From NCBI RefSeq assembly GCF_900292035.1, contig NZ_OMPO01000003.1, positions 310,001-374,000 on the forward strand: a stretch of 64,000 bases of DNA. The letters run 5' to 3'. This stretch comes from Blastococcus sp. Marseille-P5729 (GTDB taxonomy: Bacteria; Actinomycetota; Actinomycetes; Mycobacteriales; Antricoccaceae). Made by a program: the position numbers and the translations under genes. Positions within the stretch are counted from its first letter, which is position 1. Each line of letters starts with the position of its first letter. The notes under the pieces are model-generated. The model saw nothing but the letters and a program-made list of their open reading frames with translations, was not told the DNA's origin and did not search any database. Below are positions 1 to 64,000 of this stretch, piece by piece.

Positions 1-1031
1 GATTCCGCCCGGCGGCGGTAGAGGTGCGGGGTGGTCTCGACGGTGAAGCCGATCCCGCCGTACACCTGGATGCCGGTGGCGGCGACGTCGACGAACCGCT
101 CCGCGCAGTAGAAAGACGCCGTGGCGACGAGCTCGGCGGCGTCCGGCTCGTCCGCGACCTGCGAGTCGGTCGCCAGGCGGGCGACCGACAGGGCCGATTC
201 CGCGTTGACGAAGGCGTCCGCCAGCAGGTGCTTGATCGCCTGGAAGCTGCCGATCTCGCGGCCGAACTGCACGCGCTGCTTGGCGTAGTCGGTGGCAACG
301 CGCAGCGCGGCCACCGCGCCGCCGGCGCTCTCGGCCGCGAGTGCGAGGCGGCCGGCGGTGAGCATCGCCTCGAACGCCGCGCGTCCGCGGTCGCCTCGCG
401 CGAGAGTGACGGCAGGTGCGGAGGCCGCTGTGACGTCGGCCAGGCCCCGCGTGAGGTCGAACGAGGCGCGAGGGGTGATGGTCAGGTCGGCGGCCTCGAC
501 GGCGGCGATCTGCTCGCCACCTGCCCCGACCAGTAGGACGACGTCCGCGATGTCGGCGTCGATCACGTACCGCCGCTGGGCGTCGACCCGATCGGCGTCG
601 AAGGCCCACAGCGGAGCATCGCTCGCGCTGCCGGTCTGATCCTCGGCCCATGCGACCGTGGCGATCGCGCCCTCCGCGATGCGCCGCAGCAGACCGGCGG
701 CGTCGTCGGATTCTTCGGTCAGCGCGTTCAGCAGTGCCGGGGCTAGCACCCCGGAGGCCAGGAAGGGGACGGCGGCCACGTGCTCGCCGAGTGTTTCGGC
801 GACACGCCCGGCCTCGACGAGCGTTGCCCCATCACCGCCATGCTCCTCGGCGACCAGCAGGGCGCCGACACCGAGTTCGCTGACGAGTGCCCGCCAGCCG
901 GCCTGGGCAGCCTCGGCATCCCGCACCTCACCGGGGCGGGCCCGCGTCGGGTCGGGCAGTCGCTCCTTGCAGAACGACCGGATCGTCGTGGCGAGCTCGT
1001 CGAGCTCGCTGGGTGGGGTGGCGGCAGTCAT
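1..1031 (-). CDS. Acyl-CoA dehydrogenase family protein (C-terminus off the window)
   Basis: Flavoenzyme of the acyl-CoA dehydrogenase superfamily, expected to oxidise an acyl-CoA to the 2-enoyl-CoA with FAD. About 343 codons are present and the gene runs off the left edge. Visible family marks are an N-terminal helical domain (ELDELATTIRSFCKERLP), the LGE/PFLAS middle segment, the C-terminal motif YAKQRVQFGREIGSFQAIKH and, near the edge, IQVYGGIGFTVETTPHLY. The start ATG at 1031 is preceded by GGAGG at 5 nt. The substrate is unknown; this shorter, divergent subtype is common in sterol and branched-acid catabolic loci of actinomycetes (family knowledge). A small palindrome about 40 bp upstream may be its operator. 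Confidence 0.85.
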   Translation of the reverse strand, partial: MTAATPPSELDELATTIRSFCKERLPDPTRARPGEVRDAEAAQAGWRALVSELGVGALLVAEEHGGDGATLVEAGRVAETLGEHVAAVPFLASGVLAPALLNALTEESDDAAGLLRRIAEGAIATVAWAEDQTGSASDAPLWAFDADRVDAQRRYVIDADIADVVLLVGAGGEQIAAVEAADLTITPRASFDLTRGLADVTAASAPAVTLARGDRGRAAFEAMLTAGRLALAAESAGGAVAALRVATDYAKQRVQFGREIGSFQAIKHLLADAFVNAESALSVARLATDSQVADEPDAAELVATASFYCAERFVDVAATGIQVYGGIGFTVETTPHLYRRRAE

Positions 1032-1070
1032 CGGAGCCTCCGAGTGTGAAAACCGGCAGTGCCCGCGATT

Positions 1071-1082
1071 CTGACACGTCAG
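1071..1082. promoter_or_regulatory. Small palindrome upstream of the acyl-CoA dehydrogenase
   Basis: CTGACACGTCAG has perfect 5-bp arms around a 2-nt centre, 40 bp ahead of the dehydrogenase start, and is followed by GTCAACT. Its size and place fit a TetR/FadR-type operator. No cognate regulator lies within the window edge, so this is inference. Confidence 0.35.
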
Positions 1083-1285
1083 TCAACTTCTGCCGAGCCC
1101 GGGTGAGCGACAGTGTCTCCATCATGCGGAGTGCGCGTGTCAACTCTTCGCGTACCCGCCGACCGGGAGAGGCATTCCATGGTGGTCGTCGAACGAAGCG
1201 AGGAACGAGCGGAGTGGAGACGTCCGCAGGTCCGTGTGAAGGCCGCCATCGCGGGTGCTGCCGTCGCATCCCACCGGCCAGCGGG
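1083..1285. other. Intergenic stretch between the dehydrogenase promoter and gltX end
   Basis: No convincing gene is visible. Around 1189-1220 the sequence is rich in GAACGAAGCGAG-like segments, a composition often seen between actinomycete genes. It separates a gene starting leftward from the 3' end of gltX, which is transcribed the same way. Confidence 0.4.
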
Positions 1286-2746
1286 TTAGAGCGTCTCGCG
1301 GAAGCGGCGGAGGCGGGCAAGCGTGGACTCGCGGCCGAGCAGCTCCATGGACTCGAACAGCGGCGGCGACACTCGCGAGCCGGTCACGCCGACGCGCAGC
1401 GGCCCGAAGGCGAGCTTGGGCTTGATGCCGAGGCCGTCGACGACTGCCTCGCGCAGCGCCGCCTCGATGGACGGTGAATCCCAGGCCGAGACGTCCTCCA
1501 GTGCGGTGATCGCGGCATCGAGCACCGCCGGCGAGTCGTTATTGAGCGCCTTCGATATGTCGTCCGCGAACTCGATCTCGTCGTCCGGCGTGAACAGGAA
1601 CTGCAGTTTGGGCAGTGCCTCCGACAACAGCACGAGACGCTCCTGGATCAGCGGGGCGGCACCCAGCAGCAGCTCGACCTGCTCGGCGGAGGGCGTCCAT
1701 GCACCCGTGTAGGCGTAGTGCTCGACGATCCGATCCGTGAGCTGCTCGGCGCTCAGCGACCGGATGTAGTGGCCGTTGAGCCAGTCGAGCTTCTTCAGGT
1801 CGAAGATCGGCCCTACCGTGTTGACCTTCGCCCAGTCGAAGCCCTCGACGAAGTCCTCGAAGGTCGCGACCTCGGTATCGCCCTCGACCGGCGGGTAGGC
1901 GAGCAGCTGCAGGAAGGTGCGCAGCGCCTCGGGCAGGTAGCCCTGCTCGCGGAACCAGGTCAGCCGCGCCGCCGGGTTCTTGCGCTTGGAGATCTTCGAC
2001 TTGTCGGTGTTGCGCAGCAGCGGCATGTGCGCGAGCGCCGGCGGGTTCAGTCCGAGCATCCGGTAGAGCAGCACGTGCTTCGGTGTCGAGGAGATCCATT
2101 CCTCACCGCGGACGACGTGCGTGATCCCCATGAGGTGATCGTCGACGACCACGGCGAGGTGGTACGTCGGGAAGCCGTCTGCCTTCAGGATCACCTGGTC
2201 GTCGGGTCGCGGCGCCGACACGCGCCCGCGGATGATGTCCTCGAACTCGAGTGAGACGTCGTCCGGCACGAGCATGCGGACGACCGGGTTCTCGCTGAAG
2301 CCCGGCAGCGCGGCACGCTCCTCGCGGGTCTTGCCGTGGCAGAGCCGGTCGTAGCCGGTCACCGACGCCTTGGCCGCCTGCTGCTGCTCGCGCAGCTCCT
2401 TCAGCCGCTCGGACGAGCACCAGCAGTAGTAGGCATCGCCGGACTCCAACAGCTGCTCGACGAACGGCCGGTAGGTCTCCAGGCGCCCGCTCTGCCGGTC
2501 CGGCGCGTACGGGCCGCCGACGTCCGGGCCCTCGTCCCAGTCGAGCTCCAGCCAGTGCAGGGTGTCGAAGACCTGCTGCTCGGACTCCGGGACATAGCGC
2601 TGGCGGTCGGTGTCCTCGATGCGCAGCACGAACTGACCGCCGGTCTTGCGGGCGTAGGCGAGGTTGAACAGCGACATGTACGCCGTCCCGACATGGGGAT
2701 CACCGGTGGGAGAGGGCGCAACGCGAAGACGAGCAGGTGTAGTCAT
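1286..2746 (-). CDS. gltX: Glutamate--tRNA ligase
   Basis: Class I aminoacyl-tRNA synthetase charging tRNA-Glu, cytoplasmic. At 486 residues it is of normal bacterial GluRS length. The HIGH-type motif PSPTGDPHVGTAY is at residues 11-23 and the KMSKS-type motif KISKR at 251-255. A CxC pair (C108, C110) followed by YDRLC (C136) looks like the GluRS zinc knuckle. The start ATG at 2746 has no Shine-Dalgarno; TAACCT (2756-2761) lies 9 nt upstream, so the mRNA is probably leaderless or nearly so. It is divergent from glnS with only 55 bp between start codons. Having a separate GlnRS next door suggests this GluRS need only charge tRNA-Glu, but discrimination cannot be read from the sequence. Confidence 0.97.
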   Translation of the reverse strand: MTTPARLRVAPSPTGDPHVGTAYMSLFNLAYARKTGGQFVLRIEDTDRQRYVPESEQQVFDTLHWLELDWDEGPDVGGPYAPDRQSGRLETYRPFVEQLLESGDAYYCWCSSERLKELREQQQAAKASVTGYDRLCHGKTREERAALPGFSENPVVRMLVPDDVSLEFEDIIRGRVSAPRPDDQVILKADGFPTYHLAVVVDDHLMGITHVVRGEEWISSTPKHVLLYRMLGLNPPALAHMPLLRNTDKSKISKRKNPAARLTWFREQGYLPEALRTFLQLLAYPPVEGDTEVATFEDFVEGFDWAKVNTVGPIFDLKKLDWLNGHYIRSLSAEQLTDRIVEHYAYTGAWTPSAEQVELLLGAAPLIQERLVLLSEALPKLQFLFTPDDEIEFADDISKALNNDSPAVLDAAITALEDVSAWDSPSIEAALREAVVDGLGIKPKLAFGPLRVGVTGSRVSPPLFESMELLGRESTLARLRRFRETL

Positions 2747-2801
2747 GATGCGTTCAGGTTACCGACCGGGTGGGGGAGGGCGCGTTGGTAATCTGGCGCG
2801 C
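2747..2801. promoter_or_regulatory. Shared gltX/glnS divergent promoter region, leaderless
   Basis: Only 55 bp separate the two start codons. Toward glnS, TAATCT (2789-2794) is followed by exactly 7 nt and the ATG. Toward gltX, TAACCT (2756-2761, minus strand) precedes the ATG by 9 nt. Neither start has a ribosome-binding site. Both boxes fit the actinomycete -10 consensus TAnnnT, so both transcripts are inferred to begin at or within a few nucleotides of the start codon. There is no room for a T-box leader. Confidence 0.6.
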
Positions 2802-4496
2802 ATGACCGACCCCTCGGCGGGAGCCACCGACTTCATCTCCGACATCGTCCGCGCGGACAACGCCAGCGGCGTCTTCGGTGGCCGGGTCCAGACCAGGTTC
2901 CCGCCCGAACCCAACGGATACCTGCATATCGGCCACGCGAAGTCGATCGCGGTCAACTTCGGCACCGCCGAGCGCTTCGGCGGCCAATGCAAGCTGCGCT
3001 TCGACGACACCAACCCCGACACCGAGGACGCTGAGTACGTCGACGCGATCGTTCGCGACACCGCATGGCTGCTCGGCTACGCACCGGTTGACGTCGTCTA
3101 CACCTCCGATTACTTCGAGCAGCTCTACGCCTGGGCCGAGCTGCTGATCAACGAGGGCAAGGCATACGTCGACGACCAGGACGGCGACACCATCTCCGAG
3201 CAGCGCGGCGGCTACGGCAAGCCCGGCCTCGAGTCGCCGTATCGCAACCGGCCGGCGTCCGAGTCGCTGGACCTGCTGCGTCGGATGCGTGGCGGCGAGT
3301 TCCCTGACGGCTCGCGCTGCCTGCGCGCGAAGATCGACATGCAGGCCGAGAACATGTGGCTGCGTGACCCGGTGCTCTACCGGATCCGCCGCGGGCACCA
3401 CCACCGCACGGGGGAGGAGTGGTGCATCTACCCGACGTACGACTGGGCACATGGGCAGAGTGATGCGATCGAGGGCGTCACCCACTCGCTGTGCACTATG
3501 GAGTTCGAATCGCACCGCCCGCTCTACGACTGGTGCCTCGAGCAGCTGCCGCTGCCGTACGAGAAGCCGCAGCAGACCGAGTTCGCCCGCCTGGAGATCA
3601 CCCACACGATCACCTCGAAGCGCCGGCTGCGCACCCTCGTCGAGGACGGCGTGGTCGACGGGTGGTCCGACGCCCGGATGCCGACCTTGTCTGGCCTGCG
3701 CCGGCGCGGTTACCCGGCGTCCGCGATCCGCGAGTTCTGCGCCGAGACCGGCACCACGCGCACCAACTCGCGGCAGTCCATCGAGCTGCTCGAGTGGTAC
3801 GTGCGGCGTTCGCTGAACCTCACCGCGCAGCGCCGCATGGTGGTGCTGCGCCCGTTGCGGCTGGTGCTCGACAACTGGCCGGTGGACGACTCAGGCAACC
3901 CGGTGGTCGAGCACTTCGAGGTCGCCAACAACCCCGAGAACCCGGACGACGGCGTCCGCCGCGTGGCCTTCACCGGCGAGCTGGTCATCGAGCAGGACGA
4001 CTTCGCCGAGGTGCCGCCGCCGAAGTTCTTCCGGCTCTCGCCGGGCAAGGAGGTGCGGCTGCGCGGCGCCTACCTGATCACCGCGACGGACGTCGTGAAG
4101 GACGACGACGGCAACGTCATCGAGGTGCGGGCCACGTACGACCCCGACTCGAAGGGCGGCACCGCGCCCGACGGCCGCAAGGTCAAGTCCACGATGCACT
4201 GGGTGTCGGTGCCGCACGCCGTGCCGGTGCGGGCCGCGCTGTACGACCGACTGTTCACCGCCGCCGTGCCGGGGGAGGCGACCGACGAGCCCCTCGATGA
4301 CCTCAATCCCGACTCGCGGGAGCTGCTGGGCGGGGCGCTCGCCGAGGCCGTAGTGGCGGACGCCGACCCTGGTCAGGTGCTGCAGTTCGAGCGGCTGGGC
4401 TACTTCGCCAACGATACCGACGAGCCGGGGCTCTTCCACCGCACCGTCGGTCTGCGTGACGAGTGGGCCGCCATTCAGAAGCGCGCTGCCAGGTAG
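2802..4496 (+). CDS. glnS: Glutamine--tRNA ligase
   Basis: Class I synthetase attaching glutamine directly to tRNA-Gln. It has 564 residues from ATG 2802, close to the E. coli GlnRS length. HIGH is at residues 42-45 within PPEPNGYLHIGHAKSI, the KMSKS equivalent TSKRR at 271-275, and the two beta-barrel anticodon-binding domains occupy the C-terminal third. I chose 2802 over the upstream in-frame ATG at 2664, which would lie inside gltX, because TAATCT sits 7 nt before 2802. Most actinomycetes make Gln-tRNA indirectly with GatCAB, so a full GlnRS is noteworthy and may be acquired (inference). Confidence 0.96.
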   Translation: MTDPSAGATDFISDIVRADNASGVFGGRVQTRFPPEPNGYLHIGHAKSIAVNFGTAERFGGQCKLRFDDTNPDTEDAEYVDAIVRDTAWLLGYAPVDVVYTSDYFEQLYAWAELLINEGKAYVDDQDGDTISEQRGGYGKPGLESPYRNRPASESLDLLRRMRGGEFPDGSRCLRAKIDMQAENMWLRDPVLYRIRRGHHHRTGEEWCIYPTYDWAHGQSDAIEGVTHSLCTMEFESHRPLYDWCLEQLPLPYEKPQQTEFARLEITHTITSKRRLRTLVEDGVVDGWSDARMPTLSGLRRRGYPASAIREFCAETGTTRTNSRQSIELLEWYVRRSLNLTAQRRMVVLRPLRLVLDNWPVDDSGNPVVEHFEVANNPENPDDGVRRVAFTGELVIEQDDFAEVPPPKFFRLSPGKEVRLRGAYLITATDVVKDDDGNVIEVRATYDPDSKGGTAPDGRKVKSTMHWVSVPHAVPVRAALYDRLFTAAVPGEATDEPLDDLNPDSRELLGGALAEAVVADADPGQVLQFERLGYFANDTDEPGLFHRTVGLRDEWAAIQKRAAR

Positions 4497-4654
4497 CCGC
4501 CGAAGCCGCTGTCCACAGGGTTGTCGGATGTCGTTCGTGCAACGTAGGTTGGAGCATGGCCTCACGGTGCTGGATGCCTGGACGCGGCACGAGCCGGTCA
4601 GCTGGGACCACCGCATCGGGCTGGAGCGGGTGAAAGCCATCGCATCCGCCGGGG

Positions 4655-5308
4655 CTACAGCAGGCCGACGTCGTGCGCGAACAGCACCAGCCCGACCCGG
4701 TCACGTGACTGGGTCTTGTGCAGCAGCCGACCGATGTGGGTCTTCACCGTGCCCTCGGCCATGTGCAGGGATGCTGCGATTTCCGGGTTCGTCGCGCCCG
4801 TGCAGACCTCGGCGAGCACCTCACGCTCACGCTCGGTGAGCGAGTCCAGCCGCTGGTCGTCCACCTGCGCCGACGGGACGACGGGGGAGAACTGCTGCAG
4901 CAGTCGCCTGGTCGCGCTGGGCGCCAGGACCGCCTCGCCGGATGCGATCGACCGGATGCCCGACAGCAGCTCGTCCGGCCGGGCGCCCTTGAGCAGGAAC
5001 CCGCTCGCCCCGGCCTGGAGCGCCGACACGAGATGCTCATCGGTATCGAAGGTGGTCAATATCAGGATCCTCGGAGCGTCGTCGCCGTAGCGCTCCATCA
5101 CCGCCCGGGTAGCCGCGACGCCGTCGAGCTGCGGCATCCGGATGTCCATCACCACCAGATCGCACGGGGTGGCGGCGAGCTGGCCCAGCACCTCGGTGCC
5201 GTCGCTGCACTCGCCGACTACCTCCATGTCGTCCTGCGAGTTGATCACCATCGCGAAGCCGCTGCGCACCAGCGCCTGGTCATCGACGAGCACGATTCTG
5301 ATCGTCAT
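4655..5308 (-). CDS. LuxR/NarL-family response regulator
   Basis: DNA-binding response regulator of 217 residues. The receiver domain (1-120) has acidic residues D9/D10, the phosphoacceptor D55 in VVMDIRMP, and the switch lysine in FLLKGA. The C-terminal LuxR helix-turn-helix is marked by LTEREREVLAEVCTGATNPEIA and VKTHIGRLL. Its start overlaps the stop of the upstream kinase by 4 nt (5305-5308), so the pair is translationally coupled and this is almost certainly the cognate regulator of that kinase. The target genes are not evident. Confidence 0.95.
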   Translation of the reverse strand: MTIRIVLVDDQALVRSGFAMVINSQDDMEVVGECSDGTEVLGQLAATPCDLVVMDIRMPQLDGVAATRAVMERYGDDAPRILILTTFDTDEHLVSALQAGASGFLLKGARPDELLSGIRSIASGEAVLAPSATRRLLQQFSPVVPSAQVDDQRLDSLTEREREVLAEVCTGATNPEIAASLHMAEGTVKTHIGRLLHKTQSRDRVGLVLFAHDVGLL

Positions 5309-6549
5309 GAGGTCCTCTCGGTCGGGGTAGCGGGAAGCGGGATGGTGGCGCGGACGGCGAACCCGCCGCCGACTCGGGGCCCGGCCTCGAACGAGCCGGC
5401 GTACTGCTCCACTCGGGTCTGCATGCCTCGAAGGCCGTTGCCGCCACCGTCGGAGGTGGTGATCCCGCGGCCGTCATCCTCGACGTCGACACGAAGCAAC
5501 GAGCCGGTGTGTGCCACGCGCGCGTGCGCGACCGCCTTCGGTCCCGCGTGCTTGAGGGTGTTGGTCAACGCCTCCTGGACGATGCGATAGGCCGAGAGCG
5601 AGATGCCGGGTGGGACGGCGTCCAGCGCTCCCTCCGTGTGCAGATCGACCTGCAGTCCGGCTCGCTCGACATTGCTCACGAGGTCCGGCAGGTCGTGCAG
5701 GGTCTTGGCCGGCGCCAGCTCGCTGGTGGGGTCCTCGCCGCGGCGCAGGGCGGCGACCTTGGCTCGGATCTCGTCGAGCGCCTCCCTGCTGGTCTCGCCG
5801 ATCTGCTCGATCGCCTGCTGCGCGCGCCCGGGGTCCTTCTGCACCAGCATGGCCGCGCCGTCCGCCTGCGCGACGATGATCGCCAGCGAGTGCGCGAGGA
5901 TGTCGTGCGTCTCGGCGGCCAGCCGGCCGCGCTCCTGCTCCGTCGCGAGGCGGAGCTGCTGATCGGCCTCGTGCTGCAACAGCCGGTTGCGTTCGTCCAG
6001 ACCGGCCATCTGCGCGTCGATGGCCCGCGCCTTCGCGCGCTGGGAGCGCCCGAGCGCATAGCTGATCACGGTCACCAGCCACATGCCGCCGATCGCGATG
6101 GCGAAGTCGGTCAGCCCGACCTCGACGCCGAACTCGCGGGGCCCGCGAAGCACCCAGTAGATCCCGGCCCAGACCGCTCCGCCGAGCGCGAGAACCAGCG
6201 CGCTGTAGCCGAACCACACCGGGCAGTAACGTGCGGCGACGTGCACGGCGACGAGCACGAGGATGTCGCTCGGCGCTCCGGAGGTCGTCGGCACCAGGAG
6301 CATCTCGAGGACGGCGATGACAGCGGTACCGCCGACGTACACCAGCGGATAGGTGCGGCGGATCACCATGATCAAACACATGACGACCGGCACCAGCTGC
6401 GCGACGGGGCCGTACTCGATGCCGAAGGTTGTGCCCCCGAGAATGCCCAGCACCAGTGTGCAGACGATCGCGATGAGGGTGTCCGCGACCAGCACGTTGC
6501 GCTCGTACCAGCTGGCCGGCTGCAGAGTGCGGGGGACGGGCGAGCTCAC
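5305..6549 (-). CDS. Sensor histidine kinase (HisKA_3, DesK-like)
   Basis: Membrane kinase of 414 residues. The N-terminal region has about five hydrophobic helices between residues 18 and 165 with no large extracellular domain. A coiled-coil linker (170-205) leads to the HisKA_3 H-box with ETHDILAHSL and phospho-acceptor H215. The C-terminal HATPase_c domain carries VDVEDDGRGI and GNGLRGMQTRVEQYAG. It lies upstream of and overlaps its response regulator gene. The input signal is unknown; DesK-like kinases often sense membrane state (family knowledge). A hairpin with GGTCTC arms lies just upstream of its start. Confidence 0.95.
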   Translation of the reverse strand: MSSPVPRTLQPASWYERNVLVADTLIAIVCTLVLGILGGTTFGIEYGPVAQLVPVVMCLIMVIRRTYPLVYVGGTAVIAVLEMLLVPTTSGAPSDILVLVAVHVAARYCPVWFGYSALVLALGGAVWAGIYWVLRGPREFGVEVGLTDFAIAIGGMWLVTVISYALGRSQRAKARAIDAQMAGLDERNRLLQHEADQQLRLATEQERGRLAAETHDILAHSLAIIVAQADGAAMLVQKDPGRAQQAIEQIGETSREALDEIRAKVAALRRGEDPTSELAPAKTLHDLPDLVSNVERAGLQVDLHTEGALDAVPPGISLSAYRIVQEALTNTLKHAGPKAVAHARVAHTGSLLRVDVEDDGRGITTSDGGGNGLRGMQTRVEQYAGSFEAGPRVGGGFAVRATIPLPATPTERTS

Positions 6550-6614
6550 CGGCCCAGGCTACTGGCCGAGGGCGCCGACGACATCCGACCAGGGTCTGCC
6601 CCGGCGTACCACCA

Positions 6615-6641
6615 CGGTCTCAGGGAGCAGTTTTGAGACCG
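6615..6641. promoter_or_regulatory. Inverted repeat upstream of the two-component operon
   Basis: CGGTCTCA (6615-6622) and TGAGACCG (6634-6641) form a perfect 8-bp inverted repeat with an 11-nt loop. GGTCTCAGGGAG (6616-6627) recurs with one mismatch as GGTCTCGGGGAG (6654-6665). The repeat lies 65 bp before the kinase start and 30 bp after the alkyltransferase stop. It could be an operator for the NarL-type regulator (autoregulation) or a weak terminator; there is no T-run, so I favour an operator. Confidence 0.4.
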
Positions 6642-6670
6642 ATCCCAAGGACTGGTCTCGGGGAGTGGGC

Positions 6671-7261
6671 TCAGGTCGCCTCGAGGGCGAGCAGGACTCG
6701 CTTGGCTTCGGTGCCGCCGAGGTACTGCCCGATGCTGCCGTCGCTACGCACCACGCGGTGGCAGGGAACGACGATCGGGACCGGGTTGTGCCCGCACGCC
6801 GACCCGACCGCGCGCACGGCCTTCGGGCGGCCGATGGCTGCGGCGATATCGGCGTACGACGCCGTCCGGCCGTAGGCGATCGAGGGCAGGTGCTCGATCA
6901 CGGCACGCCGGAATCCGTCGATCAGCCGCAGGTCCAGCGGCAGGTCGATCGTCTGCATCTCGCCGCTGAAGTACTGATCGACGCCGCGTGCCTCGGCCTC
7001 CAGCTGACCGGGTGCCTCGAGGATGCGGGGGCTCACCGCTGCCGCCAGCTCGCTCAGTACCGTGTCAAAGCCTTCGAGCGCGAACGCCACGCGCACCAGG
7101 CCGACGGGTGTCCGCGCCAGCAGCAGCGAGCCGAGGGGGGAGTCGACGATCCGGTAGGCGACGTCCAGGGAGCCGTCGAGGACTGCGGCGTCGACCAGAC
7201 CGTCGCGCAGCCGAGAGACGTCGGCTGATGCGGCGGCCAGCCGCTGCGGGAGATCAGGCAC
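6671..7261 (-). CDS. ogt: Methylated-DNA--[protein]-cysteine S-methyltransferase
   Basis: Suicide repair protein that moves O6-alkyl groups from guanine to its own cysteine. It has 196 residues from GTG 7261. The active-site motif PCHRVV places the acceptor cysteine at C167. Upstream, RTASYADIAAAIGRPKAVRAVG contains the helix-turn-helix with the arginine finger region. GTG 7261 was chosen because AAGGAG lies 7 nt upstream. An upstream in-frame ATG at 7279 would overlap the preceding gene further and has no such site. The gene overlaps the end of the sigma-factor gene by 8 nt, so the two are co-translated. Confidence 0.93.
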   Translation of the reverse strand: MPDLPQRLAAASADVSRLRDGLVDAAVLDGSLDVAYRIVDSPLGSLLLARTPVGLVRVAFALEGFDTVLSELAAAVSPRILEAPGQLEAEARGVDQYFSGEMQTIDLPLDLRLIDGFRRAVIEHLPSIAYGRTASYADIAAAIGRPKAVRAVGSACGHNPVPIVVPCHRVVRSDGSIGQYLGGTEAKRVLLALEAT

Positions 7262-7742
7262 GGTCGGGCTCCTTGTCATAGTTGTATCGGAGGGTGCGGA
7301 CGCCGTCCGCAGCGGCGCGACGCGCGGCTGCTTCGCTGCCACCGACGATCTCGGCGATCTGGCGGTAGCTCAGGTCAGCCACATATCGATAGGCCACGCA
7401 CAGCCGTTGCTTCTCAGGCAGCGTGCGGACGGCGTCCCATAACGCCTCGTCGGGTTCCTGGGGCTCATCGCCGAAGCGGCCATGTGGCTCGGGCGGGTCG
7501 GCCATCGGGGCCGGGCGGCGCTCGCGGGCGCGGACCAGATCGATCACCTTACGGTGCGCGATGGTGACCAGCCAGGCTTCGATGCTGGCGGTCGGGGCGA
7601 GCTGCGGATAGGCGCGCAGGGCGGCCAGGAAGGTGGCCGACCAGGCGTCGTCGGCGTCCGCGCGCGGCAGACTGCTGCGGCACACGCGCAGCACGGCCGG
7701 GCCGTACTTTCGCACGACCTGATCGAAGGGCGGCAGTCTCAT
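7254..7742 (-). CDS. RNA polymerase sigma factor, ECF-like
   Basis: Sigma-70-family protein of 162 residues from ATG 7742. Region 2 has DADDAWSATFLAALRAYPQL and the WLVTIAHRKVIDLVRARERR segment. Region 4 has LPEKQRLCVAYRYVADLSYRQIAEIVGGSEAAARR. No anti-sigma gene is adjacent; the only partner is the overlapping alkyltransferase downstream, which suggests a role in the alkylation response (inference from context). In-frame sequence continues upstream to 7862, but it is Pro/Ser-rich and contains a hairpin, so the shorter start fits family length. No clear ribosome-binding site is seen. Confidence 0.85.
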   Translation of the reverse strand: MRLPPFDQVVRKYGPAVLRVCRSSLPRADADDAWSATFLAALRAYPQLAPTASIEAWLVTIAHRKVIDLVRARERRPAPMADPPEPHGRFGDEPQEPDEALWDAVRTLPEKQRLCVAYRYVADLSYRQIAEIVGGSEAAARRAAADGVRTLRYNYDKEPDRA

Positions 7743-7808
7743 ACTTGGTAGACGTCGCGGCGGCGGATGCTGTGAGGTCTCGGAACGAGAACCGGGCGAG
7801 GGAGGTGC

Positions 7809-7836
7809 TCGGTGCGGGCTGTAACAGCCGCACCGA
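7809..7836. terminator. Strong hairpin downstream of the cox genes
   Basis: TCGGTGCGGGCTG (7809-7821) pairs with CAGCCGCACCGA (7825-7836), a 12-bp stem with one bulged G and a TAA loop. It lies between the coxG stop and the sigma-factor start. There is no T-run on either side. A transcription terminator for the leftward cox operon is the likely function. Confidence 0.5.
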
Positions 7837-7893
7837 ACCCCCGCCCCGCCCGGAATGCTCACCCCTGCTCGGATGCCCCGAGCTCGCGTCCTG

Positions 7894-8784
7894 CTAGCTG
7901 TTCTTCTTGCGCACGATCAACGACACGATCAGCGCGAGCAGCAGTGCACCGAGCGCCGCCGGCGCGACCTTCTTGGCTACCGTGCCGCCGGCGAGCTCGA
8001 TCAGGTCGATCGGCTCGGGCTCGCCGACCGGCGACTGTGCCGGGGAGGGCTTCTTGTCGGTGCCGGACGGCGTAGTGGACGGGGAGGCCGAGGCAGCAGC
8101 CTGCTGGTCGGCGGCGTCGCGCGCCTTGTCCTGCGGCTGGGTGCCGGGGCGGGCGTCCTTGACCGCGGCGGTATTGGCGGACGCCGCCGGCAACACTGCC
8201 GAGTCTGACCCGGACTTCGCAGACGTATCAGCCGACGCGGCGCTGCCCTTGTCGGCCGACGCGGCGGCGGTCTGGGGAGCGGCCTGGGCGTCAGCGCTCT
8301 TGCCAGCCGAGCCGGTCTGCGTGCCGGCGGTGGGCCCGTCGTCCGCCCCAAGCTTGCCGGCGAGGCAGTCGGCGAACTGGCCGATCAGCTTGTTGCCGAC
8401 ATCGACCATCACGCCGCGACCGAACTGAGCGGGCTTGCCGGTGATGTTGAGATCGGTGATGACCTTGCACTCGGTGGTGTCACCCGAACCGGTCAGGGTC
8501 GCGGTGATCTTGGCCGATGCGGTGCCATTCCCGCGCGAGTCACGGCCGCGGGCATCGATGACGGCCTTGTGGTTGGCCTCGTCCTTCTCTACGAACTTGG
8601 CCTGGCCCTTGTAGGTGAGGTTGATGGGGCCGAGCTTGACCTTCACGCTGCCGGTGAAGTCGTCGCCGTCCACCGAGTCGACGGCCGCACCCGGCATGCA
8701 CGGGGCGATCTGACGGATGTCGAGGAGTATCGGCCAGGCCTGCTCGACGGGGACGGGGATGCTGAATGAGTGCTCGAGCTCCAT
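7894..8784 (-). CDS. coxG: CoxG-like SRPBCC protein with C-terminal membrane anchor
   Basis: CO-dehydrogenase subunit G family. Residues 1-150 form an SRPBCC lipid-binding fold (MELEHSFSIPVPVEQAWPIL, then GSVKVKLGP, KITATL and ITGKPAQFGRGVM). A low-complexity Ala/Ser/Pro/Asp linker of about 110 residues follows, then a single transmembrane helix (APAALGALLLALIVSLIV) and a basic tail RKKNS. CoxG is thought to recruit the molybdenum hydroxylase to the membrane (family knowledge). It is the last gene of coxS-L-M-G, about 120 bp after coxM. Total 296 residues; the linker is the variable part of the family. Confidence 0.9.
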   Translation of the reverse strand: MELEHSFSIPVPVEQAWPILLDIRQIAPCMPGAAVDSVDGDDFTGSVKVKLGPINLTYKGQAKFVEKDEANHKAVIDARGRDSRGNGTASAKITATLTGSGDTTECKVITDLNITGKPAQFGRGVMVDVGNKLIGQFADCLAGKLGADDGPTAGTQTGSAGKSADAQAAPQTAAASADKGSAASADTSAKSGSDSAVLPAASANTAAVKDARPGTQPQDKARDAADQQAAASASPSTTPSGTDKKPSPAQSPVGEPEPIDLIELAGGTVAKKVAPAALGALLLALIVSLIVRKKNS

Positions 8785-8904
8785 GTCACTTCCTTTGGTG
8801 GTCGTGCCGCGACCGAGGGCCGCTAGGTCGTCTGTGGATCAAACCATACGTCCGCCGCGGCCGCAGCAGACGGCGACGACGGACGTATGGGTCGCACGCG
8901 GTTC

Positions 8905-9783
8905 TTACTTGTTGCCGTGGTCGGACTCGCCCGCCGATATCGCCTTCTGCAGCGCGCGCCGGGTCAGCACCTTCGCCAGGTGCCTGCGGTAGTCGGCCTT
9001 CGCGGACAGGTCGTCGGTCGGGCTAGTGCCCTCGTCGGCCTTCTCGGCAGCGGCCTTGAAGGTCTCCTCGGTGGCGGGCTTGCCCGTCAGCTCGGCCTCG
9101 ACGCCGGTGGCGCGCAGCGGGGTCGAGCCCATGTTGGTCAGGCCGACCCGGGCGTCGCTGATCGTGTCACCGTCGACCTTCAGAGCGACTGCGACGCCGA
9201 CCGTCGCCCACGCCTGGGCCATCCGGTTGAACTTCTCGTAGTGGACCTTCCAGTCACCGACCTTCGGGAACGAGACGCTGACGAGCACTTCGCCTTCCCC
9301 GATGGCAGTGGTGAGATAGTCCTCGAAGAACTCGGACGCCGGGACGGTGCGTCGTCCCTCGCTGCCGGCGATCTCGAACTCTGCCTCGAGCGCCACGGCT
9401 GCCGACCCGAGATCGCCGGCAGGGTCCGCGTGCGCGAGCGCGCCGCAGAGCGTGCCGCGATGACGCACCTGGCGGTCGGCGACCGTCTCGGTGATCTCCT
9501 GCAGCAGCTTCACGTGCTGAGCGACCAGCTCGTTCTCGAGCACCTCCGAGTGGGTCACCATGGCGCCGATCTTGATCTTGTCGCCGTCCTCGGTGACCTG
9601 CTTGAGCTCATCGATCGCGCCGATATCGACGATCGTCGATGGCGCCGCGAGCCGGAGGCGCAGCACCGGGATGAAGGACTGGCCGCCGGCGATCACCTTG
9701 GGGTCGTCGCCACCGTCGGCGAGCGCCTGCACCGCCTCCTCGACGGACGATGGCCGAGCGTAGTCGAACTTTGCGGGAATCAT
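8905..9783 (-). CDS. coxM: FAD-binding medium subunit of a CoxSLM molybdenum hydroxylase
   Basis: Electron-transfer FAD subunit of a xanthine-dehydrogenase-family enzyme, 292 residues. The first FAD loop is AGGQSFIPVLRLRL and the second is RHRGTLCGALAHADPAGD. The C-terminal CO_deh_flav_C domain holds TNMGSTPLRATGVEAEL. ATG 9783 is preceded by AAGGAG at 6 nt. It starts 16 nt after the coxL stop. The S-L-M order of this cluster is typical of form II enzymes rather than the M-S-L order of true CO dehydrogenases. Confidence 0.95.
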   Translation of the reverse strand: MIPAKFDYARPSSVEEAVQALADGGDDPKVIAGGQSFIPVLRLRLAAPSTIVDIGAIDELKQVTEDGDKIKIGAMVTHSEVLENELVAQHVKLLQEITETVADRQVRHRGTLCGALAHADPAGDLGSAAVALEAEFEIAGSEGRRTVPASEFFEDYLTTAIGEGEVLVSVSFPKVGDWKVHYEKFNRMAQAWATVGVAVALKVDGDTISDARVGLTNMGSTPLRATGVEAELTGKPATEETFKAAAEKADEGTSPTDDLSAKADYRRHLAKVLTRRALQKAISAGESDHGNK

Positions 9784-9799
9784 CGATGTCTCCTTTTGA

Positions 9800-12226
9800 T
9801 TACTCGGCGGTGCCGTCGGTGTGGGCAGTGGTCTCTTCGGCCGCGGTCTTGGTGTGGCCATCGCCGTGGATGGCGCGCCACACCCGCTCGGGCGTGGCCG
9901 GCATCCGCAGGTCGTTCACGCCGTACTGGCGCAGCGCGTCGACGACGGCATTCATCACAGCGGGAGTCGACGCGATGCACCCGGCCTCGCCCACGCCCTT
10001 GACGCCCAGCGGGTTGGACGTCGCAGCGGTGATTGTCTGGTCGGTCAGGAACGAGGGCAGATCGGCCGCCGACGGCAGGGTGTAGTCGACGAAGGTGCCG
10101 GTGGTGAGGTTGCCGTCGTCATCGAAGATGGCCTCCTCGTAGAGCGCCTGCGCGATGCCCTGCGCCAGGCCGCCGTGCACCTGCCCCTCGACGATCAACG
10201 GGTTGACCAGGTTGCCGACGTCGTCCACGCAGGCGTACTTCACCAGCCGCGCATCACCGGTCTCGGTGTCGATCTCGACCGCCGCGAGGTGGGTGCCGTG
10301 CGGGTAGGAGAAGTTCTCCGGATCGTAGGTCGCGTCGCTGTCCAGGCCGAGCTCTACGCCCTCCGGGTAGTCGTGCCCAGCGAAGACGGCCAGCGCGATC
10401 TCCTGGATGGACAGGCCCTTGTCGGTGCCCTTGACCTTGAACTGTCCGCCGTCGAACTCCAGGTCGTCGGCGGAGGCCTCCAGTAGGTGCGAGGCGATCT
10501 TCTTGGCCTTCTCCTTGACCTTGTCCGCTGCCTTGACGATGGCGATGCCACCCACCGACAGGGACCGCGAGCCGTAGGTGTCCAGCCCCTTGTGGCTGGA
10601 GGCGGTGTCGCCGTGCAGCACCTCGATGTCGTCGTACGGCACGCCCAGCTGATCGGAGACGATCTGCGCGAACGCGGTCTCCAGTCCCTGCCCGTGCGGC
10701 GAGGTCCCGGTGATCACCTCGACCTTGCCGGTGGGCAGCATCCGGATCGAGCCGTACTCCCAGCCGCCGGCGCCGTAGTCCAGGGAGCCGAGCACGCGAG
10801 ACGGCGCCAGTCCGCACATCTCGGTGAAGGTCGAGATGCCGAGGCCGAGCTGCTTGGTGGACTTCTCGGCCCGGCGCTTGTCACGCTCGGCCTTCATGTC
10901 CTCCCAGCCGAACAGCTGCAGCGCCCGGTCGGTGGCTGCCTCGTAGTTGCCGGTGTCGTAGGTGAGCCCACATACCGTGGTGAACGGGAACTCCTCGTGC
11001 TTGATCCAGTTCTTCTGCCGTAGCTCCATCGGGTCCATGCCGAGCTCGACCGCGAGCTCGTCCATGATCCGCTCGATGGCGTACGTCGCCTCCGGGCGCC
11101 CCGCGCCGCGGTAGGCGTCGGTCGGCGTCTTGGTGGTGAACACGCCGTGGCAGGTGAACTTGTACGCCGGGATCTTGTAGATCGCCGGGAACATGAATGC
11201 CCCGAGAATCGGCACGCCCGGGCCCACCAGGCGCAGGTAGGCGCCCATGTCGGCGTGCAGCTCGATCTCGAGGCCGGTCACCTTGCCGTCCTTGGTGGCG
11301 GTGATCGTGACGTCCTGGATCTGGTCGCGGCCGTGGTGGGCGACCATGAGCGACTCGGAGCGGGTCTCGGTGAACTTCACCGGCTTACCGATCCGCATCG
11401 CGACGACCGCGGCGGTCATCTCCTCAGGCGTGACCGGGAGCTTGCCGCCGAACCCGCCGCCGACGTCCGGTGCGATGACGCGCACCTTGTGCTCGGGGAT
11501 GCCGAGCGTCATCGCGAGCATCAGTCGCAGGATGTGCGGCACCTGGGTCGCGGAGGTGACGGTGACTCCGCCGTCGGTCGGCTCGACGACGACCGAGCGC
11601 GGCTCCATGAACGCCGGCATCAGCCGCTGCTGGATGAAGCGACGCTTGACCGTGACCTCGGCCGACTCCTGAGCCTTCGCGGTGCTCTCGCCGGTGCCGG
11701 CCTCGGCCGAGTCGAACACCCAGGTGTACGACTTGTTGGAAGATGTGTTGGGGTGCACCAGGTCGGCACCGTCCTGCACCGCCTGCTCCATGTCGAGGAC
11801 GGCCGGCAGCGGGTCGTAGTCGACCGCGACGAGCTCGGCGGCGTCCACCGCCTGGGCCTTGGTGCGGGCGACTACGACGGCGACCGCCTCACCGACGTGG
11901 TTGACCTGGTTCACGGCCATCGGCGGCGCGCCCGGGTTGACCATGTCGGGGGTGACCGGCCACGCGCACGGGACATCGCCCTGCACCTCGGCGACGTCCT
12001 TGCCGGTGATGATGTCGACCACGCCCGGCATGCCCTTGGCCTCGTCGACGCTGATGCCGGTGATCTTCGCGTGGGCCATCGGTGAGCGCACGAACGCGAG
12101 GTGCAGCAGGCCCGTAGCGGTCTTGTTGTCGGTCCACGTCGTCCGGCCGGTGACCAGGTGCTTGTCCTCGCGGCGGGCGCGGGCGTTGCCGATCTCGGCG
12201 GCGGGGCGGTCGTCGACAGCCGTCAT
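9800..12226 (-). CDS. coxL: Molybdopterin large subunit, form II CODH-like
   Basis: Catalytic Mo-cofactor subunit of 808 residues. The active-site loop reads AYRGAGR (residues 371-377), the form II signature; the form I motif AYxCSFR of proven CO dehydrogenases is absent. Other marks are [28 protein letters not shown] and, at the C-terminus, [20 protein letters not shown] with the conserved Glu. ATG 12226 overlaps the coxS stop by 4 nt. The substrate is therefore an aldehyde, purine-like or other hydroxylatable compound, or very weak CO activity; it cannot be told from sequence. CoxD/E/I maturation genes lie 8-11 kb away. Confidence 0.93.
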
Positions 12227-12705
12227 GAGGACGCTCCTACGCTCGAGGAGTTGCCAGCGGCGTGCTTGATCGCCTCGACGATGTTCTGGTAGCCGGTGCA
12301 ACGGCAGAGGTTGCCCTCGATGCCTTCTCGGATCTCCTGCTCGTCCGGGTTCGGGTTCTCGTTGAGCAGGTCGATCGCGGCCATGATCATGCCCGGCGTG
12401 CAGTAGCCGCACTGCAGCGCGTGCTTCTCGTGGAAGGCCCGCTGCATCGGGTGCAGCTCGCCGCCATCGGCAAGCCCCTCGATGGTGAGCACCTCGTGCC
12501 CGTCTGCCTGTACCGCGAGCATGGTGCAGGACTTGATCGCCTTGCCGTCAAGATGCACGGTGCAGGCGCCGCAGTTGCTCGTGTCGCACCCCACCACCGT
12601 GCCGGTCTTGCCCAGTACGTCGCGCAGGTAGTGCACCAGCAGCATCCGCGGCTCGACGTCGTCCTCATTCTTCATTCCGTCTACGGTGACGCTGATCTTG
12701 CTCAT
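12223..12705 (-). CDS. coxS: [2Fe-2S] small subunit of the CoxSLM hydroxylase
   Basis: Iron-sulfur subunit of 160 residues. The N-terminal plant-type [2Fe-2S] cluster ligands are in [22 protein letters not shown]'s conserved cysteines; the second cluster uses QCGYCTPGM and [12 protein letters not shown] 12705 has GGAGG 5 nt upstream, supporting this start over the longer in-frame extension. It is first in the coxS-L-M-G operon and overlaps coxL by 4 nt. Confidence 0.96.
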
Positions 12706-12998
12706 GCACCCTCCAGGCTGCGTGCTGATCGGTTGGCTTTCCCGCCGTGGCGGCATACACCGGCAGCATATGTGGTCGCCGACACATTGAGAAGGGCGGA
12801 CACCCGTCACGGCAGATGCGGCGGATTCTGGGGTGTTCAGGTGCAGCTGAGACGGCCTACGCCGACCACGTCGCGGAAGCGGCCAGCTTCTCGAGAGAGG
12901 TTGTGTCGGCGAGCGCGAGCAGCGCAGGGAGCGCGACGATCATCGCCGCAGTGAGCACCTTGCCGGCCGCTGGGAGGGTTGTGGGTAGCTCACGTCGG
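12706..12998. other. Intergenic region upstream of coxS
   Basis: About 290 bp with the coxS promoter presumably within it; no strong consensus promoter is visible. A minus-strand reading from GTG 12958 to TAG 12857 would give a 33-residue peptide with a hydrophobic core ([14 protein letters not shown]). It lacks a ribosome-binding site and I do not call it a gene. CCGCC/GGCGG near 12745 forms a short hairpin. Confidence 0.35.
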
Positions 12999-13685
12999 TC
13001 AATTCCAGACGACGGAGTTAGCCAGCTCCAGCATGGCGTTGCCGCCGTCCCCGGTGTTGCTGGACTCGGCGTTGAGGGTGAAGCCGTATGCCGTGCCCTC
13101 GTGGATCGTGATGATCAGCAGGCTGTAGCCCTTGGCGCTGCCCCGGGTGTACTCGCTCGTCTCGAAGGCCTTGACCTTCTCCCCGTCGATGTCGGTGAGG
13201 TTCACGTCCATCTCGGAGGTGGTGACGCTGAGCGACTTCTCCACCGCATCGCGCGTCTCGGTGAAGACGTCGTCGAGGGAGGTGTTCCCGACCTGCTGAT
13301 GGGTGACGATCATCGTCGTCGGGAAGCTGGAGTGGCTGTCCGGGTCGTAGATCTCCAAGACCGCGTTGCTGGTGCCGGTGTCACCGGTCGCGTCCTCGTA
13401 TCCCGGCGGCAGGTTGTAGCTGAAGCTTCCGTCCGTGGACTCGGCCGAGCCACCGTTCGAGTTCGAGGCGGACGCGCTGGTCTGCGTCGGGGAGCCGCTG
13501 CCCGAGGGGCCAGCCTCCTGCGACCCGTCGTCGCCGCCGCGGACGACGACGATGACCGTCACGATCGCCAGCACCGTGAGGGCGACGAGCGCGCTGATCA
13601 GCGCGGGAGTGAGGGTCTTGCGCGGTGGTGGACCGCCCGGGAGCGGCTGGCCATACGCCGGCTCCGCTCCCCGCGCGGTCATCAT
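12999..13685 (-). CDS. Single-pass membrane protein, paralogue of the adjacent lipoprotein
   Basis: Unknown function, 228 residues. A Pro-rich cytoplasmic start, one transmembrane helix (about 29-48, ALISALVALTVLAIVTVIVV), a Ser/Gly linker, then an extracytoplasmic domain. That domain begins STDGSFSYNLPPGYEDA and ends NAMLELANSVVWN. The same opening and closing motifs occur in the neighbouring lipoprotein (ATDGSFSYELPPGFEDA; SSLVELAKTIKWS), so the two genes are diverged tandem duplicates with different membrane anchors. GAGG lies 7 nt before ATG 13685. It starts 21 nt after its paralogue's stop, so the two are probably co-transcribed. Confidence 0.8.
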   Translation of the reverse strand: MMTARGAEPAYGQPLPGGPPPRKTLTPALISALVALTVLAIVTVIVVVRGGDDGSQEAGPSGSGSPTQTSASASNSNGGSAESTDGSFSYNLPPGYEDATGDTGTSNAVLEIYDPDSHSSFPTTMIVTHQQVGNTSLDDVFTETRDAVEKSLSVTTSEMDVNLTDIDGEKVKAFETSEYTRGSAKGYSLLIITIHEGTAYGFTLNAESSNTGDGGNAMLELANSVVWN

Positions 13686-13706
13686 GGGGCGACCTCGATC
13701 ATTCCC

Positions 13707-14375
13707 CTACGACCACTTGATCGTCTTAGCCAGTTCCACCAGGGAGCTGCCGGCATCGCTCTTGTTGCTCGGCAGGGTGTTGACGGTGATGAAGTAGAAG
13801 GTGCCGTCGTGCTTGGTCACGATCTGCGCCGAGGCGACATCCTGGTCGCCGTCCTTGTAGTCGCCCGTCGTCCAGGTGGTGTACTCCTCGCCGTCGATGT
13901 CCGGGAGAATCGACTCGTCGGGGCCGTCCGCGGACGTGGTTGTGCTGAACTTGCTCTCGATCTCCTTGCGGACCTCCTCGGCGGCCTGCTCGATGGTACC
14001 CGAGGAGGTGCCCGAGGTGACCACGATGTTCGTCGGGAACGAGGGGTCGCTGTCGAGGTCGGCAACGGTCAGGATGGCGCCGGGAACGTTGATCTCGCCC
14101 TGCGCGTCCTCGAAGCCGGGGGGCAGCTCGTAGCTGAACGAGCCGTCGGTGGCCTCCTCGGAGCCGCCAGGCGCGTCGCTCTCGCTGGTGTCGCTCTCGT
14201 CCGACTCGCTCTCGCTGGTGTCGCTCTCGTCGGACTCGCTGGTCTCCGCGGCCGAGGTCTTGGTCTGGGAGGCGGGGCTGCCCTCGCCCTCGGTCTCATT
14301 GGAGCAGGCGGCTGCGGCGAGCAGCACTATGGAGGCGGCTGCGGTCGCCACGGTGCGGCGGATAGTCGAAGTCAT
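13707..14375 (-). CDS. Putative lipoprotein with Ser/Asp/Glu-rich linker
   Basis: Exported protein of 222 residues. A basic n-region (MTSTIRRT), a hydrophobic stretch and the lipobox LAAAACS predict lipidation on the cysteine near residue 21. An acidic Ser-rich linker follows, built on a 30-bp tandem repeat. The folded domain has the ATDGSFSYELPPGFEDA motif shared with the next gene. No catalytic motif is recognisable and I cannot name the family. ATG 14375 is preferred for its compact signal peptide; ATG 14387 is an in-frame alternative. Confidence 0.8.
   Translation of the reverse strand: MTSTIRRTVATAAASIVLLAAAACSNETEGEGSPASQTKTSAAETSESDESDTSESESDESDTSESDAPGGSEEATDGSFSYELPPGFEDAQGEINVPGAILTVADLDSDPSFPTNIVVTSGTSSGTIEQAAEEVRKEIESKFSTTTSADGPDESILPDIDGEEYTTWTTGDYKDGDQDVASAQIVTKHDGTFYFITVNTLPSNKSDAGSSLVELAKTIKWS
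14176..14235. repeat. Two tandem 30-bp repeats in the lipoprotein linker
   Basis: Units 14176-14205 and 14206-14235 differ by one base. On the minus strand they encode the repeating acidic linker ESDESDTSES. Being a multiple of 3, copy-number change would only alter linker length. Confidence 0.7.
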
Positions 14376-14428
14376 GCCTTCAACCATAGGTCGCTCGACC
14401 AGGCGTTGGCGTGGAGCCAGATGACGGT

Positions 14429-14456
14429 TTGGTGTACTTCCACCTGGCGATACACT
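14429..14456 (+). promoter_or_regulatory. Promoter of the ElaA-like GNAT gene, leaderless
   Basis: TTGGTG (14429-14434), 16-bp spacer, TACACT (14451-14456), then 6 nt to the GTG start codon. There is no ribosome-binding site, so transcription likely begins at the GTG. Confidence 0.55.
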
Positions 14457-14462
14457 CTGCGG

Positions 14463-14915
14463 GTGGCCCTGCAGATCCATGACCGCAGCCTCGACCAGCT
14501 CAGCCCGCGGCAGCTGCACGACATCATCCAGCTGCGTGTTGATGTGTTCGTCGTCGAGCAGGAGTGCCCCTACCCGGAGCTCGACGGCCGGGACGTCGAA
14601 CCAGGGACGCGGCACCTCTGGCTCGAGCGCGACGGCGCGGTGGTCGCCGTCGCGCGCATCCTCGACGACGGCGACGTCTGGCGGATCGGGCGGGTGGCCG
14701 CCGCCCGGGGGAGCCGCGGCCTCGGGCTCGCGGGAACACTGATGGCGGCCGCGATCGAGCACTGCCCCGGCCGACCGATCGTCCTGAGTGCCCAGAGCCA
14801 CCTGACGGAATGGTACGGCGGCTTCGGGTTCACCCCGGACGGCGCGGAGTACCTGGAGGACGGCATCCCCCACATCCCGATGCGGCGCGATGTGGAGCCT
14901 GCCTCCGCGAGCTGA
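14463..14915 (+). CDS. GNAT N-acetyltransferase, ElaA family
   Basis: 150-residue single-domain acetyltransferase that transfers an acetyl group from acetyl-CoA to an unknown amine. The N-terminus LHDIIQLRVDVFVVEQECPYPELDGRD... (first 20 residues of the motif matter) closely follows the ElaA pattern LxxLLQLRxxVFVVEQxCPY. The acetyl-CoA loop is GRVAAARGSRGLGLAGTL and the C-terminus has WYGGFGF. GTG 14463 is the only start that keeps the family N-terminus, and a -10 box lies 6 nt upstream. The stop codon directly abuts the convergent hydrolase stop. Confidence 0.88.
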   Translation: MALQIHDRSLDQLSPRQLHDIIQLRVDVFVVEQECPYPELDGRDVEPGTRHLWLERDGAVVAVARILDDGDVWRIGRVAAARGSRGLGLAGTLMAAAIEHCPGRPIVLSAQSHLTEWYGGFGFTPDGAEYLEDGIPHIPMRRDVEPASAS

Positions 14916-15791
14916 CTAGGCCAGGAACTGACTCAGCTCGACCAGCACCTCGTAAGCCTCGCTGATCAGATCGGCGTGCAGGTGAGCCACATGCCACAGG
15001 CGCGGCATCTCGACATAGGTGACGTCGGCCCCAGCTGCCGCAGCCTTGCGGACGAACCGTTCGCACTGCTCGCGCAGCACCTCGTCGCGGCCCACCTGCA
15101 CGAGCGTAGGCGGAAGCGTCGAGAGGTCCCCGAAGATGGGACTGATTCCCGGATCGAAGCGGTCCTGGTCTCCGCAGTACTTCTCGGCGCTGGTGCGTCC
15201 CCACTTGGGGCGTACGACGATGTCGGCCCTGTTGCCGGCCGGTACGACGGTCAGGTCCACCCACGGTGCGACGAGCCCGAGCCGAGTCGGTGCGGCATCC
15301 GAGCCGGCCAGCTGCAGCGCGGTTGCGGCTGCCAGCCCACCGCCGGCGGAGTCGCCGCTGAGCGTGTAGCTGCCGTGGTCGGCGGCGACCGCGCGACAGA
15401 AGGCGAGGGCGTCGTCCAGCGCCGCGGGGTACTGGTGCTCAGGGGCCAGCCGGTAGTCCGGCAAGAACACGGCGCGGCCGGTGATCTCGGCGAGGTTCGC
15501 GCCAAGGTTGCGGTAGACCCGCGGTGAGCCGACGGTGTAGGCCCCGCCGTGCAGGTGCACCACCGCCGCCTGTCGGACGGGTTCGCCGACCGTGACCCGC
15601 AGCCCGGAGACCCCGCCCATCGTGACCGCCTCGGTGCGGGTGCCCCTCGGGGCGGCGGGCGAGCTCCCCCCGACGATCTCCAGGTAGCGTCGCTGCGCCC
15701 GGTACGGCAGCGGCCCACCGAGACCTGGTCGCTGGACGACCTTCACGATGCGCCGGACCACGGGATAGGGCAGGTTGAGCCTGCGGGTCAC
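14916..15791 (-). CDS. Alpha/beta hydrolase, HSL-type esterase
   Basis: Carboxylesterase of the hormone-sensitive-lipase group, 291 residues from GTG 15791. The oxyanion-hole motif is VHLHGGAY, the nucleophile elbow GDSAGGG, the acid is probably the Asp in VQVGRDEVL and the base the His in RLWHVAHLH. The start overlaps the SDR stop by 4 nt (GTGA), so the genes form an operon. Together with the SDR and the divergent TetR it is likely a small catabolic or detoxification unit for an ester whose alcohol is then oxidised (inference). Confidence 0.9.
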   Translation of the reverse strand: MTRRLNLPYPVVRRIVKVVQRPGLGGPLPYRAQRRYLEIVGGSSPAAPRGTRTEAVTMGGVSGLRVTVGEPVRQAAVVHLHGGAYTVGSPRVYRNLGANLAEITGRAVFLPDYRLAPEHQYPAALDDALAFCRAVAADHGSYTLSGDSAGGGLAAATALQLAGSDAAPTRLGLVAPWVDLTVVPAGNRADIVVRPKWGRTSAEKYCGDQDRFDPGISPIFGDLSTLPPTLVQVGRDEVLREQCERFVRKAAAAGADVTYVEMPRLWHVAHLHADLISEAYEVLVELSQFLA

Positions 15792-16654
15792 GCGCGCACC
15801 TTGCCGAGGTCGTGCTGTGCCGTTACTTTCGGCTGCTGGTCGCTGTCTCGCCCCACGGCCCGGCCGACGACTGGCTGGTAGCCCGAGCCGAGCAGTCGGA
15901 CGACGAGGTCGAGCACCTTCGCATCGGTACCGACGAGGGCACGCGCCTTGTTGCGGCGCACCGCCCGCCAGATCACCTCGGCGGCTCGCTCCGGTGTCGT
16001 GCGCGCCAGGTTCTCGTCGAAGTGCGCGGCGACCTCCGCCGGATCGTGCAGCGCGTCGCCGCGGCCGCTGCGGGCGATCGAGGTCTTGATGCCTCCGGGA
16101 TGCACGCACGTGACCCCGACGGGGTGGCCGGCGTCCTGCATCTCCATCCGCAGCGCTTCGGTGAACCCGCGAACTGCGAACTTCGCTGCGTTGTACGCCG
16201 ACTGGCTCGGCACGGCAAGGAGCCCGAACAGGCTGGAGATGTTGACCACGTGACCGTCACCGCTCTCGACCAGGTGCGGCAGGAAGGTCTTGGTGCCGTG
16301 GACGGCGCCCCAGAAGTTGATGTTCATCAGCCACTCGAGGTCGTCGTACGACATGTCGATGACGTTGCTGGAGAGCGCGACTCCTGCGTTGTTGACGATG
16401 ACGTTGACGTGGCCGAACCGCTCGAGAACCTCAGCGGCGTACGGCGTCCACGCCGCACGGTTGGCGACGTCGAGGCGGGCAGTGTGCAGATCGGCGCCCG
16501 ATCCGCACATCCGCGCGGTAGCTGCCAATCCGTCCGCGTCGATGTCGGAGATGGCCAGTCGGGCGCCTTCGCCGGATGCCTGGATGGCCAATGCGCGGCC
16601 GATACCGGAGCCGGCCCCGGTGATGACGACGGTCTTGCCGTGCAGCGTCTGCAT
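15788..16654 (-). CDS. Short-chain dehydrogenase/reductase
   Basis: NAD(P)-dependent oxidoreductase, 288 residues. The Rossmann motif TGAGSGIG is at 12-19, NNAG at 88-91, and the catalytic Ser140/141, Y154 and K158 in SAYNAAKFA. D37 in ISDID after strand 2 suggests a preference for NAD. The extended C-terminus beyond 250 residues is typical of classical SDRs annotated with acetoin or lipid substrates. It is the first gene of the SDR-hydrolase operon, divergent from a TetR gene. Confidence 0.92.
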   Translation of the reverse strand: MQTLHGKTVVITGAGSGIGRALAIQASGEGARLAISDIDADGLAATARMCGSGADLHTARLDVANRAAWTPYAAEVLERFGHVNVIVNNAGVALSSNVIDMSYDDLEWLMNINFWGAVHGTKTFLPHLVESGDGHVVNISSLFGLLAVPSQSAYNAAKFAVRGFTEALRMEMQDAGHPVGVTCVHPGGIKTSIARSGRGDALHDPAEVAAHFDENLARTTPERAAEVIWRAVRRNKARALVGTDAKVLDLVVRLLGSGYQPVVGRAVGRDSDQQPKVTAQHDLGKVRA

Positions 16655-16674
16655 GGACGCAGGCTAGTTCGCTG

Positions 16675-16716
16675 TTGAACACCGGTCAATAACGATGGTC
16701 GGCGGTGGCTGCCGAC
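16675..16716. promoter_or_regulatory. Candidate TetR operators between SDR and tetR
   Basis: Two inverted repeats with 7-bp spacers sit in the 105-bp divergent region. They are TTGA-7-TCAA (16675-16689), close to the SDR start, and GTCGGC-7-GCCGAC (16698-16716). TACGAT at 16730-16735 is a likely -10 for tetR. Either repeat could bind the neighbouring TetR; the longer arms favour the second. Confidence 0.4.
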
Positions 16717-16759
16717 GACGGCGCCTGCCTACGATGGCAGCTATGCGAGAGGGATCGGC

Positions 16760-17380
16760 GTGAGCGGCACGGTACGGCGTACCCGGCTGGCATCTCACGA
16801 ACGCCGCGCACAACTGCTGGCCATCGGTGTGGCAATGCTCGCGAACCGACGGCTGGAAGACCTCGCTATTGACGACATCGCCGACCAGGCGGGCATCTCC
16901 CGAGGACTGCTGTTCCACTACTTCGACTCGATGCACGAGTACCAGGTCGCGGTGACCGAGGCGGTCATGGACGACCTCGTCGAGCGACTAGCCCAGCCGA
17001 CTGCCGAGGACGGTTCGCCTGCCGAGCGCCTTCGAGGATCGCTGTCGGTCTACATCGACTACATCGCGGAGCGGCCGGAGATGTACCGGTCGGTGATCTG
17101 CGGCGCGGCGTCCGGCCATGAGCGGGTGCGGGTGCTTGCGGATCGCACCCGTGAGCAGATCGTCGATCTGCTGCTGTCCAGCCTGCGCTCGGACGACGAC
17201 ACGGGAGTCCTCGCCCAACCGGCCGCCCGCCTGGGCGCGCACGCGTGGATCGCGATGACCGAGGAGCTCGCGACGCGCTGGCTGGAGAATCCGGTGATCG
17301 ACCGCGACGCGCTGATCGGCCGAATCGTCGCCGCCTTGCCCGGCCTGCTCGGCGTGGAGACGATCGAAGGATTGGGCTAG
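16760..17380 (+). CDS. TetR-family transcriptional regulator
   Basis: 206-residue repressor. The N-terminal helix-turn-helix is ERRAQLLAIGVAMLANR followed by IDDIADQAGISRGLLFHYF. The C-terminal ligand domain has YRSVICGAASGHERVR. GTG 16760 has GAGAGG 7 nt upstream. It is divergent from the SDR-hydrolase operon, its most likely target. The ligand is unknown. Confidence 0.93.
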   Translation: MSGTVRRTRLASHERRAQLLAIGVAMLANRRLEDLAIDDIADQAGISRGLLFHYFDSMHEYQVAVTEAVMDDLVERLAQPTAEDGSPAERLRGSLSVYIDYIAERPEMYRSVICGAASGHERVRVLADRTREQIVDLLLSSLRSDDDTGVLAQPAARLGAHAWIAMTEELATRWLENPVIDRDALIGRIVAALPGLLGVETIEGLG

Positions 17381-17424
17381 TACTCCGGACGACGTCCGCG
17401 GCCGGAGCTCCGACGTGGCGGGAG

Positions 17425-18585
17425 TTAGGTGCGGCGTCGCAGGCCGATTGTGGCACCCGCGCGGCGTACCGGGCCGAGGGCAATGCTGGGCAGAATGTCC
17501 GCGAGAAAGCCGTACTCGCCGAGCTGCTCACCGCCGCTGCCGGCCTCGATGTTGTGCTGGTACCAGCTGGAGATCTCGCCCCAGCCGGGAGCGGCCAGCG
17601 AGCCGCCGAAGTGCTGGACTGACAGCGCCGCGCAGAGATTGGCGAACCGCAATCGGTCGCCGAGCTGCCAGCCGGCCAACGTCCCGACCATGAAGCCGGC
17701 GCCGAAGACGTCACCGGCACCGGTGGGGTCGATCGCGTCGACGTGGATGCCGGGGATGTCGGCGGTCTCGCCCGTGCGCTGGTCGATCGCGTAGGCGCCG
17801 TTGCGGCCGCGGGTGACGACGATGACCGGAACGTGCTCGGCCAGCGCGGCGGCCGCCCGCTCGGGCGAGTCCGTGCGGCTGAGCACCATCGCCTCGACCG
17901 CGTTGGGCAGGAACACGTGACAGTCCCGCAGGCGCTCAATCATCTGCTGGGACCACGCCTGGCTGGTGTCCCAGCTGAGGTCGGCGAACACCAGCGCGCC
18001 CGAGTCGTAGGCATGCCGCACCCACCGCTGCTCCTCGAGCTCGAGCGCGGCGAAACACGCTCGCGAAGCCGGCGGCGATCCGATCATCTGATCAAGGGCC
18101 TGCGGGGCTGGGTGCCCGTGGGTGATCATCGTGCGATCGCGCTCCAGCGCCATCGACACCGTGACCGGCGAGTGCCATCCATCGAAGCGCCGCGATGCCG
18201 ACAGGTCGATGTCCTCCTGTCCGCCCAGGGTGTCCCAGCAGTAGTCGCCGTACATGTCGTCCCCGAAGGCAGCAGCCAGCCAGGTGCGCAGCCCGAGCCG
18301 GCGCATCGCGACCGCCATGTTCGCCATCCCACCCGGGCTGGAACCCATCCCCGGCGCCCACTCCTCGGTGCCGAGACGCGGCATCTCCGCCAGCCCGGTG
18401 AAGACAATGTCGAAGAACACCTGACCCGCGCAGAAGACGTCCACGAACGGGTCACCAGGGCGGCGCACAGAGGACAGCGGGTCGATCATCACCCGCGGGC
18501 TTTGGACTACCGCCTGTTGACCATCCTTCGCCTGCAGCGCGCCGAAGTCGCGGATCGCGCGTTCGGACGGCTCGAAGTTGGGCAT
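17425..18585 (-). CDS. PfkB-family carbohydrate/nucleoside kinase
   Basis: Ribokinase-fold kinase of 386 residues. The N-terminal substrate site has GQVFFDIVFTGL and the GG-loop SSPGGMANMAVAMRRLG. The C-terminal PfkB signature DPTGAGDVFGAGF contains the catalytic Asp. An N-terminal extension of about 45 residues precedes the core and the tail after 350 is also longer than usual, so the real start could be internal (ATG 18489). Substrate unknown. It follows the ThiD-like kinase by 95 nt at the end of a long same-strand run. Confidence 0.88.
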   Translation of the reverse strand: MPNFEPSERAIRDFGALQAKDGQQAVVQSPRVMIDPLSSVRRPGDPFVDVFCAGQVFFDIVFTGLAEMPRLGTEEWAPGMGSSPGGMANMAVAMRRLGLRTWLAAAFGDDMYGDYCWDTLGGQEDIDLSASRRFDGWHSPVTVSMALERDRTMITHGHPAPQALDQMIGSPPASRACFAALELEEQRWVRHAYDSGALVFADLSWDTSQAWSQQMIERLRDCHVFLPNAVEAMVLSRTDSPERAAAALAEHVPVIVVTRGRNGAYAIDQRTGETADIPGIHVDAIDPTGAGDVFGAGFMVGTLAGWQLGDRLRFANLCAALSVQHFGGSLAAPGWGEISSWYQHNIEAGSGGEQLGEYGFLADILPSIALGPVRRAGATIGLRRRT

Positions 18586-18680
18586 GCTTCCAGGTTAGCC
18601 GCCCGACCCCGCCCCGCGCCCCGCTCGCGCGTGGCCGCCACCCGAGTAGTAGCCGGGGGCCGGGAAGCGATCCTGGTGTG

Positions 18681-19487
18681 TCAGGAGTTGATCTGGCGCA
18701 GTGCGTCGAAGGGCGCGTTCGAGCCGACCCGAGCCTCGATGCCCTGGGTCACGAAGTCCTTCGCGGACCGGCAGGCATCCAGCGGGCTGGCTCCCTTGGC
18801 GAGCTCGGCGGTGATCGCGGCGGCGAGCGAGCAGCCCGCGCCGGAGACGGCGTGCTCGCCGACCTTGGGCACACTGAGTACCTCGAGGGTCGCGCCGTCG
18901 TAGAAGACGTCGACGGCGTCCGGCCCCTCGAGCCGCACCCCGCCCTTGGCGAGGACGACGGCGCCGGACTTCTCGTGGATCGCCTTGGCGGCGGCGACGA
19001 GGTCGTCGACGGACTCGATCGAGTTCATGCCCGAGAGCGCCATCGACTCGAAGTGGTTGGGGGTGACTAGCTTCGCCAGCGGCAGGATCTGCGCCTTCAG
19101 CGCGTTGTCGGTGTCCAGTGCGGCGCCGGGCTCCTGCCCCTTGCAGATGAGGACAGGGTCGAGCACCAGGTTCTTCGGCTCGTACTGACGCAGCGCGTTC
19201 GCCACGGTCTCGATCGTGACGGGCGTACCGAGCATCCCGATCTTCACCGCATCCGGCGTGTAGCAGGAGAACTCGGCTTCGAGCTGGTCGGCGATGACCT
19301 CGGGGTCGACCGGCACGAACCGGTGGCCCCAGTCGTTCTTGGGATCGAAGCTGACGATGCAGGTGAGGGCGACCATGCCGAAGACGCCGCGGGCCTGGAA
19401 GGTCTTCAGGTCGGCCTGGCAGCCGGCGCCGCCGGTGGCCTCGGAGCCGGCGATGGTCAGCGCGATAGCGGGTGCAGAGTTGCTCAT
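18681..19487 (-). CDS. Hydroxymethylpyrimidine/pyridoxine kinase (ThiD/PdxK type)
   Basis: Ribokinase-fold kinase, 268 residues. The start LTIAGSEATGGAGCQADLKT matches the ThiD/PdxK substrate loop, VKIGMLG and VLDPVLICKGQ follow, and the anion-hole is HAVSGAGCSLAAAI. In this last motif GAGC replaces the usual GTGC, and the catalytic-region cysteine is kept. This resembles the Firmicute PdxK/ThiD2 branch, which phosphorylates pyridoxal and HMP (family knowledge). No thiamine genes are adjacent, so vitamin B6 salvage is as likely as thiamine synthesis. Confidence 0.88.
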   Translation of the reverse strand: MSNSAPAIALTIAGSEATGGAGCQADLKTFQARGVFGMVALTCIVSFDPKNDWGHRFVPVDPEVIADQLEAEFSCYTPDAVKIGMLGTPVTIETVANALRQYEPKNLVLDPVLICKGQEPGAALDTDNALKAQILPLAKLVTPNHFESMALSGMNSIESVDDLVAAAKAIHEKSGAVVLAKGGVRLEGPDAVDVFYDGATLEVLSVPKVGEHAVSGAGCSLAAAITAELAKGASPLDACRSAKDFVTQGIEARVGSNAPFDALRQINS

Positions 19488-19542
19488 CGGGCCAGTATGC
19501 GCTCAGTCCAATCCGCCGATGTGGCCTGCATCCGGTCCGGGT

Positions 19543-20373
19543 CTACAGGTCCAGCTCGCCGCGGACGCCGATCACACAGTCGCCGCCGACCCAGATGTCA
19601 TCGCCGTCTCGGGAGACGTGGATCCTGCCGCGCCGCTTCATCGCGGTGCCCTGCTGCGCAACGTATCGCTCGGGTGCCCGCCCCTCGCCGATCAGCCATT
19701 GCGCGAGGCTGGCGTTCAGGCTGCCGGTGACCGGGTCCTCGAGGATGCCGAACTGGGGACAGAAGGCGCGCACCTCGTAGTCGGCGGTGCCGCCGGTGCG
19801 GCACGGGCCGATCACCCCGATCTTGTAGTCGGCGAACGCCGACCAGTCCGGACGCAGATCGAGGACGGCGTCGGCGTCCCCCAACAGCAGCCCGACCCAT
19901 CCTGGGCCGTTGTCGCACCAGGACGCGGCGAGGACGTCATCGACGGGGATCCGTAGCGCAGCGGTGATCTGCTGGAGATCATCGGGGTCGACCGGTCCGC
20001 TGCGCAGCAGCTGCGGGGCGGCGAACGCGAGACGATCGTCGTCCTGGCGCAGCGTGATCAGCCCGAGGCCACACTCCTGAACGACGCGGCCGTCGGTGGC
20101 GGGGCGGCCGCCGGCGGCGAGCCAGGCCCGAGCGCTGCCCAGCGTGGGATGTCCCGCGAACGGTAGCTCTTCGCCGGGGGTGAAGATCCGAACCCGGTAG
20201 TCGGCCTCATCAGTGGTGGGCGGCAGCAGGAAGGCGGTCTCGGAGAGGTTGGTCCAGCGGGCGAAGGCGGCCATCTGCTCGTCGGTGAGGTCCTCTGCGT
20301 CGTGGACGACGGCGACCGGGTTGCCAAGCAGGAGCTCGTCGGTGAAGACGTCGACCTCGGTGTAGTCGTGCAC
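19543..20373 (-). CDS. PhzF-family isomerase/epimerase
   Basis: 276-residue protein of the PhzF/DapF fold. The opening VHDYTEVDVFTDELLLGNPV and SETAFLLP contain the conserved general-acid Glu. PFAGHPTLGSA is the second family motif, and FCPQFGILEDPVTGSLNASLA matches the C-terminal lobe. GTG 20373 lies 10 nt after the XdhC stop, so it is in the same transcript. PhzF proteins outside phenazine clusters have no assigned substrate and no other phenazine gene is present. Confidence 0.9.
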   Translation of the reverse strand: MHDYTEVDVFTDELLLGNPVAVVHDAEDLTDEQMAAFARWTNLSETAFLLPPTTDEADYRVRIFTPGEELPFAGHPTLGSARAWLAAGGRPATDGRVVQECGLGLITLRQDDDRLAFAAPQLLRSGPVDPDDLQQITAALRIPVDDVLAASWCDNGPGWVGLLLGDADAVLDLRPDWSAFADYKIGVIGPCRTGGTADYEVRAFCPQFGILEDPVTGSLNASLAQWLIGEGRAPERYVAQQGTAMKRRGRIHVSRDGDDIWVGGDCVIGVRGELDL

Positions 20374-20383
20374 GCCGACCAGG

Positions 20384-21508
20384 CTAGCGTTCGGCGTCCT
20401 TGTGGATGCGGCCGTCGAGCTCGCTGAGCCGCCTGCCGTCGCCGCCCCACTGCAGTGCGATGATCTCGGCCGCGATCGAGACGGCGGTCTCCTCGGGTGT
20501 GCGGGCGCCGAGGTCCAGGCCGACGGGAGAGCTGAGCTTGTCGATCTGGTCCTGCGGAACGCCGGCCGCGCGGAGTCGTTCGAGTCGGTCCTCATGGGTG
20601 CGACGCGACCCCATCGCGCCGATATAGGCGACATCGAGTGGCAGCGCCGCCTGCAGCAGCGGGACGTCGAACTTCGGGTCATGGGTCAGCACGCAGATGA
20701 TGGTGCGCTCGTCCAGCCGTCCCGCCTCGACCTCGGACTGCAGATACCGGTGCGGCCACTCGACCACGACCTCGTGTGCATCCGGGAACCGCTTGGGCGT
20801 GGCGAAGACCGGACGGGCGTCGCAGACGGTGACCTTGTGGCCTAGGAACGTGCCGATCTTGGCGACGGCGGCGGCGAAGTCGATCGCGCCGAAGACCAGC
20901 ATCCGACGCGGCGGCGCGTACGACGACACGAAGAGCGTCAGGTCGTCGCCGCGACGTTCGCCGTCGTGCCCGTAGTGCACCGTGGCGGTGCGCCCTGCAG
21001 CGAGCATGCCCCGTGCGTCGTCCGTGACCGCCTCGTCGAGCCGTGTGAGCCCCAGGCTCCCTGCGGTGCGGTCGTTCCAGATGATCAGCCGGTTGCCGAG
21101 CCGATCCTCTGGGCCGGCGACGCAGGTGACGACTGCGACCGGCTCGTGCTCCTCGATCGAGGTCGCGACCTGTTCCAGTTCGGGGAAGGTTCGCTTGCTG
21201 ATCTCCTCGACGAAGACGTCGAGGATCCCACCGCAGGTGAGCCCCACCGAGAAGGCGTCGTCGTCGCTGATGCCATACCGGTGCAAGGCGGGATCGCTCT
21301 CACCGCTGACGACCAGCTTGGCTTCTTCGAAGACCGCGCCCTCGACGCAACCGCCGCTGACGCTGCCGAAGGCCTCGTCGTCCGGCCCCACGATCATCGA
21401 CGCGCCCGCGGGTCTGGGCGCCGACCGGAAAGTCGCGACGACCGTCCCCATCCCGACGGCCTTGCCGTCGCGCCACCAAGGGAGCAGCTCGCTCAAGATC
21501 TCACGCAT
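20384..21508 (-). CDS. coxI: XdhC/CoxI maturation protein
   Basis: Chaperone that inserts sulfurated Mo-cofactor into xanthine-dehydrogenase-family enzymes. It has 374 residues from ATG 21508 (GAGG 10 nt upstream; a TTG two codons earlier is possible). The N-terminal XdhC_CoxI domain has GSVSGGCVEGAV and LTCGGILDVFVE with the conserved Cys. The C-terminal Rossmann domain has LVFGAIDFAAAVAKIG and VAYIGAMGSRRTHEDRL. The start overlaps the CoxE stop by 8 nt. With CoxD and CoxE it probably serves the CoxSLM enzyme encoded 8 kb away. Confidence 0.93.
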   Translation of the reverse strand: MREILSELLPWWRDGKAVGMGTVVATFRSAPRPAGASMIVGPDDEAFGSVSGGCVEGAVFEEAKLVVSGESDPALHRYGISDDDAFSVGLTCGGILDVFVEEISKRTFPELEQVATSIEEHEPVAVVTCVAGPEDRLGNRLIIWNDRTAGSLGLTRLDEAVTDDARGMLAAGRTATVHYGHDGERRGDDLTLFVSSYAPPRRMLVFGAIDFAAAVAKIGTFLGHKVTVCDARPVFATPKRFPDAHEVVVEWPHRYLQSEVEAGRLDERTIICVLTHDPKFDVPLLQAALPLDVAYIGAMGSRRTHEDRLERLRAAGVPQDQIDKLSSPVGLDLGARTPEETAVSIAAEIIALQWGGDGRRLSELDGRIHKDAER

Positions 21509-22658
21509 CGGCAATCAACCTCGCTAGTCGTTCGTAGGAGTCGAAGGAATGGCCGGCCACGAACTCGTCGATGCTCGGCAGAGCGGCCAGGATGCCGCCG
21601 GTCAACGGCTGGTAGCCCTCGTGGCCCTTGTGCGGATTCGCCCAGATCACCTTGTGGGCCAGACGATGCAGGCGACGCATCTGCTCACCGAGCAGCTCGG
21701 GGTCTCCGCGTTCCCAGCCATCACTGAAGATCACGACAATAGCGCGACGGGCCGTGCCCCGCTGGCCCCAGCGATCCAGGAACGCGCGCAGCATCTCGCC
21801 GAGCTGGGTGCCGCCGCTCCAGTCGGGGATCGCCGCCCCTGCTGCCTTCAGCGCCTTGTCGGGATCACGCTGACGCAGCTCGCGGGTCACCCGGGTCAGC
21901 CGCGTGCCGAGCGTAAAGACCTCCGTGGCGACCGGGTTGCGTCGTACGGCGGCGTGGCAGAAGCGGAGGATGGCGTCGGAGTACGGTGCCATGGACCCGC
22001 TGATGTCGCCGATGATCACGAGCTTGCGGGGCCGCACTCGCCGATCGCGCCACTCGAGGTGCGCCAGCTCTCCGCCGGTGCGCATGGCAGCGCGAATCGA
22101 CCGGTGTGCGTCGCTCACGCCGCTGTGTGAGTGCCGGAACCGGCGCGAGCGACGGGACGACGTCATCGGGGCGAGCAGCTCGAACATCTGCTTGAGCGCC
22201 TGACGATCTGACTCGCTCAGGTCGGCGAAGTCCTTGTGTCGCAACACTTCCTGGTCGGTGGCCTGGCCCGGGATCGGGTCGTCGTCCGCGTCCTCACGCT
22301 CGCTGCTTTCCGACGCATCGATGCCGATCGGCATATGGACCGGGCGAGGCTGCTCGACCGGTAGGCCGCGGTTCTTGATCGCTTCCTTGCCTTCGAAGTA
22401 GGCGGCGAAACCGGCGTCGTACTTCTTCAGGTCGTCGGGGCTGACGCAGAGGGTGAGCCGTCCGGCCCAGTACACGTCGTCCTGCCGCAGTACGTCGAGC
22501 TGGTGCACCGCCTGCAGCATCGAATGGGTGCGGTCGGGGGTGACGTCGACTCCTGCCACCCTCAGCATCCGAGCGAACCCGAGCAGGATCTCATCCACGC
22601 CGCGTGGGTCGACCGCCGTCTCCTTGTCGGCGTAGTGGAGCATCCAGCCCGCGGTCAT
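21501..22658 (-). CDS. coxE: VWA-domain CoxE-like maturation protein
   Basis: 385 residues. The C-terminal half is a von Willebrand A domain with the metal-ion-dependent site DISGSMAPYSDA and VIFSDGWERGDPE. The N-terminal half is the CoxE-specific region (VYWAGRLTLCVSPDDLKKYD). In Oligotropha the CoxD/CoxE pair builds the active site of the Mo enzyme (established knowledge). ATG 22658 starts 5 nt after the CoxD stop. Confidence 0.92.
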   Translation of the reverse strand: MTAGWMLHYADKETAVDPRGVDEILLGFARMLRVAGVDVTPDRTHSMLQAVHQLDVLRQDDVYWAGRLTLCVSPDDLKKYDAGFAAYFEGKEAIKNRGLPVEQPRPVHMPIGIDASESSEREDADDDPIPGQATDQEVLRHKDFADLSESDRQALKQMFELLAPMTSSRRSRRFRHSHSGVSDAHRSIRAAMRTGGELAHLEWRDRRVRPRKLVIIGDISGSMAPYSDAILRFCHAAVRRNPVATEVFTLGTRLTRVTRELRQRDPDKALKAAGAAIPDWSGGTQLGEMLRAFLDRWGQRGTARRAIVVIFSDGWERGDPELLGEQMRRLHRLAHKVIWANPHKGHEGYQPLTGGILAALPSIDEFVAGHSFDSYERLARLIADA

Positions 22659-22663
22659 GACTA

Positions 22664-23545
22664 CTACCCGCCGAGCAGCTTGTCGAGGTCGCCTGCGATC
22701 ACGCGCTCGGAGTCCTCGCGGTACTTCAGCACGGCCCCGAGGGACGTCGCAGCGTTCTCTGGGGTGAGCTCGCGGACGCCGAGCAGGTGCAACGCCTGCA
22801 CCCAGTCGATCGCCTCCGCCACGCCGGGAGGCTTGAGCAGCTCGGCCTGGCGCAGCTTGCCGACCGCGCCGGCGACCTGCCGGCTGAGCGACTCGCTGAC
22901 CTCCGGGAGTCGGCGACGGATGATCTCGACCTCGCGGTCGAAGGCCGGGTGCGCGACCCAGTGATAAAGGCAGCGGCGCTTGAGCGCATCGTGCACCTCA
23001 CGGGTGCGGTTGGAGGTGATGACCGTCAGCGGCGGCGTCTCGGCCTTGATGGTGCCGAGCTCGGGGATGGTAACCGAGGACTCGGCCAGGATCTCCAGCA
23101 GGAAGGCCTCGAACTCGTCGTCCGCGCGATCGAGCTCGTCGATCAGCAGCACGGCCGGGCTGGTCTCGAGCGCCTGCAGCAGAGGCCGGGCGATGAGGAA
23201 GCGGCGGTCGTAGAGCTCGTGCTCGATCTGCTCGCGGCCGGCCGACTGGTCGCTCTCGGCGGCCCGCAGGTGCAGCATCTGGCGGGCGAAGTCCCAGTCG
23301 TAAAGCGCCTGCGAGGCATCGATCCCCTCGTAGCACTGCAGCCGGATGAGCGTGGCGTCGAGCACTTCGGCGAGCGCCTGCGCGAGGGCCGTCTTGCCCA
23401 CGCCGGCGTCGCCCTCGAGGAACAGCGGCCGCCCCATGCGCAGCGCGAGGAAGGCGGCCGTCGCCAGACCCTCATCGGCGATGTAGTCGGTCTGATCCAG
23501 CGCAGCCGCCAGCGCCTGGGGATCGTCGTACTGCTTCATCGCCAT
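22664..23545 (-). CDS. coxD: MoxR/CoxD-type AAA+ ATPase
   Basis: 293-residue AAA+ chaperone. Walker A is GDAGVGKT (45-52), Walker B LLIDELDRAD and sensor 1 VITSNRTREV. ATG 23545 is chosen because GGAAGG lies 10 nt upstream. In-frame sequence continuing to 24592 overlaps the MFS gene and is spurious. It works with the VWA partner encoded immediately downstream. Confidence 0.94.
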   Translation of the reverse strand: MAMKQYDDPQALAAALDQTDYIADEGLATAAFLALRMGRPLFLEGDAGVGKTALAQALAEVLDATLIRLQCYEGIDASQALYDWDFARQMLHLRAAESDQSAGREQIEHELYDRRFLIARPLLQALETSPAVLLIDELDRADDEFEAFLLEILAESSVTIPELGTIKAETPPLTVITSNRTREVHDALKRRCLYHWVAHPAFDREVEIIRRRLPEVSESLSRQVAGAVGKLRQAELLKPPGVAEAIDWVQALHLLGVRELTPENAATSLGAVLKYREDSERVIAGDLDKLLGG

Positions 23546-23592
23546 GCGCTGACTGCCTTCCGTGTGGGAACGCGCCCAGTCTATGCACCGGG

Positions 23593-24987
23593 TCAGGACG
23601 GGAGTTCGGCTTGGGGGACGCCGGGGGCGGGGGCGTCGACCAGGCTGGCCGCCAGGCGGCTGGCCGTGCGCTGGACGGACCGGAAGCGAAGTCGCGGGAT
23701 CGACACGATCGCGATCGCCGCCGCGAGTATCGCGACACCGGCGGGCAGCCAGAAGCTGAGCTGTGCCCCGTACCGGTCGACCAGCGAGCCGCCGCCGGCG
23801 CCCCCGATCGTGACGCCGCCGATCAGCGAGGTCGTGGACCAGGTGAGTGCCTCGGTGAGTGCGGCGGGCGGCACGATCCGCTCGATCAGGACCGTGGCCG
23901 AGATCAGCAACGGCGCGATCGCGAATCCGGCGATGAAGATCAGGATCGTGCAGAGCCATAGATTGCTGGCCAGCAGCAGCAGCGGGGCGAGCAGGCCGAA
24001 CATTGATGCGGCGACGACGAACTGGGCTCCGACCGACCGCTTGAAGCTGATGATCCCGAAGCCCAGCCCCGCGATCAGGCTGCCGGCGGCGTACGCCGCG
24101 AGGATCAGGCCTGCCACCCCCTTGCTGCCGGCTTCTTCCGCGAACGCGACCACGATGACGTCGATTGCGCCGAAGGCCACGCCACAACAGGTGAACACCA
24201 GTGCGACGGCGACGAACGTCGGTGTCAGCAGCAGCCGGGACGGAAACCGCGGAGCGTCCTTGCCACCTGGGGGCGGCTCGGTGCCCGTCTGCCCGGTGAA
24301 CAACCAGCCGCCGATGATCAGCAGAGCGGTGGCGACGACGACTCCCGCCCACGGCGCCAGGCCGGTGGCCAGGAAGGTCGCCAGCGGGGGCCCGACGATG
24401 AACACGATCTCGTCGACGGCCGACTCCCAGCTGAAGGCGCGCCGCTGCAGGTGCCCGCTGCCCAGCACGTGCACCCAGCGGGCGCGCACCATCGCTCCGA
24501 TCGACGGCCCGAGCCCGCCGCCGATCGCCGCCAGCACGAACCACGTCCAGGTGGGCCAGGCCTCGGTGACCGCCAGCGCGAGCAGCAGCCATCCGACGGC
24601 CCCGGCGAGGATGATGGGCCGCGCCACGCGCGCCTGCCCGTACCGGTCCACCAGGCGAGCGGTCTGCGGCATGACAATCGCTCCGGCCAGCGCGGCCGTG
24701 GCCGACACTTTCCCCGCGAGCCCATAGCTGCCGGTCTGGGCCGACACCAGTAGCAGCGAGGCCAGCCCGAGTTGGCTGATCGGCATCCGGGCGATGAAGC
24801 CGGTTGCGCTGAACGCGCGTGTCCCAGGCGTGCGAAATAGCTCGGCGTACGACGTGAGCACCTGCGCCTCACTTGCGATCTCAGTGGTTGGCGTCGACCG
24901 CGGAGGCGACGGGCCGGTCGTCGTCCGGCCGGCCTGTTCAGGGTACGACTCGCGGATCGACCGTCGAGAGCGGGAGAGGTGCATCAT
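23593..24987 (-). CDS. Major facilitator superfamily transporter
   Basis: 12-helix MFS protein, 464 residues, with a 45-residue polar N-terminal extension. The loop 2-3 motif is LVDRYGQARVARP, and a central cytoplasmic loop (TGQTGTEPPPGGKDAPRF) divides the halves. Substrate unknown; the closest flavour is drug- or sugar-efflux. GAGGG lies 6 nt before ATG 24987. It is first in the run that continues with coxD-coxE-coxI, 47 bp downstream, so it may move a substrate or product related to the Cox enzyme (inference). Confidence 0.9.
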   Translation of the reverse strand: MMHLSRSRRSIRESYPEQAGRTTTGPSPPRSTPTTEIASEAQVLTSYAELFRTPGTRAFSATGFIARMPISQLGLASLLLVSAQTGSYGLAGKVSATAALAGAIVMPQTARLVDRYGQARVARPIILAGAVGWLLLALAVTEAWPTWTWFVLAAIGGGLGPSIGAMVRARWVHVLGSGHLQRRAFSWESAVDEIVFIVGPPLATFLATGLAPWAGVVVATALLIIGGWLFTGQTGTEPPPGGKDAPRFPSRLLLTPTFVAVALVFTCCGVAFGAIDVIVVAFAEEAGSKGVAGLILAAYAAGSLIAGLGFGIISFKRSVGAQFVVAASMFGLLAPLLLLASNLWLCTILIFIAGFAIAPLLISATVLIERIVPPAALTEALTWSTTSLIGGVTIGGAGGGSLVDRYGAQLSFWLPAGVAILAAAIAIVSIPRLRFRSVQRTASRLAASLVDAPAPGVPQAELPS

Positions 24988-25101
24988 TGACGTCCCTCGA
25001 TGCGAATACTGGCCTCCCGCGGCTTAGCTGAGCGCACTACGTGCGCGCATCGATGAGCCTGGAGCCCAGGCAGCGAACGTCAGACACACCTCGTCACCGG
25101 A

Positions 25102-25170
25102 CCGAAGAATATTCGGAGTATTAGGCCTCACACCGTTATTTACTAGCCGCAAACCGGCACAGGGTATAAA
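25102..25170 (+). promoter_or_regulatory. Upstream region of the 50-residue gene: palindrome and -10 box
   Basis: CCGAAGAATATTCGG (25102-25116) has 5-bp arms. It is followed by an AT-rich stretch and TATAAA (25165-25170), a good -10 element about 36 bp before the start codon. The local base composition is clearly more AT-rich than its surroundings. The palindrome may be an operator. Confidence 0.5.
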
Positions 25171-25205
25171 ATCGAAGAGTCAATCGTGAGTAAGGAGCAG
25201 TACAG

Positions 25206-25358
25206 ATGAGCACCATCGCCCGCCGTTGGAACGAGCACCGGGCCGCCGCTCGCGGCCGCCGCGAGATCGCCCGCGCGATCCAGGGCTCGAGTGCGGAGAC
25301 GGTCCGCCTGGAGCTTCTCGCGATCGCCAGCCGTCGCGGCGATCAGCTGATCCGCTAG
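25206..25358 (+). CDS. Small basic protein, 50 residues
   Basis: MSTIARRWNEHRAAARGRRE... and ending RRGDQLIR, with 11 Arg in 50 residues; predicted to be two short helices, soluble. It is well supported as a gene: TATAAA upstream, AAGGAG 8 nt before the ATG, and an intrinsic terminator 80 bp after the stop. Function unknown. It resembles in length and style the short Arg-rich proteins of unknown function seen across actinomycetes, but I cannot name a family. Confidence 0.75.
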   Translation: MSTIARRWNEHRAAARGRREIARAIQGSSAETVRLELLAIASRRGDQLIR

Positions 25359-25437
25359 TACGCGGTCCTCAGTCGGCTCGCTAGGCCGCGATTCCTGCCG
25401 GTCACGACGCACCAGTCAAACCGGCGTCATGAGCAAG

Positions 25438-25468
25438 AAGGCTCGATCCCGCGAGGGTCGAGCCTTTT
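25438..25468 (+). terminator. Rho-independent terminator after the 50-residue gene
   Basis: AAGGCTCGA (25438-25446) and TCGAGCCTT (25458-25466) form a 9-bp stem extended by CCC/GGG across one bulged T, followed by TTTT. It is the clearest intrinsic terminator in the window. Confidence 0.85.
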
Positions 25469-25497
25469 GCCGTACCAGTGGGCGGGTGCGGTAGTGT
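25467..25497 (+). promoter_or_regulatory. Leaderless promoter of the GNAT gene at 25505
   Basis: TAGTGT (25492-25497) is followed by 7 nt and the GTG start. TTGCCG (25467-25472) is a possible -35 at a long 19-bp spacing, overlapping the end of the preceding terminator. No ribosome-binding site. Confidence 0.45.
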
Positions 25498-25504
25498 CCG
25501 CCGG

Positions 25505-25981
25505 GTGATCCGCCCCGCCACTGTCGACGACGTCCCCGCCCTCATCGGTCTGGTCCGCGAGCTCGCCGAGTACGAGCGCGAGCCCGAGTCGGCGGTCGCC
25601 ACCGAGGACGACTTTCGCCTCGCGCTCTTCCCTCCGACCGGCGAGCCCAAGGTGTACGCCGACGTCGCCGAGATCGACGGCGAGGTCGTCGGCATGGCGA
25701 TCTGGTTCTACACCTTCTCGACCTGGACCGGTCGGCACGGCATCTGGCTGGAGGACCTCTTCGTGCAGCCCGCACACCGCGGCAGTGGCCTCGGCCGGGC
25801 GCTGCTGGTGGGGCTGGCCAAGCGATGCGTAGCGGAGGGCCTGCCCCGGCTGGAGTGGACGGTGCTGGACTGGAACGAGCCCGCGCTCGGCTTCTACCGC
25901 TCGCTCGGAGCCGTCGGCATGGACGAGTGGACGACGCAGCGGGTTGCCGGCGAAACGATGATCCGGCTCGCCGAGGGCTAG
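25505..25981 (+). CDS. GNAT N-acetyltransferase, diamine-acetyltransferase-like
   Basis: 158 residues, single GNAT domain. VIRPATVDDVPALIGLVREL starts the fold, IWLEDLFVQPAHRGSGLGRAL is the acetyl-CoA-binding segment, and WNEPALGFYRSLGA the C-terminal motif. The LEDLFV and WTVLDWN pattern is that of spermidine/diamine (SSAT-type) acetyltransferases, so a polyamine or thialysine-like substrate is plausible. GTG 25505 lies 7 nt after a -10 box. Confidence 0.88.
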   Translation: MIRPATVDDVPALIGLVRELAEYEREPESAVATEDDFRLALFPPTGEPKVYADVAEIDGEVVGMAIWFYTFSTWTGRHGIWLEDLFVQPAHRGSGLGRALLVGLAKRCVAEGLPRLEWTVLDWNEPALGFYRSLGAVGMDEWTTQRVAGETMIRLAEG

Positions 25982-26055
25982 ATCAAGCACCCCATCGTGC
26001 CGACCGTCCGACAGCGATGCCCAGCCGGAGGAACCCCACTGTTGCGTGAGCCGGA

Positions 26056-27204
26056 CTACAGCCCGAGCTGCCGCGCGATCAGCATGAGCTGCACCTCGGT
26101 GGTGCCCTCGCCGATCTCCAGGATCTTCGAGTCGCGGTAGTGACGCGCGACGACGTACTCGTTCATGAAGCCGTAGCCGCCGTGGATCTGGGTGGCGTCG
26201 CGGGCATTGTCCATCGCCGCCTCGGAGGCGATCATCTTCGCGATCGAGGCCTCCTTCTTAAACGGCTTGCCCGACAGCATCTTCGCCGCCGCGGCGTAGT
26301 ACGCCTGCCGGGCGGTCCACGCGCGGGCCTCCATGCGGGCGAGCTTGAACTCGATCGCCTGGTACTTGCCGATCGGCTGCCCCATCGACTTGCGCTCGCG
26401 GGCGTACTGCACGCTCTCGTCGACGCAGCCCTGGGCGGCTCCGGTGGCCACGGCAGCGATCGCGATGCGCCCCTCGTCGAGGATCCGCAGGAACTGCGCG
26501 TATCCGCGACCGCGCTCGCCCAGGAGGTTCTCCTCGGGCACCATCACGTCATCCATCGACAGCGGGTGGGTATCTGAGGCGTTCCAGCCGACCTTGTTGT
26601 ACGCCGGCTCGGCGGTGAAACCCTCGGTCGGCGTGGGGATCATGATCGCGGAGATCTCCTTCTTGCCGCCGTCGCGGACGCCGGTGACCGCTGTCACGGT
26701 GACCAGGCCGGTGATGTCGGTGCCGGAGTTGGTGATGAACTGCTTGCTGCCGTTGATCCGCCACATGCCGTCCTCGAGGACGGCGGTGGTCTTGGTGCCG
26801 CCGGCGTCCGACCCGGCCTCGGGCTCTGTGAGGCCGAAGGCGCCCAGGATCTCGCCACTGGTGAGCCGGGGCAGCCACTCCTGCTTCTGCTCCTCGGTGC
26901 CGAACAGGTGCACCGGCATGGTGCCCAGCGAGCAGCCCGCCTCGAGGGTCATCGCGACGCTCTGATCGACCTTCGCGAGCTCCTCGAGCGCGATGCAGAG
27001 GGTGAAGTAGTCGCCCCCCATTCCGCCGTACTCCTCAGGGAAGGGCAGCCCGAACAACCCCAGCTCGCCCATCTGCTTGACTACATCGTATGGGAAGGTC
27101 TTGGTCTCGTCGTGATGCTGGGAGACCGGGCGCACCACCTCGCGGGTGAATCGCCGTACGGTGCTGCGCAGCTCTTCCTGCTCCGGGGTGAGGGTCATGT
27201 CCAT
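26056..27204 (-). CDS. Acyl-CoA dehydrogenase, probably isovaleryl/branched-chain
   Basis: 382 residues, the normal length. Motifs: FGLTEPEAGSDAGGTKTTA (FAD/substrate loop), ILDEGRIAIAAVATGAAQG, YARERKSMGQPIGKYQAIEF and the C-terminal RHYRDSKILEIGEGTTEVQ. It starts 16 nt after the biotin-carboxylase subunit in the accD1-accA1 operon. In mycobacteria this position is held by FadE19 of leucine degradation, so it is probably the isovaleryl-CoA dehydrogenase that makes 3-methylcrotonyl-CoA for the carboxylase. Confidence 0.92.
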   Translation of the reverse strand: MDMTLTPEQEELRSTVRRFTREVVRPVSQHHDETKTFPYDVVKQMGELGLFGLPFPEEYGGMGGDYFTLCIALEELAKVDQSVAMTLEAGCSLGTMPVHLFGTEEQKQEWLPRLTSGEILGAFGLTEPEAGSDAGGTKTTAVLEDGMWRINGSKQFITNSGTDITGLVTVTAVTGVRDGGKKEISAIMIPTPTEGFTAEPAYNKVGWNASDTHPLSMDDVMVPEENLLGERGRGYAQFLRILDEGRIAIAAVATGAAQGCVDESVQYARERKSMGQPIGKYQAIEFKLARMEARAWTARQAYYAAAAKMLSGKPFKKEASIAKMIASEAAMDNARDATQIHGGYGFMNEYVVARHYRDSKILEIGEGTTEVQLMLIARQLGL

Positions 27205-27220
27205 AGTCGGGGCTCCTGGT

Positions 27221-29314
27221 CTACTGCTCGGCGGGTTCGACGGTCATCAGCAGTTGGTCGACGACGACCTGGCTGCCGGCGCTGAAGGCGAAGTCGGAGA
27301 CAGTGCCTGCGACGGGCGCGTTGAGCACGTGCTCCATCTTCATGGCTTCGACGACGATCAGCGGCTCGCCCTCGGCCACCTCCGCGCCGGGCTCGGTGTG
27401 GACGGCGATCACGGTCCCAGGCATCGGCGAGCGAACCTCGCCGCTGGCGGGGCCGCCGAGGCCGCCGAGCTCCTGCTCCGGGGACAGTCGTGGTATGAGG
27501 TAGGTCCCGTGGTCGGCGACCCAGACCCACGCCTCGTCCTCGCCGAGCTCGGCGAGATAGTCGTATCGACGTCCGTCGATCTCGATCGACTCGGGGTAGC
27601 GGGTTGCGCGCACCGTGCTGGTCTTGTCGTCGACGGTGACCTCGAGGACCACCTCCTCGTCGTCGTCGAGGTTGGTCGGCAGCGCGTGGAGGGCGACCTT
27701 GGCACCGGACGGCGACTTCGCGGCCCAGTGCATCGGGACCGGGGCGCGACCGGACCGCCAGCCGCTGACCGAGCTCCAGGGGTCCTCGTCGAAGAGGGCG
27801 CCTTCGGCCTCACGGGCGAAGAGAGCGGCGGCCATCGCCAGGTAGACCTCGCGCGGGACCGGCTTGCCGACCAGCGAGTCCAGCTCGCGGCCCACGAGAC
27901 CCGTGTCGAGATCGCCGGTCTGCACCTTGGGGTGGCTCATCAGCGCGCGGAGGAAGTTCACGTTCGTCACGACGCCGAACAGCGTGTAACCGGAGAGGGC
28001 GAGATCGAGCCGATCCAGGGCCTCTGCGCGATCCGCGCCGTGCACGATCACCTTGGCGATCATCGGGTCGTACGTGGTGGCGACCTGCAGGCCCGTGATC
28101 AATGCCGAGTCGATGCGCACGGTCTGCTCCGGCCCTTCGAACCCATGCTCGTCGGCAAACGACGAGAATGCGAACCTTCCGTCGTCGAGTGCGGCCGCGT
28201 TGACGAGATCCAGCTGCTCGCTCTCCTTGAGGAACAGCACCGTGCCGCCGGTGGGCAGGAACTCCCGGTCGGGGTTCTCGGCGTAGACACGGGCCTCGAT
28301 CGAGTGACCGGTGAGCGTGACGTCGTCCTGCCGGATCTGCAGCTGCTCGCCGGCTGCGACGAGGATCTGCTGCTCGACCAGGTCGACGCCGGTCACCATC
28401 TCGGTCACCGGGTGTTCGACCTGCAGCCGGGTGTTCATCTCCATGAAGAAGAACTCGTCGGGCTTGTCGCTGCTGACGATGAACTCGACCGTTCCGGCAC
28501 CTGAGTACGCGACGGCCGCGGCGGTGTCGACGGCCGCTTGCCCGATCCGGTCGCGGGTCTGCTCGTCGAGCAGCGCGGACGGCGCCTCCTCGATGATCTT
28601 CTGGTGCCGGCGCTGCAGCGAGCACTCGCGCTCGCCGAGGTGAATCGTGTTGCCGTGGCTGTCGGCGAGCACCTGGACCTCGATGTGCCGCGGGTCCTTC
28701 ACGAACCGCTCGAGGAACAGGGTGTCATCGCCGAACGACGAGGCCGCTTCCCTTCGGGCGGAGGCGACCGAGGAACGCAGAGTGCCCTCCTCCTCGACCA
28801 GGTACATGCCCTTGCCACCGCCGCCGGCCGACGGCTTGATCAGCACGGGGAAGCCGACCTCGAGCGCAGCCTCGTACAGCGCATCGTCGCTCATGCCCGG
28901 CTCGGTGCGCCCGGGCACGACGGGGACGCCGGCCTTCTGCACGGTGAGCTTCGCGGAGATCTTGTCGCCCATCGTCTCGATCGCCTCGGGCGACGGGCCG
29001 ATGAAGGTGATTCCCGCGTCCCGACATGCCTTGGCGAACTCGGCGTTCTCGGCGAGGAAGCCATAGCCCGGGTGGATCGCCTGCGCCCCAGTGCTTCTGG
29101 CGGCGTCGATGACCTTTTGAATGTTGAGGTAGGACTCGCGAGCGTTCGTGGGGCCCAGGTGCACCGACTCGTCGGCGTCCTGCACGTGCTTGGCGCCGGC
29201 GTCCGCGTCGGAGTACACCGCGACACTGGCGATCCCCATGTCGCGCAGCGTGCGGATGACCCGACAAGCAATCTCCCCGCGATTAGCGATCAGAACCTTA
29301 GTAAACACAGGCAC
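27221..29314 (-). CDS. accA1: Acyl-CoA carboxylase alpha (biotin carboxylase/BCCP) subunit
   Basis: 697 residues. The biotin-carboxylase domain (1-450) has GEIACRVIRTLRDMG, the Gly-rich ATP loop KPSAGGGGKGM, HIEVQVLAD and MNTRLQVEHPVTE. The C-terminal biotinyl domain has VVEAMKMEHVL with the biotinylated K659. With the neighbouring beta subunit it is expected to form methylcrotonyl-CoA carboxylase. It is the middle gene of accD1-accA1-ACAD, 24 nt after accD1. Confidence 0.95.
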   Translation of the reverse strand: MPVFTKVLIANRGEIACRVIRTLRDMGIASVAVYSDADAGAKHVQDADESVHLGPTNARESYLNIQKVIDAARSTGAQAIHPGYGFLAENAEFAKACRDAGITFIGPSPEAIETMGDKISAKLTVQKAGVPVVPGRTEPGMSDDALYEAALEVGFPVLIKPSAGGGGKGMYLVEEEGTLRSSVASARREAASSFGDDTLFLERFVKDPRHIEVQVLADSHGNTIHLGERECSLQRRHQKIIEEAPSALLDEQTRDRIGQAAVDTAAAVAYSGAGTVEFIVSSDKPDEFFFMEMNTRLQVEHPVTEMVTGVDLVEQQILVAAGEQLQIRQDDVTLTGHSIEARVYAENPDREFLPTGGTVLFLKESEQLDLVNAAALDDGRFAFSSFADEHGFEGPEQTVRIDSALITGLQVATTYDPMIAKVIVHGADRAEALDRLDLALSGYTLFGVVTNVNFLRALMSHPKVQTGDLDTGLVGRELDSLVGKPVPREVYLAMAAALFAREAEGALFDEDPWSSVSGWRSGRAPVPMHWAAKSPSGAKVALHALPTNLDDDEEVVLEVTVDDKTSTVRATRYPESIEIDGRRYDYLAELGEDEAWVWVADHGTYLIPRLSPEQELGGLGGPASGEVRSPMPGTVIAVHTEPGAEVAEGEPLIVVEAMKMEHVLNAPVAGTVSDFAFSAGSQVVVDQLLMTVEPAEQ

Positions 29315-29338
29315 TCACCTCGTCTGCGAATGTCACGG

Positions 29339-30946
<1,608 letters not shown>

Positions 30947-30965
30947 GCGAACCCCCGTCGATTGG

Positions 30966-30985
30966 GTTAGTTAATGTTCACTAAC
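30966..30985. promoter_or_regulatory. TetR operator between accD1 and tetR
   Basis: GTTAGT (30966-30971) and ACTAAC (30980-30985) flank 8 bp. The 18-bp core TTAGTTAATGTTCACTAA matches its own reverse complement at 7 of 9 positions per half. It lies centrally in the 66-bp divergent region and should block both promoters. TACGGT (31000-31005) lies 7 nt before the tetR GTG, another leaderless arrangement. Confidence 0.7.
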
Positions 30986-31012
30986 TGAAGAATCTAGCGT
31001 ACGGTATGAGAC

Positions 31013-31711
31013 GTGTCCAGAGCCCAGACCACCGCCGGTGGTGTGCCCCAGGCAACACCCTCCGATGGTGGTCGGTCGGGGCCAGCGCGAGCGGGCGGGG
31101 CGGAAACGCCAGGAGCCGCCGATGTCCGCGCCGACAGCGTCAGCGCGCGCACCAGGCAGAAGGCCGAGCGCACCGATCGGCTCCTCCTCGAGGCCGCCCG
31201 GCTCTTCGCCCGGCACGGCTTCCGCGGCGTCTCCCTCGAGGAGATCGCCTCCGCGGTCGGCATCAGCGGCCCGGCGCTCTACCGGCACTTCTCCAACAAG
31301 CAGGCGATCCTGGCCGCCGTCCTCGAGGACGTCTCCCAGCGCTTGGTCGGTGGCGCTCGGTTGCGGGTGGCGGCGGCGCCCACCCCCAAGGAGGCGCTGG
31401 AGGCGCTCGTCGACTTCCACGCGGACTTCGCGCTCGGCGAGACCGACCGGATCCGGGTGCACAACCGCGATCTGGGGACCCTCGATGAGGACTCATCGGG
31501 CGCCGTACGCCGTGCGCAGCGCGAGTACGTCGAGCTGTGGGTCGACCAACTGCTCGCTCTGGAGCCGGAGTCCACCCGAGAGCAGGCTCGGCTCAAGGTG
31601 CAGGCGGCGATCGGGTTGCTGAACTCCACCCCGCACAGCGTGCGACATGGTGACCCGGCCGAGGTGAAACCCGTGCTGGTGCGGATGACCCTCGCCGCCC
31701 TCATGGCCTGA
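31013..31711 (+). CDS. TetR-family regulator of the leucine-degradation operon
   Basis: 232 residues with a 45-residue disordered N-terminus before the helix-turn-helix (LFARHGFRGVSLEEIASAVGISGPALYRHF). The C-terminal domain (TetR_C-type) has VRRAQREYVELWVDQLL. It is divergent from accD1-accA1-ACAD and likely represses that operon and itself through the palindrome at 30966. GTG 31013 is placed by the -10 box 7 nt upstream; internal starts nearer the HTH cannot be excluded. Confidence 0.9.
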   Translation: MSRAQTTAGGVPQATPSDGGRSGPARAGGAETPGAADVRADSVSARTRQKAERTDRLLLEAARLFARHGFRGVSLEEIASAVGISGPALYRHFSNKQAILAAVLEDVSQRLVGGARLRVAAAPTPKEALEALVDFHADFALGETDRIRVHNRDLGTLDEDSSGAVRRAQREYVELWVDQLLALEPESTREQARLKVQAAIGLLNSTPHSVRHGDPAEVKPVLVRMTLAALMA

Positions 31712-31791
31712 GCGGCGTCTTGCGAGTACGGGGGGGCGTCAGCGCCACTGGCCCCGAGACGCCTACCTTGGTCCATGGCCTGCGGCGGTCG

Positions 31792-32988
31792 TCACTCCGG
31801 TTGGTGCCGGCGTCCTCGCAGGGGCCGCATGGGCCGGTGGGCTCCGGCTGCGTCATGGTCCTCGGGTAGCCCGTCGTCAGGCTCCGGGCCGCCCACCGCT
31901 CGTGTCGGGCCCGCGCCGTCCAGCGGCAGCGGCACGAGCCGGCCGGAGACCTTCCGCGGCGGGTGGTACTCGAGCAGCGCGTTGTTGAACTGCGCGCCGA
32001 TGACGATCGCCATTGAGGCGAAGTAGTAGAACAGCAGGAAGGTGATGGGGGTCGCCAGCGCACCGTAGGTCAGTCCGTGTGAGTAGACGTACTCCAGGTA
32101 GAGGCGCAGGCCGATCGACAGGATCAGGAACAGGACGCCGGCGAGCAGCGCTCCAGGAAGGCCCCGCTTCCATGGGTGACGGTGCTGAGGCGCGACCTTG
32201 TAGAGCGTCGCGACGAGCAGGATGAGGGCGATCAGCAGCGCCGGGAAGTAGCTGATCTGGATCACCAGCGACACGTCGTCCTGCAGGTCGTCGGGAAACA
32301 GACCGACGAGGTACCGGGGGCCGATCGCCAGCAGCGGCAGCATCACGATGCCCGCGAGCAGGGCGCCGAGATAAAGCCCGAGTGCGAAGAAGCGTTCCTT
32401 GACCGGGTGGCGTACCTCGTGCTGGTTGTAGGCGCTCGTGATCGCCTCGACGAACGCCGCCATCGCCGATGAGCCGGCCCAGAGGCTGATCAGCAGACCG
32501 ATCGAGACCACGCTGCCCTGGTTGTTGAGGATCTGGTCGATCATGCTGCCGATCAGGTTCTCGGCGATCTCCTCGTTGAACACGCTCAGCAGGAAGCGAT
32601 CGATCTGCTCTCTGATCTGCGGGATCGCGCTGGGGTTGAAGGTACGCATCAGCGGGCCGATGAGTCCCAGCAGGGCGAGCAGCATTGGCGCGGTCGACAG
32701 CGCGCACCAGAAGGCCGCCTGCGAGCTCATGCCGAACAGCGAGTCGTCCCATGCCTTGGAGGCCGTCCGACCGAGAACCTTGCGCCACCTCTTGCGTACC
32801 GGGCCGTCCTCGGTCGGGTCCGGACCGCGCTCGGGATCGTGCCAGCGAGTGCGACCCGGGTCGGACGTCGTCGGGCGCACCGGGTTGCGCCGGAACCGGC
32901 GGGTGCCGGGCTCGCTCCCCTCGGGCCGGCCCTCGGAGTCCGCCACGGTGGCGTCGTCACCTGCGGGAAGGGCCGGATCGCTGGTCAC
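31792..32988 (-). CDS. YihY/BrkB-family inner-membrane protein
   Basis: 398 residues. A charged Arg/Pro-rich N-terminal 85 residues precede the YihY core with about six transmembrane helices. Typical marks are SSQAAFWCALSTAPMLLALLG, SLWAGSSAMAAFVEAITSAYN and TFLLFYYFASMAIVIGAQFN. The C-terminus is Pro/Arg-rich. Function is not established for the family (older claims of RNase BN were withdrawn). No operon partner. Confidence 0.9.
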   Translation of the reverse strand: MTSDPALPAGDDATVADSEGRPEGSEPGTRRFRRNPVRPTTSDPGRTRWHDPERGPDPTEDGPVRKRWRKVLGRTASKAWDDSLFGMSSQAAFWCALSTAPMLLALLGLIGPLMRTFNPSAIPQIREQIDRFLLSVFNEEIAENLIGSMIDQILNNQGSVVSIGLLISLWAGSSAMAAFVEAITSAYNQHEVRHPVKERFFALGLYLGALLAGIVMLPLLAIGPRYLVGLFPDDLQDDVSLVIQISYFPALLIALILLVATLYKVAPQHRHPWKRGLPGALLAGVLFLILSIGLRLYLEYVYSHGLTYGALATPITFLLFYYFASMAIVIGAQFNNALLEYHPPRKVSGRLVPLPLDGAGPTRAVGGPEPDDGLPEDHDAAGAHRPMRPLRGRRHQPE

Positions 32989-33076
32989 CCGTCCACAACT
33001 ACCACCATGCAGGGCTGGTCGGGTCGAGGCACGTCGAGCCGGTCAGCGCTCACCCCTGCAGTCCGGCGTGCACGAA

Positions 33077-33748
33077 TCAGTACTTGCCGGTCTTCTTCAG
33101 CGGGTGCTTGGCGTACTCGGCACTCACCTGCTGAGCCGCCGCGGCCCACCCTGCCGGCTTGGGGTGGTAGGTCTCGGGGATCACCCAGGTCTCGCCGACG
33201 TTCCACAACCAGTCGTTCGGGTTGGGCAGCAGGTTGTTCTGGTTGATCTCGTGGCCGGCGTACGCCTCGTCCACGGTGCTGATGTAGTACGTCGACTTCT
33301 TGCCGGAGCTCGCGTTCACGGCGTCCACCGCCTCCTGCTGGACTTGGGCCCCCAGGCTCATCAGCTTCGCGAGATCCGCCTTCACGTCGTACCAGCCCTG
33401 CGTGGACAGCAGGCCGTACGTCGTCGCGCGGGTGAGGTTCGGGTAGCCGATGAGCATGAACTGGGCGTCCGGTCGCATCTTCGAGCGGATGACGGTCATG
33501 CCGGCGACGAGCTGCTCCTTCATCGCGGGGATGTCGGCGATCGCTCCCTGGAGTGCGTTGCGGCAGGGGTCCCCGAGCCGCAGCACGAAGCACTGGACGA
33601 CGATGTCGGTGAAACCGACGTCGTTGCCGCCCATGGTCATCAGGACGATGTCGGCACTCTGGTCGACCGCGTCGGCCTGCGCCGGCTGCCCGGTCCCCGG
33701 GTTCGGATTCAGCAGGTCGGCGGTGGTGGCGCCGCTACAGGCGGCGTT
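33077..33748 (-). pseudogene. SGNH/GDSL hydrolase, C-terminal part severed by IS110
   Basis: Reads INAACSGATTADLL, then VLMTMGGNDVGF (block III GxND) and ends with ETYHPKPAGWAA (catalytic His block) and KKTGKY. It has no start, signal peptide or GDS block of its own. Joining codon AAC (33746-33748) directly to GTC (35098-35100) across the element gives YVNAACSG, the expected family motif, in one continuous frame. The intact gene would encode a secreted esterase/lipase of about 305 residues. Confidence 0.9.
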
Positions 33749-33762
33749 GATGCTCCTATAGT

Positions 33763-33768
33763 TGTCAA
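33763..33768 (-). promoter_or_regulatory. Right-end TTGACA box, circle-junction -35
   Basis: A perfect TTGACA lies at the right end on the minus strand, sharing TGA with the transposase stop codon. In the integrated element it has no partner in the flanking gene. If the ends are joined through the TC core, a 17-bp spacer leads to CAGTCT (35089-35094) in the left end, which keeps the key A and T of a -10. Transcription would then start near 35082 and read into the bridge-RNA region. IS110 elements are known to build promoters at the circle junction. Confidence 0.6.
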
Positions 33769-34835
33769 CTGCGGATCTCGCCGGTGTGGGGGTCCGTTTT
33801 GACCAGGTGGTAGACCTCTCGGATTACGTAGCGTTTCAAGCATCGGATAATGTCGCGTTTGGACTTGCCCTCGGCGGTGCGGCGGGCAACGTAGGCGATC
33901 GTTGGTTCGTGGAATCTCATCCTAACGATTACGGTGCGGTAGATCGCGGCATTGAGCTGTCGGTGCCCGCCACGGTTGATGCGATGTTTCCCGCAGGTCA
34001 TCCCTGACCCTGCCGGAATGGGACTGATGCCGGCAAGTTTCGCAAACGCTGCTTCACTTTTGATGCGCTCGGGGTTGTCGCCGACGACGATGAGGATCTC
34101 CGCGGCGGTATCAACGCCGATGCCGAAGCGATCCAGCAGATGCGGTGCCCGCTGGGCCACGAGGTCCTTGATCATGGCCTCTAGCTCCGTGATCTCGTCA
34201 TTGAGTGCGATCCAGCGTTTCGCGATCGAACGCAGTACGTGGCGGTTGGCATCCTCCGGGGTATTCAGCCCGCGTGGACGCAGGAGAGCAAAGTGGCGAG
34301 CGATCATCTTCTGGGTCTTCCCGGCTGTTTCACGGCGCAGCTCTTCTGAGGCGTGGACGAGCATGGCTTTGAGCGTGACCATCGCCCCGGTCCTGTCCTT
34401 GACCGCTGTATCGTGAGCGACCTTCAGCTGCCGGATCATCTCTACCGCACCGTCGGCGCTCTTGGGGACTGCGGTGGCGAATCCCGCCAGTACGGCCCGG
34501 GCGGCGTTCTCAGCATCCAGGGGGTCTGACTTGCCGTTCAGGCGCCGTAGCCGGCGATCCGGCCGGGCGACCTCGATGACTTTGTGGTCATGCCGCCTCA
34601 GGAATGAGGTGAGTGCAGCCCCATAGGAGCCAGTTCCCTCGATGCCGAAGGCCATGATCTTCCCGAACCCACTGGCCCAGTCCAGCAGCTGCTTATAGCC
34701 CGCAGCATCAGTAGCGATCGTGAGCGTGGCCAGGATCCCGCCGATAGAATCCATCACAGCAGCGACGTGGATGTGCTTGTGGGTGTCGACCCCGATGACG
34801 ACGTGCCCGGATCGGGCGGCCTCTATGGTGGCCAT
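33765..34835 (-). CDS. IS110-family transposase/recombinase
   Basis: 356 residues, intact. The N-terminal DEDD RuvC-like domain has GVDTHKHIHV (D16), FGIEGTGSYGAAL and KSDPLDAENAARA. The middle is a coiled coil. The C-terminal Transposase_20 domain has RFGIGVDTAAEILIVVGDNP and GISPIPAGSGMTCGKHRINRGGHRQLN, with the Ser region needed for strand exchange. AGGAGG lies about 12 nt before the ATG. No frameshift or stop, so the protein is probably functional. It uses a structured RNA to choose DNA targets (established for IS621 and relatives). Confidence 0.95.
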   Translation of the reverse strand: MATIEAARSGHVVIGVDTHKHIHVAAVMDSIGGILATLTIATDAAGYKQLLDWASGFGKIMAFGIEGTGSYGAALTSFLRRHDHKVIEVARPDRRLRRLNGKSDPLDAENAARAVLAGFATAVPKSADGAVEMIRQLKVAHDTAVKDRTGAMVTLKAMLVHASEELRRETAGKTQKMIARHFALLRPRGLNTPEDANRHVLRSIAKRWIALNDEITELEAMIKDLVAQRAPHLLDRFGIGVDTAAEILIVVGDNPERIKSEAAFAKLAGISPIPAGSGMTCGKHRINRGGHRQLNAAIYRTVIVRMRFHEPTIAYVARRTAEGKSKRDIIRCLKRYVIREVYHLVKTDPHTGEIRS

Positions 34836-34884
34836 AGCTTCTGGTCCTCCTGCCGATTAGCGTGGGTATCACGCTGTCGCCGGC

Positions 34885-35084
34885 GGGCGGACAGGACTGT
34901 CATGGGGACGCTTTGACCAGGCTGCTCCAGGCTCCTATTAGGTCACGCCCGATCCGGCGGCAGCGCTTGCTGCGCGCCCGGCCGGAGGCTCGACAGATCA
35001 ACGCTGAGGCACCCTGCGGGCCAATCGTAAGCATGGGTCAGAGCACTCCGGCCGGGACTACCCGATTCTTGCGGAACCCGGTAG
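34885..35084 (-). ncRNA. Candidate IS110 bridge RNA
   Basis: The 5' non-coding end can fold into the bridge-RNA layout, read on the minus strand. A 5' hairpin pairs CTACC (35080-35084) with GGTAG (35058-35062). The target loop is closed by a perfect 11-bp stem, CCCGGCCGGAG (35046-35056) with CTCCGGCCGGG (34977-34987), extended by GCTC/GAGC and GAC/GTC. The donor loop is closed by GGGCG-GAC (34942-34950) with GTC-CGCCC (34885-34892). Target-loop guide GCGTTGA (34998-35004) is complementary to target TCAACGC; the opposite strand of the loop has TACG (35026-35029), matching the left target. Donor-loop guide ATAGGAGC (34931-34938) equals the right end, and TGACAG (34897-34902) complements the left end CTGTCA. 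Ends are approximate. Confidence 0.75.
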
Positions 35085-35097
35085 AAACAGACTGACA

Positions 35098-35343
35098 GAC
35101 GTACGAGCCGCCGATCGAGGTGGCGAACTGCTGCCCATAGTTTCCGGGGCTGCGGTAGCAGTCGGGCGCCACCGGTTCGTAGTGCGCCTTGCCGTCCGCG
35201 GCTCGCGCGCCGTTGCCCGAGGAGTACGAGTCGCCGAGCTGGACCACCTTGGCGGGCGCGGGCGCTGCGGTAGCTGGAGTTGCGAGGGCGACGGCGGTGG
35301 CCGCGACAGCGCCCAGGATCGTGGTCATCAACTTCGTGCGCAT
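35098..35343 (-). pseudogene. SGNH/GDSL hydrolase, N-terminal part severed by IS110
   Basis: Starts at ATG 35343 (GGAG 6 nt upstream; ATG 35355 is an alternative). A Sec signal peptide (MRTKLMTTILGAVAATAVAL, cleavage after ATPATA) is followed by block I VVQLGDSYSSGNGA with the nucleophile Ser, and DCYRSPGNYGQQ. The reading runs through TAC GTC into the element, adding some 19 foreign residues ending VVPAGVL before a stop. This fragment lacks the GxND and His blocks and cannot be active. Confidence 0.9.
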
Positions 35344-35380
35344 CGGCGTCTCCATGGCTTCGGGGGCGAGCTGGGGACAG

Positions 35381-35410
35381 AACCTACCGAAGAGTAACCA
35401 CGTTTGTGAA
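35381..35410 (-). promoter_or_regulatory. Promoter of the interrupted SGNH gene
   Basis: Minus-strand TTCACA (35405-35410), 18-bp spacer, TAGGTT (35381-35386). The spacer holds GAGTAACCACGT (35392-35403, plus strand), an exact 12-bp match to the fadE5 operator region at 37463-37474, also between its -35 and -10. Confidence 0.5.
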
Positions 35411-35479
35411 GTAGGTCATGGCGGCTGCGGCGCTATCGCTGCGGTCGAGACCCGGCCTCACTGTCGCGACGGATGCGAC

Positions 35480-35521
35480 GAAGCCAGCCGATCCGACGGG
35501 GGCGGAGGATTGACTGGCTTC
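35480..35521. terminator. Hairpin after fadE5
   Basis: GAAGCCAG (35480-35487) and CTGGCTTC (35514-35521), with inner ATCC/GGAT, form a long stem 32 bp beyond the fadE5 stop. No T-run. It probably ends the leftward fadE5 transcript before the SGNH promoter. Confidence 0.5.
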
Positions 35522-35552
35522 GATGTGTGGCCCGGGGCCGCTGTTCCGGGGG

Positions 35553-37409
35553 CTAGAAGGCCTCCACCGGAACCTCCATCAGGGAGTTGTCGGTTGCCTC
35601 GAGCACTGCCTTCTCCGCAGCAAGCCGGGGGAGTACCTGCGCGGCGAAGAACCGGGCCGAGGCGACCTTTCCCTGATAGAAGCTGAGGTCGGCACCGCTC
35701 GCCCCGGCGTCGATCGCGGCCTGGGCGACGACGGCGTGCCGCAGCAGCAGCCACCCGATCGCCAGATCGCCGACGGCGAGCAGCAGCCGTGAGGTGTTCT
35801 GCCCGACCTTGTAGATGTTGGTGATGTCTTCCTGCGCGCTCATTAGGAAGTTCGTGATCGTGCCGAGCATGCCCTCGACGTCCGTGAGCGCCTGGTGCAC
35901 GTTCTTCTGCACGTCCTTGAGCGCGTCCGCGATCTCGTCGGTCTCGGCCAGCTGCTTGATCTGCTCGGCGACGTACGCCAGCGACTGTCCCTGGTCACGT
36001 ACGACCTTGCGGAAGAAGAAGTCCATCCCCTGGATCGCGGTCGTGCCTTCGTAGAGGGTGTCGATCTTGGAGTCGCGCACGTACTGCTCGATCGGGTAGT
36101 CCTGCAGGTAGCCCGAGCCACCGAAGGTCTGCAGCGACTCGGTGCCGATGAGGGTGTAGGCGCGCTCCGAGCCGCAGCCCTTCACCAGTGGGAGAAGCAG
36201 GTCATTGACGCGCTCAAGCTTGTCGACCTGCTCGGCGTCGCCGGCGTGGGCGGCGATCTGGACCTGCTCCTGGATGCTCGCGGTGTAGAGGACCAGCGCG
36301 CGCAACCCCTCGGCGTACGCCTTCTGGGTCATCAGCGAGCGCTTGACGTCGGGGTGGTTGATGATCTCGACGCGCGGTGCGGACTTGTCGAGCTGCTGCG
36401 CGAGGTCTGCGCCCTGCTTGCGGGTCTTCGCGTACTCGAGGGCGTTGCCGTACGCCGTCGACAGGGTGGCCATCGCCTTGGTGCCGACGAACATCCGGGC
36501 GTACTCGATGATGTGGAACATCTGCTTGATGCCCGCGTGGACATTGCCGACCAGGTAGCCGATCGCTGGGGTGCCGTGCTGGCCGAAGGTCAGCTCGCAG
36601 GTCGTGGAGACCTTGATGCCCATCTTCTTCTCTACGTTCGTGACGAACGCGCCGTTGCGCTCGCCGAGCTCGCCGGTCTCGGGGTCGAAGTGGAACTTGG
36701 GCACGATGAACAGCGACAGGCCCTTGGTGCCCGGTCCGCCCGCACCGTCGACGCCCTCGGGGCGGGCCAGCACGTAGTGGATGATGTTCTCGGTCATGTC
36801 GTGCTCGGCCGAGGTGATGAAGCGCTTCACGCCCTCGATCCGCCACGTGCCGTCCTCGTTCTGGAAGGCCTTGGCGGTGCCGGCGCCGACGTCCGAACCG
36901 GCGTCCGGCTCGGTCAGCACCATCGTGGCGCCCCACAGGTTGTCGATGAACAGCTTGGCCCACCGCTGCTGCTCATCGGTGCCGATGCCGTAGAGGATGT
37001 TGGCGAAGGCGGGGCCCGCGGCGTACATGTATGCCGCCGGGTTGGCGCCGAGGATCAGCTCCGAGATCGCCCACCAGAGGGTGCGCGGCGCGGGGGTGCC
37101 GCCCATTTCGGCGTTCATGTCGAGGAAGTGGCCGCCGGAGTCCATCAGCATCTGGAAAGACTTCTTGAAACTCTCGGGGATCTCGACCGTGAAGTCGCTG
37201 GGGTCGTAGACCGGCGGGGTGCGGTCGGCGTCCGCGAAGGACTCGCAGAAGGCATCCGACGTCGTCATCTTCAGCGTTTGGGCGAGGAAGTCCTTCGCGG
37301 TGTCGAGATCGAGCTCTTCGAAGGCGCCGGTGCCGAGGTTCTGGTCGGTACCGAGGACCTCGAAGAGGTTGAACTCGATGTCGCGCATGTTCGGCTTGAA
37401 ATGAGCCAC
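35553..37409 (-). CDS. Long-form acyl-CoA dehydrogenase (FadE5-like)
   Basis: 618 residues, far longer than the usual 380-400 and matching the FadE5/ACX-like subgroup of mycobacteria that oxidises long- and medium-chain acyl-CoAs. Marks: [59 protein letters not shown] and [22 protein letters not shown]-terminal helical extension starts at about residue 480. GTG 37409 is preceded by AGGGGG at 5 nt. A perfect palindrome sits in its promoter, so it is under specific repression. Confidence 0.93.
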
Positions 37410-37448
37410 GGCTGCCCCCTGCGAGCGGAAGGTTACTGAACGGTAGGC

Positions 37449-37478
37449 ACTATATTACTCGCGAGTAACCACGTGCAA
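37449..37478 (-). promoter_or_regulatory. fadE5 promoter with embedded perfect palindrome
   Basis: Minus strand: TTGCAC (37473-37478), 18-bp spacer, TATAGT (37449-37454). The spacer contains the perfect 14-bp palindrome TTACTCGCGAGTAA (37455-37468). An operator here would directly block polymerase. The size fits a TetR-family fatty-acid repressor, whose gene is not in the immediate vicinity. Confidence 0.7.
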
Positions 37479-37586
37479 CCGGAACGCCGGGCGGCGGGCG
37501 GTGGAGCACGCAAGGCGCCCCTGGCCGTGTTCCACAACTCCGCGGGTCGGCGAGCGACCCGCGGCGGGCCGCTTTCGGAGCAGAAC

Positions 37587-38615
37587 CTAGGTGAGGCCGG
37601 CGACCAGCTCGTCGATGATCTGCTGTGCGGGACGACGGGTCGCGGATTGATAGCCCGCACCTGCCCACAGCGCGAGCACCGAGGCGTCCCCGGACTTGCC
37701 ACCGGCCGCGCGGATCGGGGCGGTCATGTAGTGGACGTCGGGGTAGGCGTTCGGAGCCTCCGGATCCCCCGCTCGCATCAGCTCGTTGGCCAGGCCTTGA
37801 GCGAACCGTCCGGAGAAGGCGCGCGTGAGCATCGTCTCGGTATAGCGGCCGGAGGTGAGCGCGTCCTTGTAGGCCTCCGGGGAGGCGCTCTCGTGGGAGG
37901 CGACCAGCAAGGTCCCGACCGCGACGGCGTCCGCGCCGGCATCGAGTAGCTCCTGGACGTCGGCGCCGCTGCCCACGCCGCCTGCGCCGATGAGCGGCAG
38001 CGGGGTCACCCGGCGGACCCGTTCGATCACGGTCGCGGCGGGTAACGTGTTGGGCTCGACCGTCATGCTCCAGGTGCCGCGGTGACCGCCCGCGTTGGCG
38101 CCCTGAGCGATCAGCAGCTGGGCGCCGAGGTCCTCCGCGCGACGCGCCTCGTCGGCGCTGGTGACGGTGAAGCCGACGGTCGAGCCCGAGCGCTGCAGTC
38201 GTTGGATGACATCGGCCGGGATCGCCCCGAAGGTGAAGGTCACCAGCTCGATCGGGTCGTCGACCAGGATGTCGATCTTGGCCTCGAAGTCGTCGTCGTT
38301 GAACTCCGGCTTGCCGACGGCGGCGCCGACCTGCTCGGCGAACGGAGCGAGAACCTCGGCGTACGCCGCGATCTCGTCAGCCTGGTCGGCACTGCGCTGA
38401 TGTTGCGGCGAGAAGAGGTTGATGCCGAAGGGTCGGTCGGTCAGCTCACGCGTACGCACGATCTGCTCGTGCATCTGCTCGGCCGTCCGGTATCCGGCCG
38501 CGAGGAAGCCGAGGCCGCCGGCCGCATTGGTCGCGGCCACCAGCTCTGGGGTGGATGCGCCGGCCATGGGGGCGCCGACGATCGGCTGCGTCAACGCGCT
38601 GAGGTCAAAGGTCAT
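37587..38615 (-). CDS. Nitronate monooxygenase family flavoprotein
   Basis: 342-residue FMN-dependent TIM barrel. Motifs: QPIVGAPMAGASTPELVAATNAAGGLGFLAAGY, then IAQGANAGGHRGTW with the catalytic-region His, LIGAGGVGSGADVQELLDAGADAVAVGT (phosphate-binding). Family members oxidise alkyl nitronates such as propionate-3-nitronate; many have unknown substrates. It has no operon partner; the upstream side is the terminator of the cysteine-rich gene. Confidence 0.9.
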   Translation of the reverse strand: MTFDLSALTQPIVGAPMAGASTPELVAATNAAGGLGFLAAGYRTAEQMHEQIVRTRELTDRPFGINLFSPQHQRSADQADEIAAYAEVLAPFAEQVGAAVGKPEFNDDDFEAKIDILVDDPIELVTFTFGAIPADVIQRLQRSGSTVGFTVTSADEARRAEDLGAQLLIAQGANAGGHRGTWSMTVEPNTLPAATVIERVRRVTPLPLIGAGGVGSGADVQELLDAGADAVAVGTLLVASHESASPEAYKDALTSGRYTETMLTRAFSGRFAQGLANELMRAGDPEAPNAYPDVHYMTAPIRAAGGKSGDASVLALWAGAGYQSATRRPAQQIIDELVAGLT

Positions 38616-38708
38616 CGTGAGACTCCGATGCTCGGGGGTCTTCCGGTGCGCGTCGATGGTAGCGGGGGCCGGTGACGTGACCGTTCACTCAGGCGCCGAA
38701 AAGCGGAC

Positions 38709-38740
38709 GCCCGCCCCCTGCGCGTAGCAGAGCGGCGGGC
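38709..38740 (-). terminator. Hairpin after the cysteine-rich gene
   Basis: GCCCGCC (38709-38715) and GGCGGGC (38734-38740) with inner CTGC/GCAG form a long GC stem 18 bp beyond the stop codon. No T-run, as is common in actinomycetes. Confidence 0.6.
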
Positions 38741-38758
38741 AGCCGGTGCGCAATGGCG

Positions 38759-38971
38759 TCAGTCGTGCTTGTGCATCTTCTGGCAGGTGTTGCACTCGCA
38801 GTCCTGGCAGTTGCAGGTGTTGCAGTCGCAGGTGCCCGCGGCGTCGCACTTGGCGCAGGTGCACTCGGCATGCATGCAGTTCTCGCACTCGCAGGCTTTG
38901 CAGGTGCACTGATCGCAGGTGTCCTCGCAGTTGGGGCACTGGCAGGTCTTCGAATCGGCGGTCGCAGTCAT
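38759..38971 (-). CDS. Cysteine-rich metallothionein-like protein
   Basis: 70 residues with 19 Cys (27%) in CxC and CxxC spacing from residue 10 to 63 (CQCPNC, CTCKACECENC, CTCAKC, CDCNTCNCQDCECNTC), no aromatic residues, and a His-containing tail KMHKHD. This composition is that of a thiolate-cluster metal-binding protein. It differs from MymT and SmtA in length and spacing as I remember them, so the family is not assigned. AAGGAG lies 5 nt before the ATG. It is monocistronic, with its own promoter, inverted repeat and hairpin terminator, suggesting metal- or redox-controlled expression. Confidence 0.85.
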   Translation of the reverse strand: MTATADSKTCQCPNCEDTCDQCTCKACECENCMHAECTCAKCDAAGTCDCNTCNCQDCECNTCQKMHKHD

Positions 38972-38990
38972 CGTGGCTCCTTGTTAGATG

Positions 38991-39020
38991 AACATATGCG
39001 AATAAGTGCATTCATGTTAT
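38991..39020 (-). promoter_or_regulatory. Promoter and inverted repeat of the metallothionein-like gene
   Basis: Minus strand: ATAACA (39015-39020), 18-bp spacer, TATGTT (38991-38996). An inverted repeat spans it: AACAT-ATGC (38991-38999) and GCAT-tc-ATGTT (39008-39018). This AT-rich repeat in GC-rich DNA covers the core promoter, as ArsR/SmtB-type metal sensors do. The regulator gene is not adjacent. Confidence 0.6.
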
Positions 39021-39096
39021 CAGCCATTCGCTCACGAGGCACGTGGGTTACGTGCCCTCGGGATCGAATGGACGCTGCGCCGGCTGGTGCTGTGGC

Positions 39097-40692
39097 TCAG
39101 ACGGGCGCAGCCAGGTCGCTGAACTGCTCGCGCAGAACGCGCTTGAGCAGCTTGCCGTTCGGGTTGCGGGGCAGGACGTCCACGAAGGTGACGCCGACCG
39201 GGCACTTGTAGTGCGCGATCTGCTCACGGCTCCAGTCGATGATCTCCTCCGCTGTCACCTGCGCACCCGGTCGGCGCACGGCCACGGCGTACGGCGACTC
39301 GCCCCACTTCTCGGACGGGACGCCGATCACCGCGACCTCGGCGATGCCGGGGTGCCCGGAGAGTGTGCTCTCGACCTCGGCCGGGTACACGTTCTCCGCT
39401 CCCGTGACGATCATGTCCTTGATCCGGTCGTGCAGATAGAGATAGCCCTCCTCGTCCAGCGAGCCGCCGTCCCCGGTCGCGAACCAACCGTCCTCGCTGA
39501 AGGCCTTCGCATCCTCCTCCGGCCGGTTCCAGTAGCCGGGGGTGACCCGCGACCCGCGGACGTACACCTCGCCGCGCTCGCCGACCGGCACCTCCTGCTT
39601 CGTCGCGGGATCGACGATCTTGATCTCCACCCCCGGTAGCGCCTTCCCGACCGACCCGACCTGGCGCTCACGGCCCGGCTTGGGCCGGTGGTCGTCGGGC
39701 CAGAGCGCGGTGACGGCCGCGCACGTCTCGGTGAGCCCGTAACCCTGTACCAGCTCGCACCCGAGGACCTCGTGGGCGGCATAGATCACCGGCAGTGGCA
39801 TCGGTGCGCCTCCGTACCCGAACTGCTTGAGATGGGACCAGTCGGCGTCCTTGGCCTCGGGGAGCTGGGTGAGCATCTGGATGATCGTCGGGACGCCGAC
39901 CGCGTGGGTGACCTTCTCATCGATGAGCAGGCTCATCAGGTCGGCGATCCCCGTAGGCAGCCGGAGGATGAGGGTGGAGCCCTTGTTCATCGAACCCAGT
40001 GCGCTCGTGAGGCCGGTGACGTGGAAGAACGGGACCGGCGCCATCGCGACCCGCGGGCCGTCGTAGTCGTCCCCGGGGATCTTGTCGGCGAGATTCGTGC
40101 TGAAGTTGCGGCCGGTGAGCTGGATGCCCTTCGGCAGGCCCGTCGTCCCGCTCGAGAACAGCAGGACGGCCACCTCGTCGGGGGTCGCCTCGTACCCGGG
40201 GTCGTCCGTCGGCTGCCCGGCGATGTACTCCTCGTATGACTGGGCATCCAGGAGCCGGGCGAGCCCGGGGACGGCGTCCTGAGCGGGCGCCGCAGCCTTC
40301 TCTGCCTCGCCCACGAACAGCACCTTCGGCTCGCAGGTGCCCATCAGGGCGAGCACCTCCTTCTCCGACAGCCGGGTGTTGATCGGAGCGGCGATCGCGC
40401 CGATCTTCGCGGCCGCGAAGACGATCTCCATGAAGTACTGGTTGTTCGCGCTGAAGATCGCGATCCGGTCGCCGGGCTCGATGCCGTCGGCCCTGAGGGC
40501 GTGCGCGAGCTGGCTGGAGCGGGTGTCGAGCTCGCGGTAGGTCTCGGAGAAGTCGCTGCCCTTCAGAGCGACGACATCGTCGGAGATCCCGCGGCGCTGA
40601 CGAAGGATGTCAGCGAGATTGCGGATCGGCTCGCCCTGGGCGCCTTCGGCGACTGGCGCGGGAAGCTCGTAGGACTGACGGGCAGAGGTCAT
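39097..40692 (-). CDS. Acyl-CoA synthetase, AMP-binding (FadD-type)
   Basis: 531-residue adenylate-forming enzyme activating a carboxylic acid to its CoA thioester. P-loop LLFSSGTTGLPKG, substrate/AMP motifs GYGGAPMP and VQGYGLTETCAAV, hinge ATGDGGSLDEEGYLYLHDRIKDMI, and catalytic lysine in NPNGKLLKRVLRE. The specific acid (fatty, aromatic or steroid side chain) is not determinable. Transcribed alone. Confidence 0.93.
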   Translation of the reverse strand: MTSARQSYELPAPVAEGAQGEPIRNLADILRQRRGISDDVVALKGSDFSETYRELDTRSSQLAHALRADGIEPGDRIAIFSANNQYFMEIVFAAAKIGAIAAPINTRLSEKEVLALMGTCEPKVLFVGEAEKAAAPAQDAVPGLARLLDAQSYEEYIAGQPTDDPGYEATPDEVAVLLFSSGTTGLPKGIQLTGRNFSTNLADKIPGDDYDGPRVAMAPVPFFHVTGLTSALGSMNKGSTLILRLPTGIADLMSLLIDEKVTHAVGVPTIIQMLTQLPEAKDADWSHLKQFGYGGAPMPLPVIYAAHEVLGCELVQGYGLTETCAAVTALWPDDHRPKPGRERQVGSVGKALPGVEIKIVDPATKQEVPVGERGEVYVRGSRVTPGYWNRPEEDAKAFSEDGWFATGDGGSLDEEGYLYLHDRIKDMIVTGAENVYPAEVESTLSGHPGIAEVAVIGVPSEKWGESPYAVAVRRPGAQVTAEEIIDWSREQIAHYKCPVGVTFVDVLPRNPNGKLLKRVLREQFSDLAAPV

Positions 40693-40838
40693 GGCGGCTC
40701 CAATGTGTCGCGGGTCACTGACTGTCTATCATGACCCGCGTGTCAGACCCAGCCGCCTGCTTCGAAGTAGGCCACGGATGGCGCCGCAAGCTTGTCCGGC
40801 GCGGGCTCGGCGCTGATGGGCATCGGCCCTCGGCCGAA

Positions 40839-41336
40839 TCAGTGGCGAGGCGCGACGACCTGCCGCTTGGCGCTGATCACGCCGGTGTCGAAGCCGGCGA
40901 GGTGTAGCCCGCCGTGGAAGCGTGCATGCTCGATCTTTAGGCAGCGGTCCATGACGACGTTCAGCCCGGCACCCTCGGCGGTGCGGGCGGCCTGTTCGTT
41001 CCAGAGGCCGAGCTGGATCCAGAGGGTCCTCGCGCCGTGCTCGATCGTCTCCTCCGCGACGCCGGGGAGGTCGGCGTCCTTCCGGAAGACGTCGACGATG
41101 TCGACGGTCTCCGGTAGCTCGGCCAGGGAGGGGTAGACCGGGTGCCCCAGGATCTGCTTCTCCACCGGGTTCACGAAGTAGAGGTCATACGGCGCCGACG
41201 ACAGCAGGTAGGTGGCGACGAAGTACGACGCGCGGGATGGCTTCGACGACGCGCCGACGATCGCGATGCTGCGGGCCTCGCCGAGGTAGCGCAGTCGCTC
41301 GGCGGCGGTGGGACCTACCCAGGTGCGCTCAGCCAT
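40839..41336 (-). CDS. CoA-binding domain protein (YccU-like)
   Basis: 165-residue Rossmann-fold protein. GEARSIAIVGASSKPSRASY is the nucleotide-binding start, and YFVNPVEKQILGHPVYPSL and TLWIQLGLWNEQAARTAEGAGLNVVMDRCLKIEH are family marks with a conserved Cys. ATG 41336 overlaps the metY stop in TGATG, with AGGGG 5 nt upstream, so translation is coupled. This pairing with O-acetylhomoserine sulfhydrylase recurs in other bacteria (recollection), hinting at a role in sulfur transfer. Confidence 0.88.
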   Translation of the reverse strand: MAERTWVGPTAAERLRYLGEARSIAIVGASSKPSRASYFVATYLLSSAPYDLYFVNPVEKQILGHPVYPSLAELPETVDIVDVFRKDADLPGVAEETIEHGARTLWIQLGLWNEQAARTAEGAGLNVVMDRCLKIEHARFHGGLHLAGFDTGVISAKRQVVAPRH

Positions 41337-42628
41337 CACTTCCCCTTCATCGCGGTTGTCAGCGCCTGGTCGAGATCCCAGAGGATGTCGTCGACGTCCT
41401 CCAGCCCGACCGAGATGCGGATCAGGTCGTCGGGCACTCCGGCGGTCGCGAGCTGATCGTGCGTGAGCTGGCGATGCGTGGTGGACGCCGGATGAAGAAT
41501 GAGGGTGCGTGTATCGCCGACATTGGCCAGATGCGAGGCGAGCTGACAGGCCTCGATGAACCGTTCGCCGGTCTCGCGACCACCGCGGACGCCGAACGAG
41601 AATACCGATCCGGGGCCCTGCGGCAGGTACCGCTTGGCGCGTTCGTAGTGAATGTGTGAGGGGAGACCGGCGTAGTTCACGTAGGCGACGCGCTCGTCCG
41701 CCTCAAGCCATTGGGCTACCCGATGGGCGTTGGCGACATGCTCATCCATGCGCTGAGCGAGCGTCTCGATGCCCTGTAGCAGCTGGAAAGCAGCGAACGG
41801 CGTAAGAGCGGGACCGATGTCGCGCAGCTGCTCCATGCGCAGCTTCGTAAGGAACCCGTACTCCCCGAAGTTGCCGTGCCAGGTCACGCCGCCGTACGAC
41901 GGAACAGGGGTGGTCATATCGGGGAAGTTCCCGTTGTCCCAAGGGAAGCGGCCCGACTCGACGACGACGCCGCCGAGGGTCGTTCCGTGTCCGCCGAGGA
42001 ACTTCGTCGCCGAGTGGATCACGATGTCGGCCCCGTGCTCGAGTGGGCGGATCAGGTAGGGCGTGGCGAGCGTCGAGTCGATGACGAGAGGCAGGCCGGC
42101 AGCGTGCGCGACCTCAGCGAGTCCCGCTATATCGGCGATCTCGCCTGACGGGTTGGCGATCGTCTCGGCGTAGACGGCGCGCGTGCGGTCTGTGATCGCG
42201 GCCGCGTAGTCGGCGGGGTCGGTGCCGGGCACGAAGGTGGTGGACACGCCGAAGCGGCGCAACGTGATGTCGAGCTGGGTGACGGTCCCGCCGTACAGCT
42301 GGGATGCGGCCACGATGTGATCGCCTGCACCTGCGAGGGCGGCGAAGACCAGGAACTCGGCGCTCATGCCGGACGAGGCGGCGACCGCGCCGATGCCACC
42401 TTCGAGGGAGGCCATGCGCTCCTCGAACGACGCGACGGTCGGGTTGGCGATGCGCGAGTAGATGTTGCCGTACTTCTGAAGTGCGAACAGGTTGGCCGCG
42501 TCGTCGGCGTCCTCGAACACGAACGACGTGCTCTGGTAGATCGGGACCGCCCGAGCGCCGGTGACGGCGTCAGGCGTTCCGCCCGCGTGAAGGGCGCGGG
42601 TGCGGAAGCCGAACTGGTGCTCGCCCAT
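41336..42628 (-). CDS. metY: O-acetylhomoserine sulfhydrylase
   Basis: PLP enzyme of the Cys/Met metabolism family, 430 residues, making homocysteine from O-acetylhomoserine and sulfide. TRALHAGGTPD and VPIYQSTSFVF start the fold, YSRIANPTVASFEERMASLEGG contains the phosphate contact, and the PLP lysine is K209 in HSATKFLGGHG. The long insertion with FGEYGFLTKLR is typical of MetY rather than MetB. metX is not adjacent. No SAM riboswitch is recognisable in the 120-bp leader. Confidence 0.94.
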   Translation of the reverse strand: MGEHQFGFRTRALHAGGTPDAVTGARAVPIYQSTSFVFEDADDAANLFALQKYGNIYSRIANPTVASFEERMASLEGGIGAVAASSGMSAEFLVFAALAGAGDHIVAASQLYGGTVTQLDITLRRFGVSTTFVPGTDPADYAAAITDRTRAVYAETIANPSGEIADIAGLAEVAHAAGLPLVIDSTLATPYLIRPLEHGADIVIHSATKFLGGHGTTLGGVVVESGRFPWDNGNFPDMTTPVPSYGGVTWHGNFGEYGFLTKLRMEQLRDIGPALTPFAAFQLLQGIETLAQRMDEHVANAHRVAQWLEADERVAYVNYAGLPSHIHYERAKRYLPQGPGSVFSFGVRGGRETGERFIEACQLASHLANVGDTRTLILHPASTTHRQLTHDQLATAGVPDDLIRISVGLEDVDDILWDLDQALTTAMKGK

Positions 42629-42752
42629 CTGTTGCCTGTCTTTCCGGGTGGTCTGCGTCGATGGTAGACCGTGGCGACCGGCGCCGGCGTCCGGCTTATA
42701 GGGTCGAGCGACAGCCCGTGTCCGGGCCGAGCCGATCCACGAGGAGCAAGTG

Positions 42753-43592
42753 ATGCGAGTAGCGAACGTCGGCGGGCGACTACACCTGATGACTGCGGGT
42801 CACGAGGGTGTCGATGTGGAGCAGGTGAGCGGCGGTCGGTTCGGGTCGGACCCGACCGCGATCTACGAACGGTGGGATGAGTTCGTCGCCTGGGCCTCGA
42901 GCGCGGACCTGCCCCGGGGTAGCGAGCTGGCCAAGGAGGACCTCGAGGCGCCGGTGCCGTTCCCGAAGCAGACCTTCGCGCTCGGGCTGAACTTCAAGGA
43001 CCACGCCGCCGAGACCGGGATGGACCTGCCGGAGGAGCTGCAGGTCTTCACCAAATGGTCGTCATCCTTCTGCGGTCCGATCGCGGAGGTGCCCTTGGTC
43101 GAGGGCGACCTGATCGACTGGGAGGTCGAGCTGGTCGTCGTCATCGGCGCCGGCGGCCGCGACATCTCTGAGGCGGACGCGTGGGACCACGTCGCTGGTC
43201 TCACGATGGGCCAGGACATCTCGGCTCGCCGCCGGCAGGGCCGCGGAACGCGTCAGTTCTCGATCGCGAAGTCCTTCCGCAACTACTCGCCGATGGGTCC
43301 GGTCGTGGTGACCCCGGACGAGATGAACAACCGGGACGACATCCGGCTCGGGTGCTCGGTCAACGGCGAGTCGCGCCAGGACGGGCGCACCGGCGAGATG
43401 ATCTTCCCGATCCCTAAGGCGATCGCCGATCTGTCGTCGATCGTCGAGCTCTACCCGGGCGACCTGATCTGGACCGGGACGCCGGCCGGGGTCGGCCAGG
43501 GCCGCAAGCCGCGCCAGTTCCTCAACGACGGCGACGTCCTCGAGTCCTGGATCGAAGGCATCGGCACCATGCGCCAGGCCTTCCGCTCCTGA
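42753..43592 (+). CDS. Fumarylacetoacetate hydrolase family protein
   Basis: 279 residues. FALGLNFKDHAAETGMDLPEE, then WEVELVVVIGAGGRDI with the acidic metal ligands, GQDISARRRQ, AKSFRNYSPMGPVVVT and GDLIWTGTPAGVGQGRKP are FAH-fold motifs. Members hydrolyse or decarboxylate oxo-acids in aromatic degradation; substrate unknown. ATG 42753 has GAGGAG 6 nt upstream, preferred to GTG 42750. TAGGGT (42699-42704) may be the -10. Confidence 0.9.
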   Translation: MRVANVGGRLHLMTAGHEGVDVEQVSGGRFGSDPTAIYERWDEFVAWASSADLPRGSELAKEDLEAPVPFPKQTFALGLNFKDHAAETGMDLPEELQVFTKWSSSFCGPIAEVPLVEGDLIDWEVELVVVIGAGGRDISEADAWDHVAGLTMGQDISARRRQGRGTRQFSIAKSFRNYSPMGPVVVTPDEMNNRDDIRLGCSVNGESRQDGRTGEMIFPIPKAIADLSSIVELYPGDLIWTGTPAGVGQGRKPRQFLNDGDVLESWIEGIGTMRQAFRS

Positions 43593-44014
43593 TCCCACCC
43601 ACCACCGCTCGCTCGTGGTTGCGGGCACTGTCGTCCTGCCGCGTCTCCGTGCGCTTCGCGCTCGTCGACGACCGTGGTGAGGGCTCCGTCCGCGGTGCGC
43701 GGTCGATTTGCTTCCGTCCGTGGTGCGGGGTTGGTTCACACGGTCGTCGATGTCCGGCGTAGCCGGGCAGAGACGTCGTGGGGTGCTGGTTCTCTTGCGC
43801 CGGGCGGGTCTGGTGCAGGTTGGCCAGCGGCGCGCCGGTACGCCGTTGGCGGTGGTTGCGGACATTGTTGTCCTGCGGCGTCTCCGTGCGCACTGCGTGC
43901 GCACGTCGACGACCGTGTCGAGGGCGCCGTCGGCGGCGTGGGGACGAAGACCGTGTTGAGGCCGCGTCCGTGGTGCGGGGACGACCGCGGGGCGGCGTAG
44001 GGACGACTGCGGGG
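43593..44014. repeat. 420-bp intergenic region with two imperfect 120-bp direct repeats
   Basis: No gene. Unit 1 (43615-43730) and unit 2 (43852-43980) are parallel copies. Both begin GTGGTTGCGG, share GTCTCCGTGCGC and CGTCGACGACCGTG, and end in the identical GTCCGTGGTGCGGGG. Each centre can form a hairpin; in unit 2 it is perfect, GTGCGCA-5-TGCGCAC. Between them lies unrelated GC-rich sequence. The open frames across the region are not conserved between the units. Confidence 0.65.
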
Positions 44015-44926
44015 CTAGAGGTACGTGGCGAGGTCGGTGGTGAGCTCGGCGGCCGCTGAATCACAGGCCTTCGAGATGCCGGCCATGCCGAAGAAGCCGT
44101 GGATCAGCGTCGGGTAGGCGCGCAGCGTGACGTCGACCCCGGCTTTCTGCAGCACCTCGGCGTACGCCGTCCCTTCGTCGCGCAGCGGGTCGTAACCGGC
44201 CACTGCGACGATCGTCGGGCACAGTCCGACTGGATCGCCATACAGCGGTGACATCCGCGGATCGGCGCGGTCCTCGTCGGCGGCGTACGCCTCCTCGAAG
44301 GCGTCGATGTCGGAGCGGGTGAGCCGGTAGCCGGTCGCGTTCTGGGTCCTCGACAGGTAGTCGCCCTGGAGGTCGGTCACCGGGTATAGCAGCAGGGCCG
44401 CCGCCAGCTCGACACCCTCGTCACGGGCCTGTTGCGCAACGGCCGCGGCGAGATTCGCGCCGGCCGAGTCCCCGGCCGTCGCCAGCTTCCCTCCGCCGTA
44501 CGAGTCCAGGTCGGCGGCGATCGTCGAGAGCGCCGCCCAGCAGTCGTCGTACGCCGCGGGGAACGGGTGCTCGGGCGCGAGTCGGTAGTCCACCGAGACC
44601 ACGACACGACCCGTGTCACGGGCGATACGGCTGCAGAACCGATCGTGTGTGTCGAGATCGCCGACTACCCAGCCACCACCGTGGAAGAACACCACAGTTC
44701 CCGGCTTCCCCGAGCCCGTGGAATATACCCGAATGGGTACCGACCGGCCGCTGGCCTCGAGCAGGCGGTCCTCCACCTGCAGCCCCTCAAGGCCCGCGGC
44801 AGCCGCGAGCGCGGCGGTGCGGTAGGCAGCACGGGAGGCTGCGACGTCCGTACCGTCGAAGATCGGCGGAGCGCCCGCCGCCGCGATCTGGTCGAGCAGC
44901 TTCTGGGTGTCGGGGTCAACTGGCAT
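44015..44926 (-). CDS. Alpha/beta hydrolase, HSL-type esterase
   Basis: 303 residues with the full HSL set: oxyanion hole FFHGGGWVVG, VSVDYRLAPEHPFPAAYDD, nucleophile GDSAGANLAAA, acid in AGYDPLRDEG and base in LIHGFFGM. Cytoplasmic (no signal peptide). It is a second, better-conserved relative of the hydrolase at 14916-15791. No operon partner is evident. Confidence 0.93.
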   Translation of the reverse strand: MPVDPDTQKLLDQIAAAGAPPIFDGTDVAASRAAYRTAALAAAAGLEGLQVEDRLLEASGRSVPIRVYSTGSGKPGTVVFFHGGGWVVGDLDTHDRFCSRIARDTGRVVVSVDYRLAPEHPFPAAYDDCWAALSTIAADLDSYGGGKLATAGDSAGANLAAAVAQQARDEGVELAAALLLYPVTDLQGDYLSRTQNATGYRLTRSDIDAFEEAYAADEDRADPRMSPLYGDPVGLCPTIVAVAGYDPLRDEGTAYAEVLQKAGVDVTLRAYPTLIHGFFGMAGISKACDSAAAELTTDLATYL

Positions 44927-44994
44927 GGCGGTCTCCTGGGGGTCGGCTTCTTTCCGAAACTACTTCGCGCCGTCCGCTATGCAAACCGCTCGGG

Positions 44995-45363
44995 TCACCG
45001 GGGTGGCCGTGACGGGACGAACAACGCCTCCTCCGGGATGACGCGGCCGGTCCTCGAGTCGACGATCGACCGGCGGCCGTCCGCGACCCGCAGCTCGAGC
45101 TGGGAACCGATCGGTAGATCCCAGATGCCGATCAGGGCGGGCTCGATGTTGCAGACGGTGTTGAAGTCCACCACCTGCCAGTTGGCGGTGTCCTCCAGGT
45201 ACTCGCTGGTGTCCGCGGCGCTGAAGATCCGCCAGCCGTTGTCGACCTTGCCATCGCGGGAGGGCTCGCGGTCCATCCAGCGAACCGGAGCGACTCCGGA
45301 CGTCACGTTCTTCGTCGTCATGCACGCGCCGGCGTTCGGGATGAAGACGATCTGCTCGGCCAT
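44995..45363 (-). CDS. DUF2185 (Imm33-related) protein
   Basis: 122 residues. The core PVRWMDREPSRDGKVDNGWR, then IFSAADTSEYLED and DFNTVCNIEPALIG...LPIGSQLE follows the DUF2185 pattern GWMYRE...DSGWRFFSGDE...NTI..IDPSI..LLD.PIGSAFER. Related domains occur among bacterial immunity proteins, but no toxin gene is next to it. AAGGAA lies 8 nt before ATG 45363. Function unknown. Confidence 0.75.
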   Translation of the reverse strand: MAEQIVFIPNAGACMTTKNVTSGVAPVRWMDREPSRDGKVDNGWRIFSAADTSEYLEDTANWQVVDFNTVCNIEPALIGIWDLPIGSQLELRVADGRRSIVDSRTGRVIPEEALFVPSRPPR

Positions 45364-45467
45364 GAGGCGGCTTCCTTCGCACGTGGGGGATGGCAGGGCG
45401 GGTACCAGCGTATGACGCCTGCGCCCGCTACGACGGCCGCGCCATTTCGGTGGACGCCGAACTGAGG

Positions 45468-45473
45468 TAAAAT
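45468..45473 (+). promoter_or_regulatory. Probable -10 of the MFS gene at 45527
   Basis: TAAAAT stands out from its GC-rich surroundings 53 bp before the MFS start. No good -35 is seen. Confidence 0.35.
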
Positions 45474-45526
45474 CGTTCGCACTACTAACAACCGCGCAGT
45501 GCGCCACTGCCGACGCATGGATCTGG

Positions 45527-47149
45527 ATGCGGATGTCCCTGCGCTCACGTCACTACACATCGCGAACAGGTCCGCTGGTCGCGATCCTGTCGCTCACCGG
45601 CGTCACGGTGAGCGTGATGCAGACGCTCGTCATCCCGCTGATGCCCCACCTGCCGCGGATCCTCGATGCAGCCGCGGACGACGCCACTTGGGTGCTCACC
45701 GTGACCCTGATGGTCGGCGCGGTGAGCACGCCGATCGCCGGGCGGCTCGCCGACATGGTGGGCAAACGCCGCATGCTGCTGCTGACGCTTGGCTTCATGA
45801 TTGCCGGATCGGTGCTGTGCGCGCTCTCCTCGAGCCTGGCGCCGATGCTGGTCGGCCGGGCCCTGCAGGGAGTCGGCGTCAGTGCGCTCGCGCTCGGTAT
45901 CAGCCTCATGCGTGACGTCCTACCAGCACACCGGTTGGGATCCGCGGTCGCCCTGATGAGCGCCACACTGGGCATCGGCGGTGCAGTCGGTCTGCCCGCC
46001 TCGGCGATCGTCGCGCAGCATCTCTCGTGGCACTGCCTGTTCGTGGGGTCGGCGGCTCTCGGCATCATCGCCGTCGCCGCCATCGCGATCCTGGTCCCTG
46101 AGACGGAGGAGCGGTCTGGGGGCGGCTTCGACTTCGCCGGCGCGCTCGTGCTCTCGGCGGTGCTGCTGCTCGTGCTGTTCGCCTTCACGAAGACCCAGAC
46201 CTGGGGGTGGCTCGACCCGGGCGTGCTCGGGGGCTTCGCCGGCGCCGCTCTTCTCCTGCTGGCATTTGTGCGCGTCGAGCGGCGTACGCCGCATCCCCTG
46301 GTCGACCTCGCGGTGACCTCGCGGCCCGCCGTGCGCAATATCAACCTCGCCTCGATCGCCGTCGGGTTCGCCTTCTACAGCTGCAACCTCGTCGTCACCC
46401 AGCTGCTGCAGGCGCCGACCGCGACCGGGTACGGGCTCGGGCAGAGCATGGTGGTAGCCGGCGTCTGTGCCGCACCGATGGGCTTCCTGATGATGCTCAT
46501 GTCGCCGTACGCCGCCCGCGTGATTCAGCAACGCGGGCCGCGGATGGCTTTCATGGTAGGAATCTCGATCGTCGCCGTCGGCTTCATGGTGGGCGTGTTC
46601 TTCCTGGACGGCATCTGGCAGGCCGTTCTGCTGACGATGCTCGTCGGGTCGGGAGTCGCCCTGGCGTACGCCGCGGCGCCGGCGATCATCCTGCGGTCGG
46701 TGCCGGTCTCGCAGACCGGTGCCGCTAGCAGCGTCAACCAGCTCTCGCACGCGATCGGAACCTCGCTGGCCTCCGCGGTTCACGGTGGCATTCTCGCGAC
46801 CGCGTTCGTACCTGGCGGAACGCAGTATGGACCGTTGAACCCCTTTCAGCTGTGCTTCGCGCTCGCGGTGGCGGGGTGCCTGCTGGCGTTCGTGTTCGCG
46901 TGGCGGATTCCTGACGTGCCCGCCCTCGCCCCAACAGTTCAGCCGCCTGCTGCGCTCATCTCCACCGAGACAGACTCGCCGCTGACCGAGTCGCCACTGG
47001 CCGAGTCGCCACTGACCGACCCGCCACTGACCGACCCGCCACGGGCCGCAGCGGTGCCGGTGATGCGCCGAGCGCCCAGGACGCCCCGTCGTCCGGCGGC
47101 CCGTCGCCGTCCGTCCGCTCGCCCCGCAGACCGTCGACCCACCGCCTGA
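45527..47149 (+). CDS. MFS drug-efflux transporter, DHA2 (14-helix) type
   Basis: 540 residues. Fourteen helices; motif A is GRLADMVGKRRMLLL, and motif C-like GIGGAVGLPASAIVA lies in helix 5, a mark of antiporters. The last 75 residues are a Pro-rich, Arg-rich cytoplasmic tail built partly on a 15-bp tandem repeat. Substrate unknown. No adjacent regulator; the DUF2185 gene is divergent. Confidence 0.9.
   Translation: MRMSLRSRHYTSRTGPLVAILSLTGVTVSVMQTLVIPLMPHLPRILDAAADDATWVLTVTLMVGAVSTPIAGRLADMVGKRRMLLLTLGFMIAGSVLCALSSSLAPMLVGRALQGVGVSALALGISLMRDVLPAHRLGSAVALMSATLGIGGAVGLPASAIVAQHLSWHCLFVGSAALGIIAVAAIAILVPETEERSGGGFDFAGALVLSAVLLLVLFAFTKTQTWGWLDPGVLGGFAGAALLLLAFVRVERRTPHPLVDLAVTSRPAVRNINLASIAVGFAFYSCNLVVTQLLQAPTATGYGLGQSMVVAGVCAAPMGFLMMLMSPYAARVIQQRGPRMAFMVGISIVAVGFMVGVFFLDGIWQAVLLTMLVGSGVALAYAAAPAIILRSVPVSQTGAASSVNQLSHAIGTSLASAVHGGILATAFVPGGTQYGPLNPFQLCFALAVAGCLLAFVFAWRIPDVPALAPTVQPPAALISTETDSPLTESPLAESPLTDPPLTDPPRAAAVPVMRRAPRTPRRPAARRRPSARPADRRPTA
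46976..47050 (+). repeat. 15-bp tandem repeat in the MFS tail
   Basis: Four units of TCGCCACTGACCGAG type (46976-47035) plus a partial fifth encode SPLTE/SPLAE/SPLTD/PPLTD. Copy-number changes would stay in frame and vary tail length. Confidence 0.7.
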
Positions 47150-47192
47150 TACCTGGATAGAGTCCGAGAGAACAGCGACCAGAGGAGATCCC

Positions 47193-48389
47193 ATGCGCAG
47201 AGCCGCCATCGTGAACCCCGTCCGCACCGCCGTCGGCGCCTACGGCGGCTCGCTGAAGGACGTCCCCGTCGAGGACCTCGCCGCGACCGTCGTCAAGGAG
47301 GTCATGCAGCGCTCGGACGTCGACCCGGCGCTCATCGAGGACGTCGTGTTCGCGCAGTCCTACCCCAACGGCGAGACGCCGTGCCTCGGTCGGTGGGTGG
47401 CCATGCACGCCAATCTGCCCACCGAGACCCCCGGCATGCAGCTGGATCGCCGCTGCGCAGGCGGTCTGATGTCGATCGTCACCGGCGCCATGATGGTGCA
47501 GTCCGGTGCCGCGGACGTCGTCATCGCCGGCGGCGCCGAGTCGATGAGCCGCATCGAGCACTACACCACCGGCGCCCGATGGGGCACCAGAGCCGGCGGC
47601 ATGATGCTGCACGACCGCCTAGATCGCGGCCGCGAGCGCTCGCAGCCGGTATGGCGGTACGGGGAGATCAGCGGGATGATCGAGACCGCGGACATCCTGG
47701 CCGCGCAGCAGGGCGTGACGCGTGAGGAGGCCGACGAGTACTCCGTGCGCTCGCACCAGCGCGCGGTCGAGGCGTGGGAGGCCGGCCGATTCGACGACGA
47801 GGTGGTCCCCGTCGAGGTGCCGCAGCGCAAGGGCGATCCGATCCAGTTCGCCAAGGACGAGGGAATCCGACCGGGCACGACGATGGAGTCGCTGGCCAAG
47901 CTGCGGGTGCTGCGCAAGGACGGCGTCGTCACCGCTGGCAATGCCTCCCAGCAGAACGACGCCGCGGCGGCCTGCCTGATCGTTGCCGAGGACAAGCTCG
48001 ACGAGCTCGGCCTGACCCCGATGGGCTTCCTGCACAGCTGGAGCGCGGTCGGCTGCGAGCCCGGCACGATGGGGTGGGGCCCGGTGCCCGCCGTCCAGAA
48101 GCTGTTCGGAAAGAACGGGCTGTCGTGGGATGACATCGACCTGGTCGAGCTCAACGAGGCCTTCGCGGCGCAGGTGCTCGCCGTCCTCAAGGGCTGGGAG
48201 TGGAACGACCCGGAGAAGCTGAACGTGAATGGCGGCGGCATCTCGCTCGGTCACCCGATCGCGGCGACCGGCGTCCGGATCATGACCTCGCTGCTGCACG
48301 AGATGCAGCGCCGCGATGCGAAGTACGGCCTGGAGACCATGTGTGTGGGCTCGGGCCAGGGCATGGCCGCCGTCTTCGAGCGCGCCTAA
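47193..48389 (+). CDS. Acetyl-CoA C-acyltransferase (thiolase)
   Basis: 398-residue degradative/biosynthetic thiolase, of FadA type. The nucleophile is C88 in DRRCAGGLMS, then VIAGGAESMS, and in the C-terminal half LVELNEAFAAQ, GGGISLGHPIAATG with the catalytic His and ETMCVGSGQGMA with the second Cys. AGAGGAG lies 5 nt before the ATG. Not in an operon with a hydroxyacyl-CoA dehydrogenase here. Confidence 0.95.
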   Translation: MRRAAIVNPVRTAVGAYGGSLKDVPVEDLAATVVKEVMQRSDVDPALIEDVVFAQSYPNGETPCLGRWVAMHANLPTETPGMQLDRRCAGGLMSIVTGAMMVQSGAADVVIAGGAESMSRIEHYTTGARWGTRAGGMMLHDRLDRGRERSQPVWRYGEISGMIETADILAAQQGVTREEADEYSVRSHQRAVEAWEAGRFDDEVVPVEVPQRKGDPIQFAKDEGIRPGTTMESLAKLRVLRKDGVVTAGNASQQNDAAAACLIVAEDKLDELGLTPMGFLHSWSAVGCEPGTMGWGPVPAVQKLFGKNGLSWDDIDLVELNEAFAAQVLAVLKGWEWNDPEKLNVNGGGISLGHPIAATGVRIMTSLLHEMQRRDAKYGLETMCVGSGQGMAAVFERA

Positions 48390-48397
48390 CCACCCAG

Positions 48398-48485
48398 AAA
48401 CCCACCTGCGGTACGTTTCGCCACGCTATAGCGAGGCGAAACGTACCGCAGGTGGGTTTAGCGAGGCAGAACGTACCGCAGGTGG
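48398..48485. repeat. 25-bp perfect inverted repeat plus third direct copy
   Basis: Arms 48398-48422 and 48435-48459 are perfect 25-bp reverse complements around a 12-nt loop (ACGCTATAGCGA). A third copy, 48461-48485, repeats 48431-48455 with two mismatches. The shared core is ACGTACCGCAGGTGG. It fills the gap between the convergent thiolase and DUF3618 genes, so it can act as a bidirectional terminator; the third copy suggests it is also a mobile or repetitive unit. Confidence 0.8.
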
Positions 48486-49163
48486 TTAGCCGTTCTGGAC
48501 CTGGTCCTTGGCCTGCTCGGCGTGGCTCTGGACGGCGTCCTTGGACTGCTCAGCGGACTGCTTGACGTTGTCCGCCGCGGACTGCCCGTCCTGCTTGACG
48601 TGGTCGACGGCCTGTTGGGCGTCGCCCTTGACCTGGTCGACGGCCTCCTGAGCGGCCGGCTTGAGGTTCTCGCCCATCTCGCGAGCCTGCTGCTTGGCGT
48701 CCTCCATGAGCGGCTGTACCTGCTCCTTGAGGGACTCGGCCGCGCGGCGCTCCTCGCGGGAGGCCGGCAGCAGCGAACCGAGCAGCCAGCCCGCACCGAG
48801 AGCGACCAGGCCAGCCGCCATCGGGTTGCCACGGGTCTGGCGCTTGATCTGCTGCGGCATCTCCCGCGCGCTGTCGGCCATGTTCTGGGCCGACTGCTTG
48901 GCCGAGTCCATCGCCGACTCTGCCGATTGCTTGGCGGAGTCGAGCGTCGAGTTCGAGGAGCCATAGCCGTAGTCGGGGCTGCCCATGATGCTCTCCTTGA
49001 TCGAGCGGACCTTCTCGCCCACGGCGCGCTTCTGACGCTCCACGATGTTGCCGGGGGCAACCGACTGGCCCAGTTCGTTGACGTTGTAGCTCAGATCTCG
49101 ACGGGTCGCCTCGATCTCGCGACGGATCTGGTCGGGGTCACGTTCAGACATTGGTGTGCTCAT
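48486..49163 (-). CDS. DUF3618 protein with amphipathic repeats
   Basis: 225 residues. The N-terminal DUF3618 motif is RDPDQIRREIEATRRDLSYN, and a central hydrophobic helix is GLVALGAGWLLGSLLP. Both flanks carry long Ala/Lys/Gln/Asp heptad-like repeats (DSAKQSAESAMDSAKQSAQN; VKQSAEQSKDAVQSHAEQAK), resembling LEA/apolipoprotein helices that lie on membranes. It overlaps the upstream holin gene by 20 nt (8 nt if the start is ATG 49151). Third gene of a trio typical of actinomycetes; function unknown. Confidence 0.9.
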   Translation of the reverse strand: MSTPMSERDPDQIRREIEATRRDLSYNVNELGQSVAPGNIVERQKRAVGEKVRSIKESIMGSPDYGYGSSNSTLDSAKQSAESAMDSAKQSAQNMADSAREMPQQIKRQTRGNPMAAGLVALGAGWLLGSLLPASREERRAAESLKEQVQPLMEDAKQQAREMGENLKPAAQEAVDQVKGDAQQAVDHVKQDGQSAADNVKQSAEQSKDAVQSHAEQAKDQVQNG

Positions 49164-49692
49164 TTCCCTTGAGTGCGTCGGGGATCCTGCTTGCCGTCTC
49201 CGCGGTCCGAGGCAACCCCTTGATCTTGTTCATCTCGCTGCGGCCCATCATGGCCATGACGACCGCGGCGATCACCCACAGCACGCCCACGATCAGGGCG
49301 GCCCAGCCGAAACTCTCGATCAGGTTCGCGATGCCCCACCAGAGGGCGATCGACAGAAAGATCAGCGCCAGGTGCCCGGCGACGCCGGCTCCGGCGAACA
49401 AGCCCGCGCCCTTACCTGCGCGGGTCGCCGACTGCTTGATCTCGGCCTTCGCGAGCTCGGTCTCCTGCCGGACCAGCGTCGAGATGTCCGCGGTGATGTT
49501 CGAGAAGATCTCGCCCACGTTGCTGATCGGCTGTCCGAGATCCTGGTGGACCTGGGTCGAGCCAGTGGCCGACGGGTGCTGGCCTGGACCGTCCTGCTGG
49601 AAGGACGGCGGCTGCTGCGCCGGTGCGCTCGCTCCATGTCTCGGTGGCGGGTAACCCTGCGCGGGGCCCCGTTGCTGTTGCGGGTCGGTCAT
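49144..49692 (-). CDS. Actinobacterial holin-III family membrane protein
   Basis: 182 residues of the Phage_holin_3_6-type family. A Pro/Gln-rich N-terminus, an amphipathic helix (LVRQETELAKAEIKQSATRA) and two transmembrane helices (GVAGHLALIFLSIALWWGI; GWAALIVGVLWVIAAVVMAMM). Despite the family name these chromosomal genes are not part of prophages. It overlaps the upstream gene by 4 nt and the downstream DUF3618 gene by 20 nt. Confidence 0.9.
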   Translation of the reverse strand: MTDPQQQRGPAQGYPPPRHGASAPAQQPPSFQQDGPGQHPSATGSTQVHQDLGQPISNVGEIFSNITADISTLVRQETELAKAEIKQSATRAGKGAGLFAGAGVAGHLALIFLSIALWWGIANLIESFGWAALIVGVLWVIAAVVMAMMGRSEMNKIKGLPRTAETASRIPDALKGNEHTNV

Positions 49693-50579
49693 CGGCCACC
49701 CCGATCATCGAAACGCGGGTCGGCCGGTGCCCCGCCCGTGGCGGCGCTCCACCGAGGATCCCGCGGTGCCTGGTCGGGCTGGCCGGTGAGCGGATCCAGG
49801 CCCGGCTGCTGGGCCAAGGGATGCCCGGCCTGCGGCGGGACGCCGGTCGGCGCGGTTCCTCCGTTCGGAACGGGACCGCCCGTCGGGACCCGGTATTGCG
49901 GGTCGACCGGGTCGACGGCAGTCTCCCAGCCGGCCTGCCGGGAGCGGTAATCATCCTGCCCGCCAAGCCGCTCTCCGCCGCGAAGCTGCGCACCGCCGGA
50001 GTAGGCGCGCGCGGACTGCGCGCTGTCGTCGTCCGCGGTCAGGCCGCGGGTGAGCCGGCCGGCGAGCACTCCGGCGCCGGCGGCGAGCGCCAAGAACATG
50101 GCCGGACGGCGGGCGGCAAACCGACGAACGTCGTCCAGGACCTCGCCCGGCTGGCGGTTCTCCAGCCAGCTGGCGACGTCGCCGGCCTTGTCGGCGGCCT
50201 GCTGGGCCAGGTCGTTCATCGGCCCGTTCTCGTCGTTGGAGCGGACCATTGTCTGCAGCTCGCTGGCGAGATTGCGAATGTTGCCGGCCAGGCGCTGCTG
50301 CTGAGAGCCGGCCTGATCGCCGAGTTCGGTCCTGGCCTGGTCCATCAGCTGACGGGCTTGTGCCTGTGCGCTGCTGGCAACCTGCCTGACCTCCTCCTTG
50401 GCGGTCTCTGCTACCTGCTGGCCCTCGCGCTTGGCGTCCTGAGCGACCGAGGCCGCCTCGTCCTTCGCGTGACTGGCGACCTCGCGGCCCTGCTGCTTGG
50501 CCTCGTCGGTCTTGGAGCCGTCAGTAGTGGGGTCGGTACCGCGTGGCTGCGGCGACTGGAACTGGGATCCCTGTGTCAT
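49689..50579 (-). CDS. Coiled-coil membrane-associated protein of the DUF3618/holin trio
   Basis: 296 residues. Residues 20-110 are an apolipoprotein-like amphipathic repeat (EAKQQGREVASHAKDEAASV). A single hydrophobic helix (RPAMFLALAAGAGVLAGRL) follows at about 160, then a Gly/Pro/Gln-rich disordered tail ending in RFDDRGGR. First gene of the trio. Its helical repeats resemble those of the third gene, so the two may bind the membrane in the same way. Confidence 0.85.
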   Translation of the reverse strand: MTQGSQFQSPQPRGTDPTTDGSKTDEAKQQGREVASHAKDEAASVAQDAKREGQQVAETAKEEVRQVASSAQAQARQLMDQARTELGDQAGSQQQRLAGNIRNLASELQTMVRSNDENGPMNDLAQQAADKAGDVASWLENRQPGEVLDDVRRFAARRPAMFLALAAGAGVLAGRLTRGLTADDDSAQSARAYSGGAQLRGGERLGGQDDYRSRQAGWETAVDPVDPQYRVPTGGPVPNGGTAPTGVPPQAGHPLAQQPGLDPLTGQPDQAPRDPRWSAATGGAPADPRFDDRGGR

Positions 50580-50902
50580 CTTCTCTCCTCGGGGTGGCGC
50601 AAACGGACATTGCTCGCCCGTGGTCGTGACAGGGTCCTACCCATCGGTTGGCCGTCGGTAACCATTCGCTCTTCCCGCCTCACACCCGCCCTACATTGCG
50701 CTGATCGCACCGCCGTCCTCCCGGGACAACGGGTACGCGCCGGGGGAGTTCGGGGGCCGTAGGTGGCTCGCGTCGGGACTGAGACGTATGTCCCGGTTTC
50801 TGCTGCATTCACCGGCGCCCTGTAAACTTTCCTACGCTCTGGCCGACGCCGTCCAGACGCTTCGACCTTGTACCTCTCGGACGAACAGGACGGTGACCTT
50901 TC
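50580..50902. promoter_or_regulatory. Divergent region upstream of gltB
   Basis: 323 bp without a gene. TAAACT (50823-50828) is the best -10 for gltB, 74 bp before the start; no clear -35 accompanies it. The left part would hold the promoter of the DUF3618 trio, for which I see no consensus. Confidence 0.4.
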
Positions 50903-53900
50903 ATGTCGCACGCCAGTTTCTCTGCGCTCCCGGCCAGCCAGGGCCTCTACCGTCGCGAGCACGAGCACGACGCCTGCGGTGTGGCCATGGTGGCCACGAT
51001 GCGCGGCCATGGCGGCCACGACATCGTGCAGCACGCCCTGACGGCGCTGCGCAACCTCGATCATCGCGGCGCCACCGGCGCAGATCCGCTCGTCGGCGAC
51101 GGCGCCGGCATCCTCATGCAGATTCCCGACGCCTTCCTGCGTCAGGTCGCGGACTTCGACCTGCCCGCCGTCGAGTCGTACGCCGTCGGCATGGCCTTCC
51201 TGCCGATGGAGGAGGAGGCTCGCCGGACGGCGGTCGCCGACATCGAGCGGATCGCGCACGAGGAACACCTGAAGGTGCTCGGCTGGCGTGACGTGCCGGT
51301 CGCTGCCGACATCGTCGGGCAGGTCGCCCGCGACTGCATGCCGCACTTCGCGCAGCTGTTCGTCACCAGCGGATTCGGCAAGGCGACCGGGATCGGCCTG
51401 GACCGGCTCGCCTACGGGCTGCGCAAGCGCGCCGAGCACGAGGCCGAGGTCTACTTCGCCTCGCTGTCTGCCCGCACCCTCGTCTACAAGGGCATGCTGA
51501 CCACGAGCCAGCTCGAGCCGTTCTTCCCGGACCTCTCCGACGCCCGCATGCGGACCTCGCTGGCACTGGTGCACTCGCGATTCTCGACCAACACCTTCCC
51601 GTCGTGGCCGCTGGCGCACCCCTTCCGGATGATCGCGCACAACGGCGAGATCAACACCGTGAAGGGCAACCGCAACTGGATGCGCGCGCGTGAGTCGCAG
51701 CTCACCTCCGACATCATCCCCGGTGACATCAAGCGGCTGTTCCCGATCTGCTCGCCCGACGCCTCCGACTCGGCCACCTTCGACGAGGTCCTCGAGCTGC
51801 TGCACCTAGGCGGGCGTTCGCTGCCGCACGCGGTGCTGATGATGATCCCCGAGGCGTGGCAGAACCACGAGACGATGGACCCGGCCCGCCGCGCGTTCTA
51901 CGAGTACCACTCGATGTTCATGGAGCCGTGGGACGGACCGGCCTGCGTCACCTTCACCGACGGCACCGTCGTGGGCGCCGTCCTCGACCGCAACGGCCTG
52001 CGCCCGGGGCGCTACAGCGTCACCGACGACGGGCTGGTCGTGCTGGCCTCCGAGTCCGGCGTGCTCGACCTCGAGCCGGGGCGCGTCGTCCGCACCGGCC
52101 GCCTGCAGCCGGGCCGAATGTTCCTGGTCGACACCGAGCACGGCCGCATCATCGAGGACGACGAGATCAAGGCCGGCCTGGCCGCCGCGCAGCCCTATCA
52201 GGAGTGGCTCGACGAGGGCGTCGTCCGCCTGGAGGACCTGCCCGAGCGTGAGCACATCGTGCACACCGCCTCCTCGGTCGCCCGCCGCCAGCAGACCTTC
52301 GGCTACACCCACGAGGAGCTGCGGATCATCCTCAAGCCGATGGCCCGCACCGGCGGCGAGGCGCTCGGGTCGATGGGTACCGACACCCCGATCGCAGTGC
52401 TCTCGAAGCGCCCGCGGCTGCTGTTCGACTACTTCACCCAGCTGTTCGCGCAGGTCACCAACCCGCCGCTGGACGCCATCCGCGAGGAGCTGGTCACCTC
52501 GCTCGGCACGTCGATCGGCCCGGAGTGCAACCTGCTGTCGGTGTCGGCGGCGCACGCTCGTCAGCTGGCGCTGAAGTTCCCGGTGCTCGACAACGACGAG
52601 CTGGCCAAGATCGTGCACATCAACGCGGACGGCGACCAGCCCGGTTACGCCACCCACGTCGTCCGCGGCCTCTACGACCACCTGCAGGGCGGCCAGGGCA
52701 TCGCCGACCGGCTTCAGGAGATCTTCGAGGAGGTCTCCGAGGCGATTCGCAAGGGTGCCCGCTTCATCGTGCTGTCCGACCGCGACTCCGGCCGTGACTA
52801 CGCGCCGATCCCGTCGCTGCTGCTCACCGCCGCCGTCCATCACCACCTCATCCGGGAGAAGACCCGCACCCGCGTCGGCCTGATCGTGGAGGCCGGCGAC
52901 GTCCGCGAGGTGCACCACGTCGCGCTGCTGGTGGGCTACGGCGCCGCCGCCGTCAACCCCTACCTGGCGATGGAGTCGGTCGAGGACCTCTGCCGACGCG
53001 GGCTCCTGGAGGGCGTCGAGCCCGAGCAGGCGGTCAAGAACCTCATCAAGGCGCTCGGCAAGGGCGTGCTGAAGGTGATGAGCAAGATGGGCATCTCGAC
53101 CGTGCCGTCGTACTGCGGCGCGCAGGTGTTCGAGGCGATCGGCCTGAGCCAGGAGCTCATCGACACCTACTTCACCGGGACCACCAGCCAGCTCGGCGGC
53201 ATCGGCCTCGACGTCATCGCGAAGGAGGCCGCCGACCGGCACGCCGTGGCCTACCCACCGGAGGGCGTGGAGATCCCCGACCGCCCCCTGTGGACCGGCG
53301 GCGAGTACCAGTGGCGTCGGGACGGCGAGCCGCACCTGTTCAACCCGGAGACAGTCTTCCGGCTGCAGCACTCCACCCGCCAGAAGCGCTACGACATCTT
53401 CAAGCAGTACACGACTGCCGTGGACGACCAGGCGCAGCAGCTGATGACGCTGCGCGGATTGTTCGAGTTCGCCGGTGCCGACGTCACCGGCCGCGAGCCG
53501 ATCTCGATCGACGAGGTCGAGCCGGTGAGCGAGATCGTGAGGCGGTTCTCGACCGGCGCGATGTCCTACGGCTCGATCTCGAAGGAGGCGCACGAGACCC
53601 TCGCGATCGCGATGAACCGGCTCGGCGCGAAGTCGAACACCGGTGAGGGCGGCGAGGACGCCGACCGGTTGGTCGATCCCACCCGACGGTCGGCGATCAA
53701 GCAGGTCGCCTCGGGTCGCTTCGGCGTCACCAGCCACTACCTGACCGAGGCCGACGACATCCAGATCAAGATGGCGCAGGGCGCCAAGCCCGGCGAGGGT
53801 GGCCAGCTTCCCGGTCAGAAGGTCTACCCGTGGGTGGCCAAGACCCGGCACTCCACGCCCGGCGTCGGCCTGATCTCGCCGCCGCCGCACCACGACATCT

Positions 53901-55453
53901 ACTCGATCGAGGATCTCGCACAGCTGATCCACGACCTGAAGAACGCCAACCCAAGCGCCCGGATCCACGTCAAGCTGGTCTCCGAGATCGGCGTCGGCAC
54001 AGTCGCGGCGGGCGTGTCGAAGGCGCACGCGGACGTCGTGCTGATCTCCGGCCATGACGGCGGGACCGGTGCCTCGCCGCTAACCTCGCTGAAGCACGCG
54101 GGCGCGCCGTGGGAGCTCGGCCTGGCCGAGACCCAGCAGACGCTGAAGCTCAACGGGCTGCGCGACCGCATCGTCGTCCAGACCGACGGTCAGATGAAGA
54201 CCGGCCGGGACGTCGTGATCGCCGCGCTGCTTGGGGCCGAGGAGTTCGGCTTCTCGACCGCGCCGCTGATCGTTTCGGGCTGTGTGATGATGCGCGTGTG
54301 CCATCTCGACACCTGCCCGGTCGGCGTCGCCACCCAGAACCCCGACCTGCGGGCCAGGTTCAGCGGTAAGCCCGAGTTCGTCGAGACCTTCTTCGAGTAC
54401 ATCGCCGAGGAGGTCCGTGAGCACCTGGCCGCCCTCGGCTTCCGCTCGATCCAGGAGGCCATCGGCCACGTCGAGAGCCTGAAGGTCGACAAGGCGATCG
54501 AGCACTGGAAGGCCTCGGGCATGGACCTGAGCCCGATCCTCGCCGCGGTCGAGGACCCGACCGGCGGTACGCCGTACTGCTCGGGCGTGCAGGACCACGG
54601 TCTCGACAAGGCGCTCGACCAGCAGTTGATCGCGCTCGCTCGCCCCGCGATCGACAACGGCGAGCAGGTGCGTGAGCAGGTCGCGATCCGCAACGTGAAC
54701 CGGACCGTCGGCACGATGCTCGGCCACGAGGTCACCAAGGCACACCCGAGCGGCCTGCCGGACGGCGCGATCGAGCTGACCCTGACCGGCTCGGCGGGCC
54801 AGTCCTTCGGCGCGTTCGTGCCCGCGGGAGTCACCCTCGTGCTGCAGGGCGACGCCAACGACTACGTCGGCAAGGGACTGTCCGGTGGGCGACTCGTCGT
54901 CCGACCGGACCAGCGTGCCCCGCTGATCGCCGAGGAGAACGTGATCGCCGGCAACGTCATCGGCTATGGCGCGACCAGCGGCGAGATCTTCCTACGCGGC
55001 AAGGTCGGCGAGCGCTTCTGCGTCCGCAACTCCGGCGTCACCGCCGTCGTCGAGGGCGTGGGCGACCACGGCTGCGAGTACATGACCGGTGGCACGGTGC
55101 TGATCCTGGGCCAGACCGGCCGCAACTTCGCCGCCGGCATGTCCGGTGGCGTGGCCTACGTGCTCGACCTTGACGAGCGGCTGGTGAACACTGAGCTGGT
55201 CGACGTCATCGACCTGCGGCCCGGCGACATGGAGGTCGTTCGGCAGCTGCTGGAGGACCACGTGCGGTGGACCGGCTCGAGCGTGGCCAAGAAGCTCGCC
55301 GCCGACTGGGACGCGGCGCGCTCACGCATCAAGGTCGTGCTCCCGCGCGACTACCAGCGAGTCCTCGACGTCCGTGAAGAGGCCATCGCAGAGGGACTCG
55401 ACCCCGACGGCACCGAGGTGTGGGGCCGCATCATGGAGGTTTTCAATGGCTGA
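50903..55453 (+). CDS. gltB: Glutamate synthase, large subunit
   Basis: NADPH-GOGAT alpha chain, 1516 residues, full length. After a short propeptide the glutaminase domain begins with the nucleophile C25 in [11 protein letters not shown]. The central and FMN-binding synthase domains follow, with [35 protein letters not shown] and [20 protein letters not shown]. The 3Fe-4S cluster ligands are in [15 protein letters not shown], and the C-terminal beta-helix has [21 protein letters not shown]. It makes two glutamates from glutamine and 2-oxoglutarate. Overlaps gltD by 8 nt. Confidence 0.98.
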
Positions 55454-56906
55454 TCCACAGGGTTTCCTGAAGCATCGCGAGCGCGAGCTGCCCAAGCGGC
55501 GCCCGGTCGACGTACGCATCCAGGACTGGAAGGAGGTCTACGAACCGCAGGACCCCGACCAGCTCAAGAGGCAGGCCTCGCGCTGCATGGACTGCGGTAT
55601 CCCGTTCTGCCACTCCGGCTGCCCGCTGGGCAACCTGATCCCGGAATGGAACACCTTCGCCTGGCGCGGAGACAAGAAGTCCGGCATCGACCGGCTGCAC
55701 GCGACCAACAACTTCCCGGAGTTCACCGGCCGGCTGTGCCCGGCTCCCTGCGAGACCGCCTGCGTGCTGGGCATCAACCAGCCCGCGGTCACCATCAAGC
55801 AGATCGAGGAGCAGACGGCCGAGAACGCGTTCGCGGCCGGCCTGGTGCCGCCGCTGCCGCCGGAGCGGCTGACCGGCAAGACCGTCGCCGTGGTCGGCTC
55901 AGGCCCTGCAGGTCTCGCCGTCGCGCAGCAGCTGACCCGCGCCGGGCACACCGTCGCCGTCTACGAGCGCGACGACAAGCCTGGTGGCCTGATGCGGTAC
56001 GGCATCCCGGAGTTCAAGATGGAGAAGGCGATCCTCGATCGCCGGATCGACCAGATGAAGGCCGAGGGCACCCGCTTCCGCACGTCGGTCGAGGTCGGCA
56101 AGGACATCACCGGCAAGGAGCTGCGGGACCGGTACGACGCCGTCGTCATCGCCACGGGCGCGACCGTACGTCGTGACCTGCCGGTACCGGGCCGCGAGCT
56201 GACCGGCATCTACCAGGCGATGGATTACCTGCCGCAGGCCAACCGTGCCGCCCTGGGCGAAGAGGTCGCGGACCAGATCCTGGCGACCGGCAAGGACGTC
56301 ATCGTGATCGGCGGCGGCGACACCGGCGCCGACTGCATCGGCACCGCCCTGCGTCAGGGAGCGAAGTCGGTCACCTCGCTGGAGATCATGCCCAAGCCGG
56401 GGGAGGACCGTCCCGAGCACCAGCCGTGGCCGACCTACCCGATGATCTTCCGCATCGCCTCGGCGCACGAGGAAGGCGGCGAGCGGCTGTACGCGCTCTC
56501 CACCAAGGAGATCCTCGGTGACGAGGACGGCAACGTCCGCGCGCTGAAGGTCGCCGAGGTCGAGATGAAGGATGGCGCCTTCGAGGAGGTCCCCGGTTCC
56601 GAGCGCGAGATCCCCGCGCAGGCGGTGTTCCTGGCGATGGGCTTCCTCGGTCCTGAGTCAGAAGGGTTCATCGACCAGCTCGGCGTCCCGCTCGACGAGC
56701 GCACCAACGTCGTCCGCGACAACGACTACCAGACCAGCGTCCCAGGCGTCTTCGCGTGCGGTGACGCGGGCCGCGGCCAGTCACTGATCGTGTGGGCGAT
56801 CGCCGAAGGCCGGGCGTGCGCCAAGGGCGTCGACGAGTTCCTGATGCGCGCCCCCTCGCAGCTACCGCGCCCGGTCAACCCCACCGACCGCCCCTTGGTG
56901 GTCTAG
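55446..56906 (+). CDS. gltD: Glutamate synthase, small subunit
   Basis: 486-residue FAD/NADPH electron-input subunit. The N-terminal adrenodoxin-like [4Fe-4S] ligands are in [17 protein letters not shown] and [10 protein letters not shown]; the FAD motif is [17 protein letters not shown], the NADPH motif [15 protein letters not shown] and the final FAD contact [21 protein letters not shown] 55446 is set by GGAGG 6 nt upstream and overlaps the gltB stop; the in-frame sequence farther upstream lies inside gltB. Confidence 0.98.
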
Positions 56907-56966
56907 CGACGTTGTAGTGACGTTCTGCGGTGCGTCAGCCGGGGATAACCGCGCCCCGCCTTTACC

Positions 56967-57013
56967 CCGCACGAGGGGGAGTCGATCACCACCGGTCGTC
57001 CTCGCTCGTGCGG
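56967..57013 (+). terminator. Hairpin after gltD
   Basis: CCGCACGAG (56967-56975) pairs with CTCGTGCGG (57005-57013), 60 bp after the gltD stop and 9 bp from the convergent glycosyltransferase stop. The loop is long (29 nt) and there is no T-run, so it may serve both directions. Confidence 0.5.
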
Positions 57014-57021
57014 CTGGGGTT

Positions 57022-57750
57022 TCAAAGGGTGGCGAGGAGGTCGCCGAGGCCGTGGGCGGCGCGGCCGGGCATCCGGCCCGACGTCCGCACCCGCGGATGC
57101 CGCGGGGTAGCCACGGTCCCGCCGGCAGCCCGGATCGCCTCGATGAGATGGTGCTCCTCGCCGTGCGCTACGGAGGGGAAGCCTCCGGCGGCCAGATAGG
57201 CGTCGAGCCGGACGGCGAGGTTGGCGGCGTACACATGCCGGTGCCCGCCGTCATCGGTCAGCCCCGCCTCGACGATGTGGTCGTACGCCGCACGCTGCTG
57301 CGCGTTGGCGCTCCAGTCGACCAGGTCGGTCATCCCGGCCACTGCGACGGCGTCCTCCCGGGCAGCGGCCTGCAGCATCTGGCTGATCCACTGCGGCGGG
57401 ACGATCGAATCTGCGTCGGTCGAGAGCAGCCAGGTCGTCGGAGCGTGCATTCCCGGGGTGAGCATGGCGTTGATCAGTCGCCGCCGTACGCCGCCGACCG
57501 TCCGCGAGCGCTTGTCGCGCAGCACGGTCACATCGACGCCGTCGGCCGAGGCCAGCCTCGCGCCGGCGACCGCGAAGGTGTCGTCCGTGCAGCGATGCGC
57601 TGATACGCCTATCGAGATGTCGAACGGGCACTGCGAACGCAAGTCGTCCACGGCCTGTACCGCGGCCTCCAGCGCGCGCCCCAGCAGGAGCTGCTCGTTA
57701 TGCGCCGGGATCGCCACCAGAACTCGTGGACGCATGCGGGGTGGTGTCAT
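57022..57750 (-). CDS. Glycosyltransferase family 2 protein
   Basis: 242 residues, soluble GT-A fold. VLVAIPAHNEQLLLGRAL is the nucleotide-sugar start and LLSTDADSIVPPQW carries the DxD metal site. GEEHHLIEAIRAAGGTV matches the acid-base ED-type region. ATG 57750 has GGAGG 4 nt upstream. Genes of this type group with the PIG-L, NodS-like methyltransferase and dehydrogenase-like genes found just beyond the catalase here, suggesting a common pathway (context inference). Acceptor unknown. Confidence 0.88.
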   Translation of the reverse strand: MTPPRMRPRVLVAIPAHNEQLLLGRALEAAVQAVDDLRSQCPFDISIGVSAHRCTDDTFAVAGARLASADGVDVTVLRDKRSRTVGGVRRRLINAMLTPGMHAPTTWLLSTDADSIVPPQWISQMLQAAAREDAVAVAGMTDLVDWSANAQQRAAYDHIVEAGLTDDGGHRHVYAANLAVRLDAYLAAGGFPSVAHGEEHHLIEAIRAAGGTVATPRHPRVRTSGRMPGRAAHGLGDLLATL

Positions 57751-57957
57751 CGAGCCTCCCGGTCGACGGGATGGTGACCGGAGTTGGCTGTCGAGGTCGT
57801 CTCGGATTCTACCCGTGAGCGCCGACATTCAATCACGCCGCGGTTTAGCGGTAGCCGGGAGCGGGCACGCCAGTAGCCGACGGGCCTGCCGATGATCCGG
57901 CCTGCCCGCCGCCACCCGCGCCAGCTGGTGGTGCATCCCGCAGAGCAGGAGACTTCC

Positions 57958-60201
57958 ATGACCGACTCCAAGAAGTCCGCCAAGCCCGCCGCCGCGAAGT
58001 CTGCGAAGCCGGCAAAGTCCGACTCGAAGGCCACCAAACCGGCCGGCGAGAAGGCGCGCAAGCAGAACAAGAGCAAGAAGGGCCAGCCCGGCGTCCCCAC
58101 CCCTGCGCCCGCCGAGACCCTCCCCGCGCAGGGGGCTTCGGACAGCGAGATCAGCATCGACCAGGTTCGCGGGCACGGCGACGAGACGCGCCAGCAGACC
58201 ACCCAGCGCGAGCACACGATGACCACCGCGCAGGGCATCCCGATGGCCGACGACCAGAACTCGCAGCGGATCGGTGAACGCGGACCCGTTCTGTTGCAGG
58301 ACTTCGCGCTGCGCGACAAGCTGTTTCACTTCGACCACGAGCGGATCCCCGAGCGCGTCGTGCACGCTCGCGGGTACGGCGCGCGCGGCTATTTCGAGGC
58401 CTACGAGTCGCTGTCGGACATCACGATGGCCGATCCCTTCCAGGAGGCCGGACGACGCACCGAGGCTTTCGCACGGTTCTCCACGGTGGCAGGCAATCTG
58501 GGCTCACCCGACCTGCCGCGCGACATCCGCGGATTCGCCGTCAAGCTCTACACGCAACAGGGCAACTGGGACATCGTGGGCAACAACGCCCCGGTCTTCT
58601 TCGTGCAGGATGCGATGAAGTTCCCCGACCTCGTGCACTCGGTGAAGGAGGAGCCGGACCGCGGCTGGCCGCAGGCGGCGTCCGCGCACGACACCTTCTG
58701 GGACTTCATCTCGCTCACCCCGGAATCGACCCACACGGTCTTCTGGCTGATGAGCGACCGGGCGATCCCGCGCAGCTTCCGGATGATGGAGGGCTTCGGC
58801 GTCCACCCCTTCCGGTTCATCAACGAGGCCGGCAAGTCGAGCTTCGTGAAGTTCCACTGGAAGCCGGTGCTGGGTATGCAGTCGGTGGTGTGGAACGAGG
58901 CGGTCAAGATCAACGGCGCCGACAGCGACTTCCACCGCCGCGACCTCTACAACTCCATCGACGCCGGTGATCCGGCCGAGTGGGAGCTGGGCATCCAGGT
59001 CTTCGACGAGGAGTTCGCCGACAGCTTCGAGTTCGACATCCTCGACCCGACCAAGATCATCCCCGAGGAGCAGGTGCCGGTGCGGATCGTCGGCAAGCTC
59101 GTGCTTGACCAGGTGGTCGACAACGTCTTCGCCGAGATCGAGCAGGTCGCCTTCTGCACCCAAAACATCGTTCCGGGAATCGACTTCACCAACGACCCGC
59201 TGCTGCAGGGACGCAACTTCTCCTACCTCGACACGCAGCTCAAGCGGCTCGGAAGCCCGAACTTCACGCACATCCCGGTCAACGCGCCGCGCTGTCCGGT
59301 GATGAACTTCCAGCGCGACGGCCACATGACGACCACGCGCCCGTCCGGTCGCGCGTTCTACGAGCCGAACACCCTGGGCAGTGGCGAGAACCCGCGGGAG
59401 AATCCTGAGATCGGGTTCACGCCGTACGCGGCCCAGGAGAGCGGGGAGATTCGCGCGCTGCGGGCGGAGTCCTTCGCCGACCACTACAGCCAGGCGCTGC
59501 AGTTCTACAACAGCCAGACCGAGGTCGAGCAGGAGCACATCATCGATGCGTTCGTGTTCGAGCTGAGCAAGGTCGAGACTCCGGAGATCCGGGAGCGGAT
59601 GCTGGCAAACCTCCGCAACGTCGGCGATGTGGGCGAGAAGGTCGCCGAGAAGCTGGGCATGGACCTCCCCGAGAAGGCGGCGGCCAAGGTCCCGACTCGC
59701 ACCGACCTACCGCAGTCCGACGCCTTGAGCATCCTCAAGAGCGCGAAGGACACCATCCAGGGCCGCAAGGTCGGCGCGCTGATCAACGACGGCACGGACG
59801 CCGCACTGCTCACGTCGCTCACCGACGCCGTCGAGAAGGCCGGCGCGATGGTCGAGCTGGTCGGCCCCAAGGTCGGCGGCGTGAAGCTGTCGACCGGCGA
59901 CAAGCAACCCCTCGACCAGCTCGTGGACGGCGGGCCGTCGGTGCTGTACGACGCGGTGGCGCTGGTGCTCTCCGAGGACGGCGCGGCCGACCTGGTCAAG
60001 AACCCGGCGGCGAAGGACTTCGTCAACGACGCTTTCAACCACTACAAGGTGATCGCAGCGACGGACGGCGCACGGCCCCTCATCGACATCCTCGGTGACA
60101 CGTCCTCCGACGACGGCGTCCTCGCGCTGCAGAACAGCTCGGTGAGTGAGTTCCTCGACAAGTGGGCAGCCGGCCGCGTGTGGGGCCGCCCGATCGGCTG
60201 A
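57958..60201 (+). CDS. katE: Large-subunit catalase (HPII/KatE type) with basic N-terminal tail
   Basis: 747-residue haem catalase. The catalytic His is H136 in [12 protein letters not shown], the distal Asn pair N209/N210 in [13 protein letters not shown] and the haem Tyr in [16 protein letters not shown]-terminal flavodoxin/DJ-1-like domain (about 600-747, starting [13 protein letters not shown]) is diagnostic of clade 2. The first 57 residues are unusual: Lys/Ala/Pro-rich ([20 protein letters not shown]), like a histone H1 tail. AGGAG lies 6 nt before ATG 57958. It sits inside the GT2/PIG-L/methyltransferase group. Confidence 0.95.
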
Positions 60202-60218
60202 GTACGAGGCACGATCGG

Positions 60219-60971
60219 GTGGTGATCAGGAAGATAACTCCCGACGGCCACGCGGACGCGGTGTGGCGGCCGACCCTCGACGGGTTGCCGCGCACCGCGT
60301 TCGCGTGCCTCATGCGCGAGATCGCCGGCGCAGCGGCGTCCCCGCGGCTGCTGGTGGTCAGCGCCCACCCGGACGACGAGACCCTTGGCGGAGGCCGGCT
60401 CATCGCCGACTGGGTTGCGGCCGGTGGTGAGGTCGGTGCCGTGATCGCGACGGACGGAGAAGCCTGCTTCGACGTGGTCGGTCACGACTACCGAGGCATC
60501 GCTGACATCAGGGCGCGGGAGTGGGGAGCCGCGCTCGAGATCCTGGGGGCGCAGCCACTGGCCGCGCTTGGCCTGCCGGACGGCGGCCTGGCCGAGCACG
60601 AGCGGGACCTCGCCGCCGAGGTGGCCGGAGTGGTGGCTGACTTCCGGCCCGACGTCATCGCGGGGACCATCGCGGCGGATCCGCATCCGGACCATCAGGT
60701 CGTGGGCCGTGTCGTGGAGGCCGTCGCACGGGAACAGCGGCTGCCCCGCCTAGGCTGGCCGGTCTGGCTGACCTATTTCGCCGACCCGCCAGGGCCTTGC
60801 GGTCTCGAGGTCGTGGAGTGCTCTGCCGACGCTGAGCAGGCACGGCAGCGGGCATGGGAGTGTTTCGACAGTCAGCGCTCGCCGGTCGCGGACGACCTGA
60901 CCGCTGTGGTGCCGCCGCAGATGGTCGAGCTGCTGAGCGAACAGCTCGTCGTGCGAGGGGCATCGACGTGA
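60219..60971 (+). CDS. PIG-L family deacetylase
   Basis: 250-residue zinc-dependent N-acetylglucosamine-type deacetylase. The metal motif is SAHPDDETLGGG (H50, D52, D53, E54) with the third ligand in IAADPHPDHQVVG. GTG 60219 is chosen because GAGG lies 9 nt upstream; GTG 60222 is possible. Its stop overlaps the methyltransferase start by 4 nt. Relatives deacetylate GlcNAc-inositol, GlcNAc-malate or glycopeptides; the substrate here is unknown. Confidence 0.9.
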   Translation: MVIRKITPDGHADAVWRPTLDGLPRTAFACLMREIAGAAASPRLLVVSAHPDDETLGGGRLIADWVAAGGEVGAVIATDGEACFDVVGHDYRGIADIRAREWGAALEILGAQPLAALGLPDGGLAEHERDLAAEVAGVVADFRPDVIAGTIAADPHPDHQVVGRVVEAVAREQRLPRLGWPVWLTYFADPPGPCGLEVVECSADAEQARQRAWECFDSQRSPVADDLTAVVPPQMVELLSEQLVVRGAST

Positions 60972-61561
60972 CATCGCCGGATTTCGATCGCATGTATCTC
61001 GAAGAAGGCGATCCGTGGAAGGTCGGATCGAGCTGGTACGAGCAACGCAAGATCGCCGTTGCTCTCGCATGCCTTGCGGATCCGAGCTACGACCGAGTGC
61101 TGGATCCGGCGTGTGGCACGGGCCATCTGGCTCGGGCAGTGGCTGAGCGAAGCGGCGTGGTCGTTGCGAAGGATGCCTCCGCGCCGGCGGTCGAGATCGC
61201 ACGCCGGGTCTGCGAGTCCGTCGAGAACGTCAATATTGATGTCGCCGCGTTGCCTTACGCGTTTGGAGAAACCGCAGGGCCGTTCGACCTGATCGTGCTC
61301 TCGGAGTTCCTCTACTACCTCGACAATGACGCCCGGGCGCGCTCGATCGACAGCGTGCTCGAACGCGCCGCGGACCGCGCCGAGGTCATCGCCGTCCACT
61401 GGCGCGACTCACCCGAGGACGGCACCGCTAGCGGCGAGGATGTGCACGCCGAACTGCGCAACTACTTCAAGGCAAAGGGATTTCGACATCAGGTGGCGCA
61501 CTTCGACGAGGAGTTCGTGATCGACGATTTCACCCGCGGCCACGACCAGCACATCGAATAG
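60968..61561 (+). CDS. SAM-dependent methyltransferase, NodS-like
   Basis: 197 residues. The start DPWKVGSSWYEQRKIAVAL matches the NodS-type opening, followed by SAM motif I LDPACGTGHLA (46-52 core) and motif IV FDLIVLSEFLYYL. NodS N-methylates a deacetylated amino sugar in Nod-factor synthesis (established), so a deacetylase plus a NodS-like enzyme in one coupled operon implies N-methylation of the amine exposed by the PIG-L protein (inference). GTGA overlap with the deacetylase. Confidence 0.88.
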   Translation: MTSPDFDRMYLEEGDPWKVGSSWYEQRKIAVALACLADPSYDRVLDPACGTGHLARAVAERSGVVVAKDASAPAVEIARRVCESVENVNIDVAALPYAFGETAGPFDLIVLSEFLYYLDNDARARSIDSVLERAADRAEVIAVHWRDSPEDGTASGEDVHAELRNYFKAKGFRHQVAHFDEEFVIDDFTRGHDQHIE

Positions 61562-61592
61562 TCTCTGCCCCGTCACGTCCTCAGGTAGGTGA

Positions 61593-62588
61593 TCAGATCA
61601 GGAGGGCGTGGCCGAGGGTGATCTGGTCGCGCTCGGCGTGGTGCTGACGCACGTACACGCGTATGTCGTCCACCAGTCGCGCGTAGTGCTCGTCCGAGGT
61701 CAGCGGGGCCGGTCCCATCGAATGATCCGCATGTCGCAGCACCGTCTCGACGGTCTGCGCGCAGACGTCACGCACTCGAACGGCGCACGGCCACTCAGAG
61801 CCCGTAGGCACCGCGCCCGCCGCGACATCCGCCGCCACCTCCCGCAGCACCGCGCGGGCCGCGGCCAGCGCACTGTCACACGCACCGAGGTGCATCAACG
61901 CGATCTCGTCAGGGGTGCGACGTTGTGCGGCCCGCAGCATCTGCTGCGCGATACCGACCGCAGCGCCATACCAGATCGCGGCCACACCGACGCCGCCCCA
62001 GGCGAACCCGGGCCGCGACAGGTACCACTGCGGCTCACCGATCGGGATGGCTTCGACGCTGTCCATGCGTACCGGGCCGGAGGGGATCAGCGAGAGGCCG
62101 CTAGCGACCCACGGAGTGTCTTCGGGCCGGACGCCGTCCTGGCGCATGTTGACCAGGAACAGACCGCGACGCTCGTCGTCCACCCACGCGGTCATCAGCG
62201 CGTGCGTCACGTCGCCGGCCAACGAGCACCACGGCTTGACGCCGTCGAGCCTCCACCGATCTCCCGACAGGGTGGCGCTTAGCCGACCGGCGGGTCCTTC
62301 GGCCGCATACACGCCCAGGGTAGCGCCGACCGGTGCGTCGATCCCGGCTTGCCCGAGGATGCCGACGGCATCGAGGTGCGGTTCGATCGCGCGGGTCGCC
62401 GTCAGATCGACCGAGGCGCACCGCGCGAGCGCATCCCACAGCACGAGGGTGTCCGCCGAGCCAGGGGCGGGCAGGGTTTCGCCGAGCTCGTGAGCGAGCG
62501 CCAGGGCACCGGTAATGTCGCGGCGGACGGCGTCCACGCGCTCACGTATGCCGTCGTCCCCCGCGGGATCCAGCCACCAGGTGTGCAT
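61593..62588 (-). CDS. Acyl-CoA dehydrogenase-like protein, divergent
   Basis: 331 residues, shorter than a standard ACAD. The middle beta domain (GVYAAEGPAGRLSATLSGDRW, then LDGVKPWCSLAGDVTHALMT) and the C-terminal helical bundle (AIWYGAAVGIAQQMLRAAQRR; VLRHADHSMGPAPLTSDEHY) are recognisable. The usual catalytic-Glu motif is not evident, and the N-terminal helices are abbreviated. GGAG lies 6 nt before ATG 62588. It is convergent with the methyltransferase and probably belongs to the same GT2/PIG-L/NodS set. Confidence 0.8.
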   Translation of the reverse strand: MHTWWLDPAGDDGIRERVDAVRRDITGALALAHELGETLPAPGSADTLVLWDALARCASVDLTATRAIEPHLDAVGILGQAGIDAPVGATLGVYAAEGPAGRLSATLSGDRWRLDGVKPWCSLAGDVTHALMTAWVDDERRGLFLVNMRQDGVRPEDTPWVASGLSLIPSGPVRMDSVEAIPIGEPQWYLSRPGFAWGGVGVAAIWYGAAVGIAQQMLRAAQRRTPDEIALMHLGACDSALAAARAVLREVAADVAAGAVPTGSEWPCAVRVRDVCAQTVETVLRHADHSMGPAPLTSDEHYARLVDDIRVYVRQHHAERDQITLGHALLI

Positions 62589-62653
62589 GTGGTGCTCCGA
62601 TCGTAGAAAGGCAGAGGGCCCAGCCACGTCCGCGGCTAGGCCCTCTGGTGCAA

Positions 62654-62731
<78 letters not shown>

Positions 62732-62811
62732 GTGAACACCGACTGATTACTGTACTCGATCGCGCGGCTCGCCCGCGAGCAGGTGTGAGGCGAGCGACTA
62801 GCCGACACGCA

Positions 62812-63738
62812 CTATCCGGCGCGTGCTGTGAGGGTCAGCAGGGTGGCTTCCGGACGGCAGGCGAAGCGGATCGGCGCGTACGGCGAGGTCCCCAGGCCCG
62901 CGCTCACATGCAGTGGGATCGAGCGGCCGGACGGCGCGCCCCACCGCGACACCCACCGCACCTTCCTCCGGTCGATCCCGCAGTTGGTCACCACGGCGCC
63001 GTACAGCGGCACCCGCACCTGGCCTCCGTGCGTGTGACCGGCCAGCACCAGGTCATACCCGTCGGCCACGAACCGGTTCAGTACCCGGGGCTCGGGCGAG
63101 TGGGTGAGACCGATCCGTACCAGCGCATCCGGATCGGCGGGCCCCGCGATCTCGGCGTACCGGGCGCGTTTGGGGTGCGGGGCGTCGACCCCCGCCAGCG
63201 CGATCCGGCGTCCTCCGACCTCGAGGGGGCCGCGGCGGGTGTTCAGGTCGAGCCATCCGCCCCGCGTCAGCCCGTCGTGCAGCTCCGCGAGATCGACGCG
63301 CCGTCCGCGCTTGCGGGAGGTCGTCTCGGTGAAGTAGTGCGTGGGGCTCTTGGGAATCGGCGCCCAGTAGTCGTTGTTGCCCCACACGAACGCCCCCGGG
63401 AAGTCCAGGAACGGCTCGTGGGCGCGCAGCGAGTTCGCGAAGGCGTCCTCATTGCCGCCGATGTGGTCCCCGGTCGAGACCACCAGGTCAGGCTCGAGGT
63501 CGACCAGCGATCGCACCCACTCGACCTTGCGGCGTTGCTGCGGGGTGACGTGCAGGTCGGCCAGCTGAAGGACCCGCACCGGGTCGGCGCCGCGCGGCAG
63601 GACAGCGACCTCGAACCGGCGGAGCGTGAAGAGGTTGCGTTCGATGCCGACGGCGTACGCGCCGGTGATCATCCCGGAAGCGACCAGGCCGCCGCTGATC
63701 GCCGCGGCCCGCCGCAGAAAGCTGGATCGGTCGGCCAC
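62812..63738 (-). CDS. Metallophosphoesterase (YkuE-like)
   Basis: 308 residues. An N-terminal Arg-Arg hydrophobic segment (SSFLRRAAAISGGLVASGMI) looks like a Tat-type signal or membrane anchor. Calcineurin-fold motifs: LQLADLHV, VSTGDHIGG, WGNNDYW (GNND instead of GNHD), and LAGHTHGGQVR. Starts with GTG 63738, 12 nt after the stop of the PBP gene. This ponA2-metallophosphoesterase order is also found in mycobacteria, suggesting a role at the cell envelope. Confidence 0.92.
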   Translation of the reverse strand: MADRSSFLRRAAAISGGLVASGMITGAYAVGIERNLFTLRRFEVAVLPRGADPVRVLQLADLHVTPQQRRKVEWVRSLVDLEPDLVVSTGDHIGGNEDAFANSLRAHEPFLDFPGAFVWGNNDYWAPIPKSPTHYFTETTSRKRGRRVDLAELHDGLTRGGWLDLNTRRGPLEVGGRRIALAGVDAPHPKRARYAEIAGPADPDALVRIGLTHSPEPRVLNRFVADGYDLVLAGHTHGGQVRVPLYGAVVTNCGIDRRKVRWVSRWGAPSGRSIPLHVSAGLGTSPYAPIRFACRPEATLLTLTARAG

Positions 63739-63750
63739 TCGCGTGGTTGC

Positions 63751-64000
63751 CTAGTCATTCCCCAGGCCGTTGTTGTTCCCGGGGCCGGACGGCGGGCCCT
63801 GGGTCGGCGGCTGCTGCTCGGTCGTCGGCTGCGGGTCCGGAGCCGCGGTCGGCGCTGGAGCGGGCGTCTGCGTGGGATCACCCGCCGGCGGTACGCAGCC
63901 GGTCGCCGGGTCCTGCCCCGCCTGGCACGGCTGGCCCGCGGGCGCCTTGCCGGAGGACACGCTGTACTTGATCGTGATGCCGGGGCTGACCGATGACCCA
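63751..64000 (-). CDS. Penicillin-binding protein, C-terminal end (PASTA and Pro-rich tail)
   Basis: Only about 82 codons at the 3' end are present; the gene enters from the right edge. SSVSPGITIKYSVSSGKAPA is the last strand pair of a PASTA domain. A Cys-containing loop (CQAGQDPATGC) and a Pro/Thr/Gln-rich tail ending NNNGLGND follow. This tail and the neighbour metallophosphoesterase point to a PonA2-type bifunctional transglycosylase/transpeptidase; the catalytic domains are outside the window. Confidence 0.75.
   Translation of the reverse strand, partial: GSSVSPGITIKYSVSSGKAPAGQPCQAGQDPATGCVPPAGDPTQTPAPAPTAAPDPQPTTEQQPPTQGPPSGPGNNNGLGND

What the first reader, a model, noticed from the sequence alone, without database searches (positions are those of the whole stretch)
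34885..35084. IS110 bridge RNA whose guides match this element's target and ends
The 5' non-coding end of the IS110 element can form a 5' hairpin and two closed loops. The first loop (perfect 11-bp stem, 35046-35056 with 34977-34987, extendable) contains GCGTTGA, complementary to target TCAACGC including the TC core. Its other strand has TACG matching the left flank. The second loop (stem 34942-34950 with 34885-34892) contains ATAGGAGC, identical to the element's right end next to the core, and TGACAG, complementary to its left end including one core base. This is the target-loop/donor-loop logic of IS621 bridge RNAs. By simple arithmetic a given 7-mer has about 1.5% and an 8-mer about 0.4% chance of occurring in 250 nt. 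The left target guide is the weak point (4 contiguous matches).
Basis: partly seen in the sequence, partly recalled or inferred. Interest (0 to 1): 0.9.

Follow-up and report, generated by a model that had tools for sequence, protein, structure and literature searches.

The report
Bridge RNA of an IS110 element
This is the built-in guide RNA of a jumping gene of the IS110 family: it reads the insertion site and the element's own ends, and in this lineage it almost always steers the element into the active-site codons of another kind of jumping gene (IS3 family), the copy in this window being an exception.

Summary
A 1,349-bp IS110-group element (35097-33749, minus strand) carries a 262-nt left end. 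About 221 nt of it (35097-34877) fold into a 5' hairpin, a target-binding loop and a donor-binding loop. Covariation across 22 close and 35 wider relatives supports these stems. The guides track each element's own insertion site and own ends. In 23-26 representative elements, own pairings beat other elements' sequences in 20,000/20,000 permutations for the left target, left donor and right donor guides, and for the right target guide when TC is included. It is a canonical bridge RNA (seekRNA) system, a new member of a known kind. The guide is tuned to a different site: 31 of 34 relatives at 55% identity or more sit in the D-N-A-x-x-E catalytic motif of IS3/rve transposases. So do two 99% identical copies in the same genome, with identical RNA. 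The window copy is a less well-matched insertion that cut a GDSL/SGNH hydrolase gene. Targeting IS3 catalytic codons has a published precedent (ISEc21, second D rather than the E region). RNA expression and activity were not testable.

The parts
33749..35097 (-). Whole IS110-group element, 1,349 bp: left end TGTCAG... at 35097, right end ...GGAGCATC at 33749
   Evidence: Boundaries from two ~99% identical copies at another site and from in-frame empty-site reconstruction
33765..34835 (-). Transposase/recombinase gene, 356 aa; motifs D16/D17 region (VDTHK from residue 16), E66, D104, D107 and Ser277
   Evidence: Pfam DEDD_Tnp_IS110 1.4e-21 and Transposase_20 3.3e-16; PDB hits IS621 3.3e-10 and ISCro4 2e-8, Ser277 aligned with the serine of the IS621 YESG stretch; motif positions
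34877..35097 (-). Bridge RNA region: 5' hairpin, target-binding loop, donor-binding loop
   Evidence: Covariance model built from relatives: 260.6 bits here; next best in the window 8.7 bits; found only at the three copies in the genome. This copy is itself a row of the model
35062..35081 (-). 5' stem-loop
   Evidence: 4 of 7 pairs with compensatory changes, 93.5% of cells paired
35046..35056 (-). 5' arm of outer TBL stem (pairs with 34977-34987); inner extension about 35044-35037 with 34994-34988
   Evidence: 7 of 18 pairs with changes on both sides; 14 of 17 in the wider set
35024..35032 (-). Left target guide (LTG) GCUUACGAU
   Evidence: Own-target match across representatives, 0/20,000 permutations; per-element list
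35008..35022 (-). Inner stem-loop of the TBL between LTG and RTG
   Evidence: 96% of cells paired; GC/AU exchange at one pair
34998..35004 (-). Right target guide (RTG) GCGUUGA, complementary to TCAACGC
   Evidence: RTG with TC: 0/20,000 permutations; 6 nt without TC: 19/20,000
34977..34987 (-). 3' arm of TBL stem
34942..34950 (-). 5' arm of DBL stem (with 34892-34885)
   Evidence: 3 of 8 pairs with changes on both sides, 88.6% of cells paired
34931..34938 (-). Left donor guide (LDG) AUAGGAGC, same as the element's right end 33759-33752
   Evidence: 0/20,000 permutations; covaries (ATAGGGGC, ACAGGAGC variants)
34906..34928 (-). Inner stem-loop of the DBL (GGAGC ... GCGUCC)
   Evidence: 3 of 3 pairs with compensatory changes in the wider set
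34897..34902 (-). Right donor guide (RDG) UGACAG, complementary to C+TGTCA of the left end
   Evidence: Covaries in classes: TGTCA/UGACA, TGTGA/UCACA, AGTGA/UCACU, GGTGA/UCACC; 0/20,000 permutations
34885..34892 (-). 3' arm of DBL stem
35098..35103 (-). Left half of this copy's target, TACGTC
   Evidence: TACG matches the LTG, then one mismatch and one G.U
33744..33748 (-). Right half of this copy's target, AACGC
33763..33768 (-). TTGACA, possible -35 box facing the left end in the circular form
   Evidence: TTGA[CT] present in 41 of 44 compared right ends; function inferred

Best explanation
The non-coding left end (35097-34836) encodes a bridge RNA (seekRNA) that binds the element's own IS110 DEDD/serine recombinase. 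The element excises as a circle; the right end then abuts the left end (GGAGCATC|TGTCAG), which may create a promoter from the TTGACA of the right end. The first loop pairs with a target through GCUUACGAU (bottom strand, left) and GCGUUGA (top strand, right). The second loop pairs with the circle junction through AUAGGAGC and UGACAG. Strand exchange joins them with no net duplication. The lineage's guides fit the codons just upstream of the catalytic Glu of IS3-family transposases (D-x-[YF]-D|N-A). The window copy is a less well-matched insertion into a GDSL/SGNH hydrolase gene. Shown by comparison: element boundaries, structure, guide-target and guide-donor covariation, target preference. Inferred: transcription, RNA-protein binding, circle, promoter, chemistry.
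For: Transposase domains and closest solved relatives IS621/ISCro4. Structure covariation exceeds all 500 shuffles and all slid controls in two alignments. Permutation tests: LTG 198 vs 166.6+/-3.4, RTG+TC 156 vs 140.0+/-3.1, LDG 178 vs 170.4+/-1.3, RDG 148 vs 132.5+/-2.5, each 0/20,000; RTG alone 19/20,000. Multi-copy relatives with different guides keep their own target: TGCGCTGAC in three copies, CGGCTGAC in four, T[TA]TCCAC opposite guide TTGTCCAC in four, TAACG[GC]ATC in two. 31 of 34 relatives in IS3/rve motifs (rve domains for five tested). In-frame empty site in the window gene against an intact homologue.
Against: No RNA-seq, so expression and RNA ends are unknown. The single-sequence MFE does not give the full DBL. 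At the window site the left guide has one mismatch and one wobble in the six positions next to the junction, and TACGnCAACGC is not rare: 11 other sites in the genome against 16 for the reversed control pattern. The first core base differs between target (A) and element (T) in most IS3 insertions, unlike the shared CT core of IS621.
Confidence: 0.95

Rival explanations
1. The left end is only a leader/attenuator hairpin region of the transposase mRNA, and the guide matches are coincidence or end repeats.
For: It lies directly upstream of the gene, is G+C rich and folds stably; single guide matches have chance values of 0.3-2.4% each.
Against: The internal loop sequences covary with external flanking DNA that differs between elements, which a leader would not do.
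Confidence: 0.03
2. The flank matches arise because the boundaries are misplaced and part of the matching sequence belongs to the element.
For: In some multi-copy relatives the last bases of the left flank are constant across copies.
Against: Removing the element restores open rve reading frames across the junction in 31 of 34 relatives, and restores the window's hydrolase frame, which aligns without a gap to an intact homologue. Flank bases next to the junction vary between copies (T[TA]TCCAC, GA[CT]).
Confidence: 0.02

Closest known systems
IS621 bridge RNA system (IS110 group; PMC11208160, PMC11208158)
   Same: RNA in the left end, 5' stem-loop, target loop then donor loop, LTG/RTG and LDG/RDG logic, same recombinase family (PDB 8wt6, E 3e-10)
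   Different: Different target (IS3/rve motif, not REP); the first of the two bases before the junction is not shared between target and donor in most insertions; distant protein similarity
ISEc21 (IS110 group; seekRNA paper PMC11187229)
   Same: Upstream non-coding region; targets catalytic codons of IS3-family transposases; inserts without target duplication; natural retargeting reported in a relative (ISMch6)
   Different: ISEc21 targets codons around the second D of DDE; this lineage targets D-x-[YF]-D-N-A, a few codons before the catalytic E; mostly actinobacterial lineage. ISEc21 sequence was not compared here
IS1111 group
   Same: Same recombinase superfamily and RNA-guided targeting
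   Different: IS1111 has its non-coding region and RNA downstream of the transposase; here it is upstream

Membership tests
IS110 family, IS110 group | DEDD RuvC-like domain plus Tnp domain with catalytic serine | tested here: met
   Both Pfam domains above cut-off; Ser277 aligns with the serine of the IS621 YESG stretch; VDTHK, IEGTGSY and KSDPLD motifs. Individual DEDD residues assigned by motif, not by structure
IS110 family, IS110 group | Long left end, short right end, ncRNA in the left end | tested here: met
   262 nt before the ATG and 16 nt after the stop codon
IS110 family, IS110 group | Target-binding loop complementary to, and covarying with, the insertion site | tested here: met
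   0/20,000 permutations for LTG and RTG+TC
IS110 family, IS110 group | Donor-binding loop complementary to, and covarying with, the element ends | tested here: met
   0/20,000 permutations for LDG and RDG
IS110 family, IS110 group | Conserved 5' stem-loop and two closed loops supported by covariation | tested here: met
IS110 family, IS110 group | Circular intermediate with a promoter formed at the right-end/left-end junction | tested here: inconclusive
   TTGA[CT] in 41 of 44 right ends at a suitable place; no clear -10 shown
IS110 family, IS110 group | RNA expressed and bound by the recombinase; RNA required for recombination | not testable with these tools
   needs small RNA-seq and assays
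IS621-like subset | Same CT core dinucleotide in target and donor | tested here: not met
   Target A[C/T] against element TC in most IS3 insertions; TC in both in the window copy. Not a defining feature of the whole family
IS1111 group | Non-coding region downstream of the transposase | tested here: not met
   16 nt between stop codon and right end

The most novel reading that the evidence does not exclude
A mostly actinobacterial IS110 lineage specialised in the codons next to the catalytic Glu of IS3/rve transposases. It keeps that protein-level target while its guides change to follow different codons (YDNA, WDNA, GDNA, NDNA), and guide U opposite third codon positions lets one RNA read synonymous C- or T-ending codons through G.U pairs.
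Probability: 0.55. Interest if true: 0.5.

Novelty: new member of a known kind. Interest (0 to 1): 0.35.

Why it matters
It adds a well-supported natural family of programmable bridge RNAs, with matched targets and donors from dozens of contigs, most of them actinobacterial. It shows an RNA-guided insertion sequence that tracks the most conserved coding part of another transposon family, including natural retargeting between codon variants and one clear looser-target insertion. Such sets are useful for choosing new recombinases and for measuring mismatch and wobble tolerance.

Tried and rejected
Rfam gathering scan gave no family here, only a tRNA elsewhere in the window. RNAalifold pairs LTG with RTG (columns 74-76/100-102) and bases of LDG with RDG in the close set; these were left out of the tested structure because the loops are expected to stay open for DNA pairing and the LTG-RTG pairs do not persist in the wider set. 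A genome-wide count of TACGnCAACGC showed that the window target is not exceptional by itself, so the case rests on relatives, not on this one site. Literature searches found ISEc21 as the only precedent for IS3-codon targeting among the papers held. A Kocuria IS110 paper did not define targets. In one search the six-base register is off for L051 and L111; their full matches are.

Full report
What was checked. The finding lies in the left end of an IS110-group element read on the minus strand. In dinucleotide shuffles of the 221-nt stretch, GCGTTGA occurs in 1.6%, ATAGGAGC in 0.3%, TGACAG in 2.4% and TACG in 22% of cases.

Boundaries. Two further copies, about 99% identical (seven differences, four of them in the left flank), lie in the same genome. 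Their RNA region is identical to the window copy, but they sit in an IS3-family integrase gene...GGCGACGCATACGAC|TGTCAG...GGAGCATC|AACGCGCTC... Comparing the sites fixes the element as 35097-33749 (1,349 bp) with no net target duplication. The bases left of the junction come from the target; the last two bases of the right end (TC) come from the element. In the window the flanks join in frame as ...GGSYV|NAACSGATT..., which aligns without a gap to an intact homologue in a related genome (L144). The 3' part matches GDSL lipase models only below Pfam's cut-offs. The window copy therefore interrupts a GDSL/SGNH hydrolase gene.

Protein. The 356-aa product has both domains of IS110 recombinases above Pfam's cut-offs. 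Its only solved relatives are IS621 and ISCro4, and Ser277 aligns with the serine in the YESG stretch of IS621.

Structure. In 22 close relatives, a 43-pair model (5' hairpin, TBL stem with inner hairpin, DBL stem with inner hairpin) has 93.3% of cells paired and 16 pairs with changes on both sides. No shuffle of 500 reaches it on any of five measures, and sliding the partners drops pairing to 35-54%. In 35 wider relatives, 23 pairs give 85.6% paired and 142 cells with changes on both sides, again above all 500 shuffles. Three of the eight DBL stem pairs and all three tested DBL inner-hairpin pairs covary. A covariance model finds only the three copies in this genome.

Guides follow targets and ends. 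For 26 representative elements, the nine bases of target left of the junction match their own left end better than other elements' targets do: 198 matches against 166.6 +/- 3.4 in permutations, 0 of 20,000. Right target with TC, left donor and right donor also give 0 of 20,000; the right target without TC gives 19 of 20,000. Relatives with several copies show it directly: guide UGCGCUGAC with three sites TGCGCTGAC, UCGGCUGAC with four sites ending CGGCTGAC, UUGUCCAC with TTGTCCAC or TTATCCAC, UAACGCAUC with TAACG[GC]ATC. The donor guides change with the ends in the same way (TGTCA/UGACA, TGTGA/UCACA, AGTGA/UCACU, GGTGA/UCACC). These representatives are related, so the permutations are not independent trials, but the guide changes recur in separate lineages.

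Target of this lineage. Among 34 relatives (window copy included) with at least 55% identity and both flanks, 31 restore an rve reading frame with the junction between D and N of the D-N-[A/S] motif, a few codons before the catalytic Glu. Of these, 26 have D-x-[YF]-D-N and five have variants. Five reconstructed frames were tested and all hit rve models, one of them below Pfam's cut-off. The guide of this element (GCUUACGAU) fits GCATACGAC better than the window's TCGTACGTC. In the six guide positions next to the junction, most departures at the last codon position are G.U pairs; a systematic test was not made.

Known or new. Bridge RNAs (IS621, PMC11208160) and seekRNAs (PMC11187229) describe this mechanism. 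ISEc21 already targets catalytic codons of IS3 transposases, around the second D. The present element is a new member of that kind, with a neighbouring target motif. The two bases next to the junction are not both shared between target and element as the CT core is in IS621; the window copy, which has TC on both sides, is the exception.

Limits. No transcript data, no activity data, no ISfinder comparison. Transcription, circle formation and the junction promoter (TTGA[CT] in 41 of 44 right ends) are inferred.

Noticed in passing
L126 (G153:C1:3901650-3904350) and L128 (G090:C1:2002450-2005150): Two distant IS110 relatives carry a partial duplicate of the left end (78 and 80 nt) that stops at or a few bases after the left target guide, followed at once by a complete left end. 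This looks like insertion into the element's own guide-coding DNA followed by recombination.
   Followed up: partly
33077-33748 and 35098-35355: GDSL/SGNH hydrolase gene split by the element; a 56% identical intact homologue exists in a related genome.
   Followed up: partly
G000 C2:847007, C1:734986, C3:423218: Three further IS110-family genes of other subgroups in the same genome.
   Followed up: no
L156 (G000:C1:1585607-1585623): An IS3-type frame in this genome with an unoccupied GDSFDNA target site.
   Followed up: no
L090 (Halomonas contig), L071 (Methylobacterium), L086 (Vicinamibacterales): Relatives outside the actinobacteria with the same RNA architecture; L090 has guide AAUGAU opposite AATGAC in an rve gene, suggesting spread between phyla.
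   Followed up: partly
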